Assembly: GCF_001040705.1 (NCBI RefSeq)
Contig: NZ_CVQP01000008.1
Span: 366,209 to 430,208 of the forward strand
Origin: Rhodococcus sp. RD6.2
GTDB lineage: Bacteria; Actinomycetota; Actinomycetes; Mycobacteriales; Mycobacteriaceae
Reading direction: 5' to 3'
Length of the DNA: 64,000 nt
The position numbers and the translations under genes were made by a program. The notes beneath the pieces were generated by a model. The model saw only the letters and a list, made by a program, of their open reading frames with translations, was not told the origin of the DNA and made no database searches. Each line of letters starts with the position of its first letter. Position 1 is the stretch's first letter. Below are positions 1-64,000 of the stretch, piece by piece.

Positions 1-486
1 GCGATACCAGCGACCGTCGACCGTGGGCCGCTGCCCGCGGAGCATCGGCACGATGATCTCGAGCGCCTCGCCGAGCCGGTCGAATCGATCGGTGAAGGTA
101 CCGAACTCGAATCCGAGTTGCCGATGCTCGAGTTCGAACCAGCCCGCACCGATCCCGAGCACGGCGCGACCCCCGCTGACGACGTCGAGGGTGGTGACGG
201 TCTTCGCGAGCATCGCCGGGTTGCGGTACGTGTTGCCGGTGACGAGTGCCGACAGCGCGATGTCGGTGGTGGCCATCGCCAGCGCGGACAGCGTGGTGTA
301 CGCCTCGAGCATCGGCTCGTCGGGTTCACCGATGCCGGGCAGTTGATAGAAGTGGTCCATCACGAACGCGGTGTCGAACCCCGCCGCCTCCGCCTCGCGG
401 ACCTGGGCGACGACGGTCGGGAACAGCTCCCGCACCGGGGTTCCGTACGTGAAGTTGGGGATCTGGTATCCGAGGCGAATGCTCAT
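1..486 (-). CDS. LLM-class F420-dependent oxidoreductase, N-terminal 162 residues (runs off the window)
   Basis: Only the N-terminal half is present; the frame stays open to base 1. It begins MSIRLGYQIPNFTYG and carries luciferase-like monooxygenase (LLM) TIM-barrel features: a VMDHFYQLPGIG segment near residue 50, SALVTGNTYRNPAMLAK near 90 and GIGAGWFELEHRQLGFEFG near 120. That combination is typical of the actinobacterial F420-dependent branch, which moves hydride between F420 and small or hydrophobic substrates in the cytoplasm. The substrate cannot be read from this half. A TACCTT hexamer ends 8 nt before the ATG, so the mRNA may be leaderless. The family call is firm; F420 rather than FMN use is inferred from family resemblance. 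Confidence 0.85.
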   Translation of the reverse strand, partial: MSIRLGYQIPNFTYGTPVRELFPTVVAQVREAEAAGFDTAFVMDHFYQLPGIGEPDEPMLEAYTTLSALAMATTDIALSALVTGNTYRNPAMLAKTVTTLDVVSGGRAVLGIGAGWFELEHRQLGFEFGTFTDRFDRLGEALEIIVPMLRGQRPTVDGRWYR

Positions 487-555
487 GTCGCCCAAAGGTA
501 CTCCCGCGCGCCCGACCGCACTTCCCGCGCCGCGACGTATGCGAGGAATGTCCGG

Positions 556-1104
556 TCAGAACTCCATACCGGCGTCCGCGCCCATCTGCATGGTGGTGTT
601 CGCGCCGTCGAGACTCTCTCGGATGATGTCCGCATGCCCCGCGTGCTGCGCGGTCTCCCGCAGCACGTGCATGAGGATCTTGCGAGCACTCCACCATTCC
701 CGCTCCGGAGCCCACGGCGCCGTCGGCAGGGGGACGGCCAGGTCGAGGTCGAGGTCCGCGAGCAGCGCGTCGGTCTCCATCGCAACGGTCGCGTAGCCCG
801 CAGTCAGCGACTCGACGGTGTCGTCCTCGCCGACCGTCCACGACGCCATACCCTCCGCCATGTCGAACTGCGCGTTCTCGTCGCATTCACGGATGGTGCG
901 CATCCAGTTGCGTTCGGTGAAGGACACGTGCTTGAGCAGCGCGATCAGCGTCAGTTCGCTCGCCGTGGTCCGGGACCGCGCGCCGACCTCGTCGAGTCCG
1001 CGGTACGCGATGAGGAACGTGCGACGCTGCTCGGCGAGCAGATCGAGGATGTCGGACTTCGCACTGCTGGAAGAAGCAGCGCCGTTGGAAGAACTTGCGA
1101 CCAT
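556..1104 (-). CDS. DinB-fold (DUF664-like) protein, possible mycothiol-dependent enzyme
   Basis: 182-residue helical-bundle protein of the DinB superfamily. The likely metal ligands are visible: a His in LLKHVSF near residue 62 and two in AQHAGHAD near 160, in the usual helix-1/helix-3 arrangement. In actinobacteria such proteins are often zinc- or nickel-dependent thiol transferases using mycothiol; whether this one is active is unknown. The ATG at 1104 is chosen because the DinB fold starts directly after a Ser/Ala-rich head and a GGGAG sequence lies upstream; longer readings would run into glpD. The upstream gap carries a RecA-NDp-like promoter (1155-1177), fitting DNA-damage induction, the property after which the founder dinB of Bacillus subtilis was named. 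Confidence 0.8.
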   Translation of the reverse strand: MVASSSNGAASSSSAKSDILDLLAEQRRTFLIAYRGLDEVGARSRTTASELTLIALLKHVSFTERNWMRTIRECDENAQFDMAEGMASWTVGEDDTVESLTAGYATVAMETDALLADLDLDLAVPLPTAPWAPEREWWSARKILMHVLRETAQHAGHADIIRESLDGANTTMQMGADAGMEF

Positions 1105-1154
1105 GATATGAACTCCCGAATGGGTCGGTGCAGCCTGGTGTACCGGACTCCCCC

Positions 1155-1177
1155 ACACTACGACCGACCCCCGACAG
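1155..1177 (-). promoter_or_regulatory. RecA-NDp/PafBC-type DNA-damage promoter upstream of the DinB-fold gene
   Basis: On the minus strand CTGTCGGGG (1169-1177) is followed by exactly 8 nt (1161-1168) and then TAGTGT (1155-1160). This fits the mycobacterial RecA-NDp consensus tTGTCRgtg-N8-TAnnnT, the LexA-independent damage promoter later linked to PafBC. The surrounding 20 bp (1163-1182) recur with one change in front of the YcaQ-like gene. Initiation about 7 nt downstream would leave a leader of roughly 45 nt containing the GGGAG site. Function is inferred from consensus match and spacing. Confidence 0.65.
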
Positions 1178-1186
1178 GTTTCTCGT

Positions 1187-2695
1187 TCAGCCGAGCGCCT
1201 CCCGCGCCGCGTCGAGCGCGCGCTCGCGATCCTGAGGGACGAGTCCGATCCGGGTTCGCCGATCGAGCAGGTCGTCGACGTCGAGCGCACCCTCGTGCGT
1301 GACCGCGAAGGCGAGTTCGGCACGGGTGACGTCGATTCCGTCGGCCACCGCCACGAGCTCCCCCGACTTCGCGACCGCCGCGGATTCACCGCCGTAGCGG
1401 GCACGAAGCGACTGCGGCAGTCCGGCGGGCTCGGGACGGGTTCCTGCGCCGACGAGCGGCAGGTTGGTCGTGACGCACGGTCCCGAGGTGAGTCCGCCGA
1501 CCCGGACTGCGGTGTCGACCGCATCCTGGGCCATCTTCCGGTAGGTGGTCAGTTTGCCTCCCACGACACTGATGACCCCCCGGTCCGACGTGAGTACCGC
1601 GTGATTGCGGGACAGGTCGGCGGTGGCGCCGTCGCCGGTGTCGAGAAGCGGGCGCAGGCCCGCGTAGGTGGCGAGGACGTCGGTGCGGGTCAGTTCGACA
1701 CCGAGCGCGGTGTTGACGGTCGTCAACAGGAAGTCGATCTCCGACTCGGTGGCAACCGGGACGTCGGGAATCTCCCCGGGCGCCGCTTCGTCCGTCAGCC
1801 CCAGGTAGACGCGACCCAACTGCGCGGGCAGTGCGAACACGAAGCGGTTCGTCTCCCCCGGGATCGGGACGGTGAGCGCCGCCCGGGGATTGCCGAGCCG
1901 CTCCGCGTCCAGGACCAGGTGGGTACCGCGGCTCGGCTTGAGCGCGATGCTCGGGTCGACCTGCCCGGCCCACACGCCGGACGCGTTCACCACGGCGCGG
2001 GGCCGCACGGTGGTCTCCTCGCCCGTCAACTCGTCCCGCAGCCGCACGGAGTCTCCGGTCACGTCGTAGGCCCCGACCCTGGTGAGGATGCGCGCGCCGT
2101 GCCCGGCCGCGGTCCGCGCGATCGCGACTACGAGCCGCGCGTCGTCGATCAACTGTCCGTCGTACGCGAGCAGCCCCCCGCGCAGACCGTCGCGCCGCAC
2201 GGCGGGTGCGAGGTCGATCGTTTCCGCGGCGCCGATCCGGCGAGATCGCGGCAGCACCGACGACGAGGTCCGCGCCGTCGCACGCAACGCGTCCCCTGCG
2301 AGGAAACCCGTTCGCACCAGAGCCTTTTCGAATCGTCCGACGGACGGCAGCAGCGGAACCAGCTGCGGTAGGGCGCGGATGAGGTGGGGCGCGGTTCGCG
2401 TCATGAGGATGCCGCGTTCGACGGCGCTCTCCCGGGCGATGCCGACGTTCCCGGTTGCGAGGTAGCGCAGACCGCCGTGCGCCAGTTTGGAACTCCACCG
2501 GCTGGTGCCGAACGCCAGATCACGGCGCTCGACGAGAACCGTCCGCAGGCCACGGGACGCGGCGTCGAGTGCCGCTCCGACTCCGGTGATACCGCCGCCG
2601 ATCACCAGGACGTCGATCGGATCTCCGTCTCCGAGACCGGACAGTTCCCGGGCGCGGCGGGTGGCGTCGAGCGCGGTCGGGGCGTGGGGGTGCAC
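1187..2695 (-). CDS. glpD: glycerol-3-phosphate dehydrogenase (FAD, respiratory)
   Basis: 502 residues, a normal GlpD length. The FAD-binding dinucleotide fold is at residues 29-40 (VLVIGGGITGVG), followed by the GlpD signature FGTSRWSSKLAHGGLRYL near 62-80. The C-terminal helical DAO_C domain follows. The enzyme oxidises sn-glycerol 3-phosphate to DHAP at the membrane and passes electrons to quinone. The start is GTG with GAGGAG 7 nt upstream, 17 bp behind a TetR gene on the same strand, so the two are probably cotranscribed. The head-to-head partner genes encode an alkyl-DHAP-synthase-like flavoprotein and a lipid kinase. The order matches M. tuberculosis glpD1 (Rv2249c). Confidence 0.95.
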   Translation of the reverse strand: MHPHAPTALDATRRARELSGLGDGDPIDVLVIGGGITGVGAALDAASRGLRTVLVERRDLAFGTSRWSSKLAHGGLRYLATGNVGIARESAVERGILMTRTAPHLIRALPQLVPLLPSVGRFEKALVRTGFLAGDALRATARTSSSVLPRSRRIGAAETIDLAPAVRRDGLRGGLLAYDGQLIDDARLVVAIARTAAGHGARILTRVGAYDVTGDSVRLRDELTGEETTVRPRAVVNASGVWAGQVDPSIALKPSRGTHLVLDAERLGNPRAALTVPIPGETNRFVFALPAQLGRVYLGLTDEAAPGEIPDVPVATESEIDFLLTTVNTALGVELTRTDVLATYAGLRPLLDTGDGATADLSRNHAVLTSDRGVISVVGGKLTTYRKMAQDAVDTAVRVGGLTSGPCVTTNLPLVGAGTRPEPAGLPQSLRARYGGESAAVAKSGELVAVADGIDVTRAELAFAVTHEGALDVDDLLDRRTRIGLVPQDRERALDAAREALG

Positions 2696-2712
2696 GGTGA
2701 GCTCCTCGTGGG

Positions 2713-3318
2713 TCAGGCGGACGGGGTCAGGTAGGCGTCGACGGCGATGACGAACTCCACGAGGAGCGCCTCCGGCGCGACGAGTTCGGCGACCATTCCG
2801 GCGGACTGCACCGCGGACTGCATCATGAGCAGCACCGTTGCGCCGATCGCGACGGGGTCGCCGACGCGGATCGATCCGTCGGCCTGGCCCGCTTCGACAG
2901 CGGGCACCAGGTGGTCGAGGATCGCATGCTGGCTCGCACCGAGCCGGCCGACGATGTAGGTGACGAGGAGTTCGGGGTCCGATCGCAGGATCTTCTCGAA
3001 CAGCGGGTGGGTGCGGACGGTCTCCGACATTCCCGCGACCACCGCAACCAACTGGGCGCGGGCACTGCCTCCGCCGGACGGCTGCGGCATCGCCGTACCG
3101 ATCTCCCGGGTGAGGAGGTCGGCGACGATCGCCCCGGTATCGGGCCAGCGCCGATACACCGTCGGCCTGCTGACTCCGGCCCGACGCGCGATCTCGGCGA
3201 GGGTGGTGCGCCGCACACCGAACTCGACGACACAGGTGCGCGCCGCGTCGAGGATCTGGTCGTCGACGCTGCGCGCGGAGCTCTGCGCCCCGGAGGATTC
3301 TTCGTTACGGATAGACAT
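2713..3318 (-). CDS. TetR-family regulator of the glpD/flavoprotein locus
   Basis: 201 residues. The N-terminal helix-turn-helix is clear: QILDAARTCVVEFGVRRTT followed by LAEIARRAGVSRPTVYRRW at about residues 40-60. The C-terminal helical half is the ligand and dimer domain; its ligand is unknown, a lipid or acyl-CoA being plausible from context. The ATG at 3318 is chosen because it faces the divergent flavoprotein gene across only 20 bp; an upstream extension would overlap that gene. It corresponds to Rv2250c. The short shared gap holds two direct TGTAA half-sites (in GTGTAAGACTGTAACGC), a likely place for autoregulation of both directions. Confidence 0.9.
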   Translation of the reverse strand: MSIRNEESSGAQSSARSVDDQILDAARTCVVEFGVRRTTLAEIARRAGVSRPTVYRRWPDTGAIVADLLTREIGTAMPQPSGGGSARAQLVAVVAGMSETVRTHPLFEKILRSDPELLVTYIVGRLGASQHAILDHLVPAVEAGQADGSIRVGDPVAIGATVLLMMQSAVQSAGMVAELVAPEALLVEFVIAVDAYLTPSA

Positions 3319-3338
3319 CGTGTGTAAGACTGTAACGC

Positions 3339-4967
3339 ATGGAGACCACCGGATCACCCGAACGGCCGGCCACTGCGGCCCCGACCATGGAGTGGGACGC
3401 CTGGGGGCTCGGCGAGCACCGCAAGCAGCTCTCACCCCAGATTCTCGGCCTGCTGCGGGCCGCGCTCGGCGTCGACGCCGAGCAGGCCCTGCCGCCCAGC
3501 GAATCGGACGTCACCCTGCGCCCGAGCGCCCTGACCGACGCACACCGCGACGCCCTGGCATGGCTGCTCGGCGCGGAGAACGTCCACACGGACGACGCCA
3601 CCCGCCTGCGCCGCGCCGGCGGAAAGTCGACCCCGGACCTGTTGCGCCGCAAGGCAACCGAACCGCAGGACGCACCGGACGCCGTTGTCATGCCCGCTTC
3701 GCACGACGAGGTCCTGGCGCTGCTGGAGTGGTGTGCCCGCACCGGCGTCGCCGTGGTTCCGTTCGGCGGAGGCACCTCCGTCGTGGGCGGGCTCGATCCG
3801 GTCCGCGGCAGCTTCGACGCCGTACTCGCGCTGGACCTGCGCCGCTTGGACGCCCTGGTCGACCTGGACCCGGTGTCCGGAATCGCCGTGCTCGAGGCCG
3901 GACTGACCGGCCCCCAGGCCGAGGCGCTCCTCGGCGCCCACGGCTTCTCGATCGGCCACTTCCCGCAGAGCTTCCAGTTCGCCACGATCGGCGGATTCGC
4001 TGCCACCCGCTCGTCCGGGCAGGCATCCGCGGGCTACGGCCGCTTCGACGACATGGTCCAGCGACTGCGCGTCGCCACCCCGTCCGGTTCGCTGGACCTC
4101 GGACGCGGACCGGCCTCGGCTGCAGGTCCCGACCTCCGGGAACTGTTCGTCGGCTCGGAGGGCACGTTCGGCGTCATCACCGAGGTCGCGGTGCGCGTGC
4201 ACCCGGTGCCCGAGACGACCGCGTACCGCGCATGGTCGTTCCCTGACTTCGAAACCGGCGCTGCCGCGCTTCGCACCGTCGTACAGACGGGCGCGGCACC
4301 GACAGTCATGCGACTGTCCGACGAGGCGGAAACCGGTCTCAACCTCGCGCTGGCCGGCGACATCGGCGGCGACAGCCCGGCCGCCGGCTGCCTGGCGATC
4401 ACCACCGTCGAGGGCACTGCAGCACACGTCCGGGCGCGATCCGACGAGGCCAACGAGCTGCTCGCCGCGGCGGGCGGAACAGACCTCGGCGACGCGCCTG
4501 CGCTGGCCTGGGAGCACGGCCGCTTCGACGCTCCGTACCAGCGCGACGCCCTGCTCAACGCCGGGGCGATCGTCGAAACCCTCGAGACGGCCACCGAGTG
4601 GTCGAACCTGTCGGCGCTCCGCGGCGCCGTCACCGCTGCCCTGACCGAATCCCTTGCAGCACAGGGCACCCCGCCGCTCGTGATGTGCCACATCTCGCAC
4701 ACCTACGCCACCGGCGCCTCGCTGTACTTCACCGTCGTCTGCGCGCAAACGGGAGATCCGATGACCCAGTGGGCGGCGGCGAAGCAGGCCGCCGGTGACG
4801 CGATCGTCGCGACGGGCGGAACCATCACCCACCACCACGCCGTCGGACGCGACCACCGACCCTGGATGTCGGCGGAGATCGGGGACCTCGGAGCCTCGGT
4901 GCTGCGGTCGGTCAAGGACGCACTCGACCCGTCCGGAATCCTCAACCCTGGCAAGCTGATCCCATGA
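3339..4967 (+). CDS. FAD-linked oxidase of the alkyl-DHAP synthase (AGPS) family
   Basis: 542 residues with the vanillyl-alcohol-oxidase-type FAD domain: PFGGGTSVVGG at 141-151, GHFPQSFQFATIGG near 206-220 and GSEGTFGVIT near 270. The C-terminal HHHAVGRDH segment (about residue 496) matches the HHH loop that is catalytic in eukaryotic alkyldihydroxyacetonephosphate synthase. AGPS swaps the acyl group of acyl-DHAP for a fatty alcohol, making the ether bond; D-lactate/glycolate oxidases are the alternative family assignment. The gene overlaps the downstream lipid kinase by 4 bp (ATGA) and is divergent from tetR-glpD, whose product makes DHAP. It corresponds to Rv2251. The AGPS-like fold is firm; ether-lipid chemistry is inference. 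Confidence 0.85.
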   Translation: METTGSPERPATAAPTMEWDAWGLGEHRKQLSPQILGLLRAALGVDAEQALPPSESDVTLRPSALTDAHRDALAWLLGAENVHTDDATRLRRAGGKSTPDLLRRKATEPQDAPDAVVMPASHDEVLALLEWCARTGVAVVPFGGGTSVVGGLDPVRGSFDAVLALDLRRLDALVDLDPVSGIAVLEAGLTGPQAEALLGAHGFSIGHFPQSFQFATIGGFAATRSSGQASAGYGRFDDMVQRLRVATPSGSLDLGRGPASAAGPDLRELFVGSEGTFGVITEVAVRVHPVPETTAYRAWSFPDFETGAAALRTVVQTGAAPTVMRLSDEAETGLNLALAGDIGGDSPAAGCLAITTVEGTAAHVRARSDEANELLAAAGGTDLGDAPALAWEHGRFDAPYQRDALLNAGAIVETLETATEWSNLSALRGAVTAALTESLAAQGTPPLVMCHISHTYATGASLYFTVVCAQTGDPMTQWAAAKQAAGDAIVATGGTITHHHAVGRDHRPWMSAEIGDLGASVLRSVKDALDPSGILNPGKLIP

Positions 4968-5863
4968 AATCGGTGACGGTGCTGACCAATCCCCACGCGG
5001 GCGGCGGACACCCCCGTGAGGTGGCCGCCGCTGCGACCGCGCGACTGCGCGATCGCAGACTCGAGGTCACCTCCATCGAGGGCACGACCGCGGACGATGC
5101 GCTGACCGTGGCCCGCGCCGCGGTCGCCGCGGGTACCGACGCTCTCGTCGCAGTCGGGGGCGACGGGCTGATCAACATCGCGTGGCAGGCCATCGCAGGA
5201 ACCGGCGTTCCGCTGGGCATCATCCCCGGCGGCACCGGCAACGACCACGCGCGCCTCTTCCACGTCCCGGTCGACGACCCCGTCGCCGCCGCGGACGTCA
5301 TCGCGGACGGCACCGTCGCGGACGTCGACCTCGGTCGGGTCACCCGCGGTGACGGCAGCACCCACTGGTTCGGCACCGTCCTGGCCAGTGGTTTCGACTC
5401 GCTCGTGACGGACCGGGCGAACCGGATGCAGTGGCCCCGCGGACCGATGCGATACAACCTCGCGATGATCGCGGAACTGGCGAGCCTGCGGTCGATCCCG
5501 TACCGCATCGTCCTCGACGACCGCACCCTCGAGATCGACGCGGCGATGGTGTCGCTGGGAAACGGCACCTCCTACGGCGGCGGCATGCTGATCGCACCCG
5601 GAGCCGAACTGACCGACGGCAAGCTCGACGTCGTGATCGTCTCGCCCGGTAGCCGCACCAAACTGGTGCGACTGTTCCCCACCGTCTACAAGGGCACACA
5701 CGTCGACCTCGACGAGGTCCAGGTGTTCCGGTCGCGCACCGTGCGATTGGAGGCCGCAGGCATCGTCGCGTATGCGGACGGCGAACGGATCGCGCCGCTA
5801 CCGATCGACGTCGAGGTGGTCCCGGGCGCCGGTCGGGTACTCATCGGAGCACCGGTGCGCTGA
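4964..5863 (+). CDS. diacylglycerol kinase-type lipid kinase
   Basis: 299 residues, DAGK catalytic domain (PF00781 type). The nucleotide-binding GGDG is at 65-68 and GGTGND at 89-94; the C-terminal beta-sandwich ends VLIGAPVR. These cytosolic or peripheral kinases phosphorylate diacylglycerol or related lipids with ATP. The M. tuberculosis orthologue Rv2252 was reported as a diacylglycerol kinase affecting phosphatidylinositol mannoside synthesis. The start codon overlaps the stop of the flavoprotein gene, so translation is coupled and a shared lipid pathway is likely. It ends 13 bp before the convergent PIG-L gene. Confidence 0.92.
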   Translation: MKSVTVLTNPHAGGGHPREVAAAATARLRDRRLEVTSIEGTTADDALTVARAAVAAGTDALVAVGGDGLINIAWQAIAGTGVPLGIIPGGTGNDHARLFHVPVDDPVAAADVIADGTVADVDLGRVTRGDGSTHWFGTVLASGFDSLVTDRANRMQWPRGPMRYNLAMIAELASLRSIPYRIVLDDRTLEIDAAMVSLGNGTSYGGGMLIAPGAELTDGKLDVVIVSPGSRTKLVRLFPTVYKGTHVDLDEVQVFRSRTVRLEAAGIVAYADGERIAPLPIDVEVVPGAGRVLIGAPVR

Positions 5864-5876
5864 CACCGGGACGCCG

Positions 5877-6599
5877 TCAGAACGTGTAGAGCTCGAATCC
5901 GACTGCACGTTCGGCGGCGAATCCGCCCTTCGGTCCGGTCGCCATCGCGATCTGGGCGGCGGCCTGTTCCGCGACCGGGGTGTCGGAGAGCGCGGTCAGG
6001 TAGCGCGCGTGCTCGGTGAGCGACGCGACGGCGGCGGCGACGCTGTCGGTGACGTCGACGGCGTGGGTGTACCCGATCATGACGTTCAGCGCGGCCAGCC
6101 GTACGCCGGTCCATCGCGGTTCGGGCAGGTCCGGGAAGATCCACTCGTTCGCGGCGTCCGAGACCGCGTCGAGTGCGGCCTGCCCGACCGCGCGGTGGTC
6201 GGCACTGTTGCGCAGTCCCGGCGCCCACGTCTCGCGGTGATTCATGGCGACGACCATCTCGGGCCGGTGCCGCCGAATCGCACCGGCGAGGGAGCGGCGC
6301 AGTTCCAGTCCGTACTCGAGGCGTCCGTCGGGGTGGCCGAGGAACTCCACTTCGTGCACTCCGACGATGGCTGCCGACCGCTGCTCCTCGGCCTCGCGAA
6401 GTGGGCCGCACTCGGTCGGCGCGAGGCCCTCGATACCCGCCTCCCCGCTCGTCGCGAGGACGTAGCGAATGTCCTTGCCCTGCGCGGTCCACCGCGCGAC
6501 CGCGGCCGCGCACCCGTATTCGATGTCGTCCGGATGCGCGACGATCACGATGCCGCGATTCCAGTCCTCGGGTACGGGTTCCACGGTTGCGTGCTCCAT
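5877..6599 (-). CDS. PIG-L family N-acetylglucosaminyl-type deacetylase
   Basis: 240 residues with the family AHPDD motif at 21-25, giving the Asp/His zinc ligands, and a later NSADHRAVG segment near residue 137 that supplies another metal His. PIG-L (LmbE-like) enzymes remove acetyl groups from GlcNAc conjugates; actinobacterial members include MshB (mycothiol) and Mca (mycothiol conjugate amidase). This one is shorter than Mca and is not recognisably MshB, so the substrate is open. The ATG at 6599 is the only suitable in-frame start after the neighbouring stop; the upstream MFS gene ends 4 bp away on the same strand, so the two are probably an operon. Confidence 0.87.
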   Translation of the reverse strand: MEHATVEPVPEDWNRGIVIVAHPDDIEYGCAAAVARWTAQGKDIRYVLATSGEAGIEGLAPTECGPLREAEEQRSAAIVGVHEVEFLGHPDGRLEYGLELRRSLAGAIRRHRPEMVVAMNHRETWAPGLRNSADHRAVGQAALDAVSDAANEWIFPDLPEPRWTGVRLAALNVMIGYTHAVDVTDSVAAAVASLTEHARYLTALSDTPVAEQAAAQIAMATGPKGGFAAERAVGFELYTF

Positions 6600-6603
6600 G
6601 CCG

Positions 6604-7806
6604 TCAGCATGCCTGCCGTACTGCGACCGCGCGCGACGCGACACGCAGATCCAACACCCACACCGCGACCGAGACCACCGCAAGCGCCAACCCGAGCACG
6701 CAGACTCCGGCCCACCCGTACGTCGACCACGCCACCGATCCGAACGCGGAACCCGTTGCGCCGCCGATGAAATAGGACGTCATGTACACCGACGTCACAC
6801 GGGATCGGGCATGCGGCGCCAGCTCGTAGATCACACTCTGGTTGCTCACGTGCACACACTGCAACGCCATGTCCGCGATCACCATCGCGGCGAGGAACGC
6901 GATCAGGAGGTGCCCACCGAGAGCGAACAGCCCCCACGACGCGCACAGCAACACCGTCCCGACGCCGGTCGTCGCCTGAACGAGGCCCCGGTCGGCGAGG
7001 CGCCCTGTCGCGTTGGCCATCACAGCGCCCGCAACGCCCGCAAGTCCGACCAGCCCGATCGCGACGTCGTCGAGGCCGAACGGCTCGCCCGCCAGCAGGA
7101 ACGCCATCGACGCGAACACCACGCCCATCGACGCGAAGCTCACCGCACCGAGGACACTGCGGGTGCGCAGTCGCGGCTCGTCCCGGAGCAGCCGCCCCAT
7201 CGACGCGAGAATTCCCCGGTACCCAAGCCCCAGATGCTCCCGCGAACTCGGCAGCGCACGCCACAATGCCGCCGCGACTACCACCATGACGACCGCCGAG
7301 ACCCGGTACACGGTCTGCCAGCCGCCGAGCCCCGACAACAGACCCGCGACACTGCGCGCCAACAGGATGCCGACCAGCAGTCCGCTCATGACGGTCCCGA
7401 CGGCGGTCGCGCGGCGTTCCGGTGCGGCAAGGGTCGCAGCGAACGGGACGAGCACCTGCGCGGCCACCGAGAACAGGCCGGCCATCGCCGTGCCGATCAT
7501 CAGCCACCCGATCGACGGCGCGAACCCGCTGATCGCCTGACCGGTCGCGGCCAGCACCATCAGTCCGACGGCCAGGCGGCGCCGGTCCAGGAGGTCGCCG
7601 AGCGGCACCAGGAACAGCAGTCCGATGCCGTACGACACCTGCGCGACGGTGACCGTCACGGCTGCCGTGGACTGCCCCACTCCGAGCGCGTCGGCGATCG
7701 AGTCGAGCAGCGGCTGGTTGAAGTAGTTGCCACCCGCGCACAATCCCGTCGCGACGGCCATCAGCAGAAGCAGCGGCCGGGTGAGAACGGCATGAGGGGC
7801 GGTCAC
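6604..7806 (-). CDS. MFS transporter, probable drug/metabolite exporter
   Basis: 400 residues with twelve predicted membrane segments in two sets of six. The loop after TM2 reads PLGDLLDRRRLAVG, a variant of the MFS motif A, and TM7 onward repeats the pattern with GRLADRGLVQ. The N-terminus (AVLTRPLLLLMAVATGLCAGGNYFNQPLLD) resembles the YbcL/AraJ-like DHA1 group of putative exporters. Substrate unknown. Translation starts at GTG directly behind GGAGGG. The next gene downstream encodes a PIG-L deacetylase 4 bp away; a shared substrate is possible but unproved. Confidence 0.85.
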   Translation of the reverse strand: MTAPHAVLTRPLLLLMAVATGLCAGGNYFNQPLLDSIADALGVGQSTAAVTVTVAQVSYGIGLLFLVPLGDLLDRRRLAVGLMVLAATGQAISGFAPSIGWLMIGTAMAGLFSVAAQVLVPFAATLAAPERRATAVGTVMSGLLVGILLARSVAGLLSGLGGWQTVYRVSAVVMVVVAAALWRALPSSREHLGLGYRGILASMGRLLRDEPRLRTRSVLGAVSFASMGVVFASMAFLLAGEPFGLDDVAIGLVGLAGVAGAVMANATGRLADRGLVQATTGVGTVLLCASWGLFALGGHLLIAFLAAMVIADMALQCVHVSNQSVIYELAPHARSRVTSVYMTSYFIGGATGSAFGSVAWSTYGWAGVCVLGLALAVVSVAVWVLDLRVASRAVAVRQAC

Positions 7807-7860
7807 CCCTCCACTGTCCTCGCCGCAGGCGTCACCGGCTCACCGGGAACGTCACCGGCG

Positions 7861-8034
7861 TCACACTCGGGTGACGTCGTTGGAGTCGCTGTCCGAGAAC
7901 GCCTTCACCAGGAGGTACACACCGAACACGACGGCGCTGATCGCGAGGATCCAGAACAGTCCCTTCACGAGGACCCCGACCAGGGCCAACGCGATCCAGA
8001 CCAGCGCCACGATTCCGAGAATCTTCCAGAACAC
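7861..8034 (-). CDS. small two-helix membrane protein
   Basis: 57 residues from GTG at 8034 (VFWKILGIVALVW...). Two adjacent hydrophobic stretches (residues 3-22 and 23-45) end in a polar acidic tail, SDSDSNDVTRV. The GTG is chosen over longer in-frame starts because GGAG sits 8 nt upstream and the upstream codons encode a Cys/Arg-rich stretch unlike a signal sequence. Short hydrophobic proteins like this are common and functionally unassigned in actinobacteria. It stands alone between the MFS gene (same strand) and the divergent bio operon. Confidence 0.6.
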   Translation of the reverse strand: MFWKILGIVALVWIALALVGVLVKGLFWILAISAVVFGVYLLVKAFSDSDSNDVTRV

Positions 8035-8286
8035 GACAACATCTCCGTTCCGTTCGGGCCGCCACCTGTTTGGTTGCCCGTGACCACAACACTGGCACGA
8101 CCTGGCGGACAAATCACCAGCTCAGACGCAAGATCAGGGAAAGATCAGGGTGAACCCGGAGTATGCGGGGACCTCGCCCCGGGACGGTGGCCCACCAGCC
8201 CGTGACCTCGCTGTCCTATTCTCGCTGGGGGCCGGCCCACACTGAGCGCCGCGCCACCTCACGTCACCCGCACTAGGAGTACACCC

Positions 8287-8901
8287 GTGTCTGCCCGCCT
8301 CTCCGGGACCTCCCCGCTGACTTCCCGCGACCTCGCGCACATCGCCGTGTTCGCCGCCCTGATCATCGCCCTCGGGCTTCCGGGCACCATCAACATCGGC
8401 GGATCGGCCGTGCCGATCACCCTGCAGTCGCTCGGTGTGATCCTCGCCGGGGCGCTGCTCGGCCCACGCAAGGGCGTGCTCGCAGTCCTCACCGTCATCG
8501 TGCTCGGTCTCGCGCTGCCCGTCCTCGCGGGCGGACGCACCTCGCTCACGTCGCTCTCCGGCGCGACGGCCGGCTTCCTCATCGGCTGGATTCCCACGGT
8601 CGCGGTCATCGGCTGGCTGACCGTGAAGATGCTGCCGAACTACTCGGTGGTCAAGGGCACGTTGATCAACGTCCTCGGCGTCGTCGTCGTGCTGTACCTG
8701 TGCGGGACCGTCGGCATGCTGCTGCGCGGGCTGTCATTCGGAACGGCGATGAGCTCGAACCTGACGTACCTGCCGGGCGACCTCATCAAGGCAGTGCTCG
8801 CCGCCGTCGTCGCCGCCCAGGTACACCGCGCCTACCCGATGCTGCTGACCGACAGGGCGACGCGACGCACGCCCGCCGCGGAACCGGACGCCGCAGCCTA
8901 G
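8287..8901 (+). CDS. bioY: biotin ECF transporter S component BioY
   Basis: 204 residues, six membrane segments; DLAHIAVFAALIIALGLPG near residue 18 and the segment VPITLQSLGVILAGALLGPRKG near 45-66 are BioY hallmarks. BioY binds biotin in the membrane and works with an energising ATPase and EcfT partner, both encoded immediately downstream. The start is GTG with AGGAG 7 nt upstream. No biotin operator of the BioQ type was recognised upstream. The gene is followed after 2 bp by bioM. Confidence 0.95.
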   Translation: MSARLSGTSPLTSRDLAHIAVFAALIIALGLPGTINIGGSAVPITLQSLGVILAGALLGPRKGVLAVLTVIVLGLALPVLAGGRTSLTSLSGATAGFLIGWIPTVAVIGWLTVKMLPNYSVVKGTLINVLGVVVVLYLCGTVGMLLRGLSFGTAMSSNLTYLPGDLIKAVLAAVVAAQVHRAYPMLLTDRATRRTPAAEPDAAA

Positions 8902-8903
8902 TC

Positions 8904-9584
8904 ATGGTCGCGATCCGGTTCGAGAACGTCCGCCACTCGTACGGCGAACGCAGCGTCCTCGGCGGCGTCGACCTGACGCTGACCGAGCGCCGGATCGGCG
9001 TCGTCGGCGCCAACGGCAGCGGCAAGTCGACGCTCGCCCGCACGATCAACGGCCTCGTCGTTCCCACGTCGGGCCACATCCGCGTCGACGGCCTCGACAC
9101 CGCGAAGGACGGACGGGCGGTGCGCCGGAAGGTCGGGTTCGTGTTCACCGACCCCGACCACCAGATCATCATGCCGACGGTCGCCGAGGACATCGAGTTC
9201 TCGTTGCGGCGTAGCGGACTCGACGCGGACGGCCGCGCCGCACGCGTGCGGTCCGTGCTGGACCAGTTCGGCCTCGCCGGGCACGCCGACCACCCCACGC
9301 ATCTGCTCTCGGGCGGACAGAAGCAGCTGCTGGCCCTGGCGGCGGTGATGGTCACCGACCCCGAGGTGATCGTCGCCGACGAGCCGACCACCTTGCTCGA
9401 CCTGCGCAACGCTCGCCTCGTCGCGGACACGCTGCGTGGCCTCACCCAGCAGGTGGTGGTCGTCACGCATCACCTGGACCTGCTGGCGGACTTCGACCGG
9501 GTCCTCGTCGTCGACGGGGGCGTCGTGGTCGCCGACGGCGCACCGGCCGAATCCATCGCCCACTACATGAAGATCGCCGGATGA
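8904..9584 (+). CDS. bioM: biotin ECF transporter ATPase BioM
   Basis: 226-residue ABC ATPase. Walker A GANGSGKST at 35-43, a Q-loop region in DPDHQIIMPTVAEDIEF, the signature LLSGGQKQ near 133 and Walker B VIVADEPTT near 154, then the switch His in VVTHHLD. These are canonical for the cobalt/biotin ECF A subunit. It powers BioY-mediated biotin import through BioN. It lies 2 bp after bioY and overlaps bioN by 4 bp, so the three subunits are translated as one unit. Confidence 0.95.
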   Translation: MVAIRFENVRHSYGERSVLGGVDLTLTERRIGVVGANGSGKSTLARTINGLVVPTSGHIRVDGLDTAKDGRAVRRKVGFVFTDPDHQIIMPTVAEDIEFSLRRSGLDADGRAARVRSVLDQFGLAGHADHPTHLLSGGQKQLLALAAVMVTDPEVIVADEPTTLLDLRNARLVADTLRGLTQQVVVVTHHLDLLADFDRVLVVDGGVVVADGAPAESIAHYMKIAG

Positions 9585-10186
9585 CGATGCTCGGGCAGTA
9601 TGTGCCGGGCTTCTCGCTCGTGCACCGGATGCCGCCGATCGCAAAGCTCGCGATCCTCGTCGTGGTGCTCCTGACCATGGCGATCGCGGTACGGGAGCCG
9701 TGGCATCTGGTGCCCGCCGCAGCGCTGACCGTCATCGCCTACGGGCTGTCCCGCATCGGTCCCCGCGCCGCCCTGAACCAGTTACGTCCGGCGGTGTGGA
9801 TGCTGCTGTTCGTCGGTGCGTTCCAGTGGCTGTTCACGGGCTGGCAGCGCGCGCTCGTCGTATGCGGCGTGCTCGGACTGTCCGTCGCCTGGGCCGCGCT
9901 CGTGTCTCTCACGACGCGGGTACTCGACATGCTCGACGCGATCCACACCCTGCTCGGCCCGCTGCGCCCGTTCGGCGTCAACACGGACCGTGTCGGACTC
10001 GTCCTCGCCATGACCATCCGCTGCATTCCACTGATCAGCGGGCTGGTCGCCGACGTCACAGAGGCCCGCAAGGCCCGTGGCCTCGGGTTCTCGATCCGCG
10101 CACTGGCCGTCCCTGTCGTGATCGGTGCGCTGCGCACCGCCGACGCGATGGGCGAGGCTCTGGCCGCCCGCGGCGTCGACGACTGA
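9581..10186 (+). CDS. bioN: biotin ECF transporter transmembrane component BioN (EcfT family)
   Basis: 201 residues with an N-terminal QYVPGFSLVHRMPPIAKL segment, four to five membrane spans, and the C-terminal EcfT coupling region ending in EARKARGLGFSIR and GEALAARGVDD, which contains the Ala-Arg-Gly coupling motifs that contact the ATPase. It couples BioM ATP hydrolysis to BioY. The ATG overlaps the bioM stop (ATGA). A perfect hairpin terminator begins 12 bp after its stop, so it is the last gene of the bioYMN operon. Confidence 0.95.
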   Translation: MTMLGQYVPGFSLVHRMPPIAKLAILVVVLLTMAIAVREPWHLVPAAALTVIAYGLSRIGPRAALNQLRPAVWMLLFVGAFQWLFTGWQRALVVCGVLGLSVAWAALVSLTTRVLDMLDAIHTLLGPLRPFGVNTDRVGLVLAMTIRCIPLISGLVADVTEARKARGLGFSIRALAVPVVIGALRTADAMGEALAARGVDD

Positions 10187-10197
10187 CCCCACAGAGT

Positions 10198-10240
10198 GAA
10201 GCAGGGCCCGGCCGGACGTCATCCGGGCGGGCCCTGCTTC
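10198..10240. terminator. bidirectional hairpin terminator between bioN and pspA
   Basis: Perfect 13-bp inverted repeat (GAAGCAGGGCCCG at 10198-10210; its complement at 10228-10240) with a 17-nt loop, placed between the convergent ends of bioN and pspA. It can serve both strands. No long U tract follows, which is usual for actinobacterial terminators. Confidence 0.85.
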
Positions 10241-10271
10241 GTGTCTGACCAGTGCTTCGTGTCCGGCCAGT
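10236..10271. repeat. 18-bp tandem repeat at the edge of the bio terminator
   Basis: GCTTCGTGTCTGACCAGT (10236-10253) is followed directly by a copy with two changes (10254-10271). The first copy overlaps the right arm of the terminator hairpin. It looks like a local replication-slippage duplication; no function is visible. Confidence 0.7.
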
Positions 10272-10280
10272 GCGTTGGTG

Positions 10281-11096
10281 CTACTGAGCGGTCGGGTTCT
10301 CCGGCTTGGGGGTGGCCGCAGGGGTGGCCGGTGCGGCCGACGGGGCCGCTGCGCCGCCCGAGGGCAGTGCGTCACCCTTCATCGAGGCCCGGATCTGCTC
10401 CAGACGGCTGTGACCTGCCATCTGGACGCTCGCCTGCTGGACCTCCATCATGCGGCCCTGAACCGAGTTCTGCGCCAGCTCGGCCGAGCCGAGCGCGTTG
10501 GCGTAGCGACGCTCGATCTTGTCGCGGACAGCGTCGAGGCTCGGGGTGTTGCCGGGCGCGGACAGCGTCGCGTCCATCGACCGCAGCGAGTCGCTGACCT
10601 GCTCCTGCATCTTCGCCTGCTCGAGCTGGCTGAGCAGCTTGGTGCGCTCGGCCACCTTGGCCTGCAGCGTCATCGCGTTCTGCTCGACGGCCTTCTTCGC
10701 CTGAGCCGCGGCCTGCAGCGACTGGTCGTGCAGGACCTTCAGGTCCTCGACCGACTGCTCGGCGGTGACGAGCTGCGCCGCGAACGCCTCGGCTGCATTC
10801 GTGTACTGGATCGCCTTCTCGTTGTCCCCCGCAGTTGCAGCCTGGTCGGCGAGCGTGACGGCCTGACGGGCGTTGGCGTTGAGCTTCTCGATCTCGTCGA
10901 GCTGACGGCTCAGCTTCATCTCCAGCTGACGCTGGTTGCCGATGACCGATGCAGCCTGCTGCGACAGCGCCTGGTGCTGACGCTGCGCGTCCTCGATTGC
11001 CTGCTGAATCTGAACCTTCGGGTCCGCCTTCTCGTCGATCTTCGAGTTGAAGAGCGCCATCAGGTACTTCCAGCCCTTGACGAACGGGTTTGCCAT
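10281..11096 (-). CDS. pspA: PspA/IM30 family envelope-stress protein
   Basis: 271 residues, nearly all alpha-helical coiled coil from about residue 25 to 225, starting [16 protein letters not shown], an amphipathic N-terminal helix typical of PspA. The tail (about 228-271) is Ala/Pro-rich and disordered. PspA oligomerises on the inner membrane and preserves it under stress; in mycobacteria it is co-regulated with the upstream regulator ClgR. The order clgR-pspA matches Rv2745c-Rv2744c, but the mycobacterial partners Rv2743c and Rv2742c are missing, replaced by the biotin operon. Confidence 0.93.
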
Positions 11097-11292
11097 TGGT
11101 TTGATCCTGCCTCCGTCTGAATGCCGCGCCAATCGCGACTCGATGCGCGACCGTCGCGCACCGACGTTGGGCAACTGCCCTCTGCCTGCTGCTCGCGTCC
11201 ACCCCACGCGGTGGTCCGAGGTCGAATCTACAACGCTCCGCGCCCCCCGCGCCCACCTCGACGGCCGACAGGCAGCCAGGACGGATCGGACG

Positions 11293-11676
11293 TCACGCAG
11301 CGGCCAACGCGGCCGGCGGCGCCGGGATCACCATCAGGGTGTCCTCGTCGATCCGAGGAGCCGAGGACGCCGCCTCCAGGGACACCTGCGGGGTACCCGG
11401 AATGGTCGCGGACGACGCGCGGGACCGCGCACGGTCCTCCACGGAATCCGACAGCGTCTCGCTCACCTCGTACAGAACCGTCGACAGTGGGACCTCGAGG
11501 GCGTCACAAATGGCGGCGAGCAGCTCACTGGAGGCTTCCTTGCGGCCTCGCTCCACCTCGGACAGATACCCGAGGCTCACCCGCGCGGAACTCGACACCT
11601 CACGCAGTGTGCGACTCTGGGACACCCGCGTGCGCCGCAGACTGTCCCCGAGCGCTTCTCGCAACAACACGCTCAT
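11293..11676 (-). CDS. clgR: ClgR, XRE-family activator of Clp protease and Psp genes
   Basis: 127 residues. An XRE helix-turn-helix spans about residues 10-66 ([16 protein letters not shown], then [21 protein letters not shown]), the near-invariant ClgR sequence. The C-terminal tail ends in LAAA, resembling the Ala-Ala degron by which ClgR is destroyed by ClpP. ClgR activates clp genes and, in mycobacteria, the psp operon. RBS GGAGG sits 6 nt before the ATG. It lies downstream of pgsA and cinA and upstream of pspA on the same strand, with gaps of 88 and 196 bp, so it may have its own promoter. Confidence 0.93.
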
Positions 11677-11764
11677 CTGGCACCTCCATCATGTGCACCC
11701 GATCCGGTCACGCTTCCCGTCTACCTTGGTTCAACGAGTCGACACGTCGAGTTGGTTCCCGACC

Positions 11765-12265
11765 CTATCCCGACGCGCCGGAACGCACGCGACCGAGGAG
11801 GTCCGACACCGCCGCGGCGACCGCTGCGCGGCGGATCTCCCAGCGACCCCCGGGCAACACTAGTTCGCGAACCCGGACGCCATCCGGCCCCGCAACCCCG
11901 AGAAACACGGTTCCGACGGGCGTGTCGTCCTGCGGGTCGGGTCCGGCGACCCCGGTCAGTCCGACACCCCAGTCGGCCCCGCATCGCGCCGCCGCACCCG
12001 TCGCGAGTTCGGCGGCCGTCGACGCCGCGACAGGTCCGTCGACGGCCAACGTGGCCTCGGCGACACCGGCGAGCCCGGCCTTGAGATCGGTCGCGTACAC
12101 GATCAGGCCGCCGCGCAGGACGATGCTCGCGCCCGGCACCCCCGCAATCGTCGCGGCCAGCAGTCCCGCGGTCAGTGACTCCGCTGTCGCGACCGTCTGG
12201 CGGCTGCGCGTCAGTTCCTCCACCAGGGAGGCGACGTCGGTGCCGTCGACCAGCGGGTCGCTCAC
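11765..12265 (-). CDS. CinA C-terminal-domain protein (nicotinamide-nucleotide amidase type, PncC)
   Basis: 166 residues, a stand-alone CinA_C domain: VATAESLTAGLLAATIAGVPGAS near residues 25-48 and GLTGVAGPDPQDDTPVGTVFLG near 105-126 are diagnostic. Members such as PncC deamidate NMN to NaMN in pyridine-nucleotide recycling. The GTG start overlaps the pgsA stop by 4 bp (GTGA), so it is translationally coupled to pgsA. The order pgsA-cinA-clgR is common in corynebacteria and Streptomyces, though cinA lies elsewhere in M. tuberculosis. Confidence 0.9.
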   Translation of the reverse strand: MSDPLVDGTDVASLVEELTRSRQTVATAESLTAGLLAATIAGVPGASIVLRGGLIVYATDLKAGLAGVAEATLAVDGPVAASTAAELATGAAARCGADWGVGLTGVAGPDPQDDTPVGTVFLGVAGPDGVRVRELVLPGGRWEIRRAAVAAAVSDLLGRVRSGASG

Positions 12266-12936
12266 CGCGCCGCGTGATGGACGCCCGCGCGCAACCGGAT
12301 CGACTGCACCACGTAGTCCAGCCCGGTGACGACGGTGAGGAACACCGCCACTCCCATCACGACCGCGGCCACGGTGGCCCACACGCCGGACAGCGGCAGC
12401 AGGTAGAGGCCGATGGCCAACGACTGCACCAATGTCTTCACCTTCCCACCGCGGCTGGCCGGGATCACGCCGTGTCGCAGGACCGCGAAGCGCAGGAGGG
12501 TGATTCCGATCTCGCGCGCGGCGATGATGCCGGTCACCCACCAGCTGAGGTCTCCCAGGATGGACAATCCGACAAGCGCTGCACCGATCAGCGCCTTGTC
12601 GGCGATGGGGTCGGCGAGCTTGCCGAAGTCGGTCACCAGCCCGTACTTGCGCGCCAACTGCCCGTCGATCCGGTCGGTGATGGCGGCGACCGCGAACACG
12701 ACCGTTGCCGCGATCCGCCAGGGGGTCTCGTGTCCGTCGCCGACGAACAGCACGACCAGGAACACCGGGACCAGAAGGATTCTCAGAACCGTCAGCACGT
12801 TGGCGATGTTCAACACGGGCACCGGCCGCGCGGGTGCCGCGTCGGGCATGTCCTCCTCGGGCGCACCGAGCATCCCTCCCGCGAAACTCACACGCGTGCC
12901 CTTGTCGGGGCGGTCGGAGGCAGGTGGGGACGGCAC
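12262..12936 (-). CDS. pgsA: CDP-alcohol phosphatidyltransferase (PgsA-type phosphatidylglycerophosphate synthase)
   Basis: 224 residues from the chosen GTG. The CDP-OH-phosphatidyltransferase motif D-G-x2-A-R-x8-G-x3-D-x3-D is intact in DRIDGQLARKYG and DFGKLADPIADK; six hydrophobic spans surround it. The enzyme condenses CDP-diacylglycerol with glycerol 3-phosphate to give phosphatidylglycerophosphate, the cardiolipin precursor. The start at 12936 is preferred because TATTCT (12944-12949) lies exactly 7 nt upstream, a leaderless signal; an ATG at 12849 would also keep the domain whole. It corresponds to Rv2746c (pgsA3), head-to-head with argA. Confidence 0.88.
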   Translation of the reverse strand: MPSPPASDRPDKGTRVSFAGGMLGAPEEDMPDAAPARPVPVLNIANVLTVLRILLVPVFLVVLFVGDGHETPWRIAATVVFAVAAITDRIDGQLARKYGLVTDFGKLADPIADKALIGAALVGLSILGDLSWWVTGIIAAREIGITLLRFAVLRHGVIPASRGGKVKTLVQSLAIGLYLLPLSGVWATVAAVVMGVAVFLTVVTGLDYVVQSIRLRAGVHHAAR

Positions 12937-12943
12937 ACGGCTC

Positions 12944-12972
12944 AGAATATCGTTTGATGCCACGACTACTGT
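12944..12972. promoter_or_regulatory. back-to-back leaderless promoters of pgsA and argA
   Basis: On the minus strand TATTCT (12944-12949) is followed by 7 nt and the pgsA GTG. On the plus strand TACTGT (12967-12972) is followed by 7 nt and the argA ATG. Both fit TANNNT with the spacing of leaderless actinobacterial transcripts. Only 43 bp separate the two start codons, so any bound regulator would touch both promoters. Confidence 0.6.
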
Positions 12973-12979
12973 GCACCCC

Positions 12980-13504
12980 ATGACCTCAGGCTCCGACAGC
13001 CCCGCCACGGACGCGCCCCGCGTGCGCCGCGCACGCACGTCCGACGTCACGGACATCAAGCGCCTGATCGACATCTACGCCGGCCGAATCCTCCTCGAGA
13101 AGAACCTCGTGACGCTCTACGAGGCTGTTCAGGAGTTCTGGGTCGCCGAGGTGGACGGGGAGATCGTCGGGTGCGGCGCCCTGCACGTCCTGTGGTCCGA
13201 TCTCGGCGAGATCCGTACCGTCGCGGTCGATCCGAAGGTCAAAGGCCGCGGCGTAGGGCACCTGGTGGTGGGCCGGCTCGTCGAGGTCGCACGTGAACTC
13301 GAACTGGAACGAGTGTTCGTGCTCACGTTCGAGGTCGACTTCTTCGGCAGGCACGGCTTCGCCGAGATCGAAGGCACGCCGGTGACCGCCGAGGTGTACG
13401 CCGAGATGTGCCGCTCGTACGACACCGGCGTGGCCGAGTTCCTCGACCTGAGCTACGTCAAACCGAACACCCTCGGCAACACGCGGATGCTCCTCACGCT
13501 CTGA
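12980..13504 (+). CDS. argA: ArgA-type amino-acid N-acetyltransferase (N-acetylglutamate synthase)
   Basis: 174-residue GNAT protein. The acetyl-CoA loop lies in AVDPKVKGRGVGHLVV near residues 85-100, after ALHVLWSDLGEIRTV. The short stand-alone form matches M. tuberculosis Rv2747, shown to acetylate glutamate or glutamine for arginine synthesis. The upstream 12 residues are Asp/Pro-rich and probably disordered. Start ATG at 12980 is supported by the TACTGT hexamer 7 nt upstream. It is the plus-strand partner of a divergent pair with pgsA. Confidence 0.88.
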   Translation: MTSGSDSPATDAPRVRRARTSDVTDIKRLIDIYAGRILLEKNLVTLYEAVQEFWVAEVDGEIVGCGALHVLWSDLGEIRTVAVDPKVKGRGVGHLVVGRLVEVARELELERVFVLTFEVDFFGRHGFAEIEGTPVTAEVYAEMCRSYDTGVAEFLDLSYVKPNTLGNTRMLLTL

Positions 13505-13510
13505 GCGTCA

Positions 13511-13591
13511 ACACCGCCCGAGGCTTCGCCCGAGAGGCACACCGCCCGAGGCTCCGCCCGAGAGGCACACCGCCCGAGGCTCCGCCGAGAG
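13511..13591. repeat. 28-bp tandem repeat (2.9 copies) behind argA
   Basis: Unit ACACCGCCCGAGGCTCCGCC plus CGAGAGGC; copies at 13511-13538, 13539-13566 and a shorter third at 13567-13591 that loses three bases. It lies in the gap between argA and the first YciI-like gene. The sequence resembles in style the 30-bp repeats before narH (44251-44340), both built around GAGGCTCCGC/GCAGGCTCCG. Function unknown. Confidence 0.8.
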
Positions 13592-13653
13592 TCGTCTGCC
13601 ACACCCATCGAATGCCGGCATCCGCCGGCGAACAGAAAGAAAGCGAGCCCGAC

Positions 13654-13941
13654 GTGCCCGTCATTGCCGTGGAGTACACCTACAGCTCCGCAACCGCCGC
13701 CGCCCGTGACGAAGTCCGTCCCGATCATCGGGCCTGGTTGTCCGGACTGGTCGACGCCGGGACCGTGCTGAGTACCGGTCCGTACGCAGACGGTAGCGGC
13801 GCCCTGATCCTGGTGTCCGCAGCCGACGAGAACGCCGCCCGTGCACTCTTCGAATCGGACCCGTTCGCGCGCGCCGGGCTGATCGACGGTGCCCGATTCA
13901 CCGAATGGCGGCCGGTCATGGGCGCTTTCGTGGCGTCCTGA
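13654..13941 (+). CDS. YciI-like (YCII-related, dimeric alpha-beta barrel) protein, copy 1
   Basis: 95 residues from GTG at 13654 (VPVIAVEYTYSSATAAARDE). The fold signature of the YCII family is clear: an initial beta strand, DHRAWLSGLVDAGTVLSTGPY with the conserved His/Asp region, a GALILVSA strand, and FTEWRPVMGAF at the end. YciI proteins are small dimers proposed as hydrolases or dehalogenase-like enzymes; activity here is unknown. An upstream in-frame ATG would add a poorly conserved head. It is a paralogue of the gene 139 bp downstream. Confidence 0.82.
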   Translation: MPVIAVEYTYSSATAAARDEVRPDHRAWLSGLVDAGTVLSTGPYADGSGALILVSAADENAARALFESDPFARAGLIDGARFTEWRPVMGAFVAS

Positions 13942-14079
13942 CGTCGCGCCACCCCATCGGGAAGACACACGGCTATCTCGGTATCTCCGACGCTGGCGGG
14001 AACGAGCGCATAGAATCTACTGCCTGGTATCTATTCGATTCCATCCGGTTTGAGCTGAGGCAAGTGGAAGCGAGTGGCC

Positions 14080-14418
14080 ATGTCGTTCATCGCTGTCGAG
14101 TACGTGTACCGCGAGGGGTCGGTGCCCGACCGCGACGTACACCGGCCCGCCCACCTGACCTGGCTCGGTGACCTCATCGACCAGGGCCACGTACTGACGG
14201 CAGGCCCCTACCTGAACAACAGTGGCGCACTCCTGATCCTTGCGACCCCGGACGCCGATGCCGCCGCGAAGCTACTGGCGGACGACCCGTTCATTCATGC
14301 AGGCATCGTCATCGACATCCACTACACCGAGTGGAGGCCCGTGCTCGGAACGTTCTCCGAGCACGGACCCACCTCGATCACGCCGACGTCGTCGAGTTCT
14401 GCCCGCCTCGGGTCTTGA
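14080..14418 (+). CDS. YciI-like protein, copy 2, with a Ser/Thr-rich tail
   Basis: 112 residues. It shares the plan of the preceding gene: SFIAVEYVYREG, HLTWLGDLIDQGHVLTAGPY, GALLILATPDAD and YTEWRPVLGTF. The last ~18 residues (HGPTSITPTSSSSARLGS) lie outside the domain and overlap the 3' end of the convergent terC gene by 41 bp. A GTG at 14074 is an alternative start; GGAAG lies just upstream of both. A TAGAAT hexamer at 14011-14016 is a candidate -10. The pair looks like an old tandem duplication, since the proteins have diverged well beyond identity. Confidence 0.8.
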   Translation: MSFIAVEYVYREGSVPDRDVHRPAHLTWLGDLIDQGHVLTAGPYLNNSGALLILATPDADAAAKLLADDPFIHAGIVIDIHYTEWRPVLGTFSEHGPTSITPTSSSSARLGS

Positions 14419-15370
14419 GGAGGCTGGCCACCGTCGTCACGACGAGCACGCCGATGATCACGGTCAGCGACATCGCGATGCTCACTTCCGGCACGCTCAC
14501 GTGCTCGCCGCCGTTGATGAACGGCAGGGTGTTCTCGTGGAGTGCGTGCAGCACGAGCTTGACGCCGATGAACGCGAGGATGATCGACAGGCCGTACGAC
14601 AGGTACACCAGACGTTCGAGCAACCCGCCGATGAGGAAGAAGAGCTGCCGCAGACCCATCAGCGCGAACGCGTTCGCGGTGAAGACGATGTACGGCTCGT
14701 TCGTCAGGCCGTAGATCGCGGGAATCGAGTCGAGTGCGAACAGGACGTCGGTGAACCCGATCGCGATGAGCGCGAGCAGCAGCGGCGTGACGAAGCGCTT
14801 CCCGTCGATCTTAGTGACGAGCTTGTCACCGTCGTACTCGTCGGTGGTCGGGACGAACTTACGGACGATCGAGACCATCCGGTTCTCGCGCTTCTCCTCG
14901 GCTTCCGCCTCGTCGCCGTGATCCTTCACCAGCTTGATCGCGGTGTAGACGAGGAAGAACCCGAAGAGGTAGAAGACCCAGCTGTACGCGTTGATGGCGG
15001 CGGCACCGACAGCGATGAACAGGCCGCGCAGAACCAGCGCCATGACGATGCCGATCAACAGCACCTTCTGCTGGTACTCGCGAGGTACCGCGAAGCTCGA
15101 CATGATGATGACGAACACGAACAGGTTGTCCACCGAGAGCGCCTTCTCGGTGATGTAGCCGGCGTAGTACTCGCCACCCGCTCCGGTACCCCACTGCCAG
15201 ATCACGAACAGGCCGAAGAGGACCGCGATGCCGATGTACACCGCGGACCAGAACCCGGATTCACGCAGTGTCGGCGCGTGCGGAGTGCGCACGTGGGCGA
15301 AGAAGTCGAAAACGAAGAGGCCGAGGATCACCAGACAGGTGATGATCCAGACCATCGGGGTGATGTGCAC
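14378..15370 (-). CDS. TerC/Alx-family integral membrane protein, probable manganese exporter
   Basis: 330 residues from GTG at 15370, about nine membrane helices. The TerC signatures are present: EKALSVDNLFVFVIIMSSF near residue 75 and FTDVLFALDSIPAIYGLT near 215, each with paired acidic residues in the membrane as expected for metal passage. The charged loop DEAEAEEKRENR is near 158. Members such as Alx and MeeF/YceF export Mn2+. The GTG is preferred over TTG at 15376 because GGAGG is 7 nt upstream. Control is by the preceding yybP-ykoY-type leader, which supports a manganese role. Confidence 0.9.
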   Translation of the reverse strand: MHITPMVWIITCLVILGLFVFDFFAHVRTPHAPTLRESGFWSAVYIGIAVLFGLFVIWQWGTGAGGEYYAGYITEKALSVDNLFVFVIIMSSFAVPREYQQKVLLIGIVMALVLRGLFIAVGAAAINAYSWVFYLFGFFLVYTAIKLVKDHGDEAEAEEKRENRMVSIVRKFVPTTDEYDGDKLVTKIDGKRFVTPLLLALIAIGFTDVLFALDSIPAIYGLTNEPYIVFTANAFALMGLRQLFFLIGGLLERLVYLSYGLSIILAFIGVKLVLHALHENTLPFINGGEHVSVPEVSIAMSLTVIIGVLVVTTVASLLKTRGGQNSTTSA

Positions 15371-15377
15371 AGGCAAT

Positions 15378-15406
15378 CCTCCGGTAGTCGATCAGGACAC
15401 CGGAGG
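15378..15406 (-). promoter_or_regulatory. RBS-sequestering hairpin (riboswitch expression platform) of terC
   Basis: On the minus strand CCTCCGGT (the 3' edge of the riboswitch core, within complement 15399-15406) pairs perfectly with ACCGGAGG (within complement 15378-15385) across a 13-nt loop. The second arm contains the GGAGG that precedes the terC GTG. Formation of this stem would hide the ribosome-binding site; use of GACCTCC by the ligand-bound core would free it. This implies translational ON control by the metal. Confidence 0.7.
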
Positions 15407-15540
15407 TCTCTCCCGCCGCGCTCACCGGCGACACAGGATGCGTGTCGTAGCGGTTCGCTCGACCGGCAACCCCGGAGCGGCGATTGCGCCGATCGTGTTG
15501 ACGAGGTTGCCGCGAAACAGTGGGGATACTCCCCTCCAAA
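15399..15540 (-). promoter_or_regulatory. yybP-ykoY-type manganese riboswitch upstream of terC
   Basis: The minus strand from 15540 carries the motif order of this class: AGGGGAGTATCCCC near the 5' end, CGTCAACAC, a GC-rich paired region, CTACGACACGC, and CGGCGGGAGAGACCTCC at the 3' edge. The GGGGAGUA and GAGACC elements form the Mn2+-binding junction in known members. The family is well known to precede TerC-type genes. The length (about 140 nt) and position directly before the terC RBS fit. The call is from motif recognition, not a covariance-model search. Confidence 0.8.
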
Positions 15541-15588
15541 GCCTCCTCATTCAATCACAGCATCGGCGCATCACCGCCAATCAGCAGG

Positions 15589-18267
15589 TCACTCCTCGGA
15601 TTCCGATTCGTCCGGATCGCCGCCGCGAATCGACCACAGCAGCCCGTCCAGTTCGTCCGGTTTGATCAGAACCTCGCGTGCCTTCGACCCCTCGCTCGGA
15701 CCGACGACCCCACGCGTCTCCATCAGGTCCATCAACCGGCCCGCCTTGGCGAAACCGACACGCAGCTTGCGCTGCAGCATCGATGTCGAACCGAACTGAC
15801 TGGTCACGACCAGTTCGACGGCCTGCAGCAGGACGTCCATGTCGTCGCCGATGTCGGGATCGACATCCTTCTTCTCCGCGGCCTTGGCGGTGGTGACGCC
15901 CTCGGTGTACTCCGGCTCGGCCTGGTTCTTGGTGAAGTCGACGACGGCCGCGATCTCTTCGTCGGTGATGAACGCGCCCTGCATTCGGGTCGGTTTGCCC
16001 GCACCCATCGGCAGGAACAGGCCGTCGCCCATACCGATCAGCTTCTCCGCGCCGGGCTGGTCGAGGATGACGCGCGAGTCCGTCAGGGACGACGTCGCGA
16101 ACGCGAGCCGCGAGGGCACGTTCGTCTTGATCAGACCCGTCACGACATCCACCGACGGCCGCTGGGTCGCGAGCACCAGGTGGATGCCCGCGGCGCGCGC
16201 CTTCTGCGTGATGCGGACGATCGCCTCCTCGACGTCTCGCGGAGCGGTCATCATCAGGTCGGCCAGCTCGTCGACGATCGCCAGGATGTACGGGTATGGC
16301 CGGTACACCCGTTCGCTGCCCAGTGGGGCGGTGATCTCGCCGGACCGGACCTTCTTGTTGAAGTCGTCGATGTGCCGGACCTTGTTGGCCTGCATGTCCT
16401 GGTAGCGCTGTTCCATCTCCTCGACCAGCCACGCCAGGGCCGCAGCGGCCTTCTTCGGCTGGGTGATGATGGGCGTGATGAGGTGCGGGATGCCCTCGTA
16501 TGGCGTCAGTTCGACCATCTTCGGGTCGATCAGGATCATCCGAACCTCGTCCGGCGTCGCCCGCTGCAGCAGCGACACCAGCATCGAGTTGACGAAGCTG
16601 GACTTGCCGGAGCCGGTGGAACCGGCAACCAGCAGGTGCGGCATCTTCGCCAGATTGGCACTGACGAAGTCACCCTCGATGTCCTTGCCTAGGCCGATGA
16701 CCAGCGGGTGATGGTCCTTCCGCGTCGACGGCGCGGACAGGACGTCGGCGAGGCGGACCATCTCACGGTCGCTGTTGGGCACCTCGATGCCGACCGCGGA
16801 CTTGCCGGGGATCGGCGCGAGCAGGCGAACGTTGTCCGTGGCGACGGCGTAGGCGATGTTGCGGGCGAGTGCCGTGATCTTCTCGACCTTGACGCCGGGA
16901 CCGAGTTCGACCTCGTATCGAGTGACCGTCGGGCCGCGGGTGTACCCGGTGACGGCGGCATCGATCTTGAACTGCTCGAGTACCTCGGTGATGGCCTCGA
17001 TCATCGCCTGGTTCGCAGAACTGCCGGTCTTCGGCGGATCGCCCTCGATCAGCAGCGAGGCGGGGGGAAGGGTGTAGTCGCCCTCGATCACCCGGTCCGG
17101 GATCAGCATTTCCGGCTCGTCGGCGGGCTTCGGGGCGGGAGCGGACTTGACCGGCTTCGCCTTGGCCCGAGGCCGCGGTGGTGCGGGTTCCGGTACAGGC
17201 TCGGCGGCGAGCACCTCGGTCGGCACGGAATCGTCGAACTCGTCGAGCGGGTAGTTCGACGTCGGATCGTGTGCCGGGCGACCACCGCTCGCAGGCTGTG
17301 CGTCGTCGACCGGGTATCCGTCCGCGTCGAACAGCGCCGGGTCGTAGTCGGCATCGTCACGCGACGCCCGGCGGCGCGAGGGCCGCAGGTTTCGCAGGCC
17401 GCGGAGCTGGTCGTGTTCGTCGTCGTGATCCGGGTCGTCGAAGTCGTGGTCGGATTCCTGGTCGTACGGCTCGTAGTCGTCGTCGTGCCGCGACGATCCG
17501 AGCAGGGCGCGGACGCGGGCCGGGACCTCACGGACGGTGGTTCCCGTCAACAGCAGGACACCGAAACCCATCGCGAGCAGCAGCAGCGGCACCGACAGCC
17601 AGAACGTCACGCCGTCGGTCAGCGGGCCACCAGCCACGAATCCGACGAATCCGGCACCCGCTGCGCGCCCTTCGGCGTCGCGGGGCTCACCGCTGATCAC
17701 GTGGAAGATGCCCAGCGCGGGTACCGCGACGAGCAGTGACCCGAGCACCAGGCGCGGCCGGATCTCCGGGTTCGGCTCGGACCTCATCAGGATGACCGCA
17801 ACCACGACACCGATCACCGCGAGCAACGCCGCGGCACCGCCGAACAGGGCACGTACTCCGGTTTCGATCCATCCACCCACCGGGCCGCCCGCCCCGAACC
17901 ACATCGCTGCCGCGATCACCGCGCTGACAGCGATCAGACCGAGTGCGATCCCGTCTCGCCGGTGTCCGTGCTCGATGTCGCCTGCACGCCCGACGGTCCG
18001 CGTGGCCGCGCCCACTCCCCGAGCCATCAGCGTCCAGCCGCGACCGAGTGCCGCACCCACACTGTGCAGCGCGCTGCCACTCGACTTCCGCGCGGCGGGC
18101 CGCCTGGTCGCCGGGCGGGGTGCGGTGGGCTTGCGGGGTGTCGACACGGTGCGGGTGGTGCGACTGCGTGGTGCCGATCCGCCCGACTTCGCCCCACCCG
18201 ACGATCCGGTGCGCCCCGACGATCGGGGTGCACTCGCGGTGGTTCGGGTTCCGGACTTACCAGCCAT
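15589..18267 (-). CDS. ftsK: FtsK/SpoIIIE DNA translocase
   Basis: 892 residues. The basic Ser/Thr/Arg-rich head (1-75) is followed by four or five membrane spans (about 95-235), an acidic linker (about 250-390), then the motor: the beta domain, Walker [10 protein letters not shown] near 547 and Walker [12 protein letters not shown] near 659. The C-terminal winged-helix gamma domain ([20 protein letters not shown], from about 820) reads KOPS-type sequences. FtsK pumps chromosome termini through the division septum and activates dimer resolution. TAGCCT lies 7 nt before the ATG, a leaderless signal. It corresponds to Rv2748c. Confidence 0.96.
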
Positions 18268-18274
18268 GATGCCC

Positions 18275-18280
18275 AGGCTA
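18275..18280 (-). promoter_or_regulatory. leaderless -10 element of ftsK
   Basis: TAGCCT on the minus strand, separated from the ftsK ATG by exactly 7 nt. The TANNNT form and spacing match leaderless transcription starts. No -35 hexamer was evident. Confidence 0.55.
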
Positions 18281-18328
18281 GTCGCTTCGGCCCCATCGAG
18301 ACCATCTGCAACACGTGTCCCAGCGGAC

Positions 18329-18955
18329 TCAGACGCCGCGCGGAAGTGCCTTCACCGCGGCCACCGCGTCGTCCGGTCCGTCAAACCCGACACGCACCGC
18401 ATCGCGTCCGAACGCGTACAGCAGCAGTTCTGCGGGTGTCCCGGTCAGGATCACCTCGCCGGCTCCCGCCGCGTGGCGCGGTGTCACTGTCCGCCCCTCC
18501 CCCGCGTCGAGCACGACCGTGCAGGGCGCCTTCCGGAACGCCATGCGACCCAGCTGCCGGGCCAGGGACCACAGCGCACCGTCCCACTCGTCGTCGAGGT
18601 CCCGTGGCTCCCATCCCGAACCCGACCGCCGGACGTCCTCGTGGTGGACGAACATCTCTCCGAGGTTCGCCTTGGCGTCGACCAGTCGCAGGGGCGACCA
18701 GATCGGCGGGCCGGTCCGGACCAACTCCAGGAGTTCCTCGTACGGTCGGGCCGCGTACTCGGCGCGAACCTTCTCGGTGTGCGGCGCGAGCGGCTTGATC
18801 ACGATTCCGGGGGAGGCGTCGAGACGCCGTTCCCGCACCACGAGATGCGCGGCGAGGTCGCGAGTGGTCCAGTCCCCGCACAGCGTCGGCGCATCGGGTC
18901 CGACAGCGGTCATCGTCGCCACCAGAGCGTGGCGTTCGTCACGGGCGAGGGTCAT
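18329..18955 (-). CDS. TIGR03085-type protein (mycothiol-dependent maleylpyruvate isomerase/DinB fold)
   Basis: 208 residues. The N-terminal half has [26 protein letters not shown], the His-containing metal helix of the MDMPI/DinB fold, and a second site in [13 protein letters not shown] near residue 110. The C-terminal half (about 140-205) has the sterol-carrier-like strand-rich region with [20 protein letters not shown]. Such proteins are actinobacterial and probably bind divalent metal with mycothiol as co-substrate, but the reaction is unknown. TAGCCT sits 7 nt before the ATG. It stands between ftsK (same strand) and the divergent TSUP gene. Confidence 0.82.
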
Positions 18956-18962
18956 GCCGCGC

Positions 18963-19010
18963 AGGCTACCGCGCCCCGCGTTCCGGCGAGCACCTCGACG
19001 TCGCTAGCGT
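18963..19010. promoter_or_regulatory. divergent leaderless -10 elements (TIGR03085-type gene and TSUP gene)
   Basis: Minus strand: TAGCCT (18963-18968), 7 nt, then the ATG at 18955. Plus strand: TAGCGT (19005-19010), 7 nt, then the GTG at 19018. This is the same back-to-back arrangement as pgsA/argA, with 62 bp between the start codons. Confidence 0.55.
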
Positions 19011-19017
19011 CGCGCGT

Positions 19018-19800
19018 GTGTCCCCCCTCGAGATGATCGTCATCGCCATCGCCGGGTTCTGTGCAGGTGGCATCAACGCGATCGTCGGGTCCGGAACGCT
19101 CGTGACCTTTCCGACGCTCGTCGCGTTCGGGTATCCACCCGTGGTCGCGACGATGTCGAACGCGGTCGGACTGGTCGCGGGCGGCGTGTCCGGGACCTGG
19201 GGGTACCGGCGGGAACTGGGAGGCCAGTGGGATCGACTGCGCTGGCAGATCCCCGCTTCCCTGCTCGGCGCCGCGCTGGGCGCATGGCTGCTTCTGCACC
19301 TGCCGGACAAGGCGTTCACGACGATCGTGCCGATACTGCTGGTGGGCGCGCTGATCCTGGTCGTCACCGGCCCACGCATCCAGTCGTGGGCACGGGCTCG
19401 GGCCGAGGCCGAGGGACGCACACCCGATCACGTCGGGACAGGACGCATGGTCGCCCTCACGGCAGTCACGTTCGCGGTCGGGGTCTACGGCGGCTACTTC
19501 ACTGCCGCTCAGGGCATCCTGCTGATCGGCGTCATGGGAGCGCTGCTGCCCGAGTCGATGCAGCGGATGAACGCGGCGAAGAACCTGCTGTCACTGCTGG
19601 TGAACGTCGTCGCCGCGGCTTCGTACACGATGGTCGCGTTCGATCGAATCGACTGGGCGGCGGCGGGGCTGATCGCGGTCGGCTCATTGGTCGGCGGTTC
19701 CGTCGGCGCCCGATACGGCAGGCGTCTGTCCCCGACCGCACTGCGCGCCGCCATCGTCGCGCTCGGCCTGATCGGGCTGTGGCGCCTCCTCACGGCCTGA
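19018..19800 (+). CDS. TSUP (TauE/SafE) family permease
   Basis: 260 residues, about eight membrane helices in two repeats. The first repeat has GFCAGGINAIVGSGTLVTFPTL and SNAVGLVAGGVSG; the second has GVYGGYFTAAQGILLIGVMG and NAAKNLLSLLVNVVAA. This symmetric pattern defines the TSUP family, which moves small organosulfur or sulfur oxyanion compounds (sulfite, sulfoacetate). No sulfur gene is adjacent, so the substrate is open. GTG start at 19018 is supported by the hexamer 7 nt upstream and the immediate onset of the first helix. Confidence 0.88.
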   Translation: MSPLEMIVIAIAGFCAGGINAIVGSGTLVTFPTLVAFGYPPVVATMSNAVGLVAGGVSGTWGYRRELGGQWDRLRWQIPASLLGAALGAWLLLHLPDKAFTTIVPILLVGALILVVTGPRIQSWARARAEAEGRTPDHVGTGRMVALTAVTFAVGVYGGYFTAAQGILLIGVMGALLPESMQRMNAAKNLLSLLVNVVAAASYTMVAFDRIDWAAAGLIAVGSLVGGSVGARYGRRLSPTALRAAIVALGLIGLWRLLTA

Positions 19801-19828
19801 CCACCAGCAGGCAGGCACCCCCGCATGC

Positions 19829-19874
19829 GTGAACGGACCGTTCAGACCCCCTGGGGCCCGAACGGTCCGTTCAC
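19829..19874. terminator. 15-bp perfect hairpin between convergent TSUP and RNase J genes
   Basis: GTGAACGGACCGTTC (19829-19843) and its exact complement (19860-19874) flank a 16-nt loop. It sits 28 bp past the TSUP stop and 20 bp past the RNase J stop, so it can end transcription from both sides. The arm is itself nearly palindromic and recurs upstream of thyX (23791-23805). Confidence 0.8.
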
Positions 19875-19894
19875 GACTGGAGAAGAGGAGTGCG

Positions 19895-22908
<3,014 letters not shown>

Positions 22909-22946
22909 TCACCGCACACCGATCACGCCTTACCGGGGTCACCCGG

Positions 22947-23699
22947 TCAGGCACCAGCGTCGAACTCGGTGACCGCCACCTCGGTTCCGTCGGACAGTTC
23001 GGCGATCTCGAAGTCGCCGAACACATTTGGCGCTGCCGCGCGGAGCTGCCGCAGGCACTCGACGGCGAGGCCGCGAATCTCCACGTCGGCGTGCTCGGTT
23101 GCCCGCATCGCGATGAAGTGTCGCCAGGCCCGATAGTTGCCGGTCACGACCAGTCTGGTCTCGGTTGCGTTGGGCAGGACCGAGCGTGCGGCCTGCCGCG
23201 CCTGGCGGCCCCGCAGTGACCCGTTTGGGACGTCGGCGAGCCTGGCTTCCAGCGCGTCGAGAAGTTCCGAATAGGCCGATCGGCTGGCGTCGGTCGCGGC
23301 GGTGAACAGCGCCTCGAGTTCCGGATCGCCCGCGATCGCGGGAGGCACGACGACCTTCGCCTCGCGTTCGGAGACCGAACGCTGCGAGAGCTGAGAGAAG
23401 GAGAGGTGCCGGTGCCGGATGAATTCGTGAGTGCAGGAGCGGGAAATCCCGGTGACGTAGAAGCTGACGCTGCCGTGTTCGAGAACCGAGTCGTGCCCGA
23501 CCTCGAGCAGGTGCCGCAGATACCCGGCATTGGTGGCGGTGCGAGGATTGGGCTTGCTCCAACTCTGGTAGCAGGCGCGGCCTGCGAACTCGACGAGGGC
23601 TTCACCGCCGTCGGCATCGGTCTCCCACGGCACGTCGTCGGGCACGAAGAACTCGGTCTTCGCGATGAGTTGCACCTTCAGGGACACCGCTCGCTGCAC
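22947..23699 (-). CDS. thyX: flavin-dependent thymidylate synthase ThyX
   Basis: 250 residues, the same length as I recall for the M. tuberculosis enzyme. The ThyX signature is [13 protein letters not shown] near residue 100, with [18 protein letters not shown] before it and [21 protein letters not shown] near 200. It methylates dUMP using methylene-THF, NADPH and FAD. The GTG at 23699 is chosen because GAGGAGGG sits 6-7 nt upstream; the next GTG (23687) has no RBS. A TAGTGT hexamer lies about 35 nt further upstream. It stands just upstream of dapA on the same strand, matching Rv2754c. Confidence 0.95.
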
Positions 23700-23790
23700 T
23701 GCACACCCTCCTCGGACCCGACCGGGATCGTGTCCGAACACTAGCGGGCGCGCGCCGAATGCGGCCGGACGTTCGACCCCGCAGGCGGCC

Positions 23791-23805
23791 TGAACGGTCC
23801 GTTCA
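23791..23805. repeat. second copy of the TGAACGGTCCGTTCA palindrome
   Basis: A 7+1+7 palindrome identical to the arm of the 19829-19874 hairpin (right arm GAACGGTCCGTTCAC). Here it occurs as a single short palindrome between the divergent thyX and HicB-like genes, where it cannot be a convergent terminator, so the unit itself is probably a dispersed intergenic element. Confidence 0.65.
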
Positions 23806-23835
23806 CCGCTGCGGCGGATGACCGAACGCAGGGAG

Positions 23836-23891
23836 TGACGCCAAAGATGACGCCACTTGACATTGACAGGCGCCACCAGTGACGCCACAAT
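23836..23891 (+). promoter_or_regulatory. promoter with three TGACGCCA repeats before the HicB/Arc-like gene
   Basis: A -35 TTGACA (23863-23868), 17 bp, and a -10 CACAAT (23886-23891) precede the ATG at 23898 by 6 nt, so the transcript is probably leaderless. This is one of the best sigma-70-type promoters in the window. TGACGCCA occurs at 23836, 23848 and 23880; the last overlaps the -10. The arrangement suits autorepression by the ribbon-helix-helix product. Confidence 0.7.
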
Positions 23892-23897
23892 GACGTC

Positions 23898-24389
23898 ATG
23901 GAGATCTCGGAGTACACACAAACCCTTCGTCGCGACCTGGCAGCAGCGGCCGCGCTGGGCGACGAGAACACCCGCCGGATCGCGGAGGCGCTCGCCGACG
24001 CGGCCGAGAACTCGGCGCGACTGATGCTCATCAGCGCGCTTTCCGATCTCGCCTCGGAGATTTCGACTGCACTCGACGACCGGACGGTGCACGTCCGACT
24101 CCGCGGCTCCGAGGCCACCGTCGAGGTCACGGGCGCCGAACACGCCGCAGGCGCCTCCGAGGCCCCCCGATCTGCCGACGAAACAACCCGGACCGCTTCG
24201 GAATTCGACGACCTGAGCGGAGACATCTCCCGCGTGACCCTGCGCCTGGTCGAGCAGGTGAAGTCGAAGGCCGAGGAAGCGGCCGCCCAGAACGGCGTGT
24301 CGCTGAACTCGTGGGTGGCGCAGGCCGTGCAGGGCGCACTGAGCGATCAGATGCGACGCAGCCGCGAGAACACGAAGTTCGGCCTGTAA
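23898..24389 (+). CDS. HicB/Arc-type ribbon-helix-helix protein, no partner toxin
   Basis: 163 residues. The C-terminal segment (about 115-152) [18 protein letters not shown] then [14 protein letters not shown] has the beta strand, helix and SLNSWV turn of HicB-like RHH antitoxins. The N-terminal ~70 residues are a helical region followed by a strand-rich part ([15 protein letters not shown]), probably for oligomerisation or sensing. No HicA, RelE or VapC gene is adjacent on either side. It may be a stand-alone autoregulated repressor rather than an antitoxin. Its promoter carries three direct repeats. Family assignment of the DNA-binding domain is firm; role unknown. Confidence 0.75.
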
Positions 24390-24470
24390 CTGACTCGACG
24401 GTAAGATTGCCCCGTCTGGTAGGGATCTACTGACGAACCACGTCTCTCAACAAGCGCGAAGGGGTGACTC

Positions 24471-24905
24471 ATGGCGGTATCCGGGTCCAAGGAGTTCGAC
24501 GTCAAGGCAGATCCGGCAACGGTGATGGCGGCACTCGTCGCGGTTGAACGTCTGCCCGAGTGGTCGTCGGCGCACAAGACGGTCACCGTCGAGTCCACCT
24601 ACGACGACGGCCGTCCACTCCGGGTGCGGATGACCGCCTCCGTCGTCGGCATCACCGACGAGCAGGTCGTCGACTACTCCTACGACGGCGACAAGAAGCT
24701 GGAGTGGACACTCGTGTCCAGCACGCAGCAGAAGCAGCAGGACGGCAGCTACATCCTGACGCCCAACGCGGACGGCGGCACCCACGTCGAGTTCGCCCTC
24801 ACCATCGACCCGAAGATTCCCGTTCCGGGCTTCCTGGTGAAGAAGGCCCAGAAGATGGCCCTCGACACCGCATCGAAGGGCCTGACGAAGTTCGTCGAGG
24901 GCTGA
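24471..24905 (+). CDS. SRPBCC (START/Bet v1-like) ligand-binding protein
   Basis: 144 residues. The N-terminal KEFDVKADPATVMAALVAVERLPEWSS region and alternating strands through EWTLVSSTQQKQ, then the long C-terminal helix VKKAQKMALDTASKGLTKFVEG, form the polyketide-cyclase-like helix-grip fold. Such proteins bind lipids or hydrophobic ligands; no catalytic residues can be named. RBS AAGGGG is 6 nt before the ATG. A perfect hairpin begins 33 bp after the stop, so this gene seems to be a separate transcription unit. Confidence 0.85.
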   Translation: MAVSGSKEFDVKADPATVMAALVAVERLPEWSSAHKTVTVESTYDDGRPLRVRMTASVVGITDEQVVDYSYDGDKKLEWTLVSSTQQKQQDGSYILTPNADGGTHVEFALTIDPKIPVPGFLVKKAQKMALDTASKGLTKFVEG

Positions 24906-24918
24906 CGTCCACGCCGAC

Positions 24919-26208
24919 GTGACGGCACCAGATCCGAGCAACGGGCCCGACCACCGTCGGGCCCGTTGGTCGTGGCGGGACACGGCCGTGGTCGTGGCGA
25001 TCGTCGCGTCCGGAATCGGTGCCGCATGGGTGCTCCCGCACGACACGCCCGACATCACGCCCGAGTCCGGGGTCGAGCCGGGCGACTACGTCACCGAACC
25101 CGTGACGTATCCGGTGGACATTCCGGGTTGCGACGAAGTGGGACCGCCAGCGGGTCCCGGCAGGAACGTCTACTGGGCGTCCTACGGCCCGGCATGGGAG
25201 GGCTACGACGACCCGGCGTATCCCTGGTTGACCGCGGCGAAGGCCACTGCGATGTCCGACGCCCTGGCCGCGGCGATCCCCGATGACGTCGAGATCCGGT
25301 TCGGCGCGCCCAACTGGATGCTCCAATTTCAGCCCGTCTGGCACGTCGACCCGGAGGGACTACCCGACGATGTCGACCCCGACAGCGTCAACGGCGACAG
25401 CGATGCGACGGGCTTCCTGACCCGCCCCGGTGCCTCAGGACGCCTGCGGGTGGCGGTCCGGGAACAGCACTCCGGTGTCCCCCCGTGCGTCGCGGGGCGG
25501 CTCGACGAACGACGTTCGCTGCCCGACGGCACTGTTGTCGACGCCGTCGACACCTGGTCCGAGAACCACGGAATCCGGACGTTGAAGCGCACCGCGGTGG
25601 CGTATGCACCGGACGGATCCCGGGTATCGGTGCGGGTGGACGACGAGACCGGCTACGGCGAGGCCGCGCGCAGCGGCGCGCTCCCGTTGACCGTCGACGA
25701 ACTGGCCACGATCGCCGCGGACCCCGGATTGCGTTCCGGTACGGCAGTTCCCGCGGGCACATCGCCTGCCCGGCTGGGGTGCGGCGAGTGGGTCGAACCG
25801 ATGGGGGGCGTCCTGAGCCGCGACGACGTCAACCGACTGGACGGCGCACTGACCGCCGCATGGGCCGGACTCGGCCCGGTGGCGGTGACACCCGATCGGC
25901 CGATCGGATCCCTCACGCTCGCGAAGTCCTCCAGCGGCGCCGCCTGCGTCGACGTGTCGCTCACCGGCTCTGGGGCCAAGGCCGAGTTGAGCGTGACCCT
26001 GTCCGAGGACACCTCTGCCCCCGAGGAGTGGACTCACGACCACGTCCGGGACGACGGCACTCGGGTCAGGTCGAGTGTTCACGACGATGCGACCTATGTG
26101 ACCGCGGTGCGTCCGTCGGGAACATCGGTGGAGCTCAGCCAGACAGGAGCCGGCCTCACGGTCGACCAGTTGGTCGCGCTGGCAACCGCGACCGGACTCG
26201 ATCTGTAG
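24919..26208 (+). CDS. anchored extracytoplasmic protein of unknown function
   Basis: 429 residues as read from GTG at 24919. A short basic head (DHRRARWSWRD) precedes one hydrophobic segment (about residues 23-40, TAVVVAIVASGIGAAWVL), so the remaining ~385 residues should lie outside the membrane. That part has four cysteines (including PGCDEV near 68 and LGCGEWVEP near 289), Asp/Pro/Gly-rich composition and two loosely similar halves. No catalytic motif or known domain was recognised. The start is uncertain: a terminator-like hairpin (24939-24968) lies inside the first codons and no good RBS precedes the GTG. Confidence 0.65.
   Translation: MTAPDPSNGPDHRRARWSWRDTAVVVAIVASGIGAAWVLPHDTPDITPESGVEPGDYVTEPVTYPVDIPGCDEVGPPAGPGRNVYWASYGPAWEGYDDPAYPWLTAAKATAMSDALAAAIPDDVEIRFGAPNWMLQFQPVWHVDPEGLPDDVDPDSVNGDSDATGFLTRPGASGRLRVAVREQHSGVPPCVAGRLDERRSLPDGTVVDAVDTWSENHGIRTLKRTAVAYAPDGSRVSVRVDDETGYGEAARSGALPLTVDELATIAADPGLRSGTAVPAGTSPARLGCGEWVEPMGGVLSRDDVNRLDGALTAAWAGLGPVAVTPDRPIGSLTLAKSSSGAACVDVSLTGSGAKAELSVTLSEDTSAPEEWTHDHVRDDGTRVRSSVHDDATYVTAVRPSGTSVELSQTGAGLTVDQLVALATATGLDL
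24939..24968 (+). terminator. 13-bp perfect hairpin after the SRPBCC gene, inside the start of the next ORF
   Basis: CAACGGGCCCGAC (24939-24951), loop CACC, exact complement (24956-24968). With a 4-nt loop and no mismatches it is among the most stable simple hairpins of the window, without a U tract. It lies 33 bp behind the SRPBCC stop and within codons 7-17 of the following ORF as annotated, so it acts either as terminator, with the next gene starting later, or as attenuator. Confidence 0.65.
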
Positions 26209-26229
26209 CCACCGGGCACAATCGTCCAT

Positions 26230-26248
26230 GCCCGCAGGAGCAGCGGGC
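26230..26248 (+). terminator. short hairpin after the anchored-protein gene (weak)
   Basis: GCCCGC (26230-26235), 7-nt loop, GCGGGC (26243-26248), 21 bp past the stop. Only 6 bp of stem and no U tract, so a terminator role is uncertain. Confidence 0.35.
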
Positions 26249-26279
26249 CCGAACACCGATCGACCCCGGAGGTACCCCA

Positions 26280-26690
26280 ATGAGTGAGCGCGACATCCCC
26301 GAGACCGGCTACGACGCGGGGCTCACGGTCCGGCGGGCGGTGATGAGTGACGAGTTCGTCGATCGGGCACTGGACCGCACCCGCGGCACCGATTCGGAGG
26401 CCCTGCAGGAGCACGTCACCGCGACGGTGTGGGGCGGGGTGTGGACACGGCCCGGCCTGGAACGCCGCGACCGGAGCCTGCTCAACATCGGGATGCTGAT
26501 CGCGCTGCGCGCGCACGAGGAACTCGAAGGTCACGTGCGGGGCGCATTGACGAACGGGCTGACGCGCACCGAGATCACCGAGGCCGTCATCCACTCGTCC
26601 GGCTATTGCGGGGCGCCGGCCGCACTGTCCGCCATGAAGGTGGTGCAGCGGGTGCTCGATGCCGAGTTGGGCCCGCTCGCCGACTCCTGA
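26280..26690 (+). CDS. carboxymuconolactone decarboxylase family protein (PcaC-like)
   Basis: 136 residues. The CMD-domain core is complete: LERRDRSLLNIGMLIALRAH, EELEGHVRGALTNGLTRTEI and AVIHSSGYCGAPAALSAM, ending with a dimer helix. In 4-carboxymuconolactone decarboxylase this arrangement carries the catalytic His/Glu residues of the protocatechuate branch. There is a single Cys, so it is not the AhpD CxxC type. No other beta-ketoadipate gene is near, so an independent role or a dehydrogenase-coupled hydrolase role is equally possible. RBS GGAGG is 8 nt before the ATG. It ends 2 bp before the convergent YcaQ-like gene. Confidence 0.85.
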   Translation: MSERDIPETGYDAGLTVRRAVMSDEFVDRALDRTRGTDSEALQEHVTATVWGGVWTRPGLERRDRSLLNIGMLIALRAHEELEGHVRGALTNGLTRTEITEAVIHSSGYCGAPAALSAMKVVQRVLDAELGPLADS

Positions 26691-26692
26691 CG

Positions 26693-27907
26693 TCACACCG
26701 CAGCAGCGAGGTCCTCGGCGAGGTCGCCGCGATCCCCGACCACGATGTCGGACAGGCCGAGCCACGTTGCCATCGAACGCAATTCGACGGCAAGGGTCTC
26801 GGCGACCTCGCCGCGGTGGTGTCCGTCCTCGGTGAAGGCAGCGGGTACGCGGAGTGCGTTGGCGGCGCGGTCGGCCTTGATGTCGACCCGTCCGACGAGT
26901 TCGCCGCGGTGCAGGAACGGGAAGACGTAGTACCCGTGCACCCGCTTGTGCGCGGGGGTGTAGATCTCGATGCGGTACCGGAACCCGAAGACACGTTCGG
27001 TGCGCGGCCGGAAGAACACCAGCGGGTCGAACGGGCACAGCAGCGCGGTGCCCGCCGCGCGGCGCGGAACCCGGGCGCCCGCGGACAGGTAGGCGGGCGC
27101 GTCCCACCCGCGCACCGTCACGGGAACGAGTGCGCCGTCGTCAACGAGGTCGGCGATCGCAGGAGTCGCCTGAGCGACGGAAAGCCGGTGGTAGTCGCGC
27201 AGATCCGCGGCGGTGGCGACTCCGAGCGCGCGGCCCGCCCGGCGGATCAGTTCGCGGATGGCGTCCGGCTCGGGGATGTCACGGGCGGCGACCCCGGCGG
27301 GCAGGACACGATCGGCGAGGTCGTAATGGCGAACGAAGCCCACGCGGCGGTCGACCGACAACGCCCCCGAGGCGAAGAGTTGTTCGCAGATCACCTTCGT
27401 GTCGCTGCGCCCCCACCACGGACCACGTTTACCGGTGGAGTCGATCTGCAGGTGCCGTTCCACCTCGCCCGCCGACGACGGCCCGACTTCGGTCACGACG
27501 TCGAGCACGTCCTTGCCGAGGGTGGGGTTGCGGTCGAGGACGCGTCGCTCCCCCGCCCAGCGGCCGCCCTCGTATCGCCGCATCCTCCACCGCATCAACG
27601 GCCAGTCCGCGACGGGGATCAGCGCGGCCTCGTGGGCCCAGTACTCGACCAGGGCACGGGGTTTCGTCGAGGAATCCCGCCAGGCCGCGGCGTCGAGGAG
27701 GTCGCGGTCGTAGCCACCGATCCGACTGAAGACCGGCATGTAGTGCGCACGGACGGCGACCGACACCGAATCGATCTGGAGCAGACCGGTCCGGTCGACG
27801 GTCGCGAGCACTCGCCGCCTCGTTGCGGATGACGCGGGTCGACGGTCGGTGAACCCCTGTGCGGCGACCGCGGCGCGCCTCGCCGCCGCAGCGGTCATCT
27901 CCAGCAT
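26693..27907 (-). CDS. YcaQ/AlkZ-like winged-helix DNA glycosylase family protein (HTH_42)
   Basis: 404 residues of the PF06224 type: LLQIDSVSVAVRAHYMPVFSRIGGYDRDLLD near residues 42-72, the segment YWAHEAALIPVADWPLMRWRM near 88-108, and CPFDPLVFFRPRTERVFGFRYRIEIYTP near 290-318. The paired QxD/Q-type catalytic residues of AlkZ-YcaQ enzymes fall in the LLQIDS stretch. E. coli YcaQ unhooks DNA interstrand crosslinks; AlkZ protects from azinomycin. The promoter just upstream is a RecA-NDp-type damage promoter with a leaderless start, which supports a repair role. Confidence 0.85.
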   Translation of the reverse strand: MLEMTAAAARRAAVAAQGFTDRRPASSATRRRVLATVDRTGLLQIDSVSVAVRAHYMPVFSRIGGYDRDLLDAAAWRDSSTKPRALVEYWAHEAALIPVADWPLMRWRMRRYEGGRWAGERRVLDRNPTLGKDVLDVVTEVGPSSAGEVERHLQIDSTGKRGPWWGRSDTKVICEQLFASGALSVDRRVGFVRHYDLADRVLPAGVAARDIPEPDAIRELIRRAGRALGVATAADLRDYHRLSVAQATPAIADLVDDGALVPVTVRGWDAPAYLSAGARVPRRAAGTALLCPFDPLVFFRPRTERVFGFRYRIEIYTPAHKRVHGYYVFPFLHRGELVGRVDIKADRAANALRVPAAFTEDGHHRGEVAETLAVELRSMATWLGLSDIVVGDRGDLAEDLAAAV

Positions 27908-27913
27908 GGGTCC

Positions 27914-27936
27914 AGGGTGCCACCGACCACCGACAG
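27914..27936 (-). promoter_or_regulatory. RecA-NDp/PafBC-type promoter of the YcaQ-like gene
   Basis: Minus strand: CTGTCGGTG (27928-27936), exactly 8 nt, then CACCCT (27914-27919) and 6 nt to the ATG at 27907. The upstream half matches tTGTCRgtg at 8 of 9 positions; the -10 keeps the A and final T of TAnnnT but not the first T. The larger 20-bp block (27922-27941) differs from 1163-1182 at one position. Confidence 0.65.
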
Positions 27937-27944
27937 GTTTCGGG

Positions 27945-28985
27945 TCACGCGCTCGCGACGTACTCCGCGACTATCGGTTCGAGCTCCGCCGGGGTCGAAC
28001 CATGCATGATCACGCCGTCACAACCGAGGTCGAGCTGGTGTCGGATCCCCGCGACGCACTGCGCCGGTGTCCCGGTCGCGGCACAGGCGAGCCACTCGTC
28101 GGGAAGCAGGGACGCGGCGTGCTCGAGCTGGTCGGTCGTGCCCACGACGTCGAGTCCGGCGACGGTGCCCATCATCGGGTCGGACAGGAACCGCTGCAGC
28201 ACCGCGTGGTCCCACCCGTTGGTGTCCACCAGCAGCTGCCCGTAGCCCTGCAGATAGGTCCCGAGCCTGCCGACCGTCTTGCGGAGTCGGTCGACTTCGG
28301 AAACGTGGTCTCCGACGGTGGCGAGGCACGACCACACCTTCACGGCATCCGGATCACGGCCCGCTTCCTCGGCGGCGGACTTGACCAGTTCGACGCATCT
28401 CGTCGTGGCCTCGTCGGTGAAGTAGGTGTGCAACACGACCTCGTCGAACATTCTTCCCCCGAGTTTCAGCGTGTTCGGCCCGAAGGCCACGAGCCCGAGA
28501 GGCAGGTACTCGTCGAGGGTCGCGTCCAGGTACAGCACCGGATAGCTGCCGGACGGTCCGTCGTGACCGACGATCGTTTCGCCGCGGAACAGTCGCCGCA
28601 TCAGCTGTGCGAAGTCGGCCATCTGTGCTGTCGTGATCGGGGGAATCCCGTAGGCGCCCTGGAGAAGTGGTATGCCGCGTCCGATCCCGAGGGTGAAGCG
28701 GCCGCCGCTGAGGTCACGCAGTGTGCGCGTCATTCCGGCGGTCACCATCGGGTGTCTGGTGTTGTGGTTGGTCGCCGCGGTGCACAGCTGAATACCAGCG
28801 CTGGCCGCGGCAGCGGCGCCGGACAGTGCCGCGATCTCCTTCTTGTTGTAGCGCTCGGAGAGAAAGGCGGTTCCGATGCCCAGCCGCTCCGCGTCCGCCA
28901 CCTCGTCGAGAATTTCTCGGGCAGAACGAGGTTGGCCCGCGAGGAGGTAACAGCCCAGTTCGTCGAGTACTCGTGTCGCTGTCAC
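27945..28985 (-). CDS. TIGR03857-type LLM-class F420-dependent oxidoreductase
   Basis: 346 residues, luciferase-like TIM barrel. Visible landmarks: GIGTAFLSERYNKKEI near residue 38, AATNHNTRHPMVTAGM near 72, and SGGRFTLGIGRGI near 95. A TNGWDHAVLQRF segment occurs near 255. The family is found in F420-producing actinobacteria and reduces or oxidises unsaturated or aromatic substrates with F420. The GTG start overlaps the stop of the upstream kinase gene (GTGA), so the pair is translated together. A TetR-type operator lies in front of the pair. Confidence 0.87.
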   Translation of the reverse strand: MTATRVLDELGCYLLAGQPRSAREILDEVADAERLGIGTAFLSERYNKKEIAALSGAAAAASAGIQLCTAATNHNTRHPMVTAGMTRTLRDLSGGRFTLGIGRGIPLLQGAYGIPPITTAQMADFAQLMRRLFRGETIVGHDGPSGSYPVLYLDATLDEYLPLGLVAFGPNTLKLGGRMFDEVVLHTYFTDEATTRCVELVKSAAEEAGRDPDAVKVWSCLATVGDHVSEVDRLRKTVGRLGTYLQGYGQLLVDTNGWDHAVLQRFLSDPMMGTVAGLDVVGTTDQLEHAASLLPDEWLACAATGTPAQCVAGIRHQLDLGCDGVIMHGSTPAELEPIVAEYVASA

Positions 28986-30100
28986 AGCTGCCCCCGGATC
29001 AGGTCGAGGGAGCCGAGGTCGCGGCTCGCCGCGCAGCCCCGTTCGAGCATCGTCACGATCATGTCGTCGCCTCGTTCGGTGGCGGCGGCAAACGCGAAGC
29101 CGAGCGTGGTGATCATCGGTATCTGCAGCACGGCGATCCGGTAGTCGTCCCAGCACTCGTCGAAGGAGTAGTCGGTGACGCCGTGCTCGATCAGCGCGCG
29201 GTGGTAGGCGTCGACCAGCTCCCGTTCGCACTCCGCCCGCACCGACGGCTCGAAGCTGGTCCCGACGAAGTAGGCGAGGTCGCGGGCGGGCAGTCCTACC
29301 GCCAAGGTCTGCCAGTCGACCACGGTCACCCGATCCCCGTCGGGGTGGAACAGCAGGTTGTCGAGGCGGTAGTCGCCGTGCAGGACGCCGAAGCGGTCGG
29401 GACGCAGGAGCAGCCATGCGCCGACGAGGTTCGCCGCCTCGCGCAGGAGGGCGACGTCCTCGTCGCCCAGTCGGCCGGCGAGCGTGTCGATCGTCGTGGC
29501 TGTCGCCAACGCAGTGATGTCGCCCAGTCCGGTGGCCGCCGCGGAGTCCGCGGGCTTCGGCATGACGGTGCCCGTGAAGCTCGCCCACCGCGGGTCGCAC
29601 CAGCGCGGGCCGTGCAGGCCGGCCAGCGCCTCGACGGCCAACCGCGCCTGCGCCGTGCCGCACCCGCGGATCTGGTCGCCCTGCGACGCGGGCGAGAGGT
29701 CTTCGAGCAGGAGCACGAATTCCCTTCCCTCGTCCGCGATCTCGCAGTGGAAGCAACGCGGCACCGGGATCTGCACCGAATCGGCGACCTGCGTGTAGAA
29801 CGCGTGCTCCGACCGGTAGCCGAGGGCGACGCGGTCGCGGACCGCGAGGTCCTGGGAGGGCAGTTTGAGAACGAACGTGTCAGGTAGGTCGGGTCCGCGA
29901 CGTCGGTACCGGATCGCCAGCCGGTAGGTCGCGGCCGTCTGTCCCGTGCCGACGGGCGTGATGTCGAACCCGTCGACGATCACCTGGTCGTCGGTGTCGG
30001 AGAGGACGGCGCTGAGCCAGTCGGCCGTCACCTCCGACGGTGATCCCGGTAGTCGCCGCTCGGACACCGCGGCGGTGTCGGCCGGTCCACTGCTGCTCAT
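28982..30100 (-). CDS. aminoglycoside-phosphotransferase-fold kinase (APH family)
   Basis: 372 residues of the APH/ChoK-like fold. The N lobe has ATYRLAIRYRRR and DTFVLKLPSQD; the catalytic loop is VLHGDYRLDNLLFHPDG near residue 245, with the general base Asp, followed by VTVVDWQTLAVG carrying the metal-binding Asp. Similar proteins in Nocardiaceae are linked to acyl-CoA dehydrogenases and small-molecule catabolism. The ATG at 30100 has GGAGGGG 5 nt upstream. It is first in a two-gene operon with the F420 oxidoreductase, divergent from a TetR gene across a perfect operator. Confidence 0.87.
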   Translation of the reverse strand: MSSSGPADTAAVSERRLPGSPSEVTADWLSAVLSDTDDQVIVDGFDITPVGTGQTAATYRLAIRYRRRGPDLPDTFVLKLPSQDLAVRDRVALGYRSEHAFYTQVADSVQIPVPRCFHCEIADEGREFVLLLEDLSPASQGDQIRGCGTAQARLAVEALAGLHGPRWCDPRWASFTGTVMPKPADSAAATGLGDITALATATTIDTLAGRLGDEDVALLREAANLVGAWLLLRPDRFGVLHGDYRLDNLLFHPDGDRVTVVDWQTLAVGLPARDLAYFVGTSFEPSVRAECERELVDAYHRALIEHGVTDYSFDECWDDYRIAVLQIPMITTLGFAFAAATERGDDMIVTMLERGCAASRDLGSLDLIRGQL

Positions 30101-30130
30101 TCGCACCCCTCCATCGCACTGTGACGTGGA

Positions 30131-30157
30131 CCATACACCTGAACGGAATGTGTATGG
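30131..30157. promoter_or_regulatory. TetR operator between the kinase/oxidoreductase operon and tetR
   Basis: CCATACAC (30131-30138) and GTGTATGG (30150-30157) form perfect 8-bp arms around 11 bp. On the minus strand the distal arm contains TATGGT, a fitting -10 for the kinase operon, so binding would block it. The size and symmetry are typical of TetR-family sites. Confidence 0.75.
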
Positions 30158-30199
30158 CCAGGTTCGGCGACAATCGGCTTCCCCTGCCCAGGGCCCCGA

Positions 30200-30205
30200 T
30201 ACACT
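30200..30205 (+). promoter_or_regulatory. -10 element before the tetR leader
   Basis: TACACT lies exactly 7 nt before an ATG (30213) that opens a five-codon reading frame ending on the tetR start. This would give a leaderless mRNA starting at that ATG. Confidence 0.5.
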
Positions 30206-30212
30206 GCCGTTC

Positions 30213-30230
30213 ATGACGGGCGGGCGATGA
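30213..30230 (+). CDS. five-codon leader peptide coupled to tetR (putative)
   Basis: ATG at 30213 encodes MTGGR and stops at TGA 30228-30230, overlapping the tetR ATG (30227) as ATGA. The ATG sits 7 nt past a TANNNT hexamer, so it could be the leaderless entry site, with tetR translated by re-initiation. It is too short for homology support. Confidence 0.3.
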   Translation: MTGGR

Positions 30231-30841
30231 GGACACACGGCTGGGCGGGATCACCCCCGAACTCGGACGACGAGGCGGTCGCCCGGATCGTCGCGGCAGC
30301 ACTCGAGGTCGTCGAGCAGCGCGGGACGGACGTCACCGTCGCCGATGTCGCACGTCTGCTCGGCGTCACCCGACAGACGGTGTACCGCTATTTCGACGGC
30401 ACCGACGCCCTGCTCATGGCGGCCGCCACCGCCGCTGCGACCGACTTCCTGGATACCGTGCGCGCCCGTGTCGGCACCGAGGATCGCCCCGCCGAGGCCG
30501 TGGTCGAGGCGATCGCGCACACCCTCGAACTACTCCCCCACCGCAAGCCGCTGCACCTGCTGATCGACCCCGCCCAGCGCGGCCGGTTCACCGCCGGAAT
30601 CACCTCGGACACGGCACGCGCCTTCGCCCGCGCGATGCTCGTCAACCTTCCCGTGGACTGGCGTGGCGCCGGATTCGACGACACCACGATGGACGAGCTG
30701 GTCGAGTTCGTGCTGCGCGTCATCCAGTCCTATGTGGTGGATCCGGGAGATCCACGGAGCACCGGCACCGAGTTGCGGGCATTCCTGCAACGCTGGGTCG
30801 CACCAGCGGTGAGTGCCGCCGCTGCCGTACCCGGCGGGTGA
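30227..30841 (+). CDS. TetR-family regulator
   Basis: 204 residues. The HTH region reads ARIVAAALEVVEQRGTDVTV then ADVARLLGVTRQTVYRYFDG (about residues 18-57), a typical TetR DNA-binding domain. The C-terminal domain contains HRKPLHLLIDPAQRGRFTAG near 105 and an aliphatic pocket; the ligand is unknown. It is divergent from the kinase-F420 oxidoreductase operon and a perfect 8-bp-arm palindrome stands between them, so it most likely represses that operon. The start may be reached by coupling from a five-codon leader. Confidence 0.88.
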   Translation: MRTHGWAGSPPNSDDEAVARIVAAALEVVEQRGTDVTVADVARLLGVTRQTVYRYFDGTDALLMAAATAAATDFLDTVRARVGTEDRPAEAVVEAIAHTLELLPHRKPLHLLIDPAQRGRFTAGITSDTARAFARAMLVNLPVDWRGAGFDDTTMDELVEFVLRVIQSYVVDPGDPRSTGTELRAFLQRWVAPAVSAAAAVPGG

Positions 30842-30857
30842 CACTCGACTCGGTCGC

Positions 30858-31316
30858 TCAACCCATCAACTGCGCGGCGACGATCGCTCCCAGCTCCCAG
30901 CACGCCTGCAGGGCGTCCTTGCTCGGCTTCCCCGAGACCACCACGTACTCCGCTGCTTTCGTCCAGCCGAGCCCGGTGGTGATGGAGTCGACGCCGCGCT
31001 CGGCTCCCTCGGTGCCCTCGTTGCCGTGGAAGTACGCACCGAACGGGCGTCCTCGGGTGCTGTCGAGGCACGGGTAGTAGCAGACGTCGAAGGCATGCTT
31101 GAGCGCGCCGCTCATATAGCCCAGGTTGGCGGGCGTCCCCAGCAGGAACCCGTCGGCCTCGAGCATGTCGGTCGGCGACACGGACAGCGCCGCGCGGCGC
31201 ACGACCTCGACGCCCTCGATCTCGGGATCGGTCGCGCCCGACACCACGGCCTCGAACATCGCCTGCATGAACGGCGACGGCGTGTGATGAATGATCAGCA
31301 GGCGTGAACTCGACAT
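30858..31316 (-). CDS. flavodoxin-fold NAD(P)H-dependent oxidoreductase
   Basis: 152 residues. LLIIHHTPSPFMQAMFEAVVSG is the phosphate-binding first strand and helix; DGFLLGTPANLGYMSGALKHAFD near residues 55-77 is the FMN-ring-binding loop of the flavodoxin_5/FMN_red type; FHGNEGTEGAERG and YVVVSGKPSKDAL follow. It is a cytoplasmic FMN protein of about flavodoxin size, partner unknown. AAGGAG precedes the ATG by 5 nt and a -35/-10 pair is visible upstream. A decayed fragment of a close relative lies directly upstream (31440-31570). It ends 16 bp from the convergent tetR. Confidence 0.87.
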   Translation of the reverse strand: MSSSRLLIIHHTPSPFMQAMFEAVVSGATDPEIEGVEVVRRAALSVSPTDMLEADGFLLGTPANLGYMSGALKHAFDVCYYPCLDSTRGRPFGAYFHGNEGTEGAERGVDSITTGLGWTKAAEYVVVSGKPSKDALQACWELGAIVAAQLMG

Positions 31317-31342
31317 CGCTCTCCTTGGTTCGGTGACAGAGC

Positions 31343-31372
31343 ATTACACAACGCGTCTTTCGCGTGGTTCAA
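31343..31372 (-). promoter_or_regulatory. promoter of the flavodoxin gene
   Basis: Minus strand: TTGAAC (31367-31372), 18 bp, TGTAAT (31343-31348). Initiation would leave a leader of about 20 nt with AAGGAG before the ATG at 31316. Confidence 0.5.
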
Positions 31373-31439
31373 CGGACCGGATTCCGGCGTTTCGACGCTC
31401 GACAACACGGAGATCGGCATTCTCAGCGAATGGCAACAC

Positions 31440-31570
31440 TGGGCGTCCCGAAACGGACAGCCCATCGCCGGCTTGAGCGCCCCGGACATGTAGCCGAAGT
31501 TCGCGGCGGCGCCGCGGAGAAACCCCTTCGCGGATAATACGTCCGGGACGGTGGCGCCGAGTGCGGGCAC
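31440..31570 (-). pseudogene. remnant of a second flavodoxin-fold gene
   Basis: The minus-strand reading contains DVLSAKGFLRGAAANFGYMS then GALKPAMG, matching the intact neighbour's DMLEADGFLLGTPANLGYMS then GALKHAFD at more than half of the positions. Upstream and downstream parts of the domain are missing or out of frame, and no start or phosphate-binding strand remains. It is best explained as the decayed relic of a tandem duplication. The rest of 31317-31654 carries the intact gene's promoter and nothing else recognised. Confidence 0.65.
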
Positions 31571-31654
31571 CGACCGACATCGGGAACGAAGGCCGGAAGG
31601 GTGCTGCGCAGGGACCGTCGCGACCGAGACGACGGTCCGTCGGAGTGAGAGGTA

Positions 31655-32869
31655 CTACGACGGAGGCCCCGGCCACGGATGATCGGGACTGACGACGCTC
31701 ACGATCTCGGTCACGAGGTTCCACACGCCCAGCGGGTCGACGTTCGAATTGACCAGCACCACCATCGTCTTGCCCTCGGAGGGAAGGCGATAGGCATACG
31801 CCTGGTAGCCCGCGATGTTCCCGTTGTGGCCGATCCAACCGTTCTGGTACTCGACGCCGAGGCCGTACAGAGAACCCGATCCTTCCGACGGCGCGGGCTG
31901 AAACTCTTCCCGTTCGTGCTGAGTGACCGGCGTGAGCAGGGTTCCGTCGGCCAGGACCCGCGCCCAGACGCTCAGATCGTCGAGTGTGGAGATCATGTCT
32001 CCCGCTCCGTAACCCCAGGACGGGTTCCAGTCGGTCGCGTCCACCGTCTCACCGTCGGATGTTCGGGTGTATCCCCGAGCGTGCGGCGCTGGAAACGCCG
32101 CGGTGTCTCCTACCGACGTGTGGTCGAGCGCCTCGGGTCCCGTGATGTGGTCGGCGATGTAGTCGGCCAGCGGCCGACCGGTCGCCTTCTCGACGACGAG
32201 ACCGAGGAGCACGGTGTTGGTGTTCGAGTAGTCGAACGCGGTGCCCGGCGGGAACAGCGGTGGGGTGCTGAAACCGATCTCGAGCAACTCTCGAGGCGTC
32301 CACTGGCGCTGGGGCTGACTCGGGAGCAACGGAATCACCACCTCCCCGTAGTCGGGGAGGCCGCTACGCATGGCTGCCAGTTGGCGGATGGTGATCGTGT
32401 CACCGTTGGGGACGCCCGGCACGTAGACGTCGATCGAATCGTCGAGGCCGACCCTGCCCTGATCGACCAGTTGCAGCACGGCAGTGGTGGTGAACGTCTT
32501 GGTCACGCTGCCGACTCGCATGGACAGGTCCGTCGACATGACCTCGCCGGTGGACGTGTCGCGGACCCCGAATGCCTCCACGTAGGGCGCGGCGCCGTCC
32601 TGCCAGACACCGACGATCGCCCCGGGCACCGAGGCGCGCTCCATCGCCATCGGAATCGTCTCCGTGAGCTGTGCATCCGGCATGGCCGGTGGAGCGTCTC
32701 CCGAGTCACCGCATCCGACCAGTGCCGCTGTCGCGATCGACAGGGCAGCGACGAGCCACCGCACCGAGGAGGTCCGTGCCACCGAAATCGCCGAGCCGCA
32801 CCTCCCGCGTCGTCCTGTTCGACGAGCGAAGTGCGGGTTCGACTTGAAGTGCAGACCCTCCGCGATCAT
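31655..32869 (-). CDS. serine beta-lactamase/penicillin-binding-type hydrolase, lipoprotein
   Basis: 404 residues from ATG at 32869. A lipobox (TAALVGC, Cys near residue 53) follows a hydrophobic stretch, so the product is probably an exported lipoprotein. The class C/DD-peptidase triad is visible: SVTK (S-x-x-K) near 120, YSNTN (Y-x-N) near 215, and GHNGN (H-x-G) near 360. Substrates of such stand-alone hydrolases range from peptidoglycan peptides to esters. The start is ambiguous: GGGAGAGGCG precedes the chosen ATG but gives an unusually long n-region; a GTG about 34 codons later would give a typical signal peptide. Confidence 0.85.
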   Translation of the reverse strand: MIAEGLHFKSNPHFARRTGRRGRCGSAISVARTSSVRWLVAALSIATAALVGCGDSGDAPPAMPDAQLTETIPMAMERASVPGAIVGVWQDGAAPYVEAFGVRDTSTGEVMSTDLSMRVGSVTKTFTTTAVLQLVDQGRVGLDDSIDVYVPGVPNGDTITIRQLAAMRSGLPDYGEVVIPLLPSQPQRQWTPRELLEIGFSTPPLFPPGTAFDYSNTNTVLLGLVVEKATGRPLADYIADHITGPEALDHTSVGDTAAFPAPHARGYTRTSDGETVDATDWNPSWGYGAGDMISTLDDLSVWARVLADGTLLTPVTQHEREEFQPAPSEGSGSLYGLGVEYQNGWIGHNGNIAGYQAYAYRLPSEGKTMVVLVNSNVDPLGVWNLVTEIVSVVSPDHPWPGPPS

Positions 32870-32977
32870 CGCCTCTCCCACCGGAACGGAAGGAACAACG
32901 GATGCGGCCCGGGCATACGAGCGTGGGCGCCATGACCATTATGGGCCGCCGCCCGGGCGCAGCAGGGCTGATCGCGT

Positions 32978-34630
<1,653 letters not shown>

Positions 34631-36076
34631 TTGACGCCAAGGATCGCGATTTTGGGAGCCGGTCCGAGTGGCCTCGCACAATTGAGGGCATTCGAATCCG
34701 CACACAAATCGGATCCCGGGTCGATGCCGCACATTGTCTGCTACGAGAAGCAGAGCGATCTCGGTGGAATGTGGAACTACACGTGGCGCACGGGGCTCGA
34801 TCAACACGGCGAACCGGTACACGGCAGCATGTATCGATTCCTGTGGTCCAACGGCCCGAAGGAATGCCTCGAGTTCGCCGACTACTCGTTCGAGGAACAC
34901 TTCGGCAGGCCCATCCCGTCGTACCCGCCACGGGCCGTCCTCCACGACTACATCATGGGCCGCGTCGACCAGAGCGACGCCCGCAAACACATCCGTTTCG
35001 ACACCGCGGTGCGGCAGGTCGAATGGGTGGAATCCGGTGACGGGTCCGGGACAGGGCACTTCGACGTGACCGCAGCGGACCACCGTGCCGGCACCCTGCA
35101 GACCGAATCGTTCGACTACGTCGTCGTCGCAACCGGCCACTTTTCGACGCCGAACGTTCCGTATTTCGACGGATTGGAGGACTTCCCGGGTCGGGTGCTG
35201 CACGCCCACGACTTCCGGGACGCCCGCGAGTTCACCGGCAAGCGGCTCCTTCTCGTCGGCAGCAGCTACTCCGCAGAGGACATTGGTACCCAATGCCACA
35301 AGTACGGTGCTGCGGAGGTCACGTTCAGCTACCGGACCGCGCCGATGGGACACGACTGGCCCGCCGGCCTCTCCGAGACTCCGCTGCTGACCGGCGTGGA
35401 CGGCAACACCGTGCACTTCGCAGACGGCAGCATTCGGGAGGTGGACGCGATCATCCTGTGCACCGGCTACCAGCACCACTTCCCGTTCCTGTCGGACGAG
35501 CTGACACTGACGACAGACAACCGGCTGTATCCCCGCGGCATCTACAAGGGTGTCGTCTCGCAGGCGAATTCGCGGCTGTTCTTCCTCGGCATGCAGGATC
35601 AGTACTTCACGTTCAACATGTTCGACGCCCAGGCATGGTACGTACGCGACGTGATCCTCGGCCGTGTCGAATTACCTGATCACGCATCACGCGAAGCCGA
35701 TGTCGACGAATGGTGCGCTCGCCAAGAACTCCTCGACGGACCAGTTCAGGAAATTGATTTCCAAGCCGCATATATTCGCGACCTGGTCGACCGGACAGAT
35801 TATCCGGAATTCCACGTGGAAAAGCAGGGCGAGCTTTTCAAGCAATGGAAGAAGGACAAGAAGAACGACATCATGGGCTATCGGAACTGCAGTTACGCTT
35901 CGACTCTCACCGGAACAGTCGCACCACCTCTCCCGGACAAGTGGATGAACATCATGGACGACTCCGCGGAATCGTTCCTGAAACACGAGTTCGACGCGAC
36001 GTCACCTACGGGCACGGCGTCGACGCAGTCGCGGATCCCCACCCCCGAGCCGATTCGGACACCGCAGCCGGCGTGA
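34631..36076 (+). CDS. tmm: trimethylamine monooxygenase (bacterial FMO family)
   Basis: 481 residues. FAD motif GAGPSG at 9-14; FMO fingerprint FxGxxxHxxxF at 185-195; NADPH site GSSYSA at 210-215. Long stretches such as [20 protein letters not shown] and [15 protein letters not shown] follow known Tmm enzymes very closely, so conversion of trimethylamine to its N-oxide is the best call; indole or other amines are possible side substrates. Start is TTG with AGGGG 6 nt upstream. The last ~28 residues are an extra Pro/Thr/Ser tail. Both gene ends are more A/T-rich than their neighbours, suggesting transfer. No TMAO demethylase gene (tdm) is nearby. Confidence 0.88.
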
Positions 36077-36208
36077 CCGACCGATCGGCGGCGCCGCCGG
36101 TCTGCAGTTCGTGCCGGTCGGCTGCAAGGCGGCCTCCGCACCGTACGCGCTTGCGCGGATGCAGACACCCGTCGGGACACCCACCGCTGTCGCGCGCGCC
36201 GAAAGCCG

Positions 36209-37180
36209 TCAACGCCCGGCGTCGTATCGTCCACCCACGGTGTGCACCACCTGAAGGGTCGGATCCCACGGCACGAGACTGTCCACTGCCGCTTGGAGCT
36301 CGTCGACGGGAGGCAGTTCCTCTGGCCCGAGCACCTGCACCGTCGCCGTGCGGCCCTGCCACGTGACTCCGGTGACCTGCGCATCGGGTACGTCGGCGAG
36401 CCACGCCTTCGCTGCGCCCGCCACCTGCCCGGCCCACACCGAGGACAGCGAGTTGAGCACCATCGGGACCATGACGGCGCAGGTCGCCAGCGCCAGCACG
36501 ACATACGCACGCGCCCGTTCACGCCCGTGGACCTCGGCTGCTTCCCGGCCGTACCCGGCGGCGAACAGCACGATCATCGCGGTGATGACGAGCGCGATGA
36601 CGTTCGAGGCGAACAGGACGAAGGCGCCCACGGCGAGCGCGGGCGCCCCCGAGCCGAGGCACACTCCGACGACGCCCAGTGGCGGAACGAGAGAGATCGC
36701 GATCGCGACGCCGGGTAGAACGTCCCCGACGTCGCGTCGTGTGACCGCGATGGCGCCGGCGAACCCGGTCGCGATGGCGGCGAGCAGGTCCATCAGCGTC
36801 GGCGATGTGCGCCCTGTCACCTGCGAGTTCGCCAGCACGTTGGTCGGGTTGGGGAGCAACTGCGCGACGACGGCCCCGACCACGACGACCAGGACGACAC
36901 CCGCCGCGACGTACAGCATGCTCGTGGTCACGAGACGCGCTCTGCCCGTGGTTATTCCGAGCCCGATTCCGAGGATCGGCGTGGACAGCGGTGCCACGAT
37001 CATGGCGCCGATCACGGTGGCCGTGGAGTCACCCGCGACACCGGCGACCGCGATGACCGCGGACAGCGCCAGCATCGCCCAGAACGCGGATCGCTTGGCC
37101 CGCCGATCCCCCGACTCGAGGTCGAGGCGGTCGTCGAGTTCGTCCAGCGTCCGCCGCTGGTTGTCGGGCACGAGCAGCAT
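36209..37180 (-). CDS. DUF389 integral membrane protein
   Basis: 323 residues. After a soluble head with LDLESGDRRAKRSAFW, about eight hydrophobic spans include VIGAMIVAPLSTPILGIGLG (about 56-76), the DUF389 signature, and GFAGAIAVTRRDVGDVLPGVAIAISLVPPLGVVG (about 150-183). A C-terminal soluble domain follows the last span. DUF389 proteins have no proven function; they resemble channels or transporters by topology only. GGAGG sits 6 nt before the ATG. Confidence 0.88.
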   Translation of the reverse strand: MLLVPDNQRRTLDELDDRLDLESGDRRAKRSAFWAMLALSAVIAVAGVAGDSTATVIGAMIVAPLSTPILGIGLGITTGRARLVTTSMLYVAAGVVLVVVVGAVVAQLLPNPTNVLANSQVTGRTSPTLMDLLAAIATGFAGAIAVTRRDVGDVLPGVAIAISLVPPLGVVGVCLGSGAPALAVGAFVLFASNVIALVITAMIVLFAAGYGREAAEVHGRERARAYVVLALATCAVMVPMVLNSLSSVWAGQVAGAAKAWLADVPDAQVTGVTWQGRTATVQVLGPEELPPVDELQAAVDSLVPWDPTLQVVHTVGGRYDAGR

Positions 37181-37514
37181 GGCGATCCTCCATCCGGCGG
37201 GCAGGCCCACCACCCGTGGACTGGTCCCCGTCCCAACCTCGCCGAGCCGTGCCTGCGTGTCGTCACCCGAGCAGGGTGAACGGTGAATCGACGAACACCG
37301 CTCGCATGATCCGCACGGCCGCCGCGAGCGCCGCACCCGCAACATTGCAGCAACCGGCCGCGGCGCTGTCGCAGATCGTCTCTGCTGCCCCTTCCGACCC
37401 GCTGGTCACTTGCATCTCGCGGCGCGGAGGCAACTGCCGGGTTCTTCCGCATTTCCAACCCGCGAGTGAACCGGCGTGGGCTACGGTCCGGCGACGGAAC
37501 GAGAGGAACCTCAC
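37181..37514. other. intergenic region between DUF389 and the secreted-protein gene
   Basis: 334 bp between divergent starts. No conserved frame, hairpin or operator was recognised. Candidate regulatory bases close to the plus-strand gene are limited to a TACGGT hexamer about 30 bp before its ATG. Confidence 0.4.
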
Positions 37515-38180
37515 ATGAAGACACTGCGCACAAGTATCACGAACAACCCGGTGAAGGTCTCTGCCGCGTTGGCAGTGGCTGCGGGAACGCTCCTGGCGCT
37601 CTCCGCCGTGCCCGCCGCAGGCGCACAAGAGGTGGACAACGGACAGCGCACCGGACCGGTGCAGTTCTGGGCGAAGGACCTCGGCGGCTGCAAGGCCGAG
37701 TTCAACATCGAGAACCGCACCAACGTCACCACCTACACGATCGACTGGCGCATCGACGACGAAGAGGGCCGCGACATCGGCGTCGGCTTCCCGGTGTGGC
37801 GGACCGGTACCCCGAACATGGCGTCCAAGTCGGAACTCCCGAGCTGGCCGGACGGCGGTGCGGGCGAGAACACCCCGGAGAACCGCACCATGGTCTCCGA
37901 CCGCGACCCGGTGCTCGCCACGTACGTCCAGGACCTCAAGAACATCAACGCCAGCTGGAACCCGGCGCTGCCGAACCCGGACGCCGACACCCACAAGGTC
38001 GACTACCGGATCGTGCTGGGCCCTCCCGGGAACAACGGCCAGACCCCCGACGGCAACCCGGAGTGGCTCGGTGACCGTCAGTGGCACACCGTCACGGTCA
38101 CCGGCTGCAACCCGCCGGCAACCGGCGGATCGCTCGAATCACTCGACCTCGGCTCACTCGCCTCGCTGTTCGGAGCCTGA
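37515..38180 (+). CDS. secreted protein of unknown function
   Basis: 221 residues. A Sec signal peptide is clear: basic head MKTLRTSITNNPVK, hydrophobic core VSAALAVAAGTLLALSAV, and an AGA-Q cleavage site near residue 36. The mature protein has two Cys (GGCKAEF near 56 and TGCNPP near 201), which could form a disulfide joining the two ends, and a Trp/Asn-rich middle (SWNPALPNPDADTHKVDYR). It ends in the motif GSLESLDLGSLASLFGA, a tail common in mycolata secreted proteins. No enzyme motif was seen. RBS GAGAGGAA precedes the ATG. Confidence 0.8.
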   Translation: MKTLRTSITNNPVKVSAALAVAAGTLLALSAVPAAGAQEVDNGQRTGPVQFWAKDLGGCKAEFNIENRTNVTTYTIDWRIDDEEGRDIGVGFPVWRTGTPNMASKSELPSWPDGGAGENTPENRTMVSDRDPVLATYVQDLKNINASWNPALPNPDADTHKVDYRIVLGPPGNNGQTPDGNPEWLGDRQWHTVTVTGCNPPATGGSLESLDLGSLASLFGA

Positions 38181-38199
38181 GCCGGCCCACACCCGGGAC

Positions 38200-39306
38200 T
38201 CAGTCGAACACGATGACCTGACGGATCGCATTGCCGTCGGCGAGTTCGTCCATCCCCCGGTTGATCTCGTCGAGGGTGATCCGTGACGAGATGAGCTTCT
38301 CCACCGGCAGCCTGCCCTCCCGCCACATCTGCGCGTATCGCGGAATGTCACGGGAGGGCAGGGCCGACCCGAGATAGCTTCCGACGATCGTGCGGGCCTC
38401 CGCGACCAGGCCCAGCGGTGAGATCTCCGATCGCGCCTGCGGATTCGGCAGGCCGACGGTCACGGTGGTGCCGCCGGGTGCCGTTGCAGCGACTGCCGTC
38501 TCGAATGCCCGCGCATTGCCTGCGGCCTCGACCACGAGGTCGGCGCGGACACCGCGTTCCACGAGCTCGGCCGGCGTGTACACCGCGGTCGCACCGAGTT
38601 CGGTTGCGGTGGCGAGCTTCTCCGGCATCGCGTCGACACCGATGACCGGGCCGTGCCCGAGGGAGACGGCTGTCAGCACCGCCGCCATCCCGACACCACC
38701 GAGCCCGACCACCATGATCGAATCGCCGGGCGCGGTGCGCGCGGCATTGAGCACGGCTCCCCCACCCGTGAGCACCGCACACCCGAGGACTGCCGCGATC
38801 TCGGCGGGCACATCGTTCTCCACCGCCACCACCGATCGCCGGTCCACGACGGCGTGCGTCGCGAATCCGGAGACACCGAGGTGGTGATGGACGTCGCCGC
38901 CGTCGCGGTGCAGGCGGCTGCCACCCGCGAGGAGAATGCCCTCGTTGTTCGCGACACTGCCCACGCTGCACGGCATCCGCCCGTTGGTGGCGCAGCCTGC
39001 GCAGTCACCGCAGCGTGGAAGAAAGGTCATCACCACCCGGTCTCCGAGGGCGATGTCGGTCACCCCGTCGCCGAGAGCCTCGACGCGTCCGGCGGCCTCG
39101 TGCCCCAACAGCATGGGCACGGGCCGCACCCGATTCCCGTCGACGACCGACAGGTCCGAGTGACACAGTCCCGCCGCCTCGATGCGAACGAGCAGCTCAC
39201 CCTGACGAGGTCCGTCCAACTCCAGCTCGGAGATCGTGATGGGCCGGGACTGCGCGAAGGGTCGTGACCTGCCGATCTCCTCGAGCACCGCACCGCGTAT
39301 CCGCAT
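38200..39306 (-). CDS. zinc-dependent alcohol dehydrogenase (MDR superfamily)
   Basis: 368 residues. Catalytic zinc ligands appear in AAGLCHSDLSVVDG (Cys near 48) and LLGHEAAGRVEALGDG (His-Glu near 70); the structural zinc loop is CGDCAGCATNGRMPC near 99-113, with all four Cys. The NAD(P) motif is VVGLGGVGMAA near 202. This is the AdhC/AdhD-like class acting on primary alcohols or aldehydes; a formaldehyde/mycothiol substrate is possible but not shown. The ATG at 39306 follows GGGAGG by 6 nt. It lies 15 bp behind the VanZ-like gene on the same strand. Confidence 0.9.
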   Translation of the reverse strand: MRIRGAVLEEIGRSRPFAQSRPITISELELDGPRQGELLVRIEAAGLCHSDLSVVDGNRVRPVPMLLGHEAAGRVEALGDGVTDIALGDRVVMTFLPRCGDCAGCATNGRMPCSVGSVANNEGILLAGGSRLHRDGGDVHHHLGVSGFATHAVVDRRSVVAVENDVPAEIAAVLGCAVLTGGGAVLNAARTAPGDSIMVVGLGGVGMAAVLTAVSLGHGPVIGVDAMPEKLATATELGATAVYTPAELVERGVRADLVVEAAGNARAFETAVAATAPGGTTVTVGLPNPQARSEISPLGLVAEARTIVGSYLGSALPSRDIPRYAQMWREGRLPVEKLISSRITLDEINRGMDELADGNAIRQVIVFD

Positions 39307-39321
39307 CACATACCTCCCAGA

Positions 39322-39687
39322 TCAGTCGACGACCGCCGCCGACTTCTTCTTGCCTGCCTGCCATGCCACGACGAGGCCAAGTCCGAGCAGAACGCCCACC
39401 ACGTCGGCGGCCCAGTCCCACATCGATCCACTTCGCTCGATCGGCAGTACCGCCTGCACGATCTCGGAGGCCGCCGCGTAGAGCAGTCCGCCGAGCAGCA
39501 CCCACCGTGCCCGGAACCCCGCATATCGAGCCGCGACCGCCAGCGCCAGGAACATCAGAAGATGGGTGACCTTGTCGCTGTACGGCGGCCCGCTCGGCAC
39601 CGTCGATCCCGGCGAGAACAGCATCACCAGCGTCACCGCGAGAACGACGAGGAAGGGGACCGTTCGCCGCGACCACTGCACCTGCAT
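39322..39687 (-). CDS. VanZ-like membrane protein
   Basis: 121 residues, four membrane spans. The VanZ-family residues are in place: YSDKVTHLLMFLALA (Asp-Lys and His) near residue 37, SEIVQAVLPIERSGSMWDW with Glu and Arg near 75-92, and ADVVGVLLGLGL. VanZ confers low-level teicoplanin resistance in enterococci by an unresolved mechanism; chromosomal relatives are uncharacterised. The ATG shares one base with the pepR stop (TGATG), so it is the coupled downstream gene of pepR. Confidence 0.85.
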   Translation of the reverse strand: MQVQWSRRTVPFLVVLAVTLVMLFSPGSTVPSGPPYSDKVTHLLMFLALAVAARYAGFRARWVLLGGLLYAAASEIVQAVLPIERSGSMWDWAADVVGVLLGLGLVVAWQAGKKKSAAVVD

Positions 39688-41087
39688 CAGACGATCCCCC
39701 GCACCACCGCGGGCAGGTCCCTGGTACGTCGGTACGGGCCGACCACGGACGCCGCGAACGGGCGGCTGAGCAGCATCGCCGCGACCTCGCTCACTTCCTC
39801 TGTGGTGACGGCGTCGATGCGCCGCAGCGTTTCGGAGATGGTCCGGTGACTGCCGTAGCTCAGTTCCTGGCGACCGATGCGGTGCATCCGCGAGCTCGAA
39901 TCCTCCAGGCCCAGAACCATTCCGCCGCGGATCGAACCCTTCGCGCGCGCCACTTCGGCATCGGTGATGCCGTTGGATGCGACCTGCGCGAGAACCTCGC
40001 GCACCAGGGTGGTGACGTCGGCGAGATTCTCCGGCTGGCATCCGGCGTACACGGAGAACGCACCGGTGTCCGCGAACGTGTCGACGCTCGAGTACACCGA
40101 GTACGCCAGGCCGCGCTCCTCCCGGATCTCCTGGAACAGCCGCGACGACAGTCCGCCGCCGACGGCGGTGTTGAGCACCGACAGCGCCCACCGATGGCCC
40201 TCGTGTCGGCCCAGGCCACGCACACCGACACACAGGTGCGCCTGCTCGCTGTCCCGTTCGAGAACGGTCAGGGCGGGCGCCGTCCTGGCCCGCAGTCGAC
40301 CCGCACGTCGCGGCGCAGGTTCGGCGCCACCCACCAGGTGGCCGTCGAATGCACGCCGGACGAGTTCGACGGTGTCGTCGTGGTCGACGTTGCCCGCGAC
40401 CGCGACCACCATCCGCTCCGGCGTGTACCGGCGGACGTGGAAGGAATGCAGCTGTGTGCGGGTCATCGCCTCGATCGACTCGGTCGACCCGATCACCGGC
40501 CTACCAACGGGATGGTCACCGAACAGCGCGGTGAGGAACTCGTCGCCGAGCAGGTCCTCGGGGTCGTCGTCGCGCATCGCGATCTCCTCGAGCACCACCT
40601 GACGCTCGACGTCGACGTCGGAGCTGCGGCACTTGCCGCGCAGCACGACGTCGCTGACGATGTCGATCGCGAGCGGCAGATCCTCGTCGAGGACGTGCGC
40701 GTAGAAGCAGGTGTGCTCACGGGAGGTGAAGGCGTTGAGCTCGCCGCCGATGCCGTCGACGACCTGGGCGATATCGAGGGCGGTGCGCGTCGGGGTCGCC
40801 TTGAAAAGCAGGTGCTCGAGGAAGTGCGCGGCCCCGGCGACCGACGCCTGCTCGTCGCGGGAACCGACGCCCACCCACACACCGACGGACGCCGACCGCA
40901 CACCCGGCATGTGCTCGGTGACCACGCGCAGGCCGCCCGGAAGGACGGTGCGGCGCACAGTGGACCGCGGGGCGCGGACCTTCTTCTTCGGCGCCACGGA
41001 CTTCTGCGTACCGGACTTCTGCTTCGCGGAAATCTGCGTGGCGGGCTTTCGGGCGGTCGTCGTGCGGGTGCGTGCGGTGTCGGCCAT
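39687..41087 (-). CDS. pepR: M16-family zinc peptidase PepR
   Basis: 466 residues. The inverted zinc motif HFLEH (HxxEH) is near residue 85 in GAAHFLEHLLFKAT; the distal Glu follows about 75 residues later in LEEIAMRDDDPED. The C-terminal half has the R/Y pair region GLGRHEGHRWALSVLNTAVGGGLSSRLFQEIREERGLAYSVYS. These processing peptidases cleave small peptides. The first ~45 residues are a Lys/Thr/Arg-rich head longer than usual. In M. tuberculosis pepR follows pnp directly; here the nar operon lies between them. Confidence 0.93.
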   Translation of the reverse strand: MADTARTRTTTARKPATQISAKQKSGTQKSVAPKKKVRAPRSTVRRTVLPGGLRVVTEHMPGVRSASVGVWVGVGSRDEQASVAGAAHFLEHLLFKATPTRTALDIAQVVDGIGGELNAFTSREHTCFYAHVLDEDLPLAIDIVSDVVLRGKCRSSDVDVERQVVLEEIAMRDDDPEDLLGDEFLTALFGDHPVGRPVIGSTESIEAMTRTQLHSFHVRRYTPERMVVAVAGNVDHDDTVELVRRAFDGHLVGGAEPAPRRAGRLRARTAPALTVLERDSEQAHLCVGVRGLGRHEGHRWALSVLNTAVGGGLSSRLFQEIREERGLAYSVYSSVDTFADTGAFSVYAGCQPENLADVTTLVREVLAQVASNGITDAEVARAKGSIRGGMVLGLEDSSSRMHRIGRQELSYGSHRTISETLRRIDAVTTEEVSEVAAMLLSRPFAASVVGPYRRTRDLPAVVRGIV

Positions 41088-41172
41088 GAAGTGGTTCAGC
41101 GGTCCTCGGTGTCAGCTCTGACGGTGTCGGCTCTGAGGTTGTCAGTCGAAGACCAAACAGTACAGGTCCGGG

Positions 41173-41904
41173 TCACCACCCGCGGCGGTGCGGTTGGGAG
41201 CCGACGAGTTCACCCTTCCCCGCCGTGTCCCGGCTCCGGTACACGATGTAGGGACGGAACAGGTAGGCGAAGGGCGCGCTGAACGCATGCACCAGCCGCG
41301 TGAACGGCCATATCGCGAACAGCACCAGCGCAACGGTGACGTGAATGTGGAACGACAACGGTGCCTCCGCCATCAGCTCACCCTTGGGCTGGAAGTACCA
41401 GATGGACCGGAACCACGGCGACACCGTCTCGCGGTAGTTGTGGGCTTCGTTGCCCTCGAAGGCACCGATCATGGTGGTTCCCAGTCCGGCGACGATGGCC
41501 GCCACGAGCACCACGTACATGACCTTGTCGTTGAGAGTCGTCGCGGTGAAGACGGGGCCCGTCGTGCGTCGCCGGTAGATGAGCAGTGCGACACCGATCA
41601 GTGTCGCGACGCCCGCGATGACGCCGGGGATCGCGGCACCCCAGTGGTACATGTGTTCGCTGACACCGATGGCCTCGGTCCACGACTCCGGGATCACCAG
41701 ACCGATGATGTGGCCGATGATCACGACGAGGATGCCGAAGTGGAACAGGGGGCTCGCAATCCGCAGCAACCTGTTCTCGTACAGCTGCGACGACCGGGTC
41801 GTCCACCCGAACTTGTCGTAGCGGTAGCGCCACCACGTCCCGATGATCAGGATCGCGAGGGTCACGTAGGGGATGACGTCCCAGTAGATTTCGCCGGCCG
41901 ACAT
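41173..41904 (-). CDS. narI: respiratory nitrate reductase gamma subunit (cytochrome b)
   Basis: 243 residues, five membrane helices. Histidines for two b hemes are seen in ASPLFHFGILVVIIGHIIGL (near 55-70) and LSFHIHVTVALVLFAIWPFTRLVHAF (near 185-210). NarI oxidises menaquinol on the outer face and passes electrons through NarH to NarG. It is the last gene of the narGHJI order, 1 bp behind narJ. The short C-terminal tail KGELVGSQPHRRGW ends near a GGGT/ACCC stem but no strong terminator was found. Confidence 0.95.
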   Translation of the reverse strand: MSAGEIYWDVIPYVTLAILIIGTWWRYRYDKFGWTTRSSQLYENRLLRIASPLFHFGILVVIIGHIIGLVIPESWTEAIGVSEHMYHWGAAIPGVIAGVATLIGVALLIYRRRTTGPVFTATTLNDKVMYVVLVAAIVAGLGTTMIGAFEGNEAHNYRETVSPWFRSIWYFQPKGELMAEAPLSFHIHVTVALVLFAIWPFTRLVHAFSAPFAYLFRPYIVYRSRDTAGKGELVGSQPHRRGW

Positions 41905-41905
41905 G

Positions 41906-42592
41906 TCACTGCGCTCCTTCTGGTCGTGCGCTCTGATCCCGGCGCGGTGGCACGGTCAGCGTGAACGGTTGCAGACCAACGGCTTCGGCAGGAGGTCCCG
42001 ACAACGCGAGTGCACGAGCCCGCTGGCGCTCGAGTTCACTCGCGGGCGGCAAGGTGCCGGCCACCGCACCGATCACCCCTGCGTACGGCGACCCGCCGTC
42101 GCTCAACTGCTCGTGCAACATGTCGATCGCCATCCGGTTCGTGGCCAGCAGGCGAGCCCCGCTGTCGGGGTCCACGGTCGCGGCGAATTCGAGGACCACC
42201 GCGAGGTGGTCCGCGGACTCGTCGTCCGGCGGCTGCGCACCGGCAGCGCGGTACGCGTCGGCGAACACGAGGATGGCGCTGCCGCGATTACGGGTGTCAC
42301 CGTCGGTCCAGTACGTCAGCAGCAGCGTGGTCTTGCGTCTCATGTCGAACGTCTCGACATAGGTGGTCGCCGCCTCGAGATCCGACCGTTCCCGCAACCG
42401 CCGCACCGCCGCCACCAGGGGCGCAGCGCTCTCGTCGGGCAGCAGTGCGATCAACTCGTCGACCGTGGCCAGCCGGGCGTGGTGCCCGTCGTCCGGGTAG
42501 GCGAGCAGCAGTGACGCCGCCTGCCAGACGATCCGGTGCTCGCGCAGGTTCCTGGCGGAGTCGCCGCGAGCCAGACGGCGAAGCAGCTTCAT
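41906..42592 (-). CDS. narJ: nitrate reductase molybdenum-cofactor assembly chaperone
   Basis: 228 residues, all-helical TorD/NarJ family: IVWQAASLLLAYPDDGHHARLA near residue 21, and the signature YVETFDMRRKTTLLLTYWTDGDTRNRG near 76-102. NarJ binds apo-NarG and holds it until the molybdenum cofactor and Fe-S clusters are inserted. The start overlaps the narH stop by 4 bp (ATGA) and the stop is 1 bp before narI. Confidence 0.95.
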   Translation of the reverse strand: MKLLRRLARGDSARNLREHRIVWQAASLLLAYPDDGHHARLATVDELIALLPDESAAPLVAAVRRLRERSDLEAATTYVETFDMRRKTTLLLTYWTDGDTRNRGSAILVFADAYRAAGAQPPDDESADHLAVVLEFAATVDPDSGARLLATNRMAIDMLHEQLSDGGSPYAGVIGAVAGTLPPASELERQRARALALSGPPAEAVGLQPFTLTVPPRRDQSARPEGAQ

Positions 42593-44247
42593 CGTCCACC
42601 GCCCGGGAACATGCCGTCAGGTGCACCCTTGCCATCCCAGTTCAGCAGGTTCACACGCGACGGGCGGCTCTCGTTCGCACCCATCGCCTCGCTGGTCTGC
42701 CGCTGCCGCAGCGCGTGGAACGTCTCGACCGCCACCGGGACGGGCGTGCCGCTCACCTCGCCGAACGGTCCGGACCCCTGGTCGTACAGTCCGGGACCGC
42801 CCTCGAAGTCGAGGGCACATTCGGTGACCGTCTCCTCCAATCCGTGGGCGTCCGCCGCGTACGCCGACGGAATCACATACCGCTCCTCGTACTTCGCGAT
42901 CGCAAGGAGACGGTACATCTCGTACATCTGCTCCTCGGTCATGCCGACCGCCGCGGGAATGTGCTCCTGCGGCGCACGTCCGAGGTTGATGTCACGCATG
43001 TAGGACCGCATTGCGGCGAGCTTGCGCAGCACCCCTCCGACGACCTCGGTGTCCCCCGCCGTGAACAGCTCGGCCAGGTACTCGACCGGGATGCGCAACG
43101 ACTCGAGAGCTCCGAAGAGGTTCCCGACATCCTCACCGTCGTGACCGTCACGGCTGACCGCGTCGACCACCGGCGACAGCGGCGGGACGTACCAGACCAT
43201 CGGCATCGTTCGGTACTCCGGATGCAGCGGCAACGCCACCCGGAACTCCTTGATCAGCGCGTGGATCGGCGACTTCTGCGCCGCCTCGATCCAGGTGTCC
43301 GAGATACCCGAGGCGTGCGCGGCCGCGATGACATGCGGGTCGTTCGGATCGAGCAGGGTCCCCAACTGCGCCTCGTACAGATCCTGATCGTTCTCCACCG
43401 ACGCCGCCTCGAGCACCCTGTCGGCGTCGTAGAGGATCAGCCCGATGTAGCGCAGACGGCCGACACACGTCTCGGCGCAGACGGTCGGCAACCCGACCTC
43501 GACACGCGGATAGCAGAACGTGCACTTCTCGGCCTTGCCGGTCTTGTGATTGAAGTACACCTTCTTGTACGGGCAACCCGACACGCACATCCGCCACCCA
43601 CGGCACTTGTCCTGGTCGACCAGGACGATGCCGTCCTCGACACGCTTGTACATGGCGCCGGACGGGCACGAGGCGACGCAGGCCGGGTTCATGCAGTGCT
43701 CGCAGATACGGGGCAGATAGAACATGAACGTCTGCTCGAGCTCGAGTTTGACCTGCTCGCTGACCTTCTTGAGCACCGGGTCGTCCTGCAGGATCTCCGG
43801 CGACCCGCCCAGATTGTCGTCCCAGTTCGCCGACCACTCGACCTTCATTCTCTCGCCCGTGATCAGGCTTCGAGGCGGCGCCACGGGAATGTCGTCACCG
43901 AGCGGGGCGTTCGTCAGATTCTCGTAGTCGTACGTCCACGGTTCGTAATAGTCCTGAATCGCAGGCATCTTCGGGTTCGAGAAGATCCGCGAGAGCTTCT
44001 TGAGCCGTCCGCCGTCCTTGAGACGCAGCCGTCCCTTCGAGTCGCGCACCCAGCCGCCGCGCCAGCGATCCTGATCCTCGTACGTCCTCGGGTATCCCTG
44101 TCCCGGACGGGTTTCGACGTTGTTGAACCACACGTACTCGGTGCCCGACCTGTTCGTCCACGCCTGCTTGCACGTCACCGAACAGGTGTGACACCCGATG
44201 CACTTGTCGAGGTTCATCACCATCGCCATCTGCGCCATGACCTTCAT
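42589..44247 (-). CDS. narH: respiratory nitrate reductase beta subunit (four Fe-S clusters)
   Basis: 552 residues. Cluster cysteines: C16/C19/C22/C26 in CIGCHTCSVTC; CEHCMNPACVASCPSG near 190; and CRGWRMCVSGCPYK near 222, where Trp replaces one Cys as expected for the [3Fe-4S] site; CTFCYPRVEVGLPTVC near 250. It relays electrons from NarI hemes to NarG. The ATG follows GCGAGGG by 4 nt. The 99-bp gap to narG is filled by an unusual 30-bp tandem repeat (44251-44340). Confidence 0.96.
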   Translation of the reverse strand: MKVMAQMAMVMNLDKCIGCHTCSVTCKQAWTNRSGTEYVWFNNVETRPGQGYPRTYEDQDRWRGGWVRDSKGRLRLKDGGRLKKLSRIFSNPKMPAIQDYYEPWTYDYENLTNAPLGDDIPVAPPRSLITGERMKVEWSANWDDNLGGSPEILQDDPVLKKVSEQVKLELEQTFMFYLPRICEHCMNPACVASCPSGAMYKRVEDGIVLVDQDKCRGWRMCVSGCPYKKVYFNHKTGKAEKCTFCYPRVEVGLPTVCAETCVGRLRYIGLILYDADRVLEAASVENDQDLYEAQLGTLLDPNDPHVIAAAHASGISDTWIEAAQKSPIHALIKEFRVALPLHPEYRTMPMVWYVPPLSPVVDAVSRDGHDGEDVGNLFGALESLRIPVEYLAELFTAGDTEVVGGVLRKLAAMRSYMRDINLGRAPQEHIPAAVGMTEEQMYEMYRLLAIAKYEERYVIPSAYAADAHGLEETVTECALDFEGGPGLYDQGSGPFGEVSGTPVPVAVETFHALRQRQTSEAMGANESRPSRVNLLNWDGKGAPDGMFPGGGR

Positions 44248-44250
44248 GAT

Positions 44251-44340
44251 TCCCTCGCTTCGCAGGCTCCAGCCGTCACATCTCTCGCTCCGCAGGCTCC
44301 GGCCGTCACATCTCTCGCTCCGCAGGCTCCGCTCGTGCCG
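44251..44340 (-). repeat. 30-bp tandem repeat with start-stop codons in the narG-narH gap
   Basis: Three units: 44251-44280, 44281-44310 and 44311-44340 (the third diverges at its outer end). Units 1 and 2 differ at three positions. In minus-strand sense each of the two unit junctions reads GAGCGAGAG followed by ATGTGA, a ribosome-binding-like site and a start codon followed at once by a stop. The innermost unit supplies the real narH site (GCGAGGGAATC then ATG). Confidence 0.8.
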
Positions 44341-44346
44341 CCCATG

Positions 44347-47300
44347 TCAGTACGTCACTTCCTGGCTGCGGCGGCGAACCACCGTGACCTCGTCGCGCTG
44401 ATTTCCGGTGGGGCCGAGGTAGTTCCACGCCCACGACGTCTGGGCGTAGCCGCCCGCGAGGTGGGTCGGTTTGATCAGCAGCCGCGTCAACGAGTTGTGG
44501 ATTCCGCCGCGCATGCCGGTCGTCTCGGACTTCGGAACGTCGATGGTGCGTTCCTGCGCGTGGTAGACGTACACGACGCCCTCGGGCATGCGATGCGAGA
44601 CGATCGCCCGGCACACCACGACACCGTTGCGGTTCACCGCCTCGATCCAGTCGTTGTCCTTCACCGAGATCTTCGCCGCGTCCGCCGGGCTCATCCACAT
44701 GGTCGGGCCGCCACGAGACAGCGACAGCATGAACAGGTTGTCCTGGTACTCGGAGTGGATCGACCACTTGCTGTGCGGGGTCAGGTACCGCACCGTCAGT
44801 CCGATCCCGTCACGCATCTCGCCGACGTGCGGTTCCTCGAACAGCCGCACCATGTCCAACGGTGGTCGGTAGACCGGCAACTGCTCCCCCAGTTCCTCCA
44901 TCCAGTCGTGGTCGAGGAAGAAGTGCATGCGGCCGGTGAGCGTGTGAAACGGCTTGAGTTCCTCGATGTTCACCGTGAAAGGCGCGTACCGCCTGCCCCC
45001 GGTCTCACTGCCCGACCATTCCGGGCTGGTGATCACCGGAACCGGCCTGGCCTGGGTGTCCGCAAAGGTGATGCGGCGCTCCTCACTGCCCTCGGCCAGG
45101 TGCACGAGGCGGCGTCCGGTGCGCTGCTCGAGCTGGCGGAATCCCTCGACCGCGAGCCTGCCGTTGGACGTGCCCGAGAGGCGCAGCACCGCCTCGCACA
45201 TCTTCTCGGCGGTGTCGAGCGCCGGACGGCCCGCAGCCACACCGGAACTCATCACACCGTGCTTCTCTGCGAGCTCGACGACTTCCTCGTCGGGATGGAA
45301 GGTGACGCCCTTCGTCACCAGTCCCGCCTTCTCGACCAGCGGACCGAGCGCCGACCACTTTTCCGCGATCGCCGTGTAGTCCCGCTCCACCACGACGAGC
45401 GGACCCATCGTCCTACCCGGTACGGGCACCTCGCCGGTGGTGCGCCAATCCGATTCCGTACCACTCGGATACGCCATCGCGCCGGGTGTGTCGTGCTGCA
45501 GCGTGCCCAGTACGACGTCGGTTCGGGTGCCCAGATGCGTCTTCGCCAACTCCGAGAAGGAGCGCGCGATCGCCCCGAACGCGTCGAAGTCCGACCTCGT
45601 CTCCCACGGCGGGTCGATCGCCGCCGTGAACGCATGGATGTACGGGTGCATGTCGGTGCTCGAGAGGTCCTGCTTCTCGTACCACGTCGCCGCCGGGAGC
45701 ACGACGTCGGAGAGCAGCGTCGTCGACGTCATCCGGAAGTCGATCGACATGACGAGATCGAGTTTTCCTTCCGGAATCGCCTCGGGCCACTCGACGTCGT
45801 TGGGCCGCAATTCCTCCCGCGTCGGCTCTGCCTGCAGATTGGACGAGGTCCCCAACAGGTGTTTGAGGAAGTACTCGTTGCCCTTGCTCGACGACCCGAG
45901 CAGGTTCGCGCGCCACACACTGAGAACGCGCGGCCAGTTCCGTGGATTGTCGGGATCGGTGACGGCGAGCGACAATTCACCGGACGCCAACTGCTGCGCC
46001 ACGTGCGTCGGAACGTCGACGCCAGCGGCGATGGCCTCCTCGGCGACGTCGAGGCTCGACCGATCGAACTGCGGGTAGAAGGGCGTCCAGCCCATCGCGA
46101 CCGCCGAGGCCATCACGTCCATCGTGTGCCTGCCCGCGAATCGTCCCCGGCCGGTGGGACTTGCGAGGGCGTCGGCCCGATATCCGTCGTAGCACCACTG
46201 ATCGGTGTGCGCGTACCAGTACGAGGTACCGGCCATCTGCCGCGGCGGACGACTCCAGTCGCTCCCCATCGCGACCGTCGCCCATCCGGTGACCGGGCGA
46301 CACTTCTCCTGGCCGACGTAGTGGGCCCAGCCACCGCCGTTACGACCCATCGAGCCGGTCAGGAGCAGCAGGCCCAGGATCGCCCGGTAGGTCGCGTCGC
46401 CGTGGAACCACTGGCAGATGCCCGCGCCCATCACGATCATCGTCCGGCCGCCCGATTCGATCGCGTTCGTGGCGAACTCGCGGGCGACGCGGATCACCTG
46501 AGCCGCCGACACGCCCGTGATCGGCTCCTGCCAAGCAGGGGTGTACAGCGCGGACTGGTCGTCGTACCCCGTCGGCCACTCGCCGGGCAGTCCGGGCCTC
46601 GTCACCCCGTACTGGGCGAGCATCAGGTCGAACACGGTGCACACCCGGTGGCCCGCGACGGTCCGGACAGGAACGCCACGGTCGATCGTCTCACCGCGGC
46701 CGTCGACGGTGTCGAAGCGCGGAAACGTCACCGCGACGACGTCGCCGGGCACCCCGCCACCCAACCCGCCGTCCGAGGTCGCCACCGTCAGGGCAGGCAC
46801 CAGATCACCGAGGTCGAGGTTCCACTTCCCGACGCCCTCCTCGCCGAATCGGAAGCCGAGCGATCCGTGGGGAACGGCAGGGCGATCGGTCGCGCCGTCG
46901 ATCAGCACCGGCTTGAACGCCGCGTTCTCCACGTCCTCACCCAGGTCCGCCGCGGTGAGGTTCTTCCCGGGGACGAGCCGACCGTCACGCTCCTCCAGTT
47001 TGACCAGGAACGGCAGGTCCGTATAGCGCTGCACGTAGTCGACGAAGAACGGCTCCCGGCGTTTGACGAAGAATTCGGAGAGGATCACCTGACCCATCGC
47101 CATCGCCATCGCACCGTCGGTGCCCGCGGCGCACGGCATCCACTCGTCGGCGAACTTCGTGTTGTCGGCGTAGTCGGGACTGACGGTGACGACCTTCGTC
47201 CCGCGGTAACGAACTTCCGCCATCCAGTGCGCGTCGGGTGTCCGGGTGACCGGAACGTTCGAGCCCCACATCATCAGGTAACTCGCATCCCACCAGTCTC

Positions 47301-48057
47301 CGGACTCGGGGACATCGGTCTGGTCGCCGAACACCTGCGGGGACGCCACCGGAAGGTCCGCGTACCAGTCGTAGAAGGACGTCATCACGCCCCCGACGAG
47401 TTCGACGAACCGGGACCCGGCCGCGAACGAGATCATCGACATCGCCGGAATCGGCGAGAACCCGGCGATCCGGTCAGGGCCGTACTCCTTGATCGTGTGC
47501 ACGTGCGCGGCCGCGATCATCTCGGTGGCCTCGTCCCACGTGACGCGGACCAGCCCGCCCTTTCCCCGGGCCTGCTGATAGCGCCGTCGTCGCTCCGGGT
47601 CGTTCTGGATGTCCGCCCACGCCAGCACCGGGTCGCCCAGCCGTCCCCTCGCCTCGCGATACATCTCGACGAGGACGCCGCGGGCATACGGGTAGCGCAC
47701 CCGCGTCGGCGAGTACGTGTACCAGGAGAAGGCCGCGCCGCGCGGACATCCGCGCGGCTCGTACTCGGGACGGTCCGGACCCACCGACGGATAGTCGGTC
47801 TCCTGGGTCTCCCAGGTGATGATCCCGTCCTTGACATAGATCTTCCAGGAACACGACCCGGTGCAGTTCACACCGTGCGTCGACCGCACCACCTTGTCGT
47901 GGCTCCACCGATCGCGGTAGAAGATGTCGCCTTCCCGACCACCGTTGCGAGTGACTGTGCGGCGGTCGGGTGAGAACTGCCCGGGGGTGAAGAACCGCCC
48001 ACTTCGCAGCAGCACGTCCTCGACTGCGCCTCCGGTGATCGAACCACTCGACGTCAC
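44347..48057 (-). CDS. narG: respiratory nitrate reductase alpha subunit (molybdopterin)
   Basis: 1236 residues, normal NarG length. The FS0 cluster ligands are H61, C65, C69 and C104 in HGVNCTGSCSW and RGCPRGAAFSW, the His-first pattern specific to NarG. MGD-binding regions include WGSNVPVTRTPDAHW near 267 and MGAGICQWFHGDATYR near 540. No twin-arginine leader is visible, so the active site faces the cytoplasm, as in membrane-bound Nar. It reduces nitrate to nitrite for anaerobic respiration or redox balance. GTG start with GGAGGAGGG upstream. narK precedes it by 42 bp. Confidence 0.97.
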   Translation of the reverse strand: MTSSGSITGGAVEDVLLRSGRFFTPGQFSPDRRTVTRNGGREGDIFYRDRWSHDKVVRSTHGVNCTGSCSWKIYVKDGIITWETQETDYPSVGPDRPEYEPRGCPRGAAFSWYTYSPTRVRYPYARGVLVEMYREARGRLGDPVLAWADIQNDPERRRRYQQARGKGGLVRVTWDEATEMIAAAHVHTIKEYGPDRIAGFSPIPAMSMISFAAGSRFVELVGGVMTSFYDWYADLPVASPQVFGDQTDVPESGDWWDASYLMMWGSNVPVTRTPDAHWMAEVRYRGTKVVTVSPDYADNTKFADEWMPCAAGTDGAMAMAMGQVILSEFFVKRREPFFVDYVQRYTDLPFLVKLEERDGRLVPGKNLTAADLGEDVENAAFKPVLIDGATDRPAVPHGSLGFRFGEEGVGKWNLDLGDLVPALTVATSDGGLGGGVPGDVVAVTFPRFDTVDGRGETIDRGVPVRTVAGHRVCTVFDLMLAQYGVTRPGLPGEWPTGYDDQSALYTPAWQEPITGVSAAQVIRVAREFATNAIESGGRTMIVMGAGICQWFHGDATYRAILGLLLLTGSMGRNGGGWAHYVGQEKCRPVTGWATVAMGSDWSRPPRQMAGTSYWYAHTDQWCYDGYRADALASPTGRGRFAGRHTMDVMASAVAMGWTPFYPQFDRSSLDVAEEAIAAGVDVPTHVAQQLASGELSLAVTDPDNPRNWPRVLSVWRANLLGSSSKGNEYFLKHLLGTSSNLQAEPTREELRPNDVEWPEAIPEGKLDLVMSIDFRMTSTTLLSDVVLPAATWYEKQDLSSTDMHPYIHAFTAAIDPPWETRSDFDAFGAIARSFSELAKTHLGTRTDVVLGTLQHDTPGAMAYPSGTESDWRTTGEVPVPGRTMGPLVVVERDYTAIAEKWSALGPLVEKAGLVTKGVTFHPDEEVVELAEKHGVMSSGVAAGRPALDTAEKMCEAVLRLSGTSNGRLAVEGFRQLEQRTGRRLVHLAEGSEERRITFADTQARPVPVITSPEWSGSETGGRRYAPFTVNIEELKPFHTLTGRMHFFLDHDWMEELGEQLPVYRPPLDMVRLFEEPHVGEMRDGIGLTVRYLTPHSKWSIHSEYQDNLFMLSLSRGGPTMWMSPADAAKISVKDNDWIEAVNRNGVVVCRAIVSHRMPEGVVYVYHAQERTIDVPKSETTGMRGGIHNSLTRLLIKPTHLAGGYAQTSWAWNYLGPTGNQRDEVTVVRRRSQEVTY

Positions 48058-48099
48058 GTGCCCTCCTCCGCGCCGGGCGGCGCTTGAAAGATCTTCCGG

Positions 48100-49329
48100 T
48101 CAGGTCTGTGTCGGTGCCGCTTCCGCTTTCTCGGGCTCGCGGGCATGCAGCTTCAACGCGGTGTAGAGGAAGGCGACGACGGCGACCGCGGCCAGCAGCA
48201 GCAGACCGGCGGTGTAGTTGTTGTCCACCTCGTCGTATGTCGCGCCCATCACCAGCGGTGGGAAGTACCCGCCCAAACCACCTGCCGCAGCGACGATTCC
48301 GGTGACGCTACCGACGCTCTGCGCAGGCGAACGTCGTGCCACCCAGGCGAACACGCCGCCAGTACCGATACCGAGGAAGATCGCCAGCGAGATGAACGTG
48401 ACCGCGGACCAGAAGTCGGCCGGTGGCTGGAATGTCGCGACGACTGCGAGAACCGCAGTGCCCGCGAGCGAGGCGAGCACAACCCATTTCGGAGCGATCC
48501 GGTCCGAAAGCGTGCCACCGATCGGTCGAGCGATGACGGCGGCGAGCGCGAACGCCGCGGTGCGGGTGCCTGCGTCGACAGCAGAGAAGTCGTAGATGTT
48601 CTTGATGTACGTCGGCAGGTAGTTGCTGAAGGCGACGAACCCACCGAACACGATGGCGTACAGGAACGACATCTCCCATGTCACACCGAGTTTCGACGCC
48701 GCAACGAGCTTGGGAATCACCGGTTCGGTGTTGGGGACGAAGGCCGGCGAGTCCTTCATCAGCATCACGCACAGGGCCGCGGTCGCGGCCAGCGCGATCG
48801 CGATGATGACGTGTGTCGTGATGAGCCCGAACCAGCCGACGAACCGCGGAGTGAAGAACGCCGACAGGGCGGTACCGACCATGCCCGCACCGAACACTCC
48901 GGTGGCGAATCCGTGCCTGCTGGCCTCGTACCAGGACTTCGCGAACGGGATGCCGATCGCGAACACCGTGCCCGCGACACCGAGGACGAAGCCGGAGGCC
49001 AGCAGGCCGACATACGAGTCGGCGCTCGCGGAGAACCCGACGGCGAGCACCGGGATGACCGACGCCAGGGCTACGAAGATGAAGAGGGCTCGACCGCCGT
49101 AGCGGTCGGTGAGCGGGCCGGTCACGATTCGGCCCAGCGACCCGACCAGAATCGGTGTTGCCACGAGTATCGACGCCTGCGAACTGGTCAACTCGAGACG
49201 CGCGGCGTAGGTCGTGGACATGGGGCCGATCATGTTCCAGGCCCAGAAACAGATGGTCGACGTCCAGGTCGCCAGAGCAAGATTCCGGAGCTGGGCAGAC
49301 TTGTCGAAAACAGGCACTCCTGCGTTCAC
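48100..49329 (-). CDS. narK: nitrate/nitrite transporter NarK (MFS, NNP family)
   Basis: 409 residues from GTG at 49329; twelve spans. The nitrate signatures are FGAGMVGTALSAFFTPRFVG near 145 (family: GxGNxGxA-like) and VAAAGGLGGYFPPLVMG near 345; LTDRYGGRALFIFVAL is MFS motif A. NarK moves nitrate in or nitrite out. A GTG at 49314 is possible; the Phe-Asp-Lys onward sequence is the conserved start of the protein. It heads the narK-narGHJI unit, which begins just downstream of the pnp terminator, so it must have its own promoter; none was convincing. Confidence 0.93.
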   Translation of the reverse strand: MNAGVPVFDKSAQLRNLALATWTSTICFWAWNMIGPMSTTYAARLELTSSQASILVATPILVGSLGRIVTGPLTDRYGGRALFIFVALASVIPVLAVGFSASADSYVGLLASGFVLGVAGTVFAIGIPFAKSWYEASRHGFATGVFGAGMVGTALSAFFTPRFVGWFGLITTHVIIAIALAATAALCVMLMKDSPAFVPNTEPVIPKLVAASKLGVTWEMSFLYAIVFGGFVAFSNYLPTYIKNIYDFSAVDAGTRTAAFALAAVIARPIGGTLSDRIAPKWVVLASLAGTAVLAVVATFQPPADFWSAVTFISLAIFLGIGTGGVFAWVARRSPAQSVGSVTGIVAAAGGLGGYFPPLVMGATYDEVDNNYTAGLLLLAAVAVVAFLYTALKLHAREPEKAEAAPTQT

Positions 49330-49412
49330 TCGTCCAGCAAAGCACCCGGCCGAAGGTGACACAGTCCGAAGACACGGTGCCGTAGGCAACGTTCCGGTCA
49401 CGACGGAACAGA

Positions 49413-49447
49413 AAGGTGCCCCCGACCACACGGGTCGGGGGCACCTT
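49413..49447 (-). terminator. terminator of pnp
   Basis: Perfect 15-bp arms: AAGGTGCCCCCGACC (49413-49427) and its complement (49433-49447) with a 5-nt loop, followed on the minus strand by CTGTTCC after a TTTC run. It lies 41 bp past the pnp stop and separates pnp from the nar operon. Confidence 0.9.
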
Positions 49448-49487
49448 CGTGAACTGCTACGCCGATGACGTCACCGGCGCGTCACAC

Positions 49488-51749
49488 CTACGCGTCCGCG
49501 TCGGTCGCCTTCGCCTCGGCGGCGGGCGCCGCAGCACCCTCCTCCTCGACGGGGACCAGCGAGATCTTGCCGCGGTTGTCGATGTCGGCGATCTCCACCC
49601 GGAGCTTGCTGCCGACGCTCACGACGTCCTCGACCTTGTTGATCCGCTTGCCGTTGCCCAGCTTGGAGATGTGCACCAGTCCGTCGCGGCCCGGGAGCAG
49701 CGAGACGAACGCGCCGAAGGCGGTGGTCTTGACGACCGTGCCGAGGAAGCGCTCGCCCACCTTGGGCAGCTGCGGGTTGGCGATGGCGTTGATCAGATCG
49801 ATCGCGGCCTGCGCAGACGGACCATCGGTGGCGCCGACGAACACGGTGCCGTCGTCCTCGATGGAGATGCTCGCACCGGTCTGCTCGGTGATCGAGTTGA
49901 TCATCTTGCCCTTGGGGCCGATGACCTCGCCGATCTTGTCCACCGGCACCTTGATGGTCGTGATGCGCGGCGCGAACGGGCTCATCTCGTCCGGGGTGTC
50001 GATGGCTTCGGCCATGACCTCGAGGATGGTGGTCCGGGCGTCATGGGCCTGCGACAGCGCACCGGCCAGAACCTGCGACGGGATGCCGTCGAGCTTCGTG
50101 TCCAGCTGCAGCGCCGTGACGAAGTTCTTGGTACCGGCGACCTTGAAGTCCATGTCGCCGAAGGCATCCTCGGCGCCGAGGATGTCGGTCAGCGCCACGT
50201 AGCGGGTCTCGCCGTCGACCTCGTCGGAGACCAGGCCCATCGCGATGCCCGCGACGGGAGCCTTGAGGGGCACACCGGCGTTGAGCAGCGACAGGGTCGA
50301 CGCGCACACGGAGCCCATCGAGGTCGAGCCGTTGGAGCCCAGCGCCTCGGAGACCTGGCGGATCGCGTACGGGAACTCCTCGACGCTCGGCAGGACCGGC
50401 ATGAGGGCGCGCTCGGCGAGCGCGCCGTGGCCGATCTCGCGACGCTTCGGCGAACCGACGCGGCCCGTCTCACCGGTCGAGTACGGCGGGAAGTTGTAGT
50501 GGTGCATGTAGCGCTTGCTGGTCTCGGGACCGAGCGAGTCGACCTGCTGCGCCATCTTCACCATGTCGAGCGTGGTGACACCCATGATCTGGGTCTCGCC
50601 GCGCTCGAACAACGCGGAGCCGTGGGCACGCGGGATCACGGCGACCTCGGCCGAGAGCGACCGAATGTCGGTGATGCCACGGCCGTCGATCCGGAAGTGG
50701 TCCTTGAGGATCCGCTGACGGACGAGCTTCTTGGTCAGCGAGCGGAACGCCGCGCCGATCTCCTTCTCGCGACCCTCGAACTGCGGTGCGACCAGGTCGA
50801 GGACGTCGACCTTGACCTCGTCGGTCTTGTCGTCGCGCTCCTGCTTGCCCGCGATGGTCAGTGCCGCCGACAGCTTCTCGGTGGCAGCGGCCTCGACGGC
50901 GGCGTACACGTCGGCCTGGTAGGCCGGGAACACGGGGTACTCGCCGGTTGGCTTCGACGACGCGGCGGCGAGCGCCTGCTGCGCCTCGCAGAGGCGGGCG
51001 ATGAACGGCTTGGCGGCCTCGAGGCCCTGGGCGACGATCGCCTCGGTCGGCGCCTGCGCGCCGCCGTCGATGAGCGCGATGACGTTGTCGGTGGCCTCGG
51101 CCTCGACCATCATGATCGCGACGTCACCGGACTCGACGACGCGGCCCGCGACGACCATGTCGAAGACGGCGTTCTCGAGCTGCTCGACGGTCGGGAACGC
51201 GACCCACTGGCCGGCCTTGTTCTCGTCCGAGGTGATCAGCGCAACGCGCACGCCACCGACCGGGCCGGAGAACGGCAGGCCCGCGATCTGGGTGGACGCG
51301 GACGCGGCGTTGATCGCCACGACGTCGTACAGGTCCTTCGGGTCGAGGCTCAGGACCGTCACGACGACCTGGATCTCGTTGCGCAGGCCGTCGACGAACG
51401 ACGGGCGCAGCGGCCGGTCGATCAGGCGGCAGGTCAGGATCGCGTCGGTGGAGGGACGGCCCTCGCGACGGAAGAACGAGCCGGGGATGCGACCCGCGGC
51501 GTACATGCGCTCCTCGACGTCCACCGTCAGGGGGAAGAAGTCGAAGTGCTCCTTGGGGTGCTTGCTGGCGGTGGTGGCCGACAGCAGCATGGTCTCGTCG
51601 TCGAGGTACGCGACGACGGCGCCGGCAGCCTGCTGGGCGAGGCGGCCGGTCTCGAAACGAATGGTGCGGGTTCCGTAGGACCCGTTGTCGATCACGGCGG
51701 TCGACTCGAAGACGCCCTCGTCGACCTCTACTGCGGTATTTGCGGTCAT
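49488..51749 (-). CDS. pnp: polynucleotide phosphorylase
   Basis: 753 residues. Two RNase PH-like domains flank a helical domain; the second has [15 protein letters not shown] near 390 and [21 protein letters not shown] near 474. The KH domain follows ([19 protein letters not shown] near 602) and the S1 domain ends the protein ([19 protein letters not shown] near 665) with an acidic Ala-rich tail. PNPase degrades RNA 3' to 5' by phosphorolysis and, in actinobacteria, can also make (p)ppGpp-linked products. The ATG at 51749 has a purine-rich GAGAGAAGAG upstream. Equivalent to Rv2783c (gpsI). Confidence 0.97.
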
Positions 51750-52039
51750 GTCTTTCTCTTCTCTCCCTCTCGTCTTCGCCGTATCCGCATGGCCGTGGCC
51801 GCCCTCCTGGCGGTCACGGCGCACCTGCCGGGTGCATTCCCTCTTTCGCGGAGGCGGCCATCGATCGAAGCCAATCGCAGGTCACCCCTCGTGGGTGATC
51901 GTCCGAGTGGCCACTACCGAGGACCGACTGCCACTACTGCAGGTACGTACGGCGGGATCCCTCGTGGATCCGATGGTTCGCGATGGAACCGGTCTGTCCG
52001 ATGACTCGGGTCGCTTTCGATCCGGCCATCCGACAAACA
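51750..52039 (-). promoter_or_regulatory. long structured leader of pnp
   Basis: About 290 nt separate the rpsO terminator from the pnp start. Stem-loops read on either strand: GTGGCCGCC/GGCGGTCAC (51795-51817), TCACCC-CTCGT-GGGTGA (51882-51898) and GGATCC-CTCGT-GGATCC (51955-51971). The last two share the same 5-nt loop. No open frame is evident. Structured pnp leaders control PNPase by RNase cleavage in other bacteria; whether this applies here is inference. Confidence 0.45.
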
Positions 52040-52087
52040 CCGGTAGCCAACGAGGTCAGTCTAAGCACTCGCCTCGTTGGCTACCGG
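52040..52087 (-). terminator. terminator of rpsO
   Basis: Perfect 16-bp arms CCGGTAGCCAACGAGG (52040-52055) and its complement (52072-52087) around a 16-nt loop, 58 bp past the rpsO stop. It may end the ribF-rpsO transcript or, when read through, serve as a processing site before pnp. Confidence 0.85.
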
Positions 52088-52145
52088 GATGTTCACGTCC
52101 GGGTCGGTGCGCTGTGTCGCGCATTCGCCCGGTGCGTCGAATCTC

Positions 52146-52415
52146 TTATCGGCGCAGGCCCAGACGCTCGATGAGCGAACGGTAACGCGCGATGTCGACC
52201 TTCTGAACGTACTTGAGCAGACGACGACGGCGTCCAACCAGCAGCAACAGGCCGCGGCGGGAGTGGTGGTCGTGCTTGTGCTTCTTCAGGTGCTCGGTGA
52301 GGTCGACAATCCGCTTCGTCAGCAGCGCAACCTGCGCCTCCGGCGATCCGGTGTCGGTCTCGTGAACGCCGTACTCGGCGAGGACGGCCTTCTTCTCTTC
52401 GGTGGTCAGCGCCAC
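52146..52415 (-). CDS. rpsO: 30S ribosomal protein S15
   Basis: 89 residues, the standard length. Diagnostic S15 stretch: [36 protein letters not shown] with the RNA-contacting His/Asp/Ser positions, followed by [20 protein letters not shown]15 nucleates the 16S central domain. The GTG at 52415 is chosen over the upstream in-frame starts because AGGAG is 5 nt before it and it gives the universal VALTTEEKK-type beginning. It is next to pnp as in most bacteria. Confidence 0.97.
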
Positions 52416-52542
52416 TGTCACTCCTGTTACTGATGTCTGCGCGATGAGATCCCAGGACAAGCCCGAGTGGCGTGGCCACCACAGACCGCAGCACACACCG
52501 AGGACATCCTACCAGCGCCGGAAACGGGTCCCGACGCCGCGG

Positions 52543-53517
52543 TCAGCCCCTCACGTCGGTGCGTGTGAGCAGCTCCCTCGTGTCGTCGACGTCGCGACCC
52601 ATCTGCGCGATCAACGACTCGACCGAGTCGAACTTCTCCATGCCGCGCAGGCGCCGGACGAAGTCGACCGCCACGTGCTGCCCGTACAGATCCGCGGACG
52701 CGTCGAGGACGTAGGCCTCGACGGTGCGCGTCCGGCCCGAGAACGTCGGATTCGTGCCGACGGACACCGCAGCCATGTGCGCAACCCCCGGCTCCAGGGA
52801 TCCCTCCACCGCGTCCTGTCCCAGCACCGTGAACCAGGCCGCATAGACGCCGTCAGCGGGAATCGCGGCGTGTTCCGGCGGCGAGATGTTGGCCGTGGGG
52901 AAGCCCAGGTCTCGGCCACGGCGCTCACCGTGCACGACAACACCCTCGACGCGGTGCGGTCGACCCAGCGCCTCGGCCGCGGCCGACACGTCACCCGCGT
53001 CGACGCAGGACCGGATGTAGGTCGACGAGAACGTGACCGCGTGCTCCGCGACCAGGTTCACCCCGTCGACGGCGAACCCGAAACGGGATCCGATCTGCCG
53101 CAGCAGGTCGACCGTTCCGGCCGCCTTCCGGCCGAAGGTGAAATTCTCCCCCACGACGACCTCGGCGACGTGTAACCGCTCGACCAGGATCTCGTGCGCG
53201 TACTGCTCCGGGCTCAGCTTCATGAACTCCGAAGTGAACGGGATGACGCAGAACACGTCGATTCCCAACTCCTCGGCCAGTTCGGACCGCCGCCGCAGCG
53301 TCGTCAACTGCGCCGGGTGGCTGCCCGGCCGCACGACCTCCATCGGATGTGGGTCGAAAGTCATGAGCACACTGGGAATTCCGCGTTCGCTCGCCGACTT
53401 CACTGCACGGCTGATCAACTGCGCATGCCCACGATGCACACCGTCGAAGACGCCGATCGTGAGTACGCAGCGGCCCCAGTCGGCTGGAACGTCGTCGAGC
53501 CCTCGCCATCTCTGCAC
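52543..53517 (-). CDS. ribF: bifunctional riboflavin kinase/FMN adenylyltransferase
   Basis: 324 residues. The FAD-synthetase nucleotidyltransferase half starts TIGVFDGVHRGHAQLI near residue 23 (HxGH-type motif) and continues to TYIRSCVDAGDV near 163; the riboflavin kinase half carries GRDLGFPTANI near 196 and ADGVYAAWF. It makes FMN and FAD from riboflavin and ATP. Start GTG (VQRWRGLDDVP) matches the usual actinobacterial N-terminus. It is divergent from sirR and upstream of rpsO, matching Rv2786c. Confidence 0.95.
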   Translation of the reverse strand: MQRWRGLDDVPADWGRCVLTIGVFDGVHRGHAQLISRAVKSASERGIPSVLMTFDPHPMEVVRPGSHPAQLTTLRRRSELAEELGIDVFCVIPFTSEFMKLSPEQYAHEILVERLHVAEVVVGENFTFGRKAAGTVDLLRQIGSRFGFAVDGVNLVAEHAVTFSSTYIRSCVDAGDVSAAAEALGRPHRVEGVVVHGERRGRDLGFPTANISPPEHAAIPADGVYAAWFTVLGQDAVEGSLEPGVAHMAAVSVGTNPTFSGRTRTVEAYVLDASADLYGQHVAVDFVRRLRGMEKFDSVESLIAQMGRDVDDTRELLTRTDVRG

Positions 53518-53634
53518 GCACCGAAGCCTACGACCCGCCGCCGCGAGCGTCACGTTCGGTGGGTCTTCCGGCGTCTCCGCGCCCGCACGGATGCCTCGGC
53601 AGGTGTCGAAGTGCCACACTGCCTGTGCATTGCC

Positions 53635-53640
53635 TAAGCT
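53635..53640 (+). promoter_or_regulatory. leaderless -10 of sirR
   Basis: TAAGCT followed by exactly 7 nt and the GTG start at 53648. The preceding TTGCCTAAGC has partial similarity to DtxR-family half-sites, so self-control by the metalloregulator is conceivable but weakly supported. Confidence 0.5.
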
Positions 53641-53647
53641 CGGTTCC

Positions 53648-54376
53648 GTGCCTGAGCGTAGAAACCAATCGGACAGATCAACGGAAGGGGTCGCGCCATC
53701 GGCCGGCCGTGCGCCGTCGCTCACGACGGTCGCGCAGGACTATCTGAAGGTGATCTGGACCGCGGGCGAATGGTCGGGTGAACAGGTTTCGACGAAAATG
53801 CTTGCCGAGCGCATCGGTGTGTCGGCGTCGACGGTGTCCGAGGCGATCCGAAAGCTGTCCGATCAGGGGCTCGTCGACCACGCCAAGTACGGGTCGATCT
53901 CGCTGACCGACAGCGGCCGCGCGGCAGCCGTCGCCATGGTCCGCAGGCACCGTCTCATCGAGACGTACCTCGTCGGCGAACTCGGCTACGGCTGGGACGA
54001 GGTGCACGACGAGGCCGAGGTCCTCGAACATGCCGTCTCCGACCTGATGATCGAACGTATCGACGCCAAACTCGGGCATCCGGAACGCGACCCGCACGGC
54101 GATCCGATCCCCGCAGCCGACGGCACCATCCCGGCGCCGCAGGCACGCCAACTCAGCGAACTCGCCGACGGCCAATCCGGCACGGTGGCCCGGATCTCCG
54201 ACTCGGACCCGGCGATGCTCCGCTATTTCGACAGCGTCGGCATCTGCCTCGACCTGACGATCACCGTGCTCGAACGGCGCGACTTCGCGGGCACAATTTC
54301 GGTCCAGCTCGGCGAAGGCTCGACCGTCGAGCTGGGAAACCTTGCTGCCGAGGCGATCTGGATCGTCGAGCGCTGA
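53648..54376 (+). CDS. sirR: DtxR-family metal-dependent regulator (SirR/MntR type)
   Basis: 242 residues. The N-terminal winged helix (SLTTVAQDYLKVIWTAGEWSG then RIGVSASTVSEAIRKL) begins after a ~25-residue head; the metal-binding dimer domain includes RRHRLIETYLVGELGYGWDEVHDEAEVLEHAVSD near 98-130, with the DtxR His/Glu ligands; a FeoA/SH3-like C-terminal domain (GTVARISDSDPAMLRYFDSVG) follows. The family represses manganese or iron uptake genes. It corresponds to Rv2788. A manganese role would fit the terC riboswitch elsewhere in the window. Confidence 0.92.
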   Translation: MPERRNQSDRSTEGVAPSAGRAPSLTTVAQDYLKVIWTAGEWSGEQVSTKMLAERIGVSASTVSEAIRKLSDQGLVDHAKYGSISLTDSGRAAAVAMVRRHRLIETYLVGELGYGWDEVHDEAEVLEHAVSDLMIERIDAKLGHPERDPHGDPIPAADGTIPAPQARQLSELADGQSGTVARISDSDPAMLRYFDSVGICLDLTITVLERRDFAGTISVQLGEGSTVELGNLAAEAIWIVER

Positions 54377-54382
54377 TCCGAA

Positions 54383-55303
54383 CTAGAGTCCCCGCAGCGT
54401 CGCGGGACGCACCACCATCACCGAACTCGCCCTTCTGCCACGCTCCTGCAGCAGCGCGATGGTGTGTCCGGTCGGGTCGATGGCCGCGTAGGTACCGGGG
54501 ATGCCGATCGGGTCGAGCCAGCGGCCCTGGCTGATCGACTCCGCTTCCTCGGCCGAGATCTGACGGTGCTCGAACGCCGTCTGGCAGGCCTGGTCGATGT
54601 CGAGGCTCACGGACGGATCCTCGGCCAACTGCTCCAGGGTGCGGGCGTGGTCGAGGGTGAACGGACCGACGCGGGTCCGGCGCAACACCGTGAGGTGCCC
54701 GCCGACACCGAGAGCAGCACCGAGGTCACGGGCCAGCGCGCGGACGTAGGTTCCCGAGGAGCACTCGACCTCGACGTCGAGGTCGACGAACGACTCCACG
54801 CGCCGCGACGCTGTCACGTCGAAGCGGTCCACCGTGACCGGCCGGGCCGCGAGCTCGAAGTCCTCGCCGTCGCGGACCAGTTTGTGCGCCCGCTGCCCGT
54901 CCACCTTGATCGCGCTCACCCGCGTCGGGACCTGCTCGATGGCACCGGTCAGTGTCGCGATCACCGTCGCGACCTCGGCGTCCGTGACGCCGGACGCATC
55001 GGTAGTGGTGAGCACTTCACCCTCCGCGTCGTCGGTGGTCGTGGCCTGACCCAGCCGGATCGTCGCGGTGTACGCCTTCGTGGTCAGCGACAGGAGGCCG
55101 AGCAGTTTCGTGGCCCGCTCGACTCCGAGCACCAGCACACCCGTCGCCATCGGATCCAGCGTGCCCGCGTGCCCGACCTTGCGAGTCTGCAGGATCTTGC
55201 GGCACCGGGCGACGACGTCGTGACTGGTCATCCCGCCGTCCTTGTCGACGATCAGCAGCCCGGCGCCGTGGAGGCCGGAGGACGGGGGACGGTGAGCAGA
55301 CAC
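54383..55303 (-). CDS. truB: tRNA pseudouridine(55) synthase
   Basis: 306 residues. The catalytic Asp is in GHAGTLDPMATGVLVLG near residue 48; KAYTATIRLGQAT and RVSAIKVDGQRAHKLVRDG are also TruB signatures; a PUA-like C-terminal part follows. It makes pseudouridine 55 in the T-arm of tRNAs. GTG start at 55303, 11 bp behind pptT. Its stop is 6 bp from the convergent sirR stop. Confidence 0.96.
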   Translation of the reverse strand: MSAHRPPSSGLHGAGLLIVDKDGGMTSHDVVARCRKILQTRKVGHAGTLDPMATGVLVLGVERATKLLGLLSLTTKAYTATIRLGQATTTDDAEGEVLTTTDASGVTDAEVATVIATLTGAIEQVPTRVSAIKVDGQRAHKLVRDGEDFELAARPVTVDRFDVTASRRVESFVDLDVEVECSSGTYVRALARDLGAALGVGGHLTVLRRTRVGPFTLDHARTLEQLAEDPSVSLDIDQACQTAFEHRQISAEEAESISQGRWLDPIGIPGTYAAIDPTGHTIALLQERGRRASSVMVVRPATLRGL

Positions 55304-55314
55304 GGGATTCGAGC

Positions 55315-55980
55315 CTACTGGACGGTGATCGCGGCGATCACCAGGCCGTCGTCGACCAGCCACCGGCCGTCGAAGGAGGTCAGCGGCGGACCCGACACCG
55401 TCTCCCCCGGCACCAGGAGGTCGGAGTGGAAGGTGCCGGTGGTCCCGTCCGGTCCCGAGTGCTCGAGCGCGAAGGTGATGTGCGCGTCCTCGAATCCGAG
55501 CCAGCGGTTCGTCAGCGGGAACCACGCCTTGTACGTCGCTTCCTTGGCGCAGAACAGCAGCCGATCCCAGTGGATCTCGTCACCGACCCCAGCGAGCCAG
55601 TCGCGTTCGGCGGGCAGACTGACGGCGTCGAGTACGCCGTCCGGCAGCGGTCCGTGCGGCTCGGCGTCGATGCCGACGGTGCGCACGGCCATCGAGTACC
55701 CGAGGACCGCGCCGCGGTAGCCGTCGCAGTGCGTCAGGCTGCCGACCACCCCACGAGGGAAGAGCGGAACCCCCCTCTCCCCCTTGAGGATCGGTGCCGG
55801 GTCGACGCCGAGCTTGCCCATTGCCTGCCGGGCGCAGTGCCGGACGCTGATGAACTCCCGGCGACGCTTCTCCACTGCGCGCGCGATCAGGGCGGCCTCG
55901 CTCGGGTGCGGCTCGAGTTCCGGCGGATCCGAGAACAGCTCGGCGTACTCGACACCGGTCGGAAGAATCTTCTCGATCAC
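55315..55980 (-). CDS. pptT: 4'-phosphopantetheinyl transferase PptT
   Basis: 221 residues, Sfp-like. Mg2+-binding acidic motif VGIDAEPHGPLP near residue 112 and LLFCAKEATYKAW near 155 (KEAxYK) are both complete; SLTHCDGYRGAV near 90 binds the CoA phosphate. It loads phosphopantetheine on carrier proteins of mycolate, siderophore and polyketide enzymes; in mycobacteria it is essential. GTG start overlaps the phosphoesterase stop by 4 bp. Order phosphoesterase-pptT-truB equals Rv2795c-Rv2793c. Confidence 0.95.
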   Translation of the reverse strand: MIEKILPTGVEYAELFSDPPELEPHPSEAALIARAVEKRRREFISVRHCARQAMGKLGVDPAPILKGERGVPLFPRGVVGSLTHCDGYRGAVLGYSMAVRTVGIDAEPHGPLPDGVLDAVSLPAERDWLAGVGDEIHWDRLLFCAKEATYKAWFPLTNRWLGFEDAHITFALEHSGPDGTTGTFHSDLLVPGETVSGPPLTSFDGRWLVDDGLVIAAITVQ

Positions 55981-56903
55981 GCGCGCGCCGCCCTCATCCG
56001 CTCCATCTCGGCTTCCTGCTCGGGGGTCACCTTGAAATGACCACCCCACTTGTTGAGAGTTCCCGGCGCATAGTCCGGGACCGGGAGAATCTGCCGCAGC
56101 AACCGATCCGGCAGCCCGCGGCGCTGCCACTCACGCGGATAGCCGAGGGACACCTCCTCGAACCGGACGCCGTCGTACCAGGTGGTCCGCGGAATGTGCA
56201 GGTGCCCGTACACGCTGCAGATCGCGTTGTAGCGGGTGTGCCAGTCCGCGGTCTGCTCGGTGCCGCACCACAGCGAGAACTCCGGGTAGAACAGCACTCG
56301 CGTCGGTTCGCGCACGAGCGGGAAATGATTGATCAGCACCGTCGGAATCGACAGGTCCAGCGCGTCGAGTCGGGCCCTCGTCGACTCCAGCCGGGCCGCG
56401 CACCACGCATCGCGGGTCGCGTACGGCTCGGACGAGAGCAGGAACTCGTCGGTGGCGACGACATTCTTGTCCCGCGCGAACTCGAGGGCCTCCTCCTTGG
56501 TCCGCGTCCCATCGGGCCGAAACGTGTAGTCGTACAGCAGGAACATCGGCACCAGCGTCGCCGGGCCGCCCTCCCCCTCCCACACCGGGTACGGGTCCTC
56601 CGGGGTGACGACTCCGAGCTCCCGGCACATCGTGACCAGATAGTCGTAGCGGGCCACCCCGTGGATCTGGACCGGGTCCTTCGCCGTCGTCCACAGTTCG
56701 TGGTTGCCGGGAACCCAGATCACCTTCTCGAACCGCCCGCGCAGCGTCTTCAGCGCCCACGCGATGTCGTCGGTCTTCTCGGAGACGTCGCCCGCGAGAA
56801 TCAGCCAGTCCTGCGGCGACTCCGGGTACAGCTCCTCGGTGATCGGCCGGTTGCCGCGATGCCCGACATGGGTGTCGCTCACCGCCCACAATTTGCGTGT
56901 CAC
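55977..56903 (-). CDS. calcineurin-like metallophosphoesterase (partner of pptT)
   Basis: 308 residues. Metal motifs: VSDTHVGHRGNR near 9-20 (DxH), LILAGDVSE near 37-45 (GDxx), WVPGNHELW near 70 (GNHE) and YGHLHIPRTTW near 237 (GHxH). The M. tuberculosis equivalent Rv2795c (PptH) was described as a phosphopantetheinyl hydrolase that counteracts PptT, so the pair would set carrier-protein loading. The 4-bp overlap with pptT keeps that link. GTG start with GGAAAGG 8 nt upstream. Confidence 0.9.
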   Translation of the reverse strand: MTRKLWAVSDTHVGHRGNRPITEELYPESPQDWLILAGDVSEKTDDIAWALKTLRGRFEKVIWVPGNHELWTTAKDPVQIHGVARYDYLVTMCRELGVVTPEDPYPVWEGEGGPATLVPMFLLYDYTFRPDGTRTKEEALEFARDKNVVATDEFLLSSEPYATRDAWCAARLESTRARLDALDLSIPTVLINHFPLVREPTRVLFYPEFSLWCGTEQTADWHTRYNAICSVYGHLHIPRTTWYDGVRFEEVSLGYPREWQRRGLPDRLLRQILPVPDYAPGTLNKWGGHFKVTPEQEAEMERMRAARA

Positions 56904-56908
56904 GCTCT

Positions 56909-58339
56909 CTACCTTTCCACCTGAACATCGCCGCTCGCGTCTGCCCGAGCACCCCGCTGGATGTCGGCACCGCCGACGTCCCGCTGAATGTCGGCACCGC
57001 CGACGGCCCAACGCCCTGTACGCACCCGCCACACCACCGCGAACATCCGCAACACCAGGAACACCGTCAGACCCGTCCAGATTCCGGCGAGTCCCCAGTC
57101 GAACACCAGCGACAGCCAGATGAGCGGCAGGAACCCGACAACGGCGCACCCCAGGGTGGCATTGCGGAGGAACTTCGCGTCACCCGCCCCGAGCAGCACC
57201 CCGTCGAGCGCGAAGACGACTCCCGCAACCGGCATGATCGCGACGAAGAACCACCACGCCACGTCCACCTGGTCCTGGACGCCTGCATCGGCGGTGAAGA
57301 GCGCCGGGATCACGGCATGCCCGAGAGCGAACATCGCAGCAAGGACGGATGCGAATACCGTCGACCAGCCCGTGAGGCGCCGCGCCAACCCCTTGGCACC
57401 GGCCACTCGTCCGGCCCCGAGCGCGGCCCCGACCAGCGTCTGGGCGGCGATGGCCAGCGAATCGAGGGTGAGGGCCACGAGGTTCCACAGCTGCAGCACC
57501 ACCTGGTGCGCCGCCACCGAGGCAGCCCCGAAACGCGCAGCGACCGCGGCCGCGGAGAGGAAGCAGGCCTGGAACGCCAGGCTCCGCAGGATCAGGTCGC
57601 GGCCGAGGACCAGCTGCGCACGCATGACCGAGGGCTGCGGCCGCAGCGGCACGCCCGAACGCACCACCGCGACGACGAAGCAGGCCGCCGTCACCACCTG
57701 ACCCGCCACGTTCGCGATCGCGGAACCCACCAGTTCCAGGCGCGGCGCTCCGGCCAGTCCGTGCACCAACAGCGGACACAGAATCGCGGACAGTGCGAGC
57801 CCCGCCAGCACGAACCGCAGCGGCCGCAGAGTGTTCTGCACGCCCCGCATCCAGCCGTTACCCGCCATTGCGATCAGGATCAGTGGTGCACCGAACACCG
57901 CGACTCGCAGCCAGGACAGCGCGGCATCCGCGATGTCGTCGCCTCCCGCGATCAGTGCGGTCACCGGCCGCGCGAACAACTGAACGGCAGCGACGATCAG
58001 CAGTCCGATCCCGGCCGCGAGCCACGTCGCCTGCACTCCCTCGGCGATCGCTCCGCGCTCGTCACCCGCGCCGTGCAGCCGGGACGCGCGCGCGGTTGTG
58101 CCGTACGACAGGAACGTCAACTGGGTACTGACCTGGGCCAGGATCAATCCGCCGACCGCGAGGCCTGCGAGGGCCAGGGCGTCGAGATGCCCGACGACGG
58201 CAATGTCGAAGAGCAGGTAGAGGGGCTCGGCGGCGAGCACCCCGAGCGCGGGCACCGCCAGGCCCAGGATTCTGCGGGCCGACGGCCGGTCGGAAGCGCC
58301 GACGCCCGTCGTCCCGTCCCCCGCGACTGCGTCAGCCAA
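56909..58339 (-). CDS. dinF: MATE/DinF-family efflux protein
   Basis: 476 residues from TTG at 58339; about twelve spans. LAVPALGVLAAEPLYLLFDIAVVGHLD near the N-terminus is the MATE signature (Pro and Asp in TM1), and FQACFLSAAAVAARFGAASVAAHQVVLQLWN marks the second half. Such proteins export drugs or metabolites by H+ or Na+ antiport. The TTG overlaps the upstream phosphoesterase stop by 8 bp; GTG at 58378 is an alternative. The C-terminus has a duplicated VGGADIQR caused by a 27-bp DNA repeat. Equivalent to Rv2836c. Confidence 0.88.
   Translation of the reverse strand: MADAVAGDGTTGVGASDRPSARRILGLAVPALGVLAAEPLYLLFDIAVVGHLDALALAGLAVGGLILAQVSTQLTFLSYGTTARASRLHGAGDERGAIAEGVQATWLAAGIGLLIVAAVQLFARPVTALIAGGDDIADAALSWLRVAVFGAPLILIAMAGNGWMRGVQNTLRPLRFVLAGLALSAILCPLLVHGLAGAPRLELVGSAIANVAGQVVTAACFVVAVVRSGVPLRPQPSVMRAQLVLGRDLILRSLAFQACFLSAAAVAARFGAASVAAHQVVLQLWNLVALTLDSLAIAAQTLVGAALGAGRVAGAKGLARRLTGWSTVFASVLAAMFALGHAVIPALFTADAGVQDQVDVAWWFFVAIMPVAGVVFALDGVLLGAGDAKFLRNATLGCAVVGFLPLIWLSLVFDWGLAGIWTGLTVFLVLRMFAVVWRVRTGRWAVGGADIQRDVGGADIQRGARADASGDVQVER
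56954..57007 (-). repeat. 27-bp tandem duplication inside the end of the MATE gene
   Basis: Units 56954-56980 and 56981-57007 differ at two positions. In frame, they add nine residues (VGGADIQR plus one) to the cytoplasmic tail, a neutral-looking slippage event. Confidence 0.8.
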
Positions 58340-59330
58340 TTGTGTCCAGCAGGCCGGCCACCACGGCGTCCGCGTCACCCTCCGCGGTGTAGCCGGACGC
58401 GAACCGGTGCCCCCCGCCTCCGAGCCGGCCCGCCACCTCGGACACGTCGATCGCGGCCTTCGACCGCAACGACACGGACCACACGCCGGGCGTGTTCTCC
58501 TTGAACACCGCCGCGACCTCGGCCTGCGCCGTCGTACGCACGATGTCGATGACGGACTCGATCTCCTCGGCGCCCATCCCCGTGGTGTCGTGATGCCGGA
58601 CCAGCGCGTAAACCAGACCCAGGCCGCCGACCGCCTCGGGCACCAACTGCGCCGACCCCAGAACGGATGACAGCATCGGCAGCCAACCGAACGGGTGCGT
58701 GTCGAGGAGGCGGCGCGTGATCTCCGCGGAGTCGATTCCGGTGTCGATGAGACGTTCCGCCAGCGCGTGGGTCCCCGGCTGCACCCACCGGAACGACCCG
58801 GTATCGGTGGCGAGTCCGGCGAACAGACAGTGCGCGATGTCCCGGTCGATCTCGACGTCCCACAGATCGAACAGTCGGCTCAGCACCGCCGCCGTCGCCT
58901 CGGCGGTGTCGTCGATCAGGTTGTACCGCCCGTACCGGGTGTTGGACCGGTGATGGTCGATGACGAGCGTGCTTTCTGCCGTGTCCAGCCGACCACCGAG
59001 CGACCCGAGCCTGCCGCGGCTGCCGCAGTCCACCGTCACGACCAGATCGACGGCCTCGGCGACCTCGTCGCGCGGAACGAGCAGTTCGATGCCGGGCAGT
59101 GTCCGCATCGACTCCGGCAGCACATCGGGCTGCGCGAACGACACCTGAACCGGCGTACCGCGACGATCGAGAGCGATCGCCAGTGCGAGCCCGCTGCCGA
59201 TGGTGTCCGCGTCGGGCTGGACGTGGCAGAGCACCGTCACCGAACGGGCCTCCGACAGCAACTCGACCGCGCCGGCCAGATCGATGTCGGCAGGCTCCTG
59301 TGGGCGCGTGGGCTGCGATGTCACGGTCAT
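58332..59330 (-). CDS. DHH-family phosphoesterase (NrnA/c-di-AMP phosphodiesterase type)
   Basis: 332 residues. DHH motifs: CHVQPDADTIGSG near 35-47 (DxD), VTVDCGSRGRLG near 98, VIDHHRSNT near 123 (DHH), and the DHHA1 nucleotide-binding GRLGGGGHRFASG near 305. The M. tuberculosis orthologue Rv2837c degrades c-di-AMP, nanoRNA and pAp. It stands between rbfA and the MATE gene on the same strand; 9 bp from the rbfA stop. Confidence 0.94.
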   Translation of the reverse strand: MTVTSQPTRPQEPADIDLAGAVELLSEARSVTVLCHVQPDADTIGSGLALAIALDRRGTPVQVSFAQPDVLPESMRTLPGIELLVPRDEVAEAVDLVVTVDCGSRGRLGSLGGRLDTAESTLVIDHHRSNTRYGRYNLIDDTAEATAAVLSRLFDLWDVEIDRDIAHCLFAGLATDTGSFRWVQPGTHALAERLIDTGIDSAEITRRLLDTHPFGWLPMLSSVLGSAQLVPEAVGGLGLVYALVRHHDTTGMGAEEIESVIDIVRTTAQAEVAAVFKENTPGVWSVSLRSKAAIDVSEVAGRLGGGGHRFASGYTAEGDADAVVAGLLDTIG

Positions 59331-59339
59331 CGCCGAACC

Positions 59340-59801
59340 CTAGTCGCGGTCGGCGTCATCGTCGTCCGCGGCGCGGGACTCCTTGTACGGGTCCTCCTCG
59401 CCTGCGTGCGACGCACCCTCGCGCGCCTTCGCCACCTCGTCGTCCGCGGCACGGGCCCGGGCGAGCAGCTCTTCCATGTGGCGTGCCGCGTCGGGAACGG
59501 TGTCCGCGACGAACGCCAACGTCGGAGTGAACCGAACACCGGTTCCTGCGCCGACCTTGGACCTGAGCACACCGGTCGCCTTCGCCAATCCGGCCGCAGC
59601 GCTCTCGAAGTCGGGTTCGCTGTCGAGGTCGACACCACGCACGGTGTAGTACACCGTCGCGTCGTGCAGATCGGCCGTCACTTTGGCGTCCGTGATGGTG
59701 ACGTAGTCGAGTCGAGGATCCTTGATCTCCTGATCGATCGCCGACGCCACGATCGTCGAGATTCGCTTTGCGAGCTTGCGTGCCCGTGCCGGATCTGCCA
59801 T
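59340..59801 (-). CDS. rbfA: ribosome-binding factor A
   Basis: 153 residues. KH-like RbfA fold: [20 protein letters not shown], the [27 protein letters not shown] strand region near 28-55, and [14 protein letters not shown] near 88. RbfA matures the 16S 5' end of the 30S subunit. The last ~35 residues are an acidic tail ([10 protein letters not shown] end). It follows the DUF503 gene on the same strand across a hairpin-rich 174-bp gap. Confidence 0.95.
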
Positions 59802-59823
59802 GACCGAAGTCCCTTCTCCACAC

Positions 59824-59913
59824 GACGGCGAGCCGTCTAGAACAACACGACGGCCGAACCGCCGAAACCACACGACGGCGAGCCGTCGAATCCACCGACG
59901 GCATCGCCGTCGG
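59824..59913. repeat. cluster of three GACGGC hairpins between DUF503 and rbfA
   Basis: GACGGCGAGCCGTC occurs at 59824-59837 and again at 59874-59887 (50 bp apart, inside a longer CACACGACGGCGAGCCGTC-like repeat). CCGACGGC/GCCGTCGG forms a third stem at 59895-59913. They lie in the rbfA leader and could act as processing or attenuation stems. Confidence 0.6.
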
Positions 59914-59975
59914 GTCGATCAATTGGACTACACAGTGAATCGAAGTACACCGGAGGCCCCAACCGGAACCGGACG

Positions 59976-60266
59976 TCAGTCGTCAGGGCCGAAGATCCGC
60001 CTGCGTGCCGAGAGTAGTTGCAGCTCCGGTCGGGCCGCGACGGTGCGCTCGCAGGTGTCGAGGATCTCCCCGACATGTCCCACGTCGACCCCCGCGACAG
60101 CCACCCCGATGTGGGCGCGTCGGTACAGATCATGGTCGCCGGTCTCGGCGACCGACACGCCATAGCGGGCCAGGGCTGCGATCACGGGCTTGACCACGGA
60201 TCTCTTCTCCTTCAGCGACCTGACGTCGCCGAGCAGAACATCCAACTCGAGGGCACCGAGATACAA
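59976..60266 (-). CDS. DUF503 protein (YlxP-like)
   Basis: 96 residues. GALELDVLLGDVRSLKEKRSVVKPV at 4-28 and RRAHIGVAVAGVDVGHVGEIL near 49-69 are the family hallmarks; it is a small ferredoxin-like fold of unknown function, often encoded between infB and rbfA, as here. YlxP of B. subtilis has been proposed as a ribosome-assembly factor. Start TTG with GGGAGG 4 nt upstream. Confidence 0.9.
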   Translation of the reverse strand: MYLGALELDVLLGDVRSLKEKRSVVKPVIAALARYGVSVAETGDHDLYRRAHIGVAVAGVDVGHVGEILDTCERTVAARPELQLLSARRRIFGPDD

Positions 60267-60300
60267 CGAACCTCCCGATCGTCTGACTACGAGGCCGAAC

Positions 60301-60333
60301 CCCGCGGGCCACGAATCGCTCGTGGCCCGCGGG
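60301..60333 (-). terminator. terminator of the nusA-infB operon
   Basis: Perfect 14-bp arms (CCCGCGGGCCACGA at 60301-60314 and its complement at 60320-60333) around a 5-nt loop, 10 bp past the infB stop. It separates infB from DUF503-rbfA transcription, although read-through is common in this operon. Confidence 0.88.
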
Positions 60334-60343
60334 TTCTCGGAGC

Positions 60344-63220
60344 CTAGTCGCGCGGCTTCTCGCGAAGCTCGTACGCCTCGATCACGTCACCGACCTTGAT
60401 GTCGTTGTACGTGACGGTCAGACCACACTCGTAACCCTCGCGCACCTCGGTGGCGTCATCCTTCTCCCGCTTGAGCGAGGAGATGGTGATCGTCTCCGCC
60501 ACGACGACATTGTCACGCACCAGGCGTGCCTTCGCGTTGCGTCGCATGATGCCGGACGTGACGAGGCAGCCCGCGATGTTGCCGACCTTGGAGGACCGGA
60601 ACATGGCGCGGATCTCCGCCTTGCCGAGCTCGACCTCTTCGTAGATCGGCTTGAGCATGCCCTTGAGGGCCTTCTCGATCTCGTCGATGGCCTGGTAGAT
60701 CACCGAGTAGTACCGGATGTCCACGCCCTCGCGGTTGGCGAGCTCCGTCGCCTTGCCCTCCGCGCGGACGTTGAAGCCGATGATGATCGCGTTCGACGCC
60801 GATGCCAGGTTGACGTTGGTCTCGGTGATGCCACCGACACCGCGATCGATGACCCGCAGCTGCACCTCGTCGTCGATCTCGATCCCGAGCAGCGCCTCTT
60901 CCAAGGCCTCCACGGTTCCGGAGTTGTCGCCCTTGAGGATGAGGTTGAGCTCGTTGTGCTCCTTGAGCGCGGCATCCAGATCCTCGAGGCTGATCCGCTT
61001 GCGGCTGCGTGCGGCGAGCGCGTTGCGCTTGCGTGCGTTACGCCGGTCCGCGATCTGCCGGGCGATCCGGTCCTCGTCGACGACGAGCAGGTTGTCGCCT
61101 GCACCGGGCACCGACGTGAAGCCGATGACCTGGACGGGACGCGACGGGAGCGCCTCGAGGACGTCCTCGCCGTGCTCGTCGACCATGCGCCGGACGCGAC
61201 CGTAGGCATCGCCGGCGACGATCGAGTCACCGACCCGCAGGGTGCCGCGCTGGATGAGCACGGTCGCCACCGGGCCGCGGCCGCGGTCGAGGTGCGCCTC
61301 GATGGCGACACCCTGGGCGTCCATGTCCGGGTTGGCGCGCAGGTCGAGCGACGCGTCCGCGGTGAGGAGCACGGCTTCGAGCAGCTGCTCGATGTTCGTA
61401 CCCTGCTTCGCGGAGATGTCGACGAACATGGTCTCTCCGCCGTACTCCTCGGCGACGAGGCCGTACTCGGTGAGCTGCCCGCGGATCTTGGCCGGGTCGG
61501 CACCTTCCTTGTCGATCTTGTTCACCGCGACCACGATCGGCACGTCGGCCGCCTGGGCGTGGTTGATCGCCTCGACCGTCTGCGGCATGACGCCGTCGTC
61601 GGCCGCGACCACGAGGATCGCGATGTCGGTGGCCTTCGCACCGCGGGCACGCATGGCGGTGAACGCCTCGTGACCCGGGGTGTCGATGAACGTCACCAGA
61701 CGCTCGACTCCGTCCAGCTCGGTCAGCACCTGGTAGGCGCCGATGTGCTGGGTGATGCCGCCCGCCTCGCCCTCGCGGACGTTGGCCTTGCGGATCGTGT
61801 CGAGCAGGCGGGTCTTGCCGTGGTCGACGTGACCCATGACGGTGACCACCGGGGGACGCTGCTCGAGGTCTTCCTCGCCGCCTTCGTCCTCGCCGTAGGT
61901 GAGGTCGAACGATTCGAGGAGCTCGCGGTCCTCGTCCTCCGGGCTGACGACCTGAACGACGTAGTTCATCTCGCCGCCGAGCAGCTCGAGGGTCTCGTCG
62001 TTGACGGACTGCGTCGCCGTGACCATCTCACCCAGGTTGAACAGCGCCTGGACCAGGGCCGACGGGTTGACGTCGATCTTCTCGGCGAAGTCCGACAGGG
62101 ATGCACCGCGAGCGAGACGGATGGTCTCGCCGTTGCCGCGGGGCAGCCGCACGCCGCCAACGGCGGGTGCCTGCATGGAGTCGTACTCTTGCCGCTTCTG
62201 ACGCTTCGACTTGCGGCCACGACGGGGTGCACCACCGGGACGACCGAACGCGCCTGCCGCGGCACCGCGCTGGCCGGGACGGCCACCGCCGCCACCGGGA
62301 CGACCGCGGAAACCACCTGCGGGAGCTCCACCGGGAGCCGGAGCACCACCGGTACCGGGGGCGCCGCCGCGGTAGCCTCCGCCACCGCCGCCGGGACGTC
62401 CACCGGGACCACCGGGACGACCGCCGCCGGGGCGGCCTGCCCCGGGCGCGGGACGGGACGACCGTGCGGGCATGGCACCCGGGTTCGGGCGCGGAGGCAT
62501 CGAGCCGGGGCTCGGACGCGGGCCACCCTGGCCGGGAGCCGGGCGGGGACCGCCGGGACCTGCCGCGGGACGCGGTGCGCCCGGAGCGGGACGCGGACCT
62601 GCCTGGCCGGGGCCGGGGCGGGGTCCACCGGGACGCGGTGCACCGGGAGCGGGACGCGGGGCCGGACGCTCGGCCGGAGCCGACGAGTACGGGTTGTTAC
62701 CGACGCGCGGCGCCTTCGGGCCGGGCTTCGGACCTGCTGCCGCCGGACGCGGTGCGGCCGGTCGGGGTGCCGGAGCCGGCGCCGGAGCTGCTGCCGCAGC
62801 CGGGGCTGCCGGAGCAGCGGGCGCTGCCGGTGCAGCGGGCGCTGCCGGAGCCGGAGCCGCAGGCTTCGGGCCCGGAACCGCAGGCTTGGGCGCCGCGGAG
62901 ACCGGGGTGGGTGCCGGAGCCGGTGCGGGCGCTGCCGCGGCCGGAGCAGCGGGCGCGGGTGCGCTCGGCTTCGGGCCGGGGCGGGGGCCGCCGGGCTTGG
63001 CGGTGGTGGCCGGCTTTGCGGCCTCGGGACGCGGTGCGGACGTGGCCGCATCGCCCTTGGCCGACGGGAACGATTCCCGCAGCCGTCGCGCGACCGGTGC
63101 CTCCACGGTGGAGGACGCCGATTTCACGAATTCGCCCTGCTCCTTGAGCCGAGCGAGAAGTTCCTTGCTGGTGACACCGAGTTCCTTGGCCAACTCGTGC
63201 ACGCGGGCCTTGCCTGCCAC
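60344..63220 (-). CDS. infB: translation initiation factor IF-2
   Basis: 958 residues. IF2_N domain at 1-50 ([20 protein letters not shown]), a ~290-residue Pro/Ala/Gly linker (60-345, [11 protein letters not shown]-type repeats then Gly/Arg-rich), a second IF2_N region near 370, then the GTPase: GHVDHGKT near 464, DTPGHEAF near 510, [10 protein letters not shown] near 565. The C-terminal domains bind fMet-tRNA. The linker length is typical of actinobacteria. It is preceded by ylxR and nusA on the same strand. Confidence 0.97.
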
Positions 63221-63376
63221 TGCTCTCCTCTACTGAGAGGCCGAGCGTGGCTGGTGCCCGCGCGACCTCGGGTTAACTCCGATGGACGATCATCGTTGGT
63301 GCTTCACGGTGTGCTCATGAGTGTGTTTGCCTGACTCTGCTCGAGAGATTGCCCTGTAGTTCCGGACACTCCCGGA

Positions 63377-63721
63377 CTACGAGGTACTGCTCTGTTGTGG
63401 ATGCGGCTCGTTCGCAAGATCCGAATCGATCGAGCTACCGAGGGCCGCCGTGTCCAGGCTTCCGGACACTCGAAGCGCTCTTCCGAACGCTCGACGCTTC
63501 TCTGCCTGACTCAGGCATTTCCGGTCGGGATGCAACCACGCACCTCGTCCGGGAAGCCTGCGCCGCGGATCCGGCACCACCGTCCAGCCATCCGACTGGA
63601 CCTGTCGTGCCACGACCCTCAGCAGATCAGCGGCTGGCGCGAGTTGCCGACATCCGATGCACGTACGGACCGGATCACCGGAACGTAGGCGCACTTCTGC
63701 CGAGTGCTCATGCCGAGCCAT
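63377..63721 (-). CDS. ylxR: YlxR-family RNA-binding protein
   Basis: 114 residues. The DUF448/YlxR signature VRTCIGCRQLAPAADLLRVVA near 20-40 and PGRGAWLHPDRKCLSQAEKRRAFGRALR near 60-88 are intact, with the two Cys of CxxC. YlxR binds RNA and in B. subtilis affects RNase P activity and expression. ATG at 63721 is favoured because the conserved part starts soon after it. It sits between nusA and infB, Rv2840c in M. tuberculosis. Confidence 0.93.
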   Translation of the reverse strand: MARHEHSAEVRLRSGDPVRTCIGCRQLAPAADLLRVVARQVQSDGWTVVPDPRRRLPGRGAWLHPDRKCLSQAEKRRAFGRALRVSGSLDTAALGSSIDSDLANEPHPQQSSTS

Positions 63722-63766
63722 TGACCACTCTACCGCTGTTGTCCACTGAAACACGCATGGCGTCCT

Positions 63767-64000
63767 CTAGGACCGCGCGTGCGGCGCGTCGGCAGCCGAT
63801 CCGTCGGCCGGTGCGGCATCACTTCGGATGTCGATCCGCCATCCCGTCAGCCGCGCAGCCAGACGGGCGTTTTGCCCCTCTTTACCGATCGCGAGGGACA
63901 ACTGGAAGTCGGGAACGACCACACGGGCGGCCCTGGCCTCGGCATCGACAACTGTGACGGACACCACCTTCGACGGCGAAAGTGCGTTTCCGACGAACTT
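63767..64000 (-). CDS. nusA: transcription factor NusA, C-terminal 77 residues (gene continues beyond the window)
   Basis: The frame is open to base 64000. It reads [19 protein letters not shown] and then [33 protein letters not shown], the second KH domain of NusA with the GKEGQN loop. It ends with an Ala/Asp tail, [15 protein letters not shown]. NusA modulates RNA polymerase pausing and termination. Downstream are ylxR and infB. Confidence 0.95.

Follow-up and report, generated by a model that had tools for sequence, protein, structure and literature searches.

A candidate PafBC-type damage promoter before a mycothiol-S-transferase gene of Rhodococcus sp. RD6.2, and the palindrome found in its place in relatives

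A short minus-strand element in Rhodococcus sp. RD6.2 is, in our judgment, probably a working PafBC-type promoter of a gene for a predicted mycothiol-S-transferase, and its -26 element would have been formed from the proximal half-site of a palindrome after the loss of a putative WYL-domain activator. The main features are collected in Table 1; the window is the whole stretch of DNA analysed, 64,000 nucleotides in length.

Table 1. Features of the window relevant to the transferase promoter and its partner
Feature	Position	Strand	Details
PafBC/RecA-NDp-type promoter core	1155..1176	-	TGTCGG 1171-1176 (-26), 10 nt, TAGTGT 1155-1160 (-10)
Predicted transcription start	1148	-	placed 28 nt beyond motif start, on the model of leaderless sites
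Shine-Dalgarno-like GGGAG	1113..1117	-	8 nt before ATG; from sequence
Mycothiol-S-transferase family protein (DUF664/MST, DinB fold), 182 aa	556..1104	-	PF04978 E 8.4e-38, PF12867 E 4.8e-7
Glycerol-3-phosphate dehydrogenase-like gene (glpD)	1187..2695	-	best NCBIfam match below the model's cut-off
PafBC-type promoter of the YcaQ-like gene	27914..27935	-	TGTCGG 27930-27935, TGG 27920-27922 (extended -10), CACCCT 27914-27919
AlkZ/YcaQ-like DNA glycosylase	26693..27907	-	PF06224 E 1.6e-68; ATG 28 nt from motif start

Read on the minus strand from 1176 to 1155, the letters of the core are TGTCGGGGGTCGGTCGTAGTGT, an exact match to TGTCR-N11-TAnnnT and the sole one in the window. The P1/RecA-NDp consensus is described as tTGTCRgtg, a spacer of 8 nt, and TannnT (PMC5656591). 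Compared with tTGTCRgtg, the letters cTGTCGGGG agree at all capital positions and depart from two of the four lower-case ones; by the published counting a spacer of 8 nt and a TAnnnT hexamer follow. Because 0.59 matches are expected in the window by chance (one or more arose in 43 of 100 shuffles), the match by itself proves nothing, and its significance comes from a genome-wide spacing test and from the comparison with relatives. The motif starts 72 nt before the ATG of the DinB-fold gene. From this distance and the mode of d = 28-30 among the sites of the genome, the predicted transcription start would leave an untranslated leader of about 44 nt.

The product of the gene resembles the mycothiol-S-transferases of family PF04978 by its family match (130.6 bits, the Pfam cut-off being 27) and by the residues H59, H154, and H157, which are invariant in 24 aligned sequences. 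The predicted DinB fold is that of the Pfam families, and a sequence search matched no solved structure to the protein.

The element is not scattered at random over the genome. In the 5.57 Mb of the genome, TGTCGG and TAnnnT stand at a 10-nt gap 54 times, compared with 4, 4, 5, 3, 3, 3, 6, 8, 4, and 6 times at the other gaps (5-9 and 11-15 nt; mean 4.6, Poisson p ~3e-38), and no other of the eleven spacings shows a peak. Taken over all eleven gaps, the true pattern has 100 matches and the backwards pattern 81 (about 7 per gap if even), so that only the spacing peak counts. Since 54 stands far above both the other gaps and the backwards pattern, roughly nine in ten sites of the form TGTCGG-N10-TAnnnT exceed chance, about 9% being attributable to it. 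The broader TGTCR-N11-TAnnnT has 81 matches in the whole genome, against 42 for its backwards version. The control hexamer TGTCCG is barely enriched at the same gap (6 versus a mean of 2.9, p 0.07; 35 matches in total, with 85 in the reversed control), whereas TGTCGG is strongly enriched, which argues that in the window genome a G rather than a C at the differing base matters.

A plausible ORF start was found within 160 nt of 49 of the 54 TGTCGG sites, and at 29 of them the start codon lies 27-31 nt from the motif start; ORFs were picked by GC content by codon position instead of with a gene finder, preference being given to a start codon 26-33 nt away where the ORF offered one. A start codon at 27-31 nt coincides with the expected transcript start, and such genes would therefore have leaderless mRNAs. 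The DinB-fold gene and recA, the latter 91 nt from its motif, are not of this kind.

We inspected 61 of the 81 TGTCR sites, including all 54 with TGTCGG, and assigned an ORF to 56; 30 of these ORFs were scanned against Pfam, and since they were chosen by eye the sample leans to recognisable genes. Eighteen of the 30 look like replication or repair proteins, the '-like' names being our reading of Pfam matches: RecA, LexA, UvrA, UvrB, PolA, LigA, and DnaX (named from Pfam and by recognition), a UvrD-type helicase, Mfd-like (UvrB interaction domain), RadA-like, and SbcD-like proteins, two Exo_endo_phos nucleases, an RNase H, a PD-(D/E)XK nuclease, a DnaQ-type exonuclease, an AAA helicase-like protein behind a TGTCGC site, and a second AlkZ-like protein. 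The remaining twelve comprise three Glyoxalase_6 proteins, an MDMPI_N protein of the DinB fold, DUF222, Imm51, TY-Chap, AraC-type, YdjM, and DUF6301 proteins, a TnpB-like transposase, and one protein without a Pfam match. The genes pafA, pafB, and pafC stand in this order at about 535.6-538.9 kb of contig G000:C5 (L119), with the expected domains in Pfam: Pup_ligase (PF03136) in pafA, WYL and WCX in pafB, and HTH_PafC, WYL, and WCX in pafC. The PafBC regulon is described as large and rich in repair genes (PMC8223512), and the predicted site-linked set is what such a regulon should look like. The proposal of a PafBC-type promoter, made in an earlier sequence-only reading of the window, is thus supported by the spacing peak, by the repair genes behind the sites, and by the presence of pafA-pafB-pafC.

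Some individual members of the set deserve mention. The three Glyoxalase_6 genes and the MDMPI_N gene with PafBC-type sites (L141, L142, L124, and L015) make small-molecule detoxification seem a regular part of the regulon. At two TnpB/IS605 OrfB-like genes (L014:339-1493, minus strand, and L028:1530-2684, plus strand), which both match PF07282 and are alike at 334 of 385 residues, the gene start is 29 nt from the start of a PafBC-type motif, which suggests damage-induced, leaderless transposon nucleases. The second AlkZ-like glycosylase gene (L009:373-1494, minus strand; PF06224) follows a TGTCGG-N10-TAnnnT site with its start 28 nt away.

The sequence-only reading had paired the transferase promoter with another inside the window, and that claim was borne out in part. 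The 20 bp at 1163-1182 and at 27922-27941 differ by one base, and a pair within 3 mismatches arose in none of 100 shuffles; both blocks lie upstream of minus-strand genes, the motif of the partner starting 28 nt before its gene, and Pfam agrees with the families named for the two genes, DinB-fold (PF04978 and PF12867) and YcaQ-like (PF06224). The further statement that both copies fit tTGTCRgtg-N8-TAnnnT holds at 1155-1176, for the core TGTCR-N11-TAnnnT, and fails at the partner, where the letters from 27935 to 27914 are TGTCGGTGGTCGGTGGCACCCT and the -10 hexamer is CACCCT, not TAnnnT. Since the R. triatomae orthologs retain only part of the likeness around TGTCGG, we give no extra meaning to the 20-bp likeness outside this hexamer.

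The partner site is nevertheless real and represents another -10 type, CAnnnT behind TGn, as indicated by its enrichment and by its orthologs. For instance, TGTCGG-N7-TGnCAnnnT occurs 9 times at the native gap in the window genome compared with a mean of 1.6 at ten others (25 matches over all gaps, 18 in the reversed control). From 129 genomes with a YcaQ-like match, 29 of 30 loci taken were used, the exception being L230, where the contig starts within the gene. In all 29 orthologs examined, from six genera (g1, g16, g20, g22, g23, and g27), TGTCG-N11-CAnnnT is present, TG occupies the extended -10 position, and an in-frame start codon, ATG or GTG, lies 28-30 nt from the motif start; none of them has TA. 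The YcaQ-like gene is probably translated from a leaderless mRNA. The same TGTCGG-N7-TGnCAnnnT promoter type stands at about 1501 of L278, before a gene (1566-2882, plus strand) encoding WGR and ATP-dependent DNA ligase domains. In the open-access literature searched, no paper joining PafBC and YcaQ was found.

The comparison with relatives covered 251 genomes of the family, 84 of which gave a match to the transferase with E no higher than 1e-40; 83 promoters with upstream DNA were examined, the window's included, one locus that begins at a contig end (G227) being left out. A palindrome, ATTGMGGAC-N7-GTCCGCAAT, was found at the transferase promoter in 65 of the 83, a count that is partly circular because the consensus was read by eye from loci that partly belong to the 83. 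At least 13 of the 18 defined positions had to agree, and no promoter scored 12; this threshold, like the E-value cut for the regulator given below, was set after gaps in the data had been seen. By chance, 13 or more of 18 is reached at 8 of the ~64,000 window positions. In all 65 promoters TAnnnT stands exactly 6 nt beyond the palindrome, and this gap was not a selection criterion. In a pattern search of 13 genomes allowing at most one mismatch, the palindrome occurs at 23 places, compared with 22 in the reversed control, so that the argument rests on its fixed position; this search gave no match in the window genome or in R. triatomae. Since the two numbers are nearly equal and some matches are intragenic (L078), we confine the claim to the promoters of the transferase and of the WYL gene. 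Palindromes also lie near an epoxide-hydrolase gene (L086) and near a glyoxalase gene (L080), which are not claimed as targets.

The right half of the palindrome starts exactly where TGTCGG starts in the window, giving TGTCCG-N10-TAnnnT, and TGTCCG is present there in 30 of the 65 palindromic promoters. As TGTCCG is one base from TGTCGG, part of the likeness between the two elements would come from common descent. The exact TGTCR-N11-TAnnnT is found in 12 of the 18 promoters without the palindrome and in none of the 65 with it. The twelve span four genera, with eight in one (g22); the others are the window genome (G000), R. triatomae BKS 15-14 (G004), G189, and G037. Six promoters have neither motif (G218, G160, G026, G138, G126, and G088). 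The R. triatomae promoter differs from the window's at 3 of 22 core bases, and the agreement with this sister species is therefore weak evidence. The stop codon of glpD lies 10 nt from the -26 element in the window, 8 nt in R. triatomae, 62 nt in R. tukisamuensis, and, by eye, 52 nt in R. oryzae; the short distance in the window suggests that the DNA that once held the distal half-site is gone in its lineage.

The pattern search of 13 genomes also placed the palindrome before a gene encoding a protein with HTH_11, WYL, and WCX domains. It was found upstream of all 20 fetched orthologs, drawn from those among the matches listed, with scores of 14 to 18 of 18, and in 19 of the 20 it ends about 20 nt before the gene start, which suggests that the WYL regulator is self-regulated. 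The palindrome is thereby named as a probable operator for the WYL protein. By sequence, the nearest solved structures to this protein are 6sj9, named PafBC, and 9fnd and 7p5x, both named 'transcriptional regulator-like protein'. By eye, the WYL gene's own promoter (L250-L269) has mostly a TGn-type -10 with C or G for T, e.g., TGGCATCCT, resembling that of the YcaQ-like gene and differing from those of the transferase promoters. In eight genomes inspected by eye the WYL gene neighbours ABC-transporter, MFS, HxlR, beta-lactamase-like, or ksgA/ispE-like genes. In one genome (G001) an MDMPI_N gene of the DinB fold (L079:2-535, minus strand) stands directly behind it, which again ties WYL regulators to the DinB fold.

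The presence of the regulator follows the palindrome closely. Among the matches listed, the ortholog class ends at E 4.6e-125 and the next match has 3.6e-106; with a cut of 1e-110, an ortholog-level match is present in 66 of the 83 genomes. Again among the matches listed, 63 of the 65 palindrome genomes have the ortholog, the two exceptions being a 75% complete genome (G237) and one whose palindrome scores 13 of 18 (G178). All 12 genomes with the PafBC motif, the window's included, are without the ortholog among the matches listed (Fisher p 6e-11 for the PafBC motif versus absence of the WYL ortholog, relatedness being ignored). Among the six genomes with neither motif, three, all of genus g19, have the ortholog and three do not. 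The window genome holds several WYL proteins, without the ortholog linked to the palindrome.

Two of six g1 genomes and one of ten g10 genomes are of the PafBC type, the others in both genera having the palindrome. In a tree of transferase proteins (30 of the 83), the window genome and R. triatomae are joined with 100/100 support, and G189 stands elsewhere on a long branch; the tree needs two changes. In genera g22 and g26 no palindrome is present in our sample, so that a change there may have run in either direction; by eye, their transferase gene stands in another setting, behind a topA-like tail. These data are best read as a change of activator at the transferase gene, with PafBC taking the place of a dedicated WYL protein. 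Since most relatives carry a different operator at this promoter, PafBC control looks recent in the window lineage. An ABC exporter with a palindrome nearby in R. tukisamuensis (G005) was considered as a case of regulon-wide rewiring, but it does not amount to a second swap, because a PafBC-type site of its own is present in the window genome (L135, reverse position 1022) as well as in R. tukisamuensis (L082). Beside the latter site are a palindrome and a short ORF, by eye an epoxide-hydrolase remnant, with no Pfam match.

PafBC is reported to be switched on by single-stranded DNA and to let the sigma-A polymerase use a -26 element (PMC11804915). We suggest that, by the mechanism described for M. 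smegmatis, a build-up of single-stranded DNA would lead PafBC to let the housekeeping RNA polymerase use TGTCGG and TAGTGT as -26 and -10 elements, and that the transferase level would rise alongside repair and glyoxalase-type genes under the same promoter type; the enzyme would probably join electrophiles or alkylating agents to mycothiol. In relatives, the WYL protein may be an activator acting through the palindrome. After its loss the proximal half-site could have become the PafBC element, the distal half no longer being contained in the shorter interval between glpD and the promoter in the window lineage, and the transferase would have kept its genotoxic-stress induction while the activator changed. 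Because TGTCGG and the right half of the palindrome share their spacing to the -10, both activators are suggested to use the same slot. We therefore consider it somewhat better than an even chance that two WYL activators share the -26 slot of sigma-A promoters, a self-regulated homodimer on the palindrome and the PafBC heterodimer on TGTCGG, and that a single base change with loss of the distal half moves a promoter from one to the other, since TGTCCG and the PafBC element have identical spacing and differ in only one position. Two or more lineages, and probably three or four, would have made such a move, each having lost the private regulator.

The element might instead be a non-functional relic of the proximal half of the palindrome, with the gene now constitutive. 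Its homologous position, and the TGTCCG found there in nearly half of the palindromic promoters, would suit a relic, and the sister species has diverged too little for a test of decay. Decay should, however, often break the motif, whereas two thirds of the promoters without the palindrome, in four genera, keep it exactly, and in the window genome the palindromic hexamer is hardly enriched at the 10-nt gap while TGTCGG is strongly so; we regard a relic as unlikely. That the string is a chance resemblance to a promoter and has no role is very improbable: about one match per 64 kb is indeed expected at random, but this one lies a short distance before a gene, belongs to a class most of whose members exceed chance, and recurs before the same gene in other genera.

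It is also quite unlikely that a working element is read by ClgR or by another WYL protein (e.g., the paralog G000:C9:301797) rather than by PafBC. ClgR is reported to recognise the P1 motif, and the genome offers several WYL proteins; yet P1-driven transcription of recA in M. smegmatis is described in the same paper as falling without PafBC (PMC5656591), and the set of sites is large and repair-rich, as described for the PafBC regulon (PMC8223512). The reading that we prefer remains a PafBC-type promoter.

The sites of the window genome resemble the mycobacterial PafBC/RecA-NDp (P1) promoters in TGTCR, the 8-nt spacer, TAnnnT, the repair genes, and the pafA-pafB-pafC locus. Many of them are placed for leaderless mRNAs. 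Unlike the mycobacterial promoters, one subclass has TGn-CAnnnT, and unlike the mycobacterial set, the one described here includes a DUF664/MST gene that is under another operator in most relatives. The closest parallel for the palindrome is the dinS operon of M. smegmatis, where the WYL activator SiwR is described as controlling a DinB_2/DUF664 pair via a palindrome and the -26 region (PMC10693628). The two systems, compared by description, have in common a WYL activator (a putative one here), a DUF664/DinB-fold gene, a palindrome next to the -10, and a part played by the -26 region; the palindrome core here, GGAC-N7-GTCC, would span about -37 to -23 (inferred numbering). In contrast to SiwR/dinS, none of the neighbourhoods inspected has the transferase next to the WYL ortholog or shows a DinB_2 and DUF664 pair there, although G001 has the MDMPI_N gene of the DinB fold behind it.

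If the two activators do share a slot, the dedicated WYL protein would also work by sigma adaptation. The relatives present a repeated natural experiment, with the transferase under a seemingly dedicated WYL activator in most of them and under PafBC where this activator is gone. The findings tentatively place a so far unstudied mycothiol-S-transferase in the LexA-independent response of this Rhodococcus to DNA damage, its gene being one that seems to move into the PafBC regulon.
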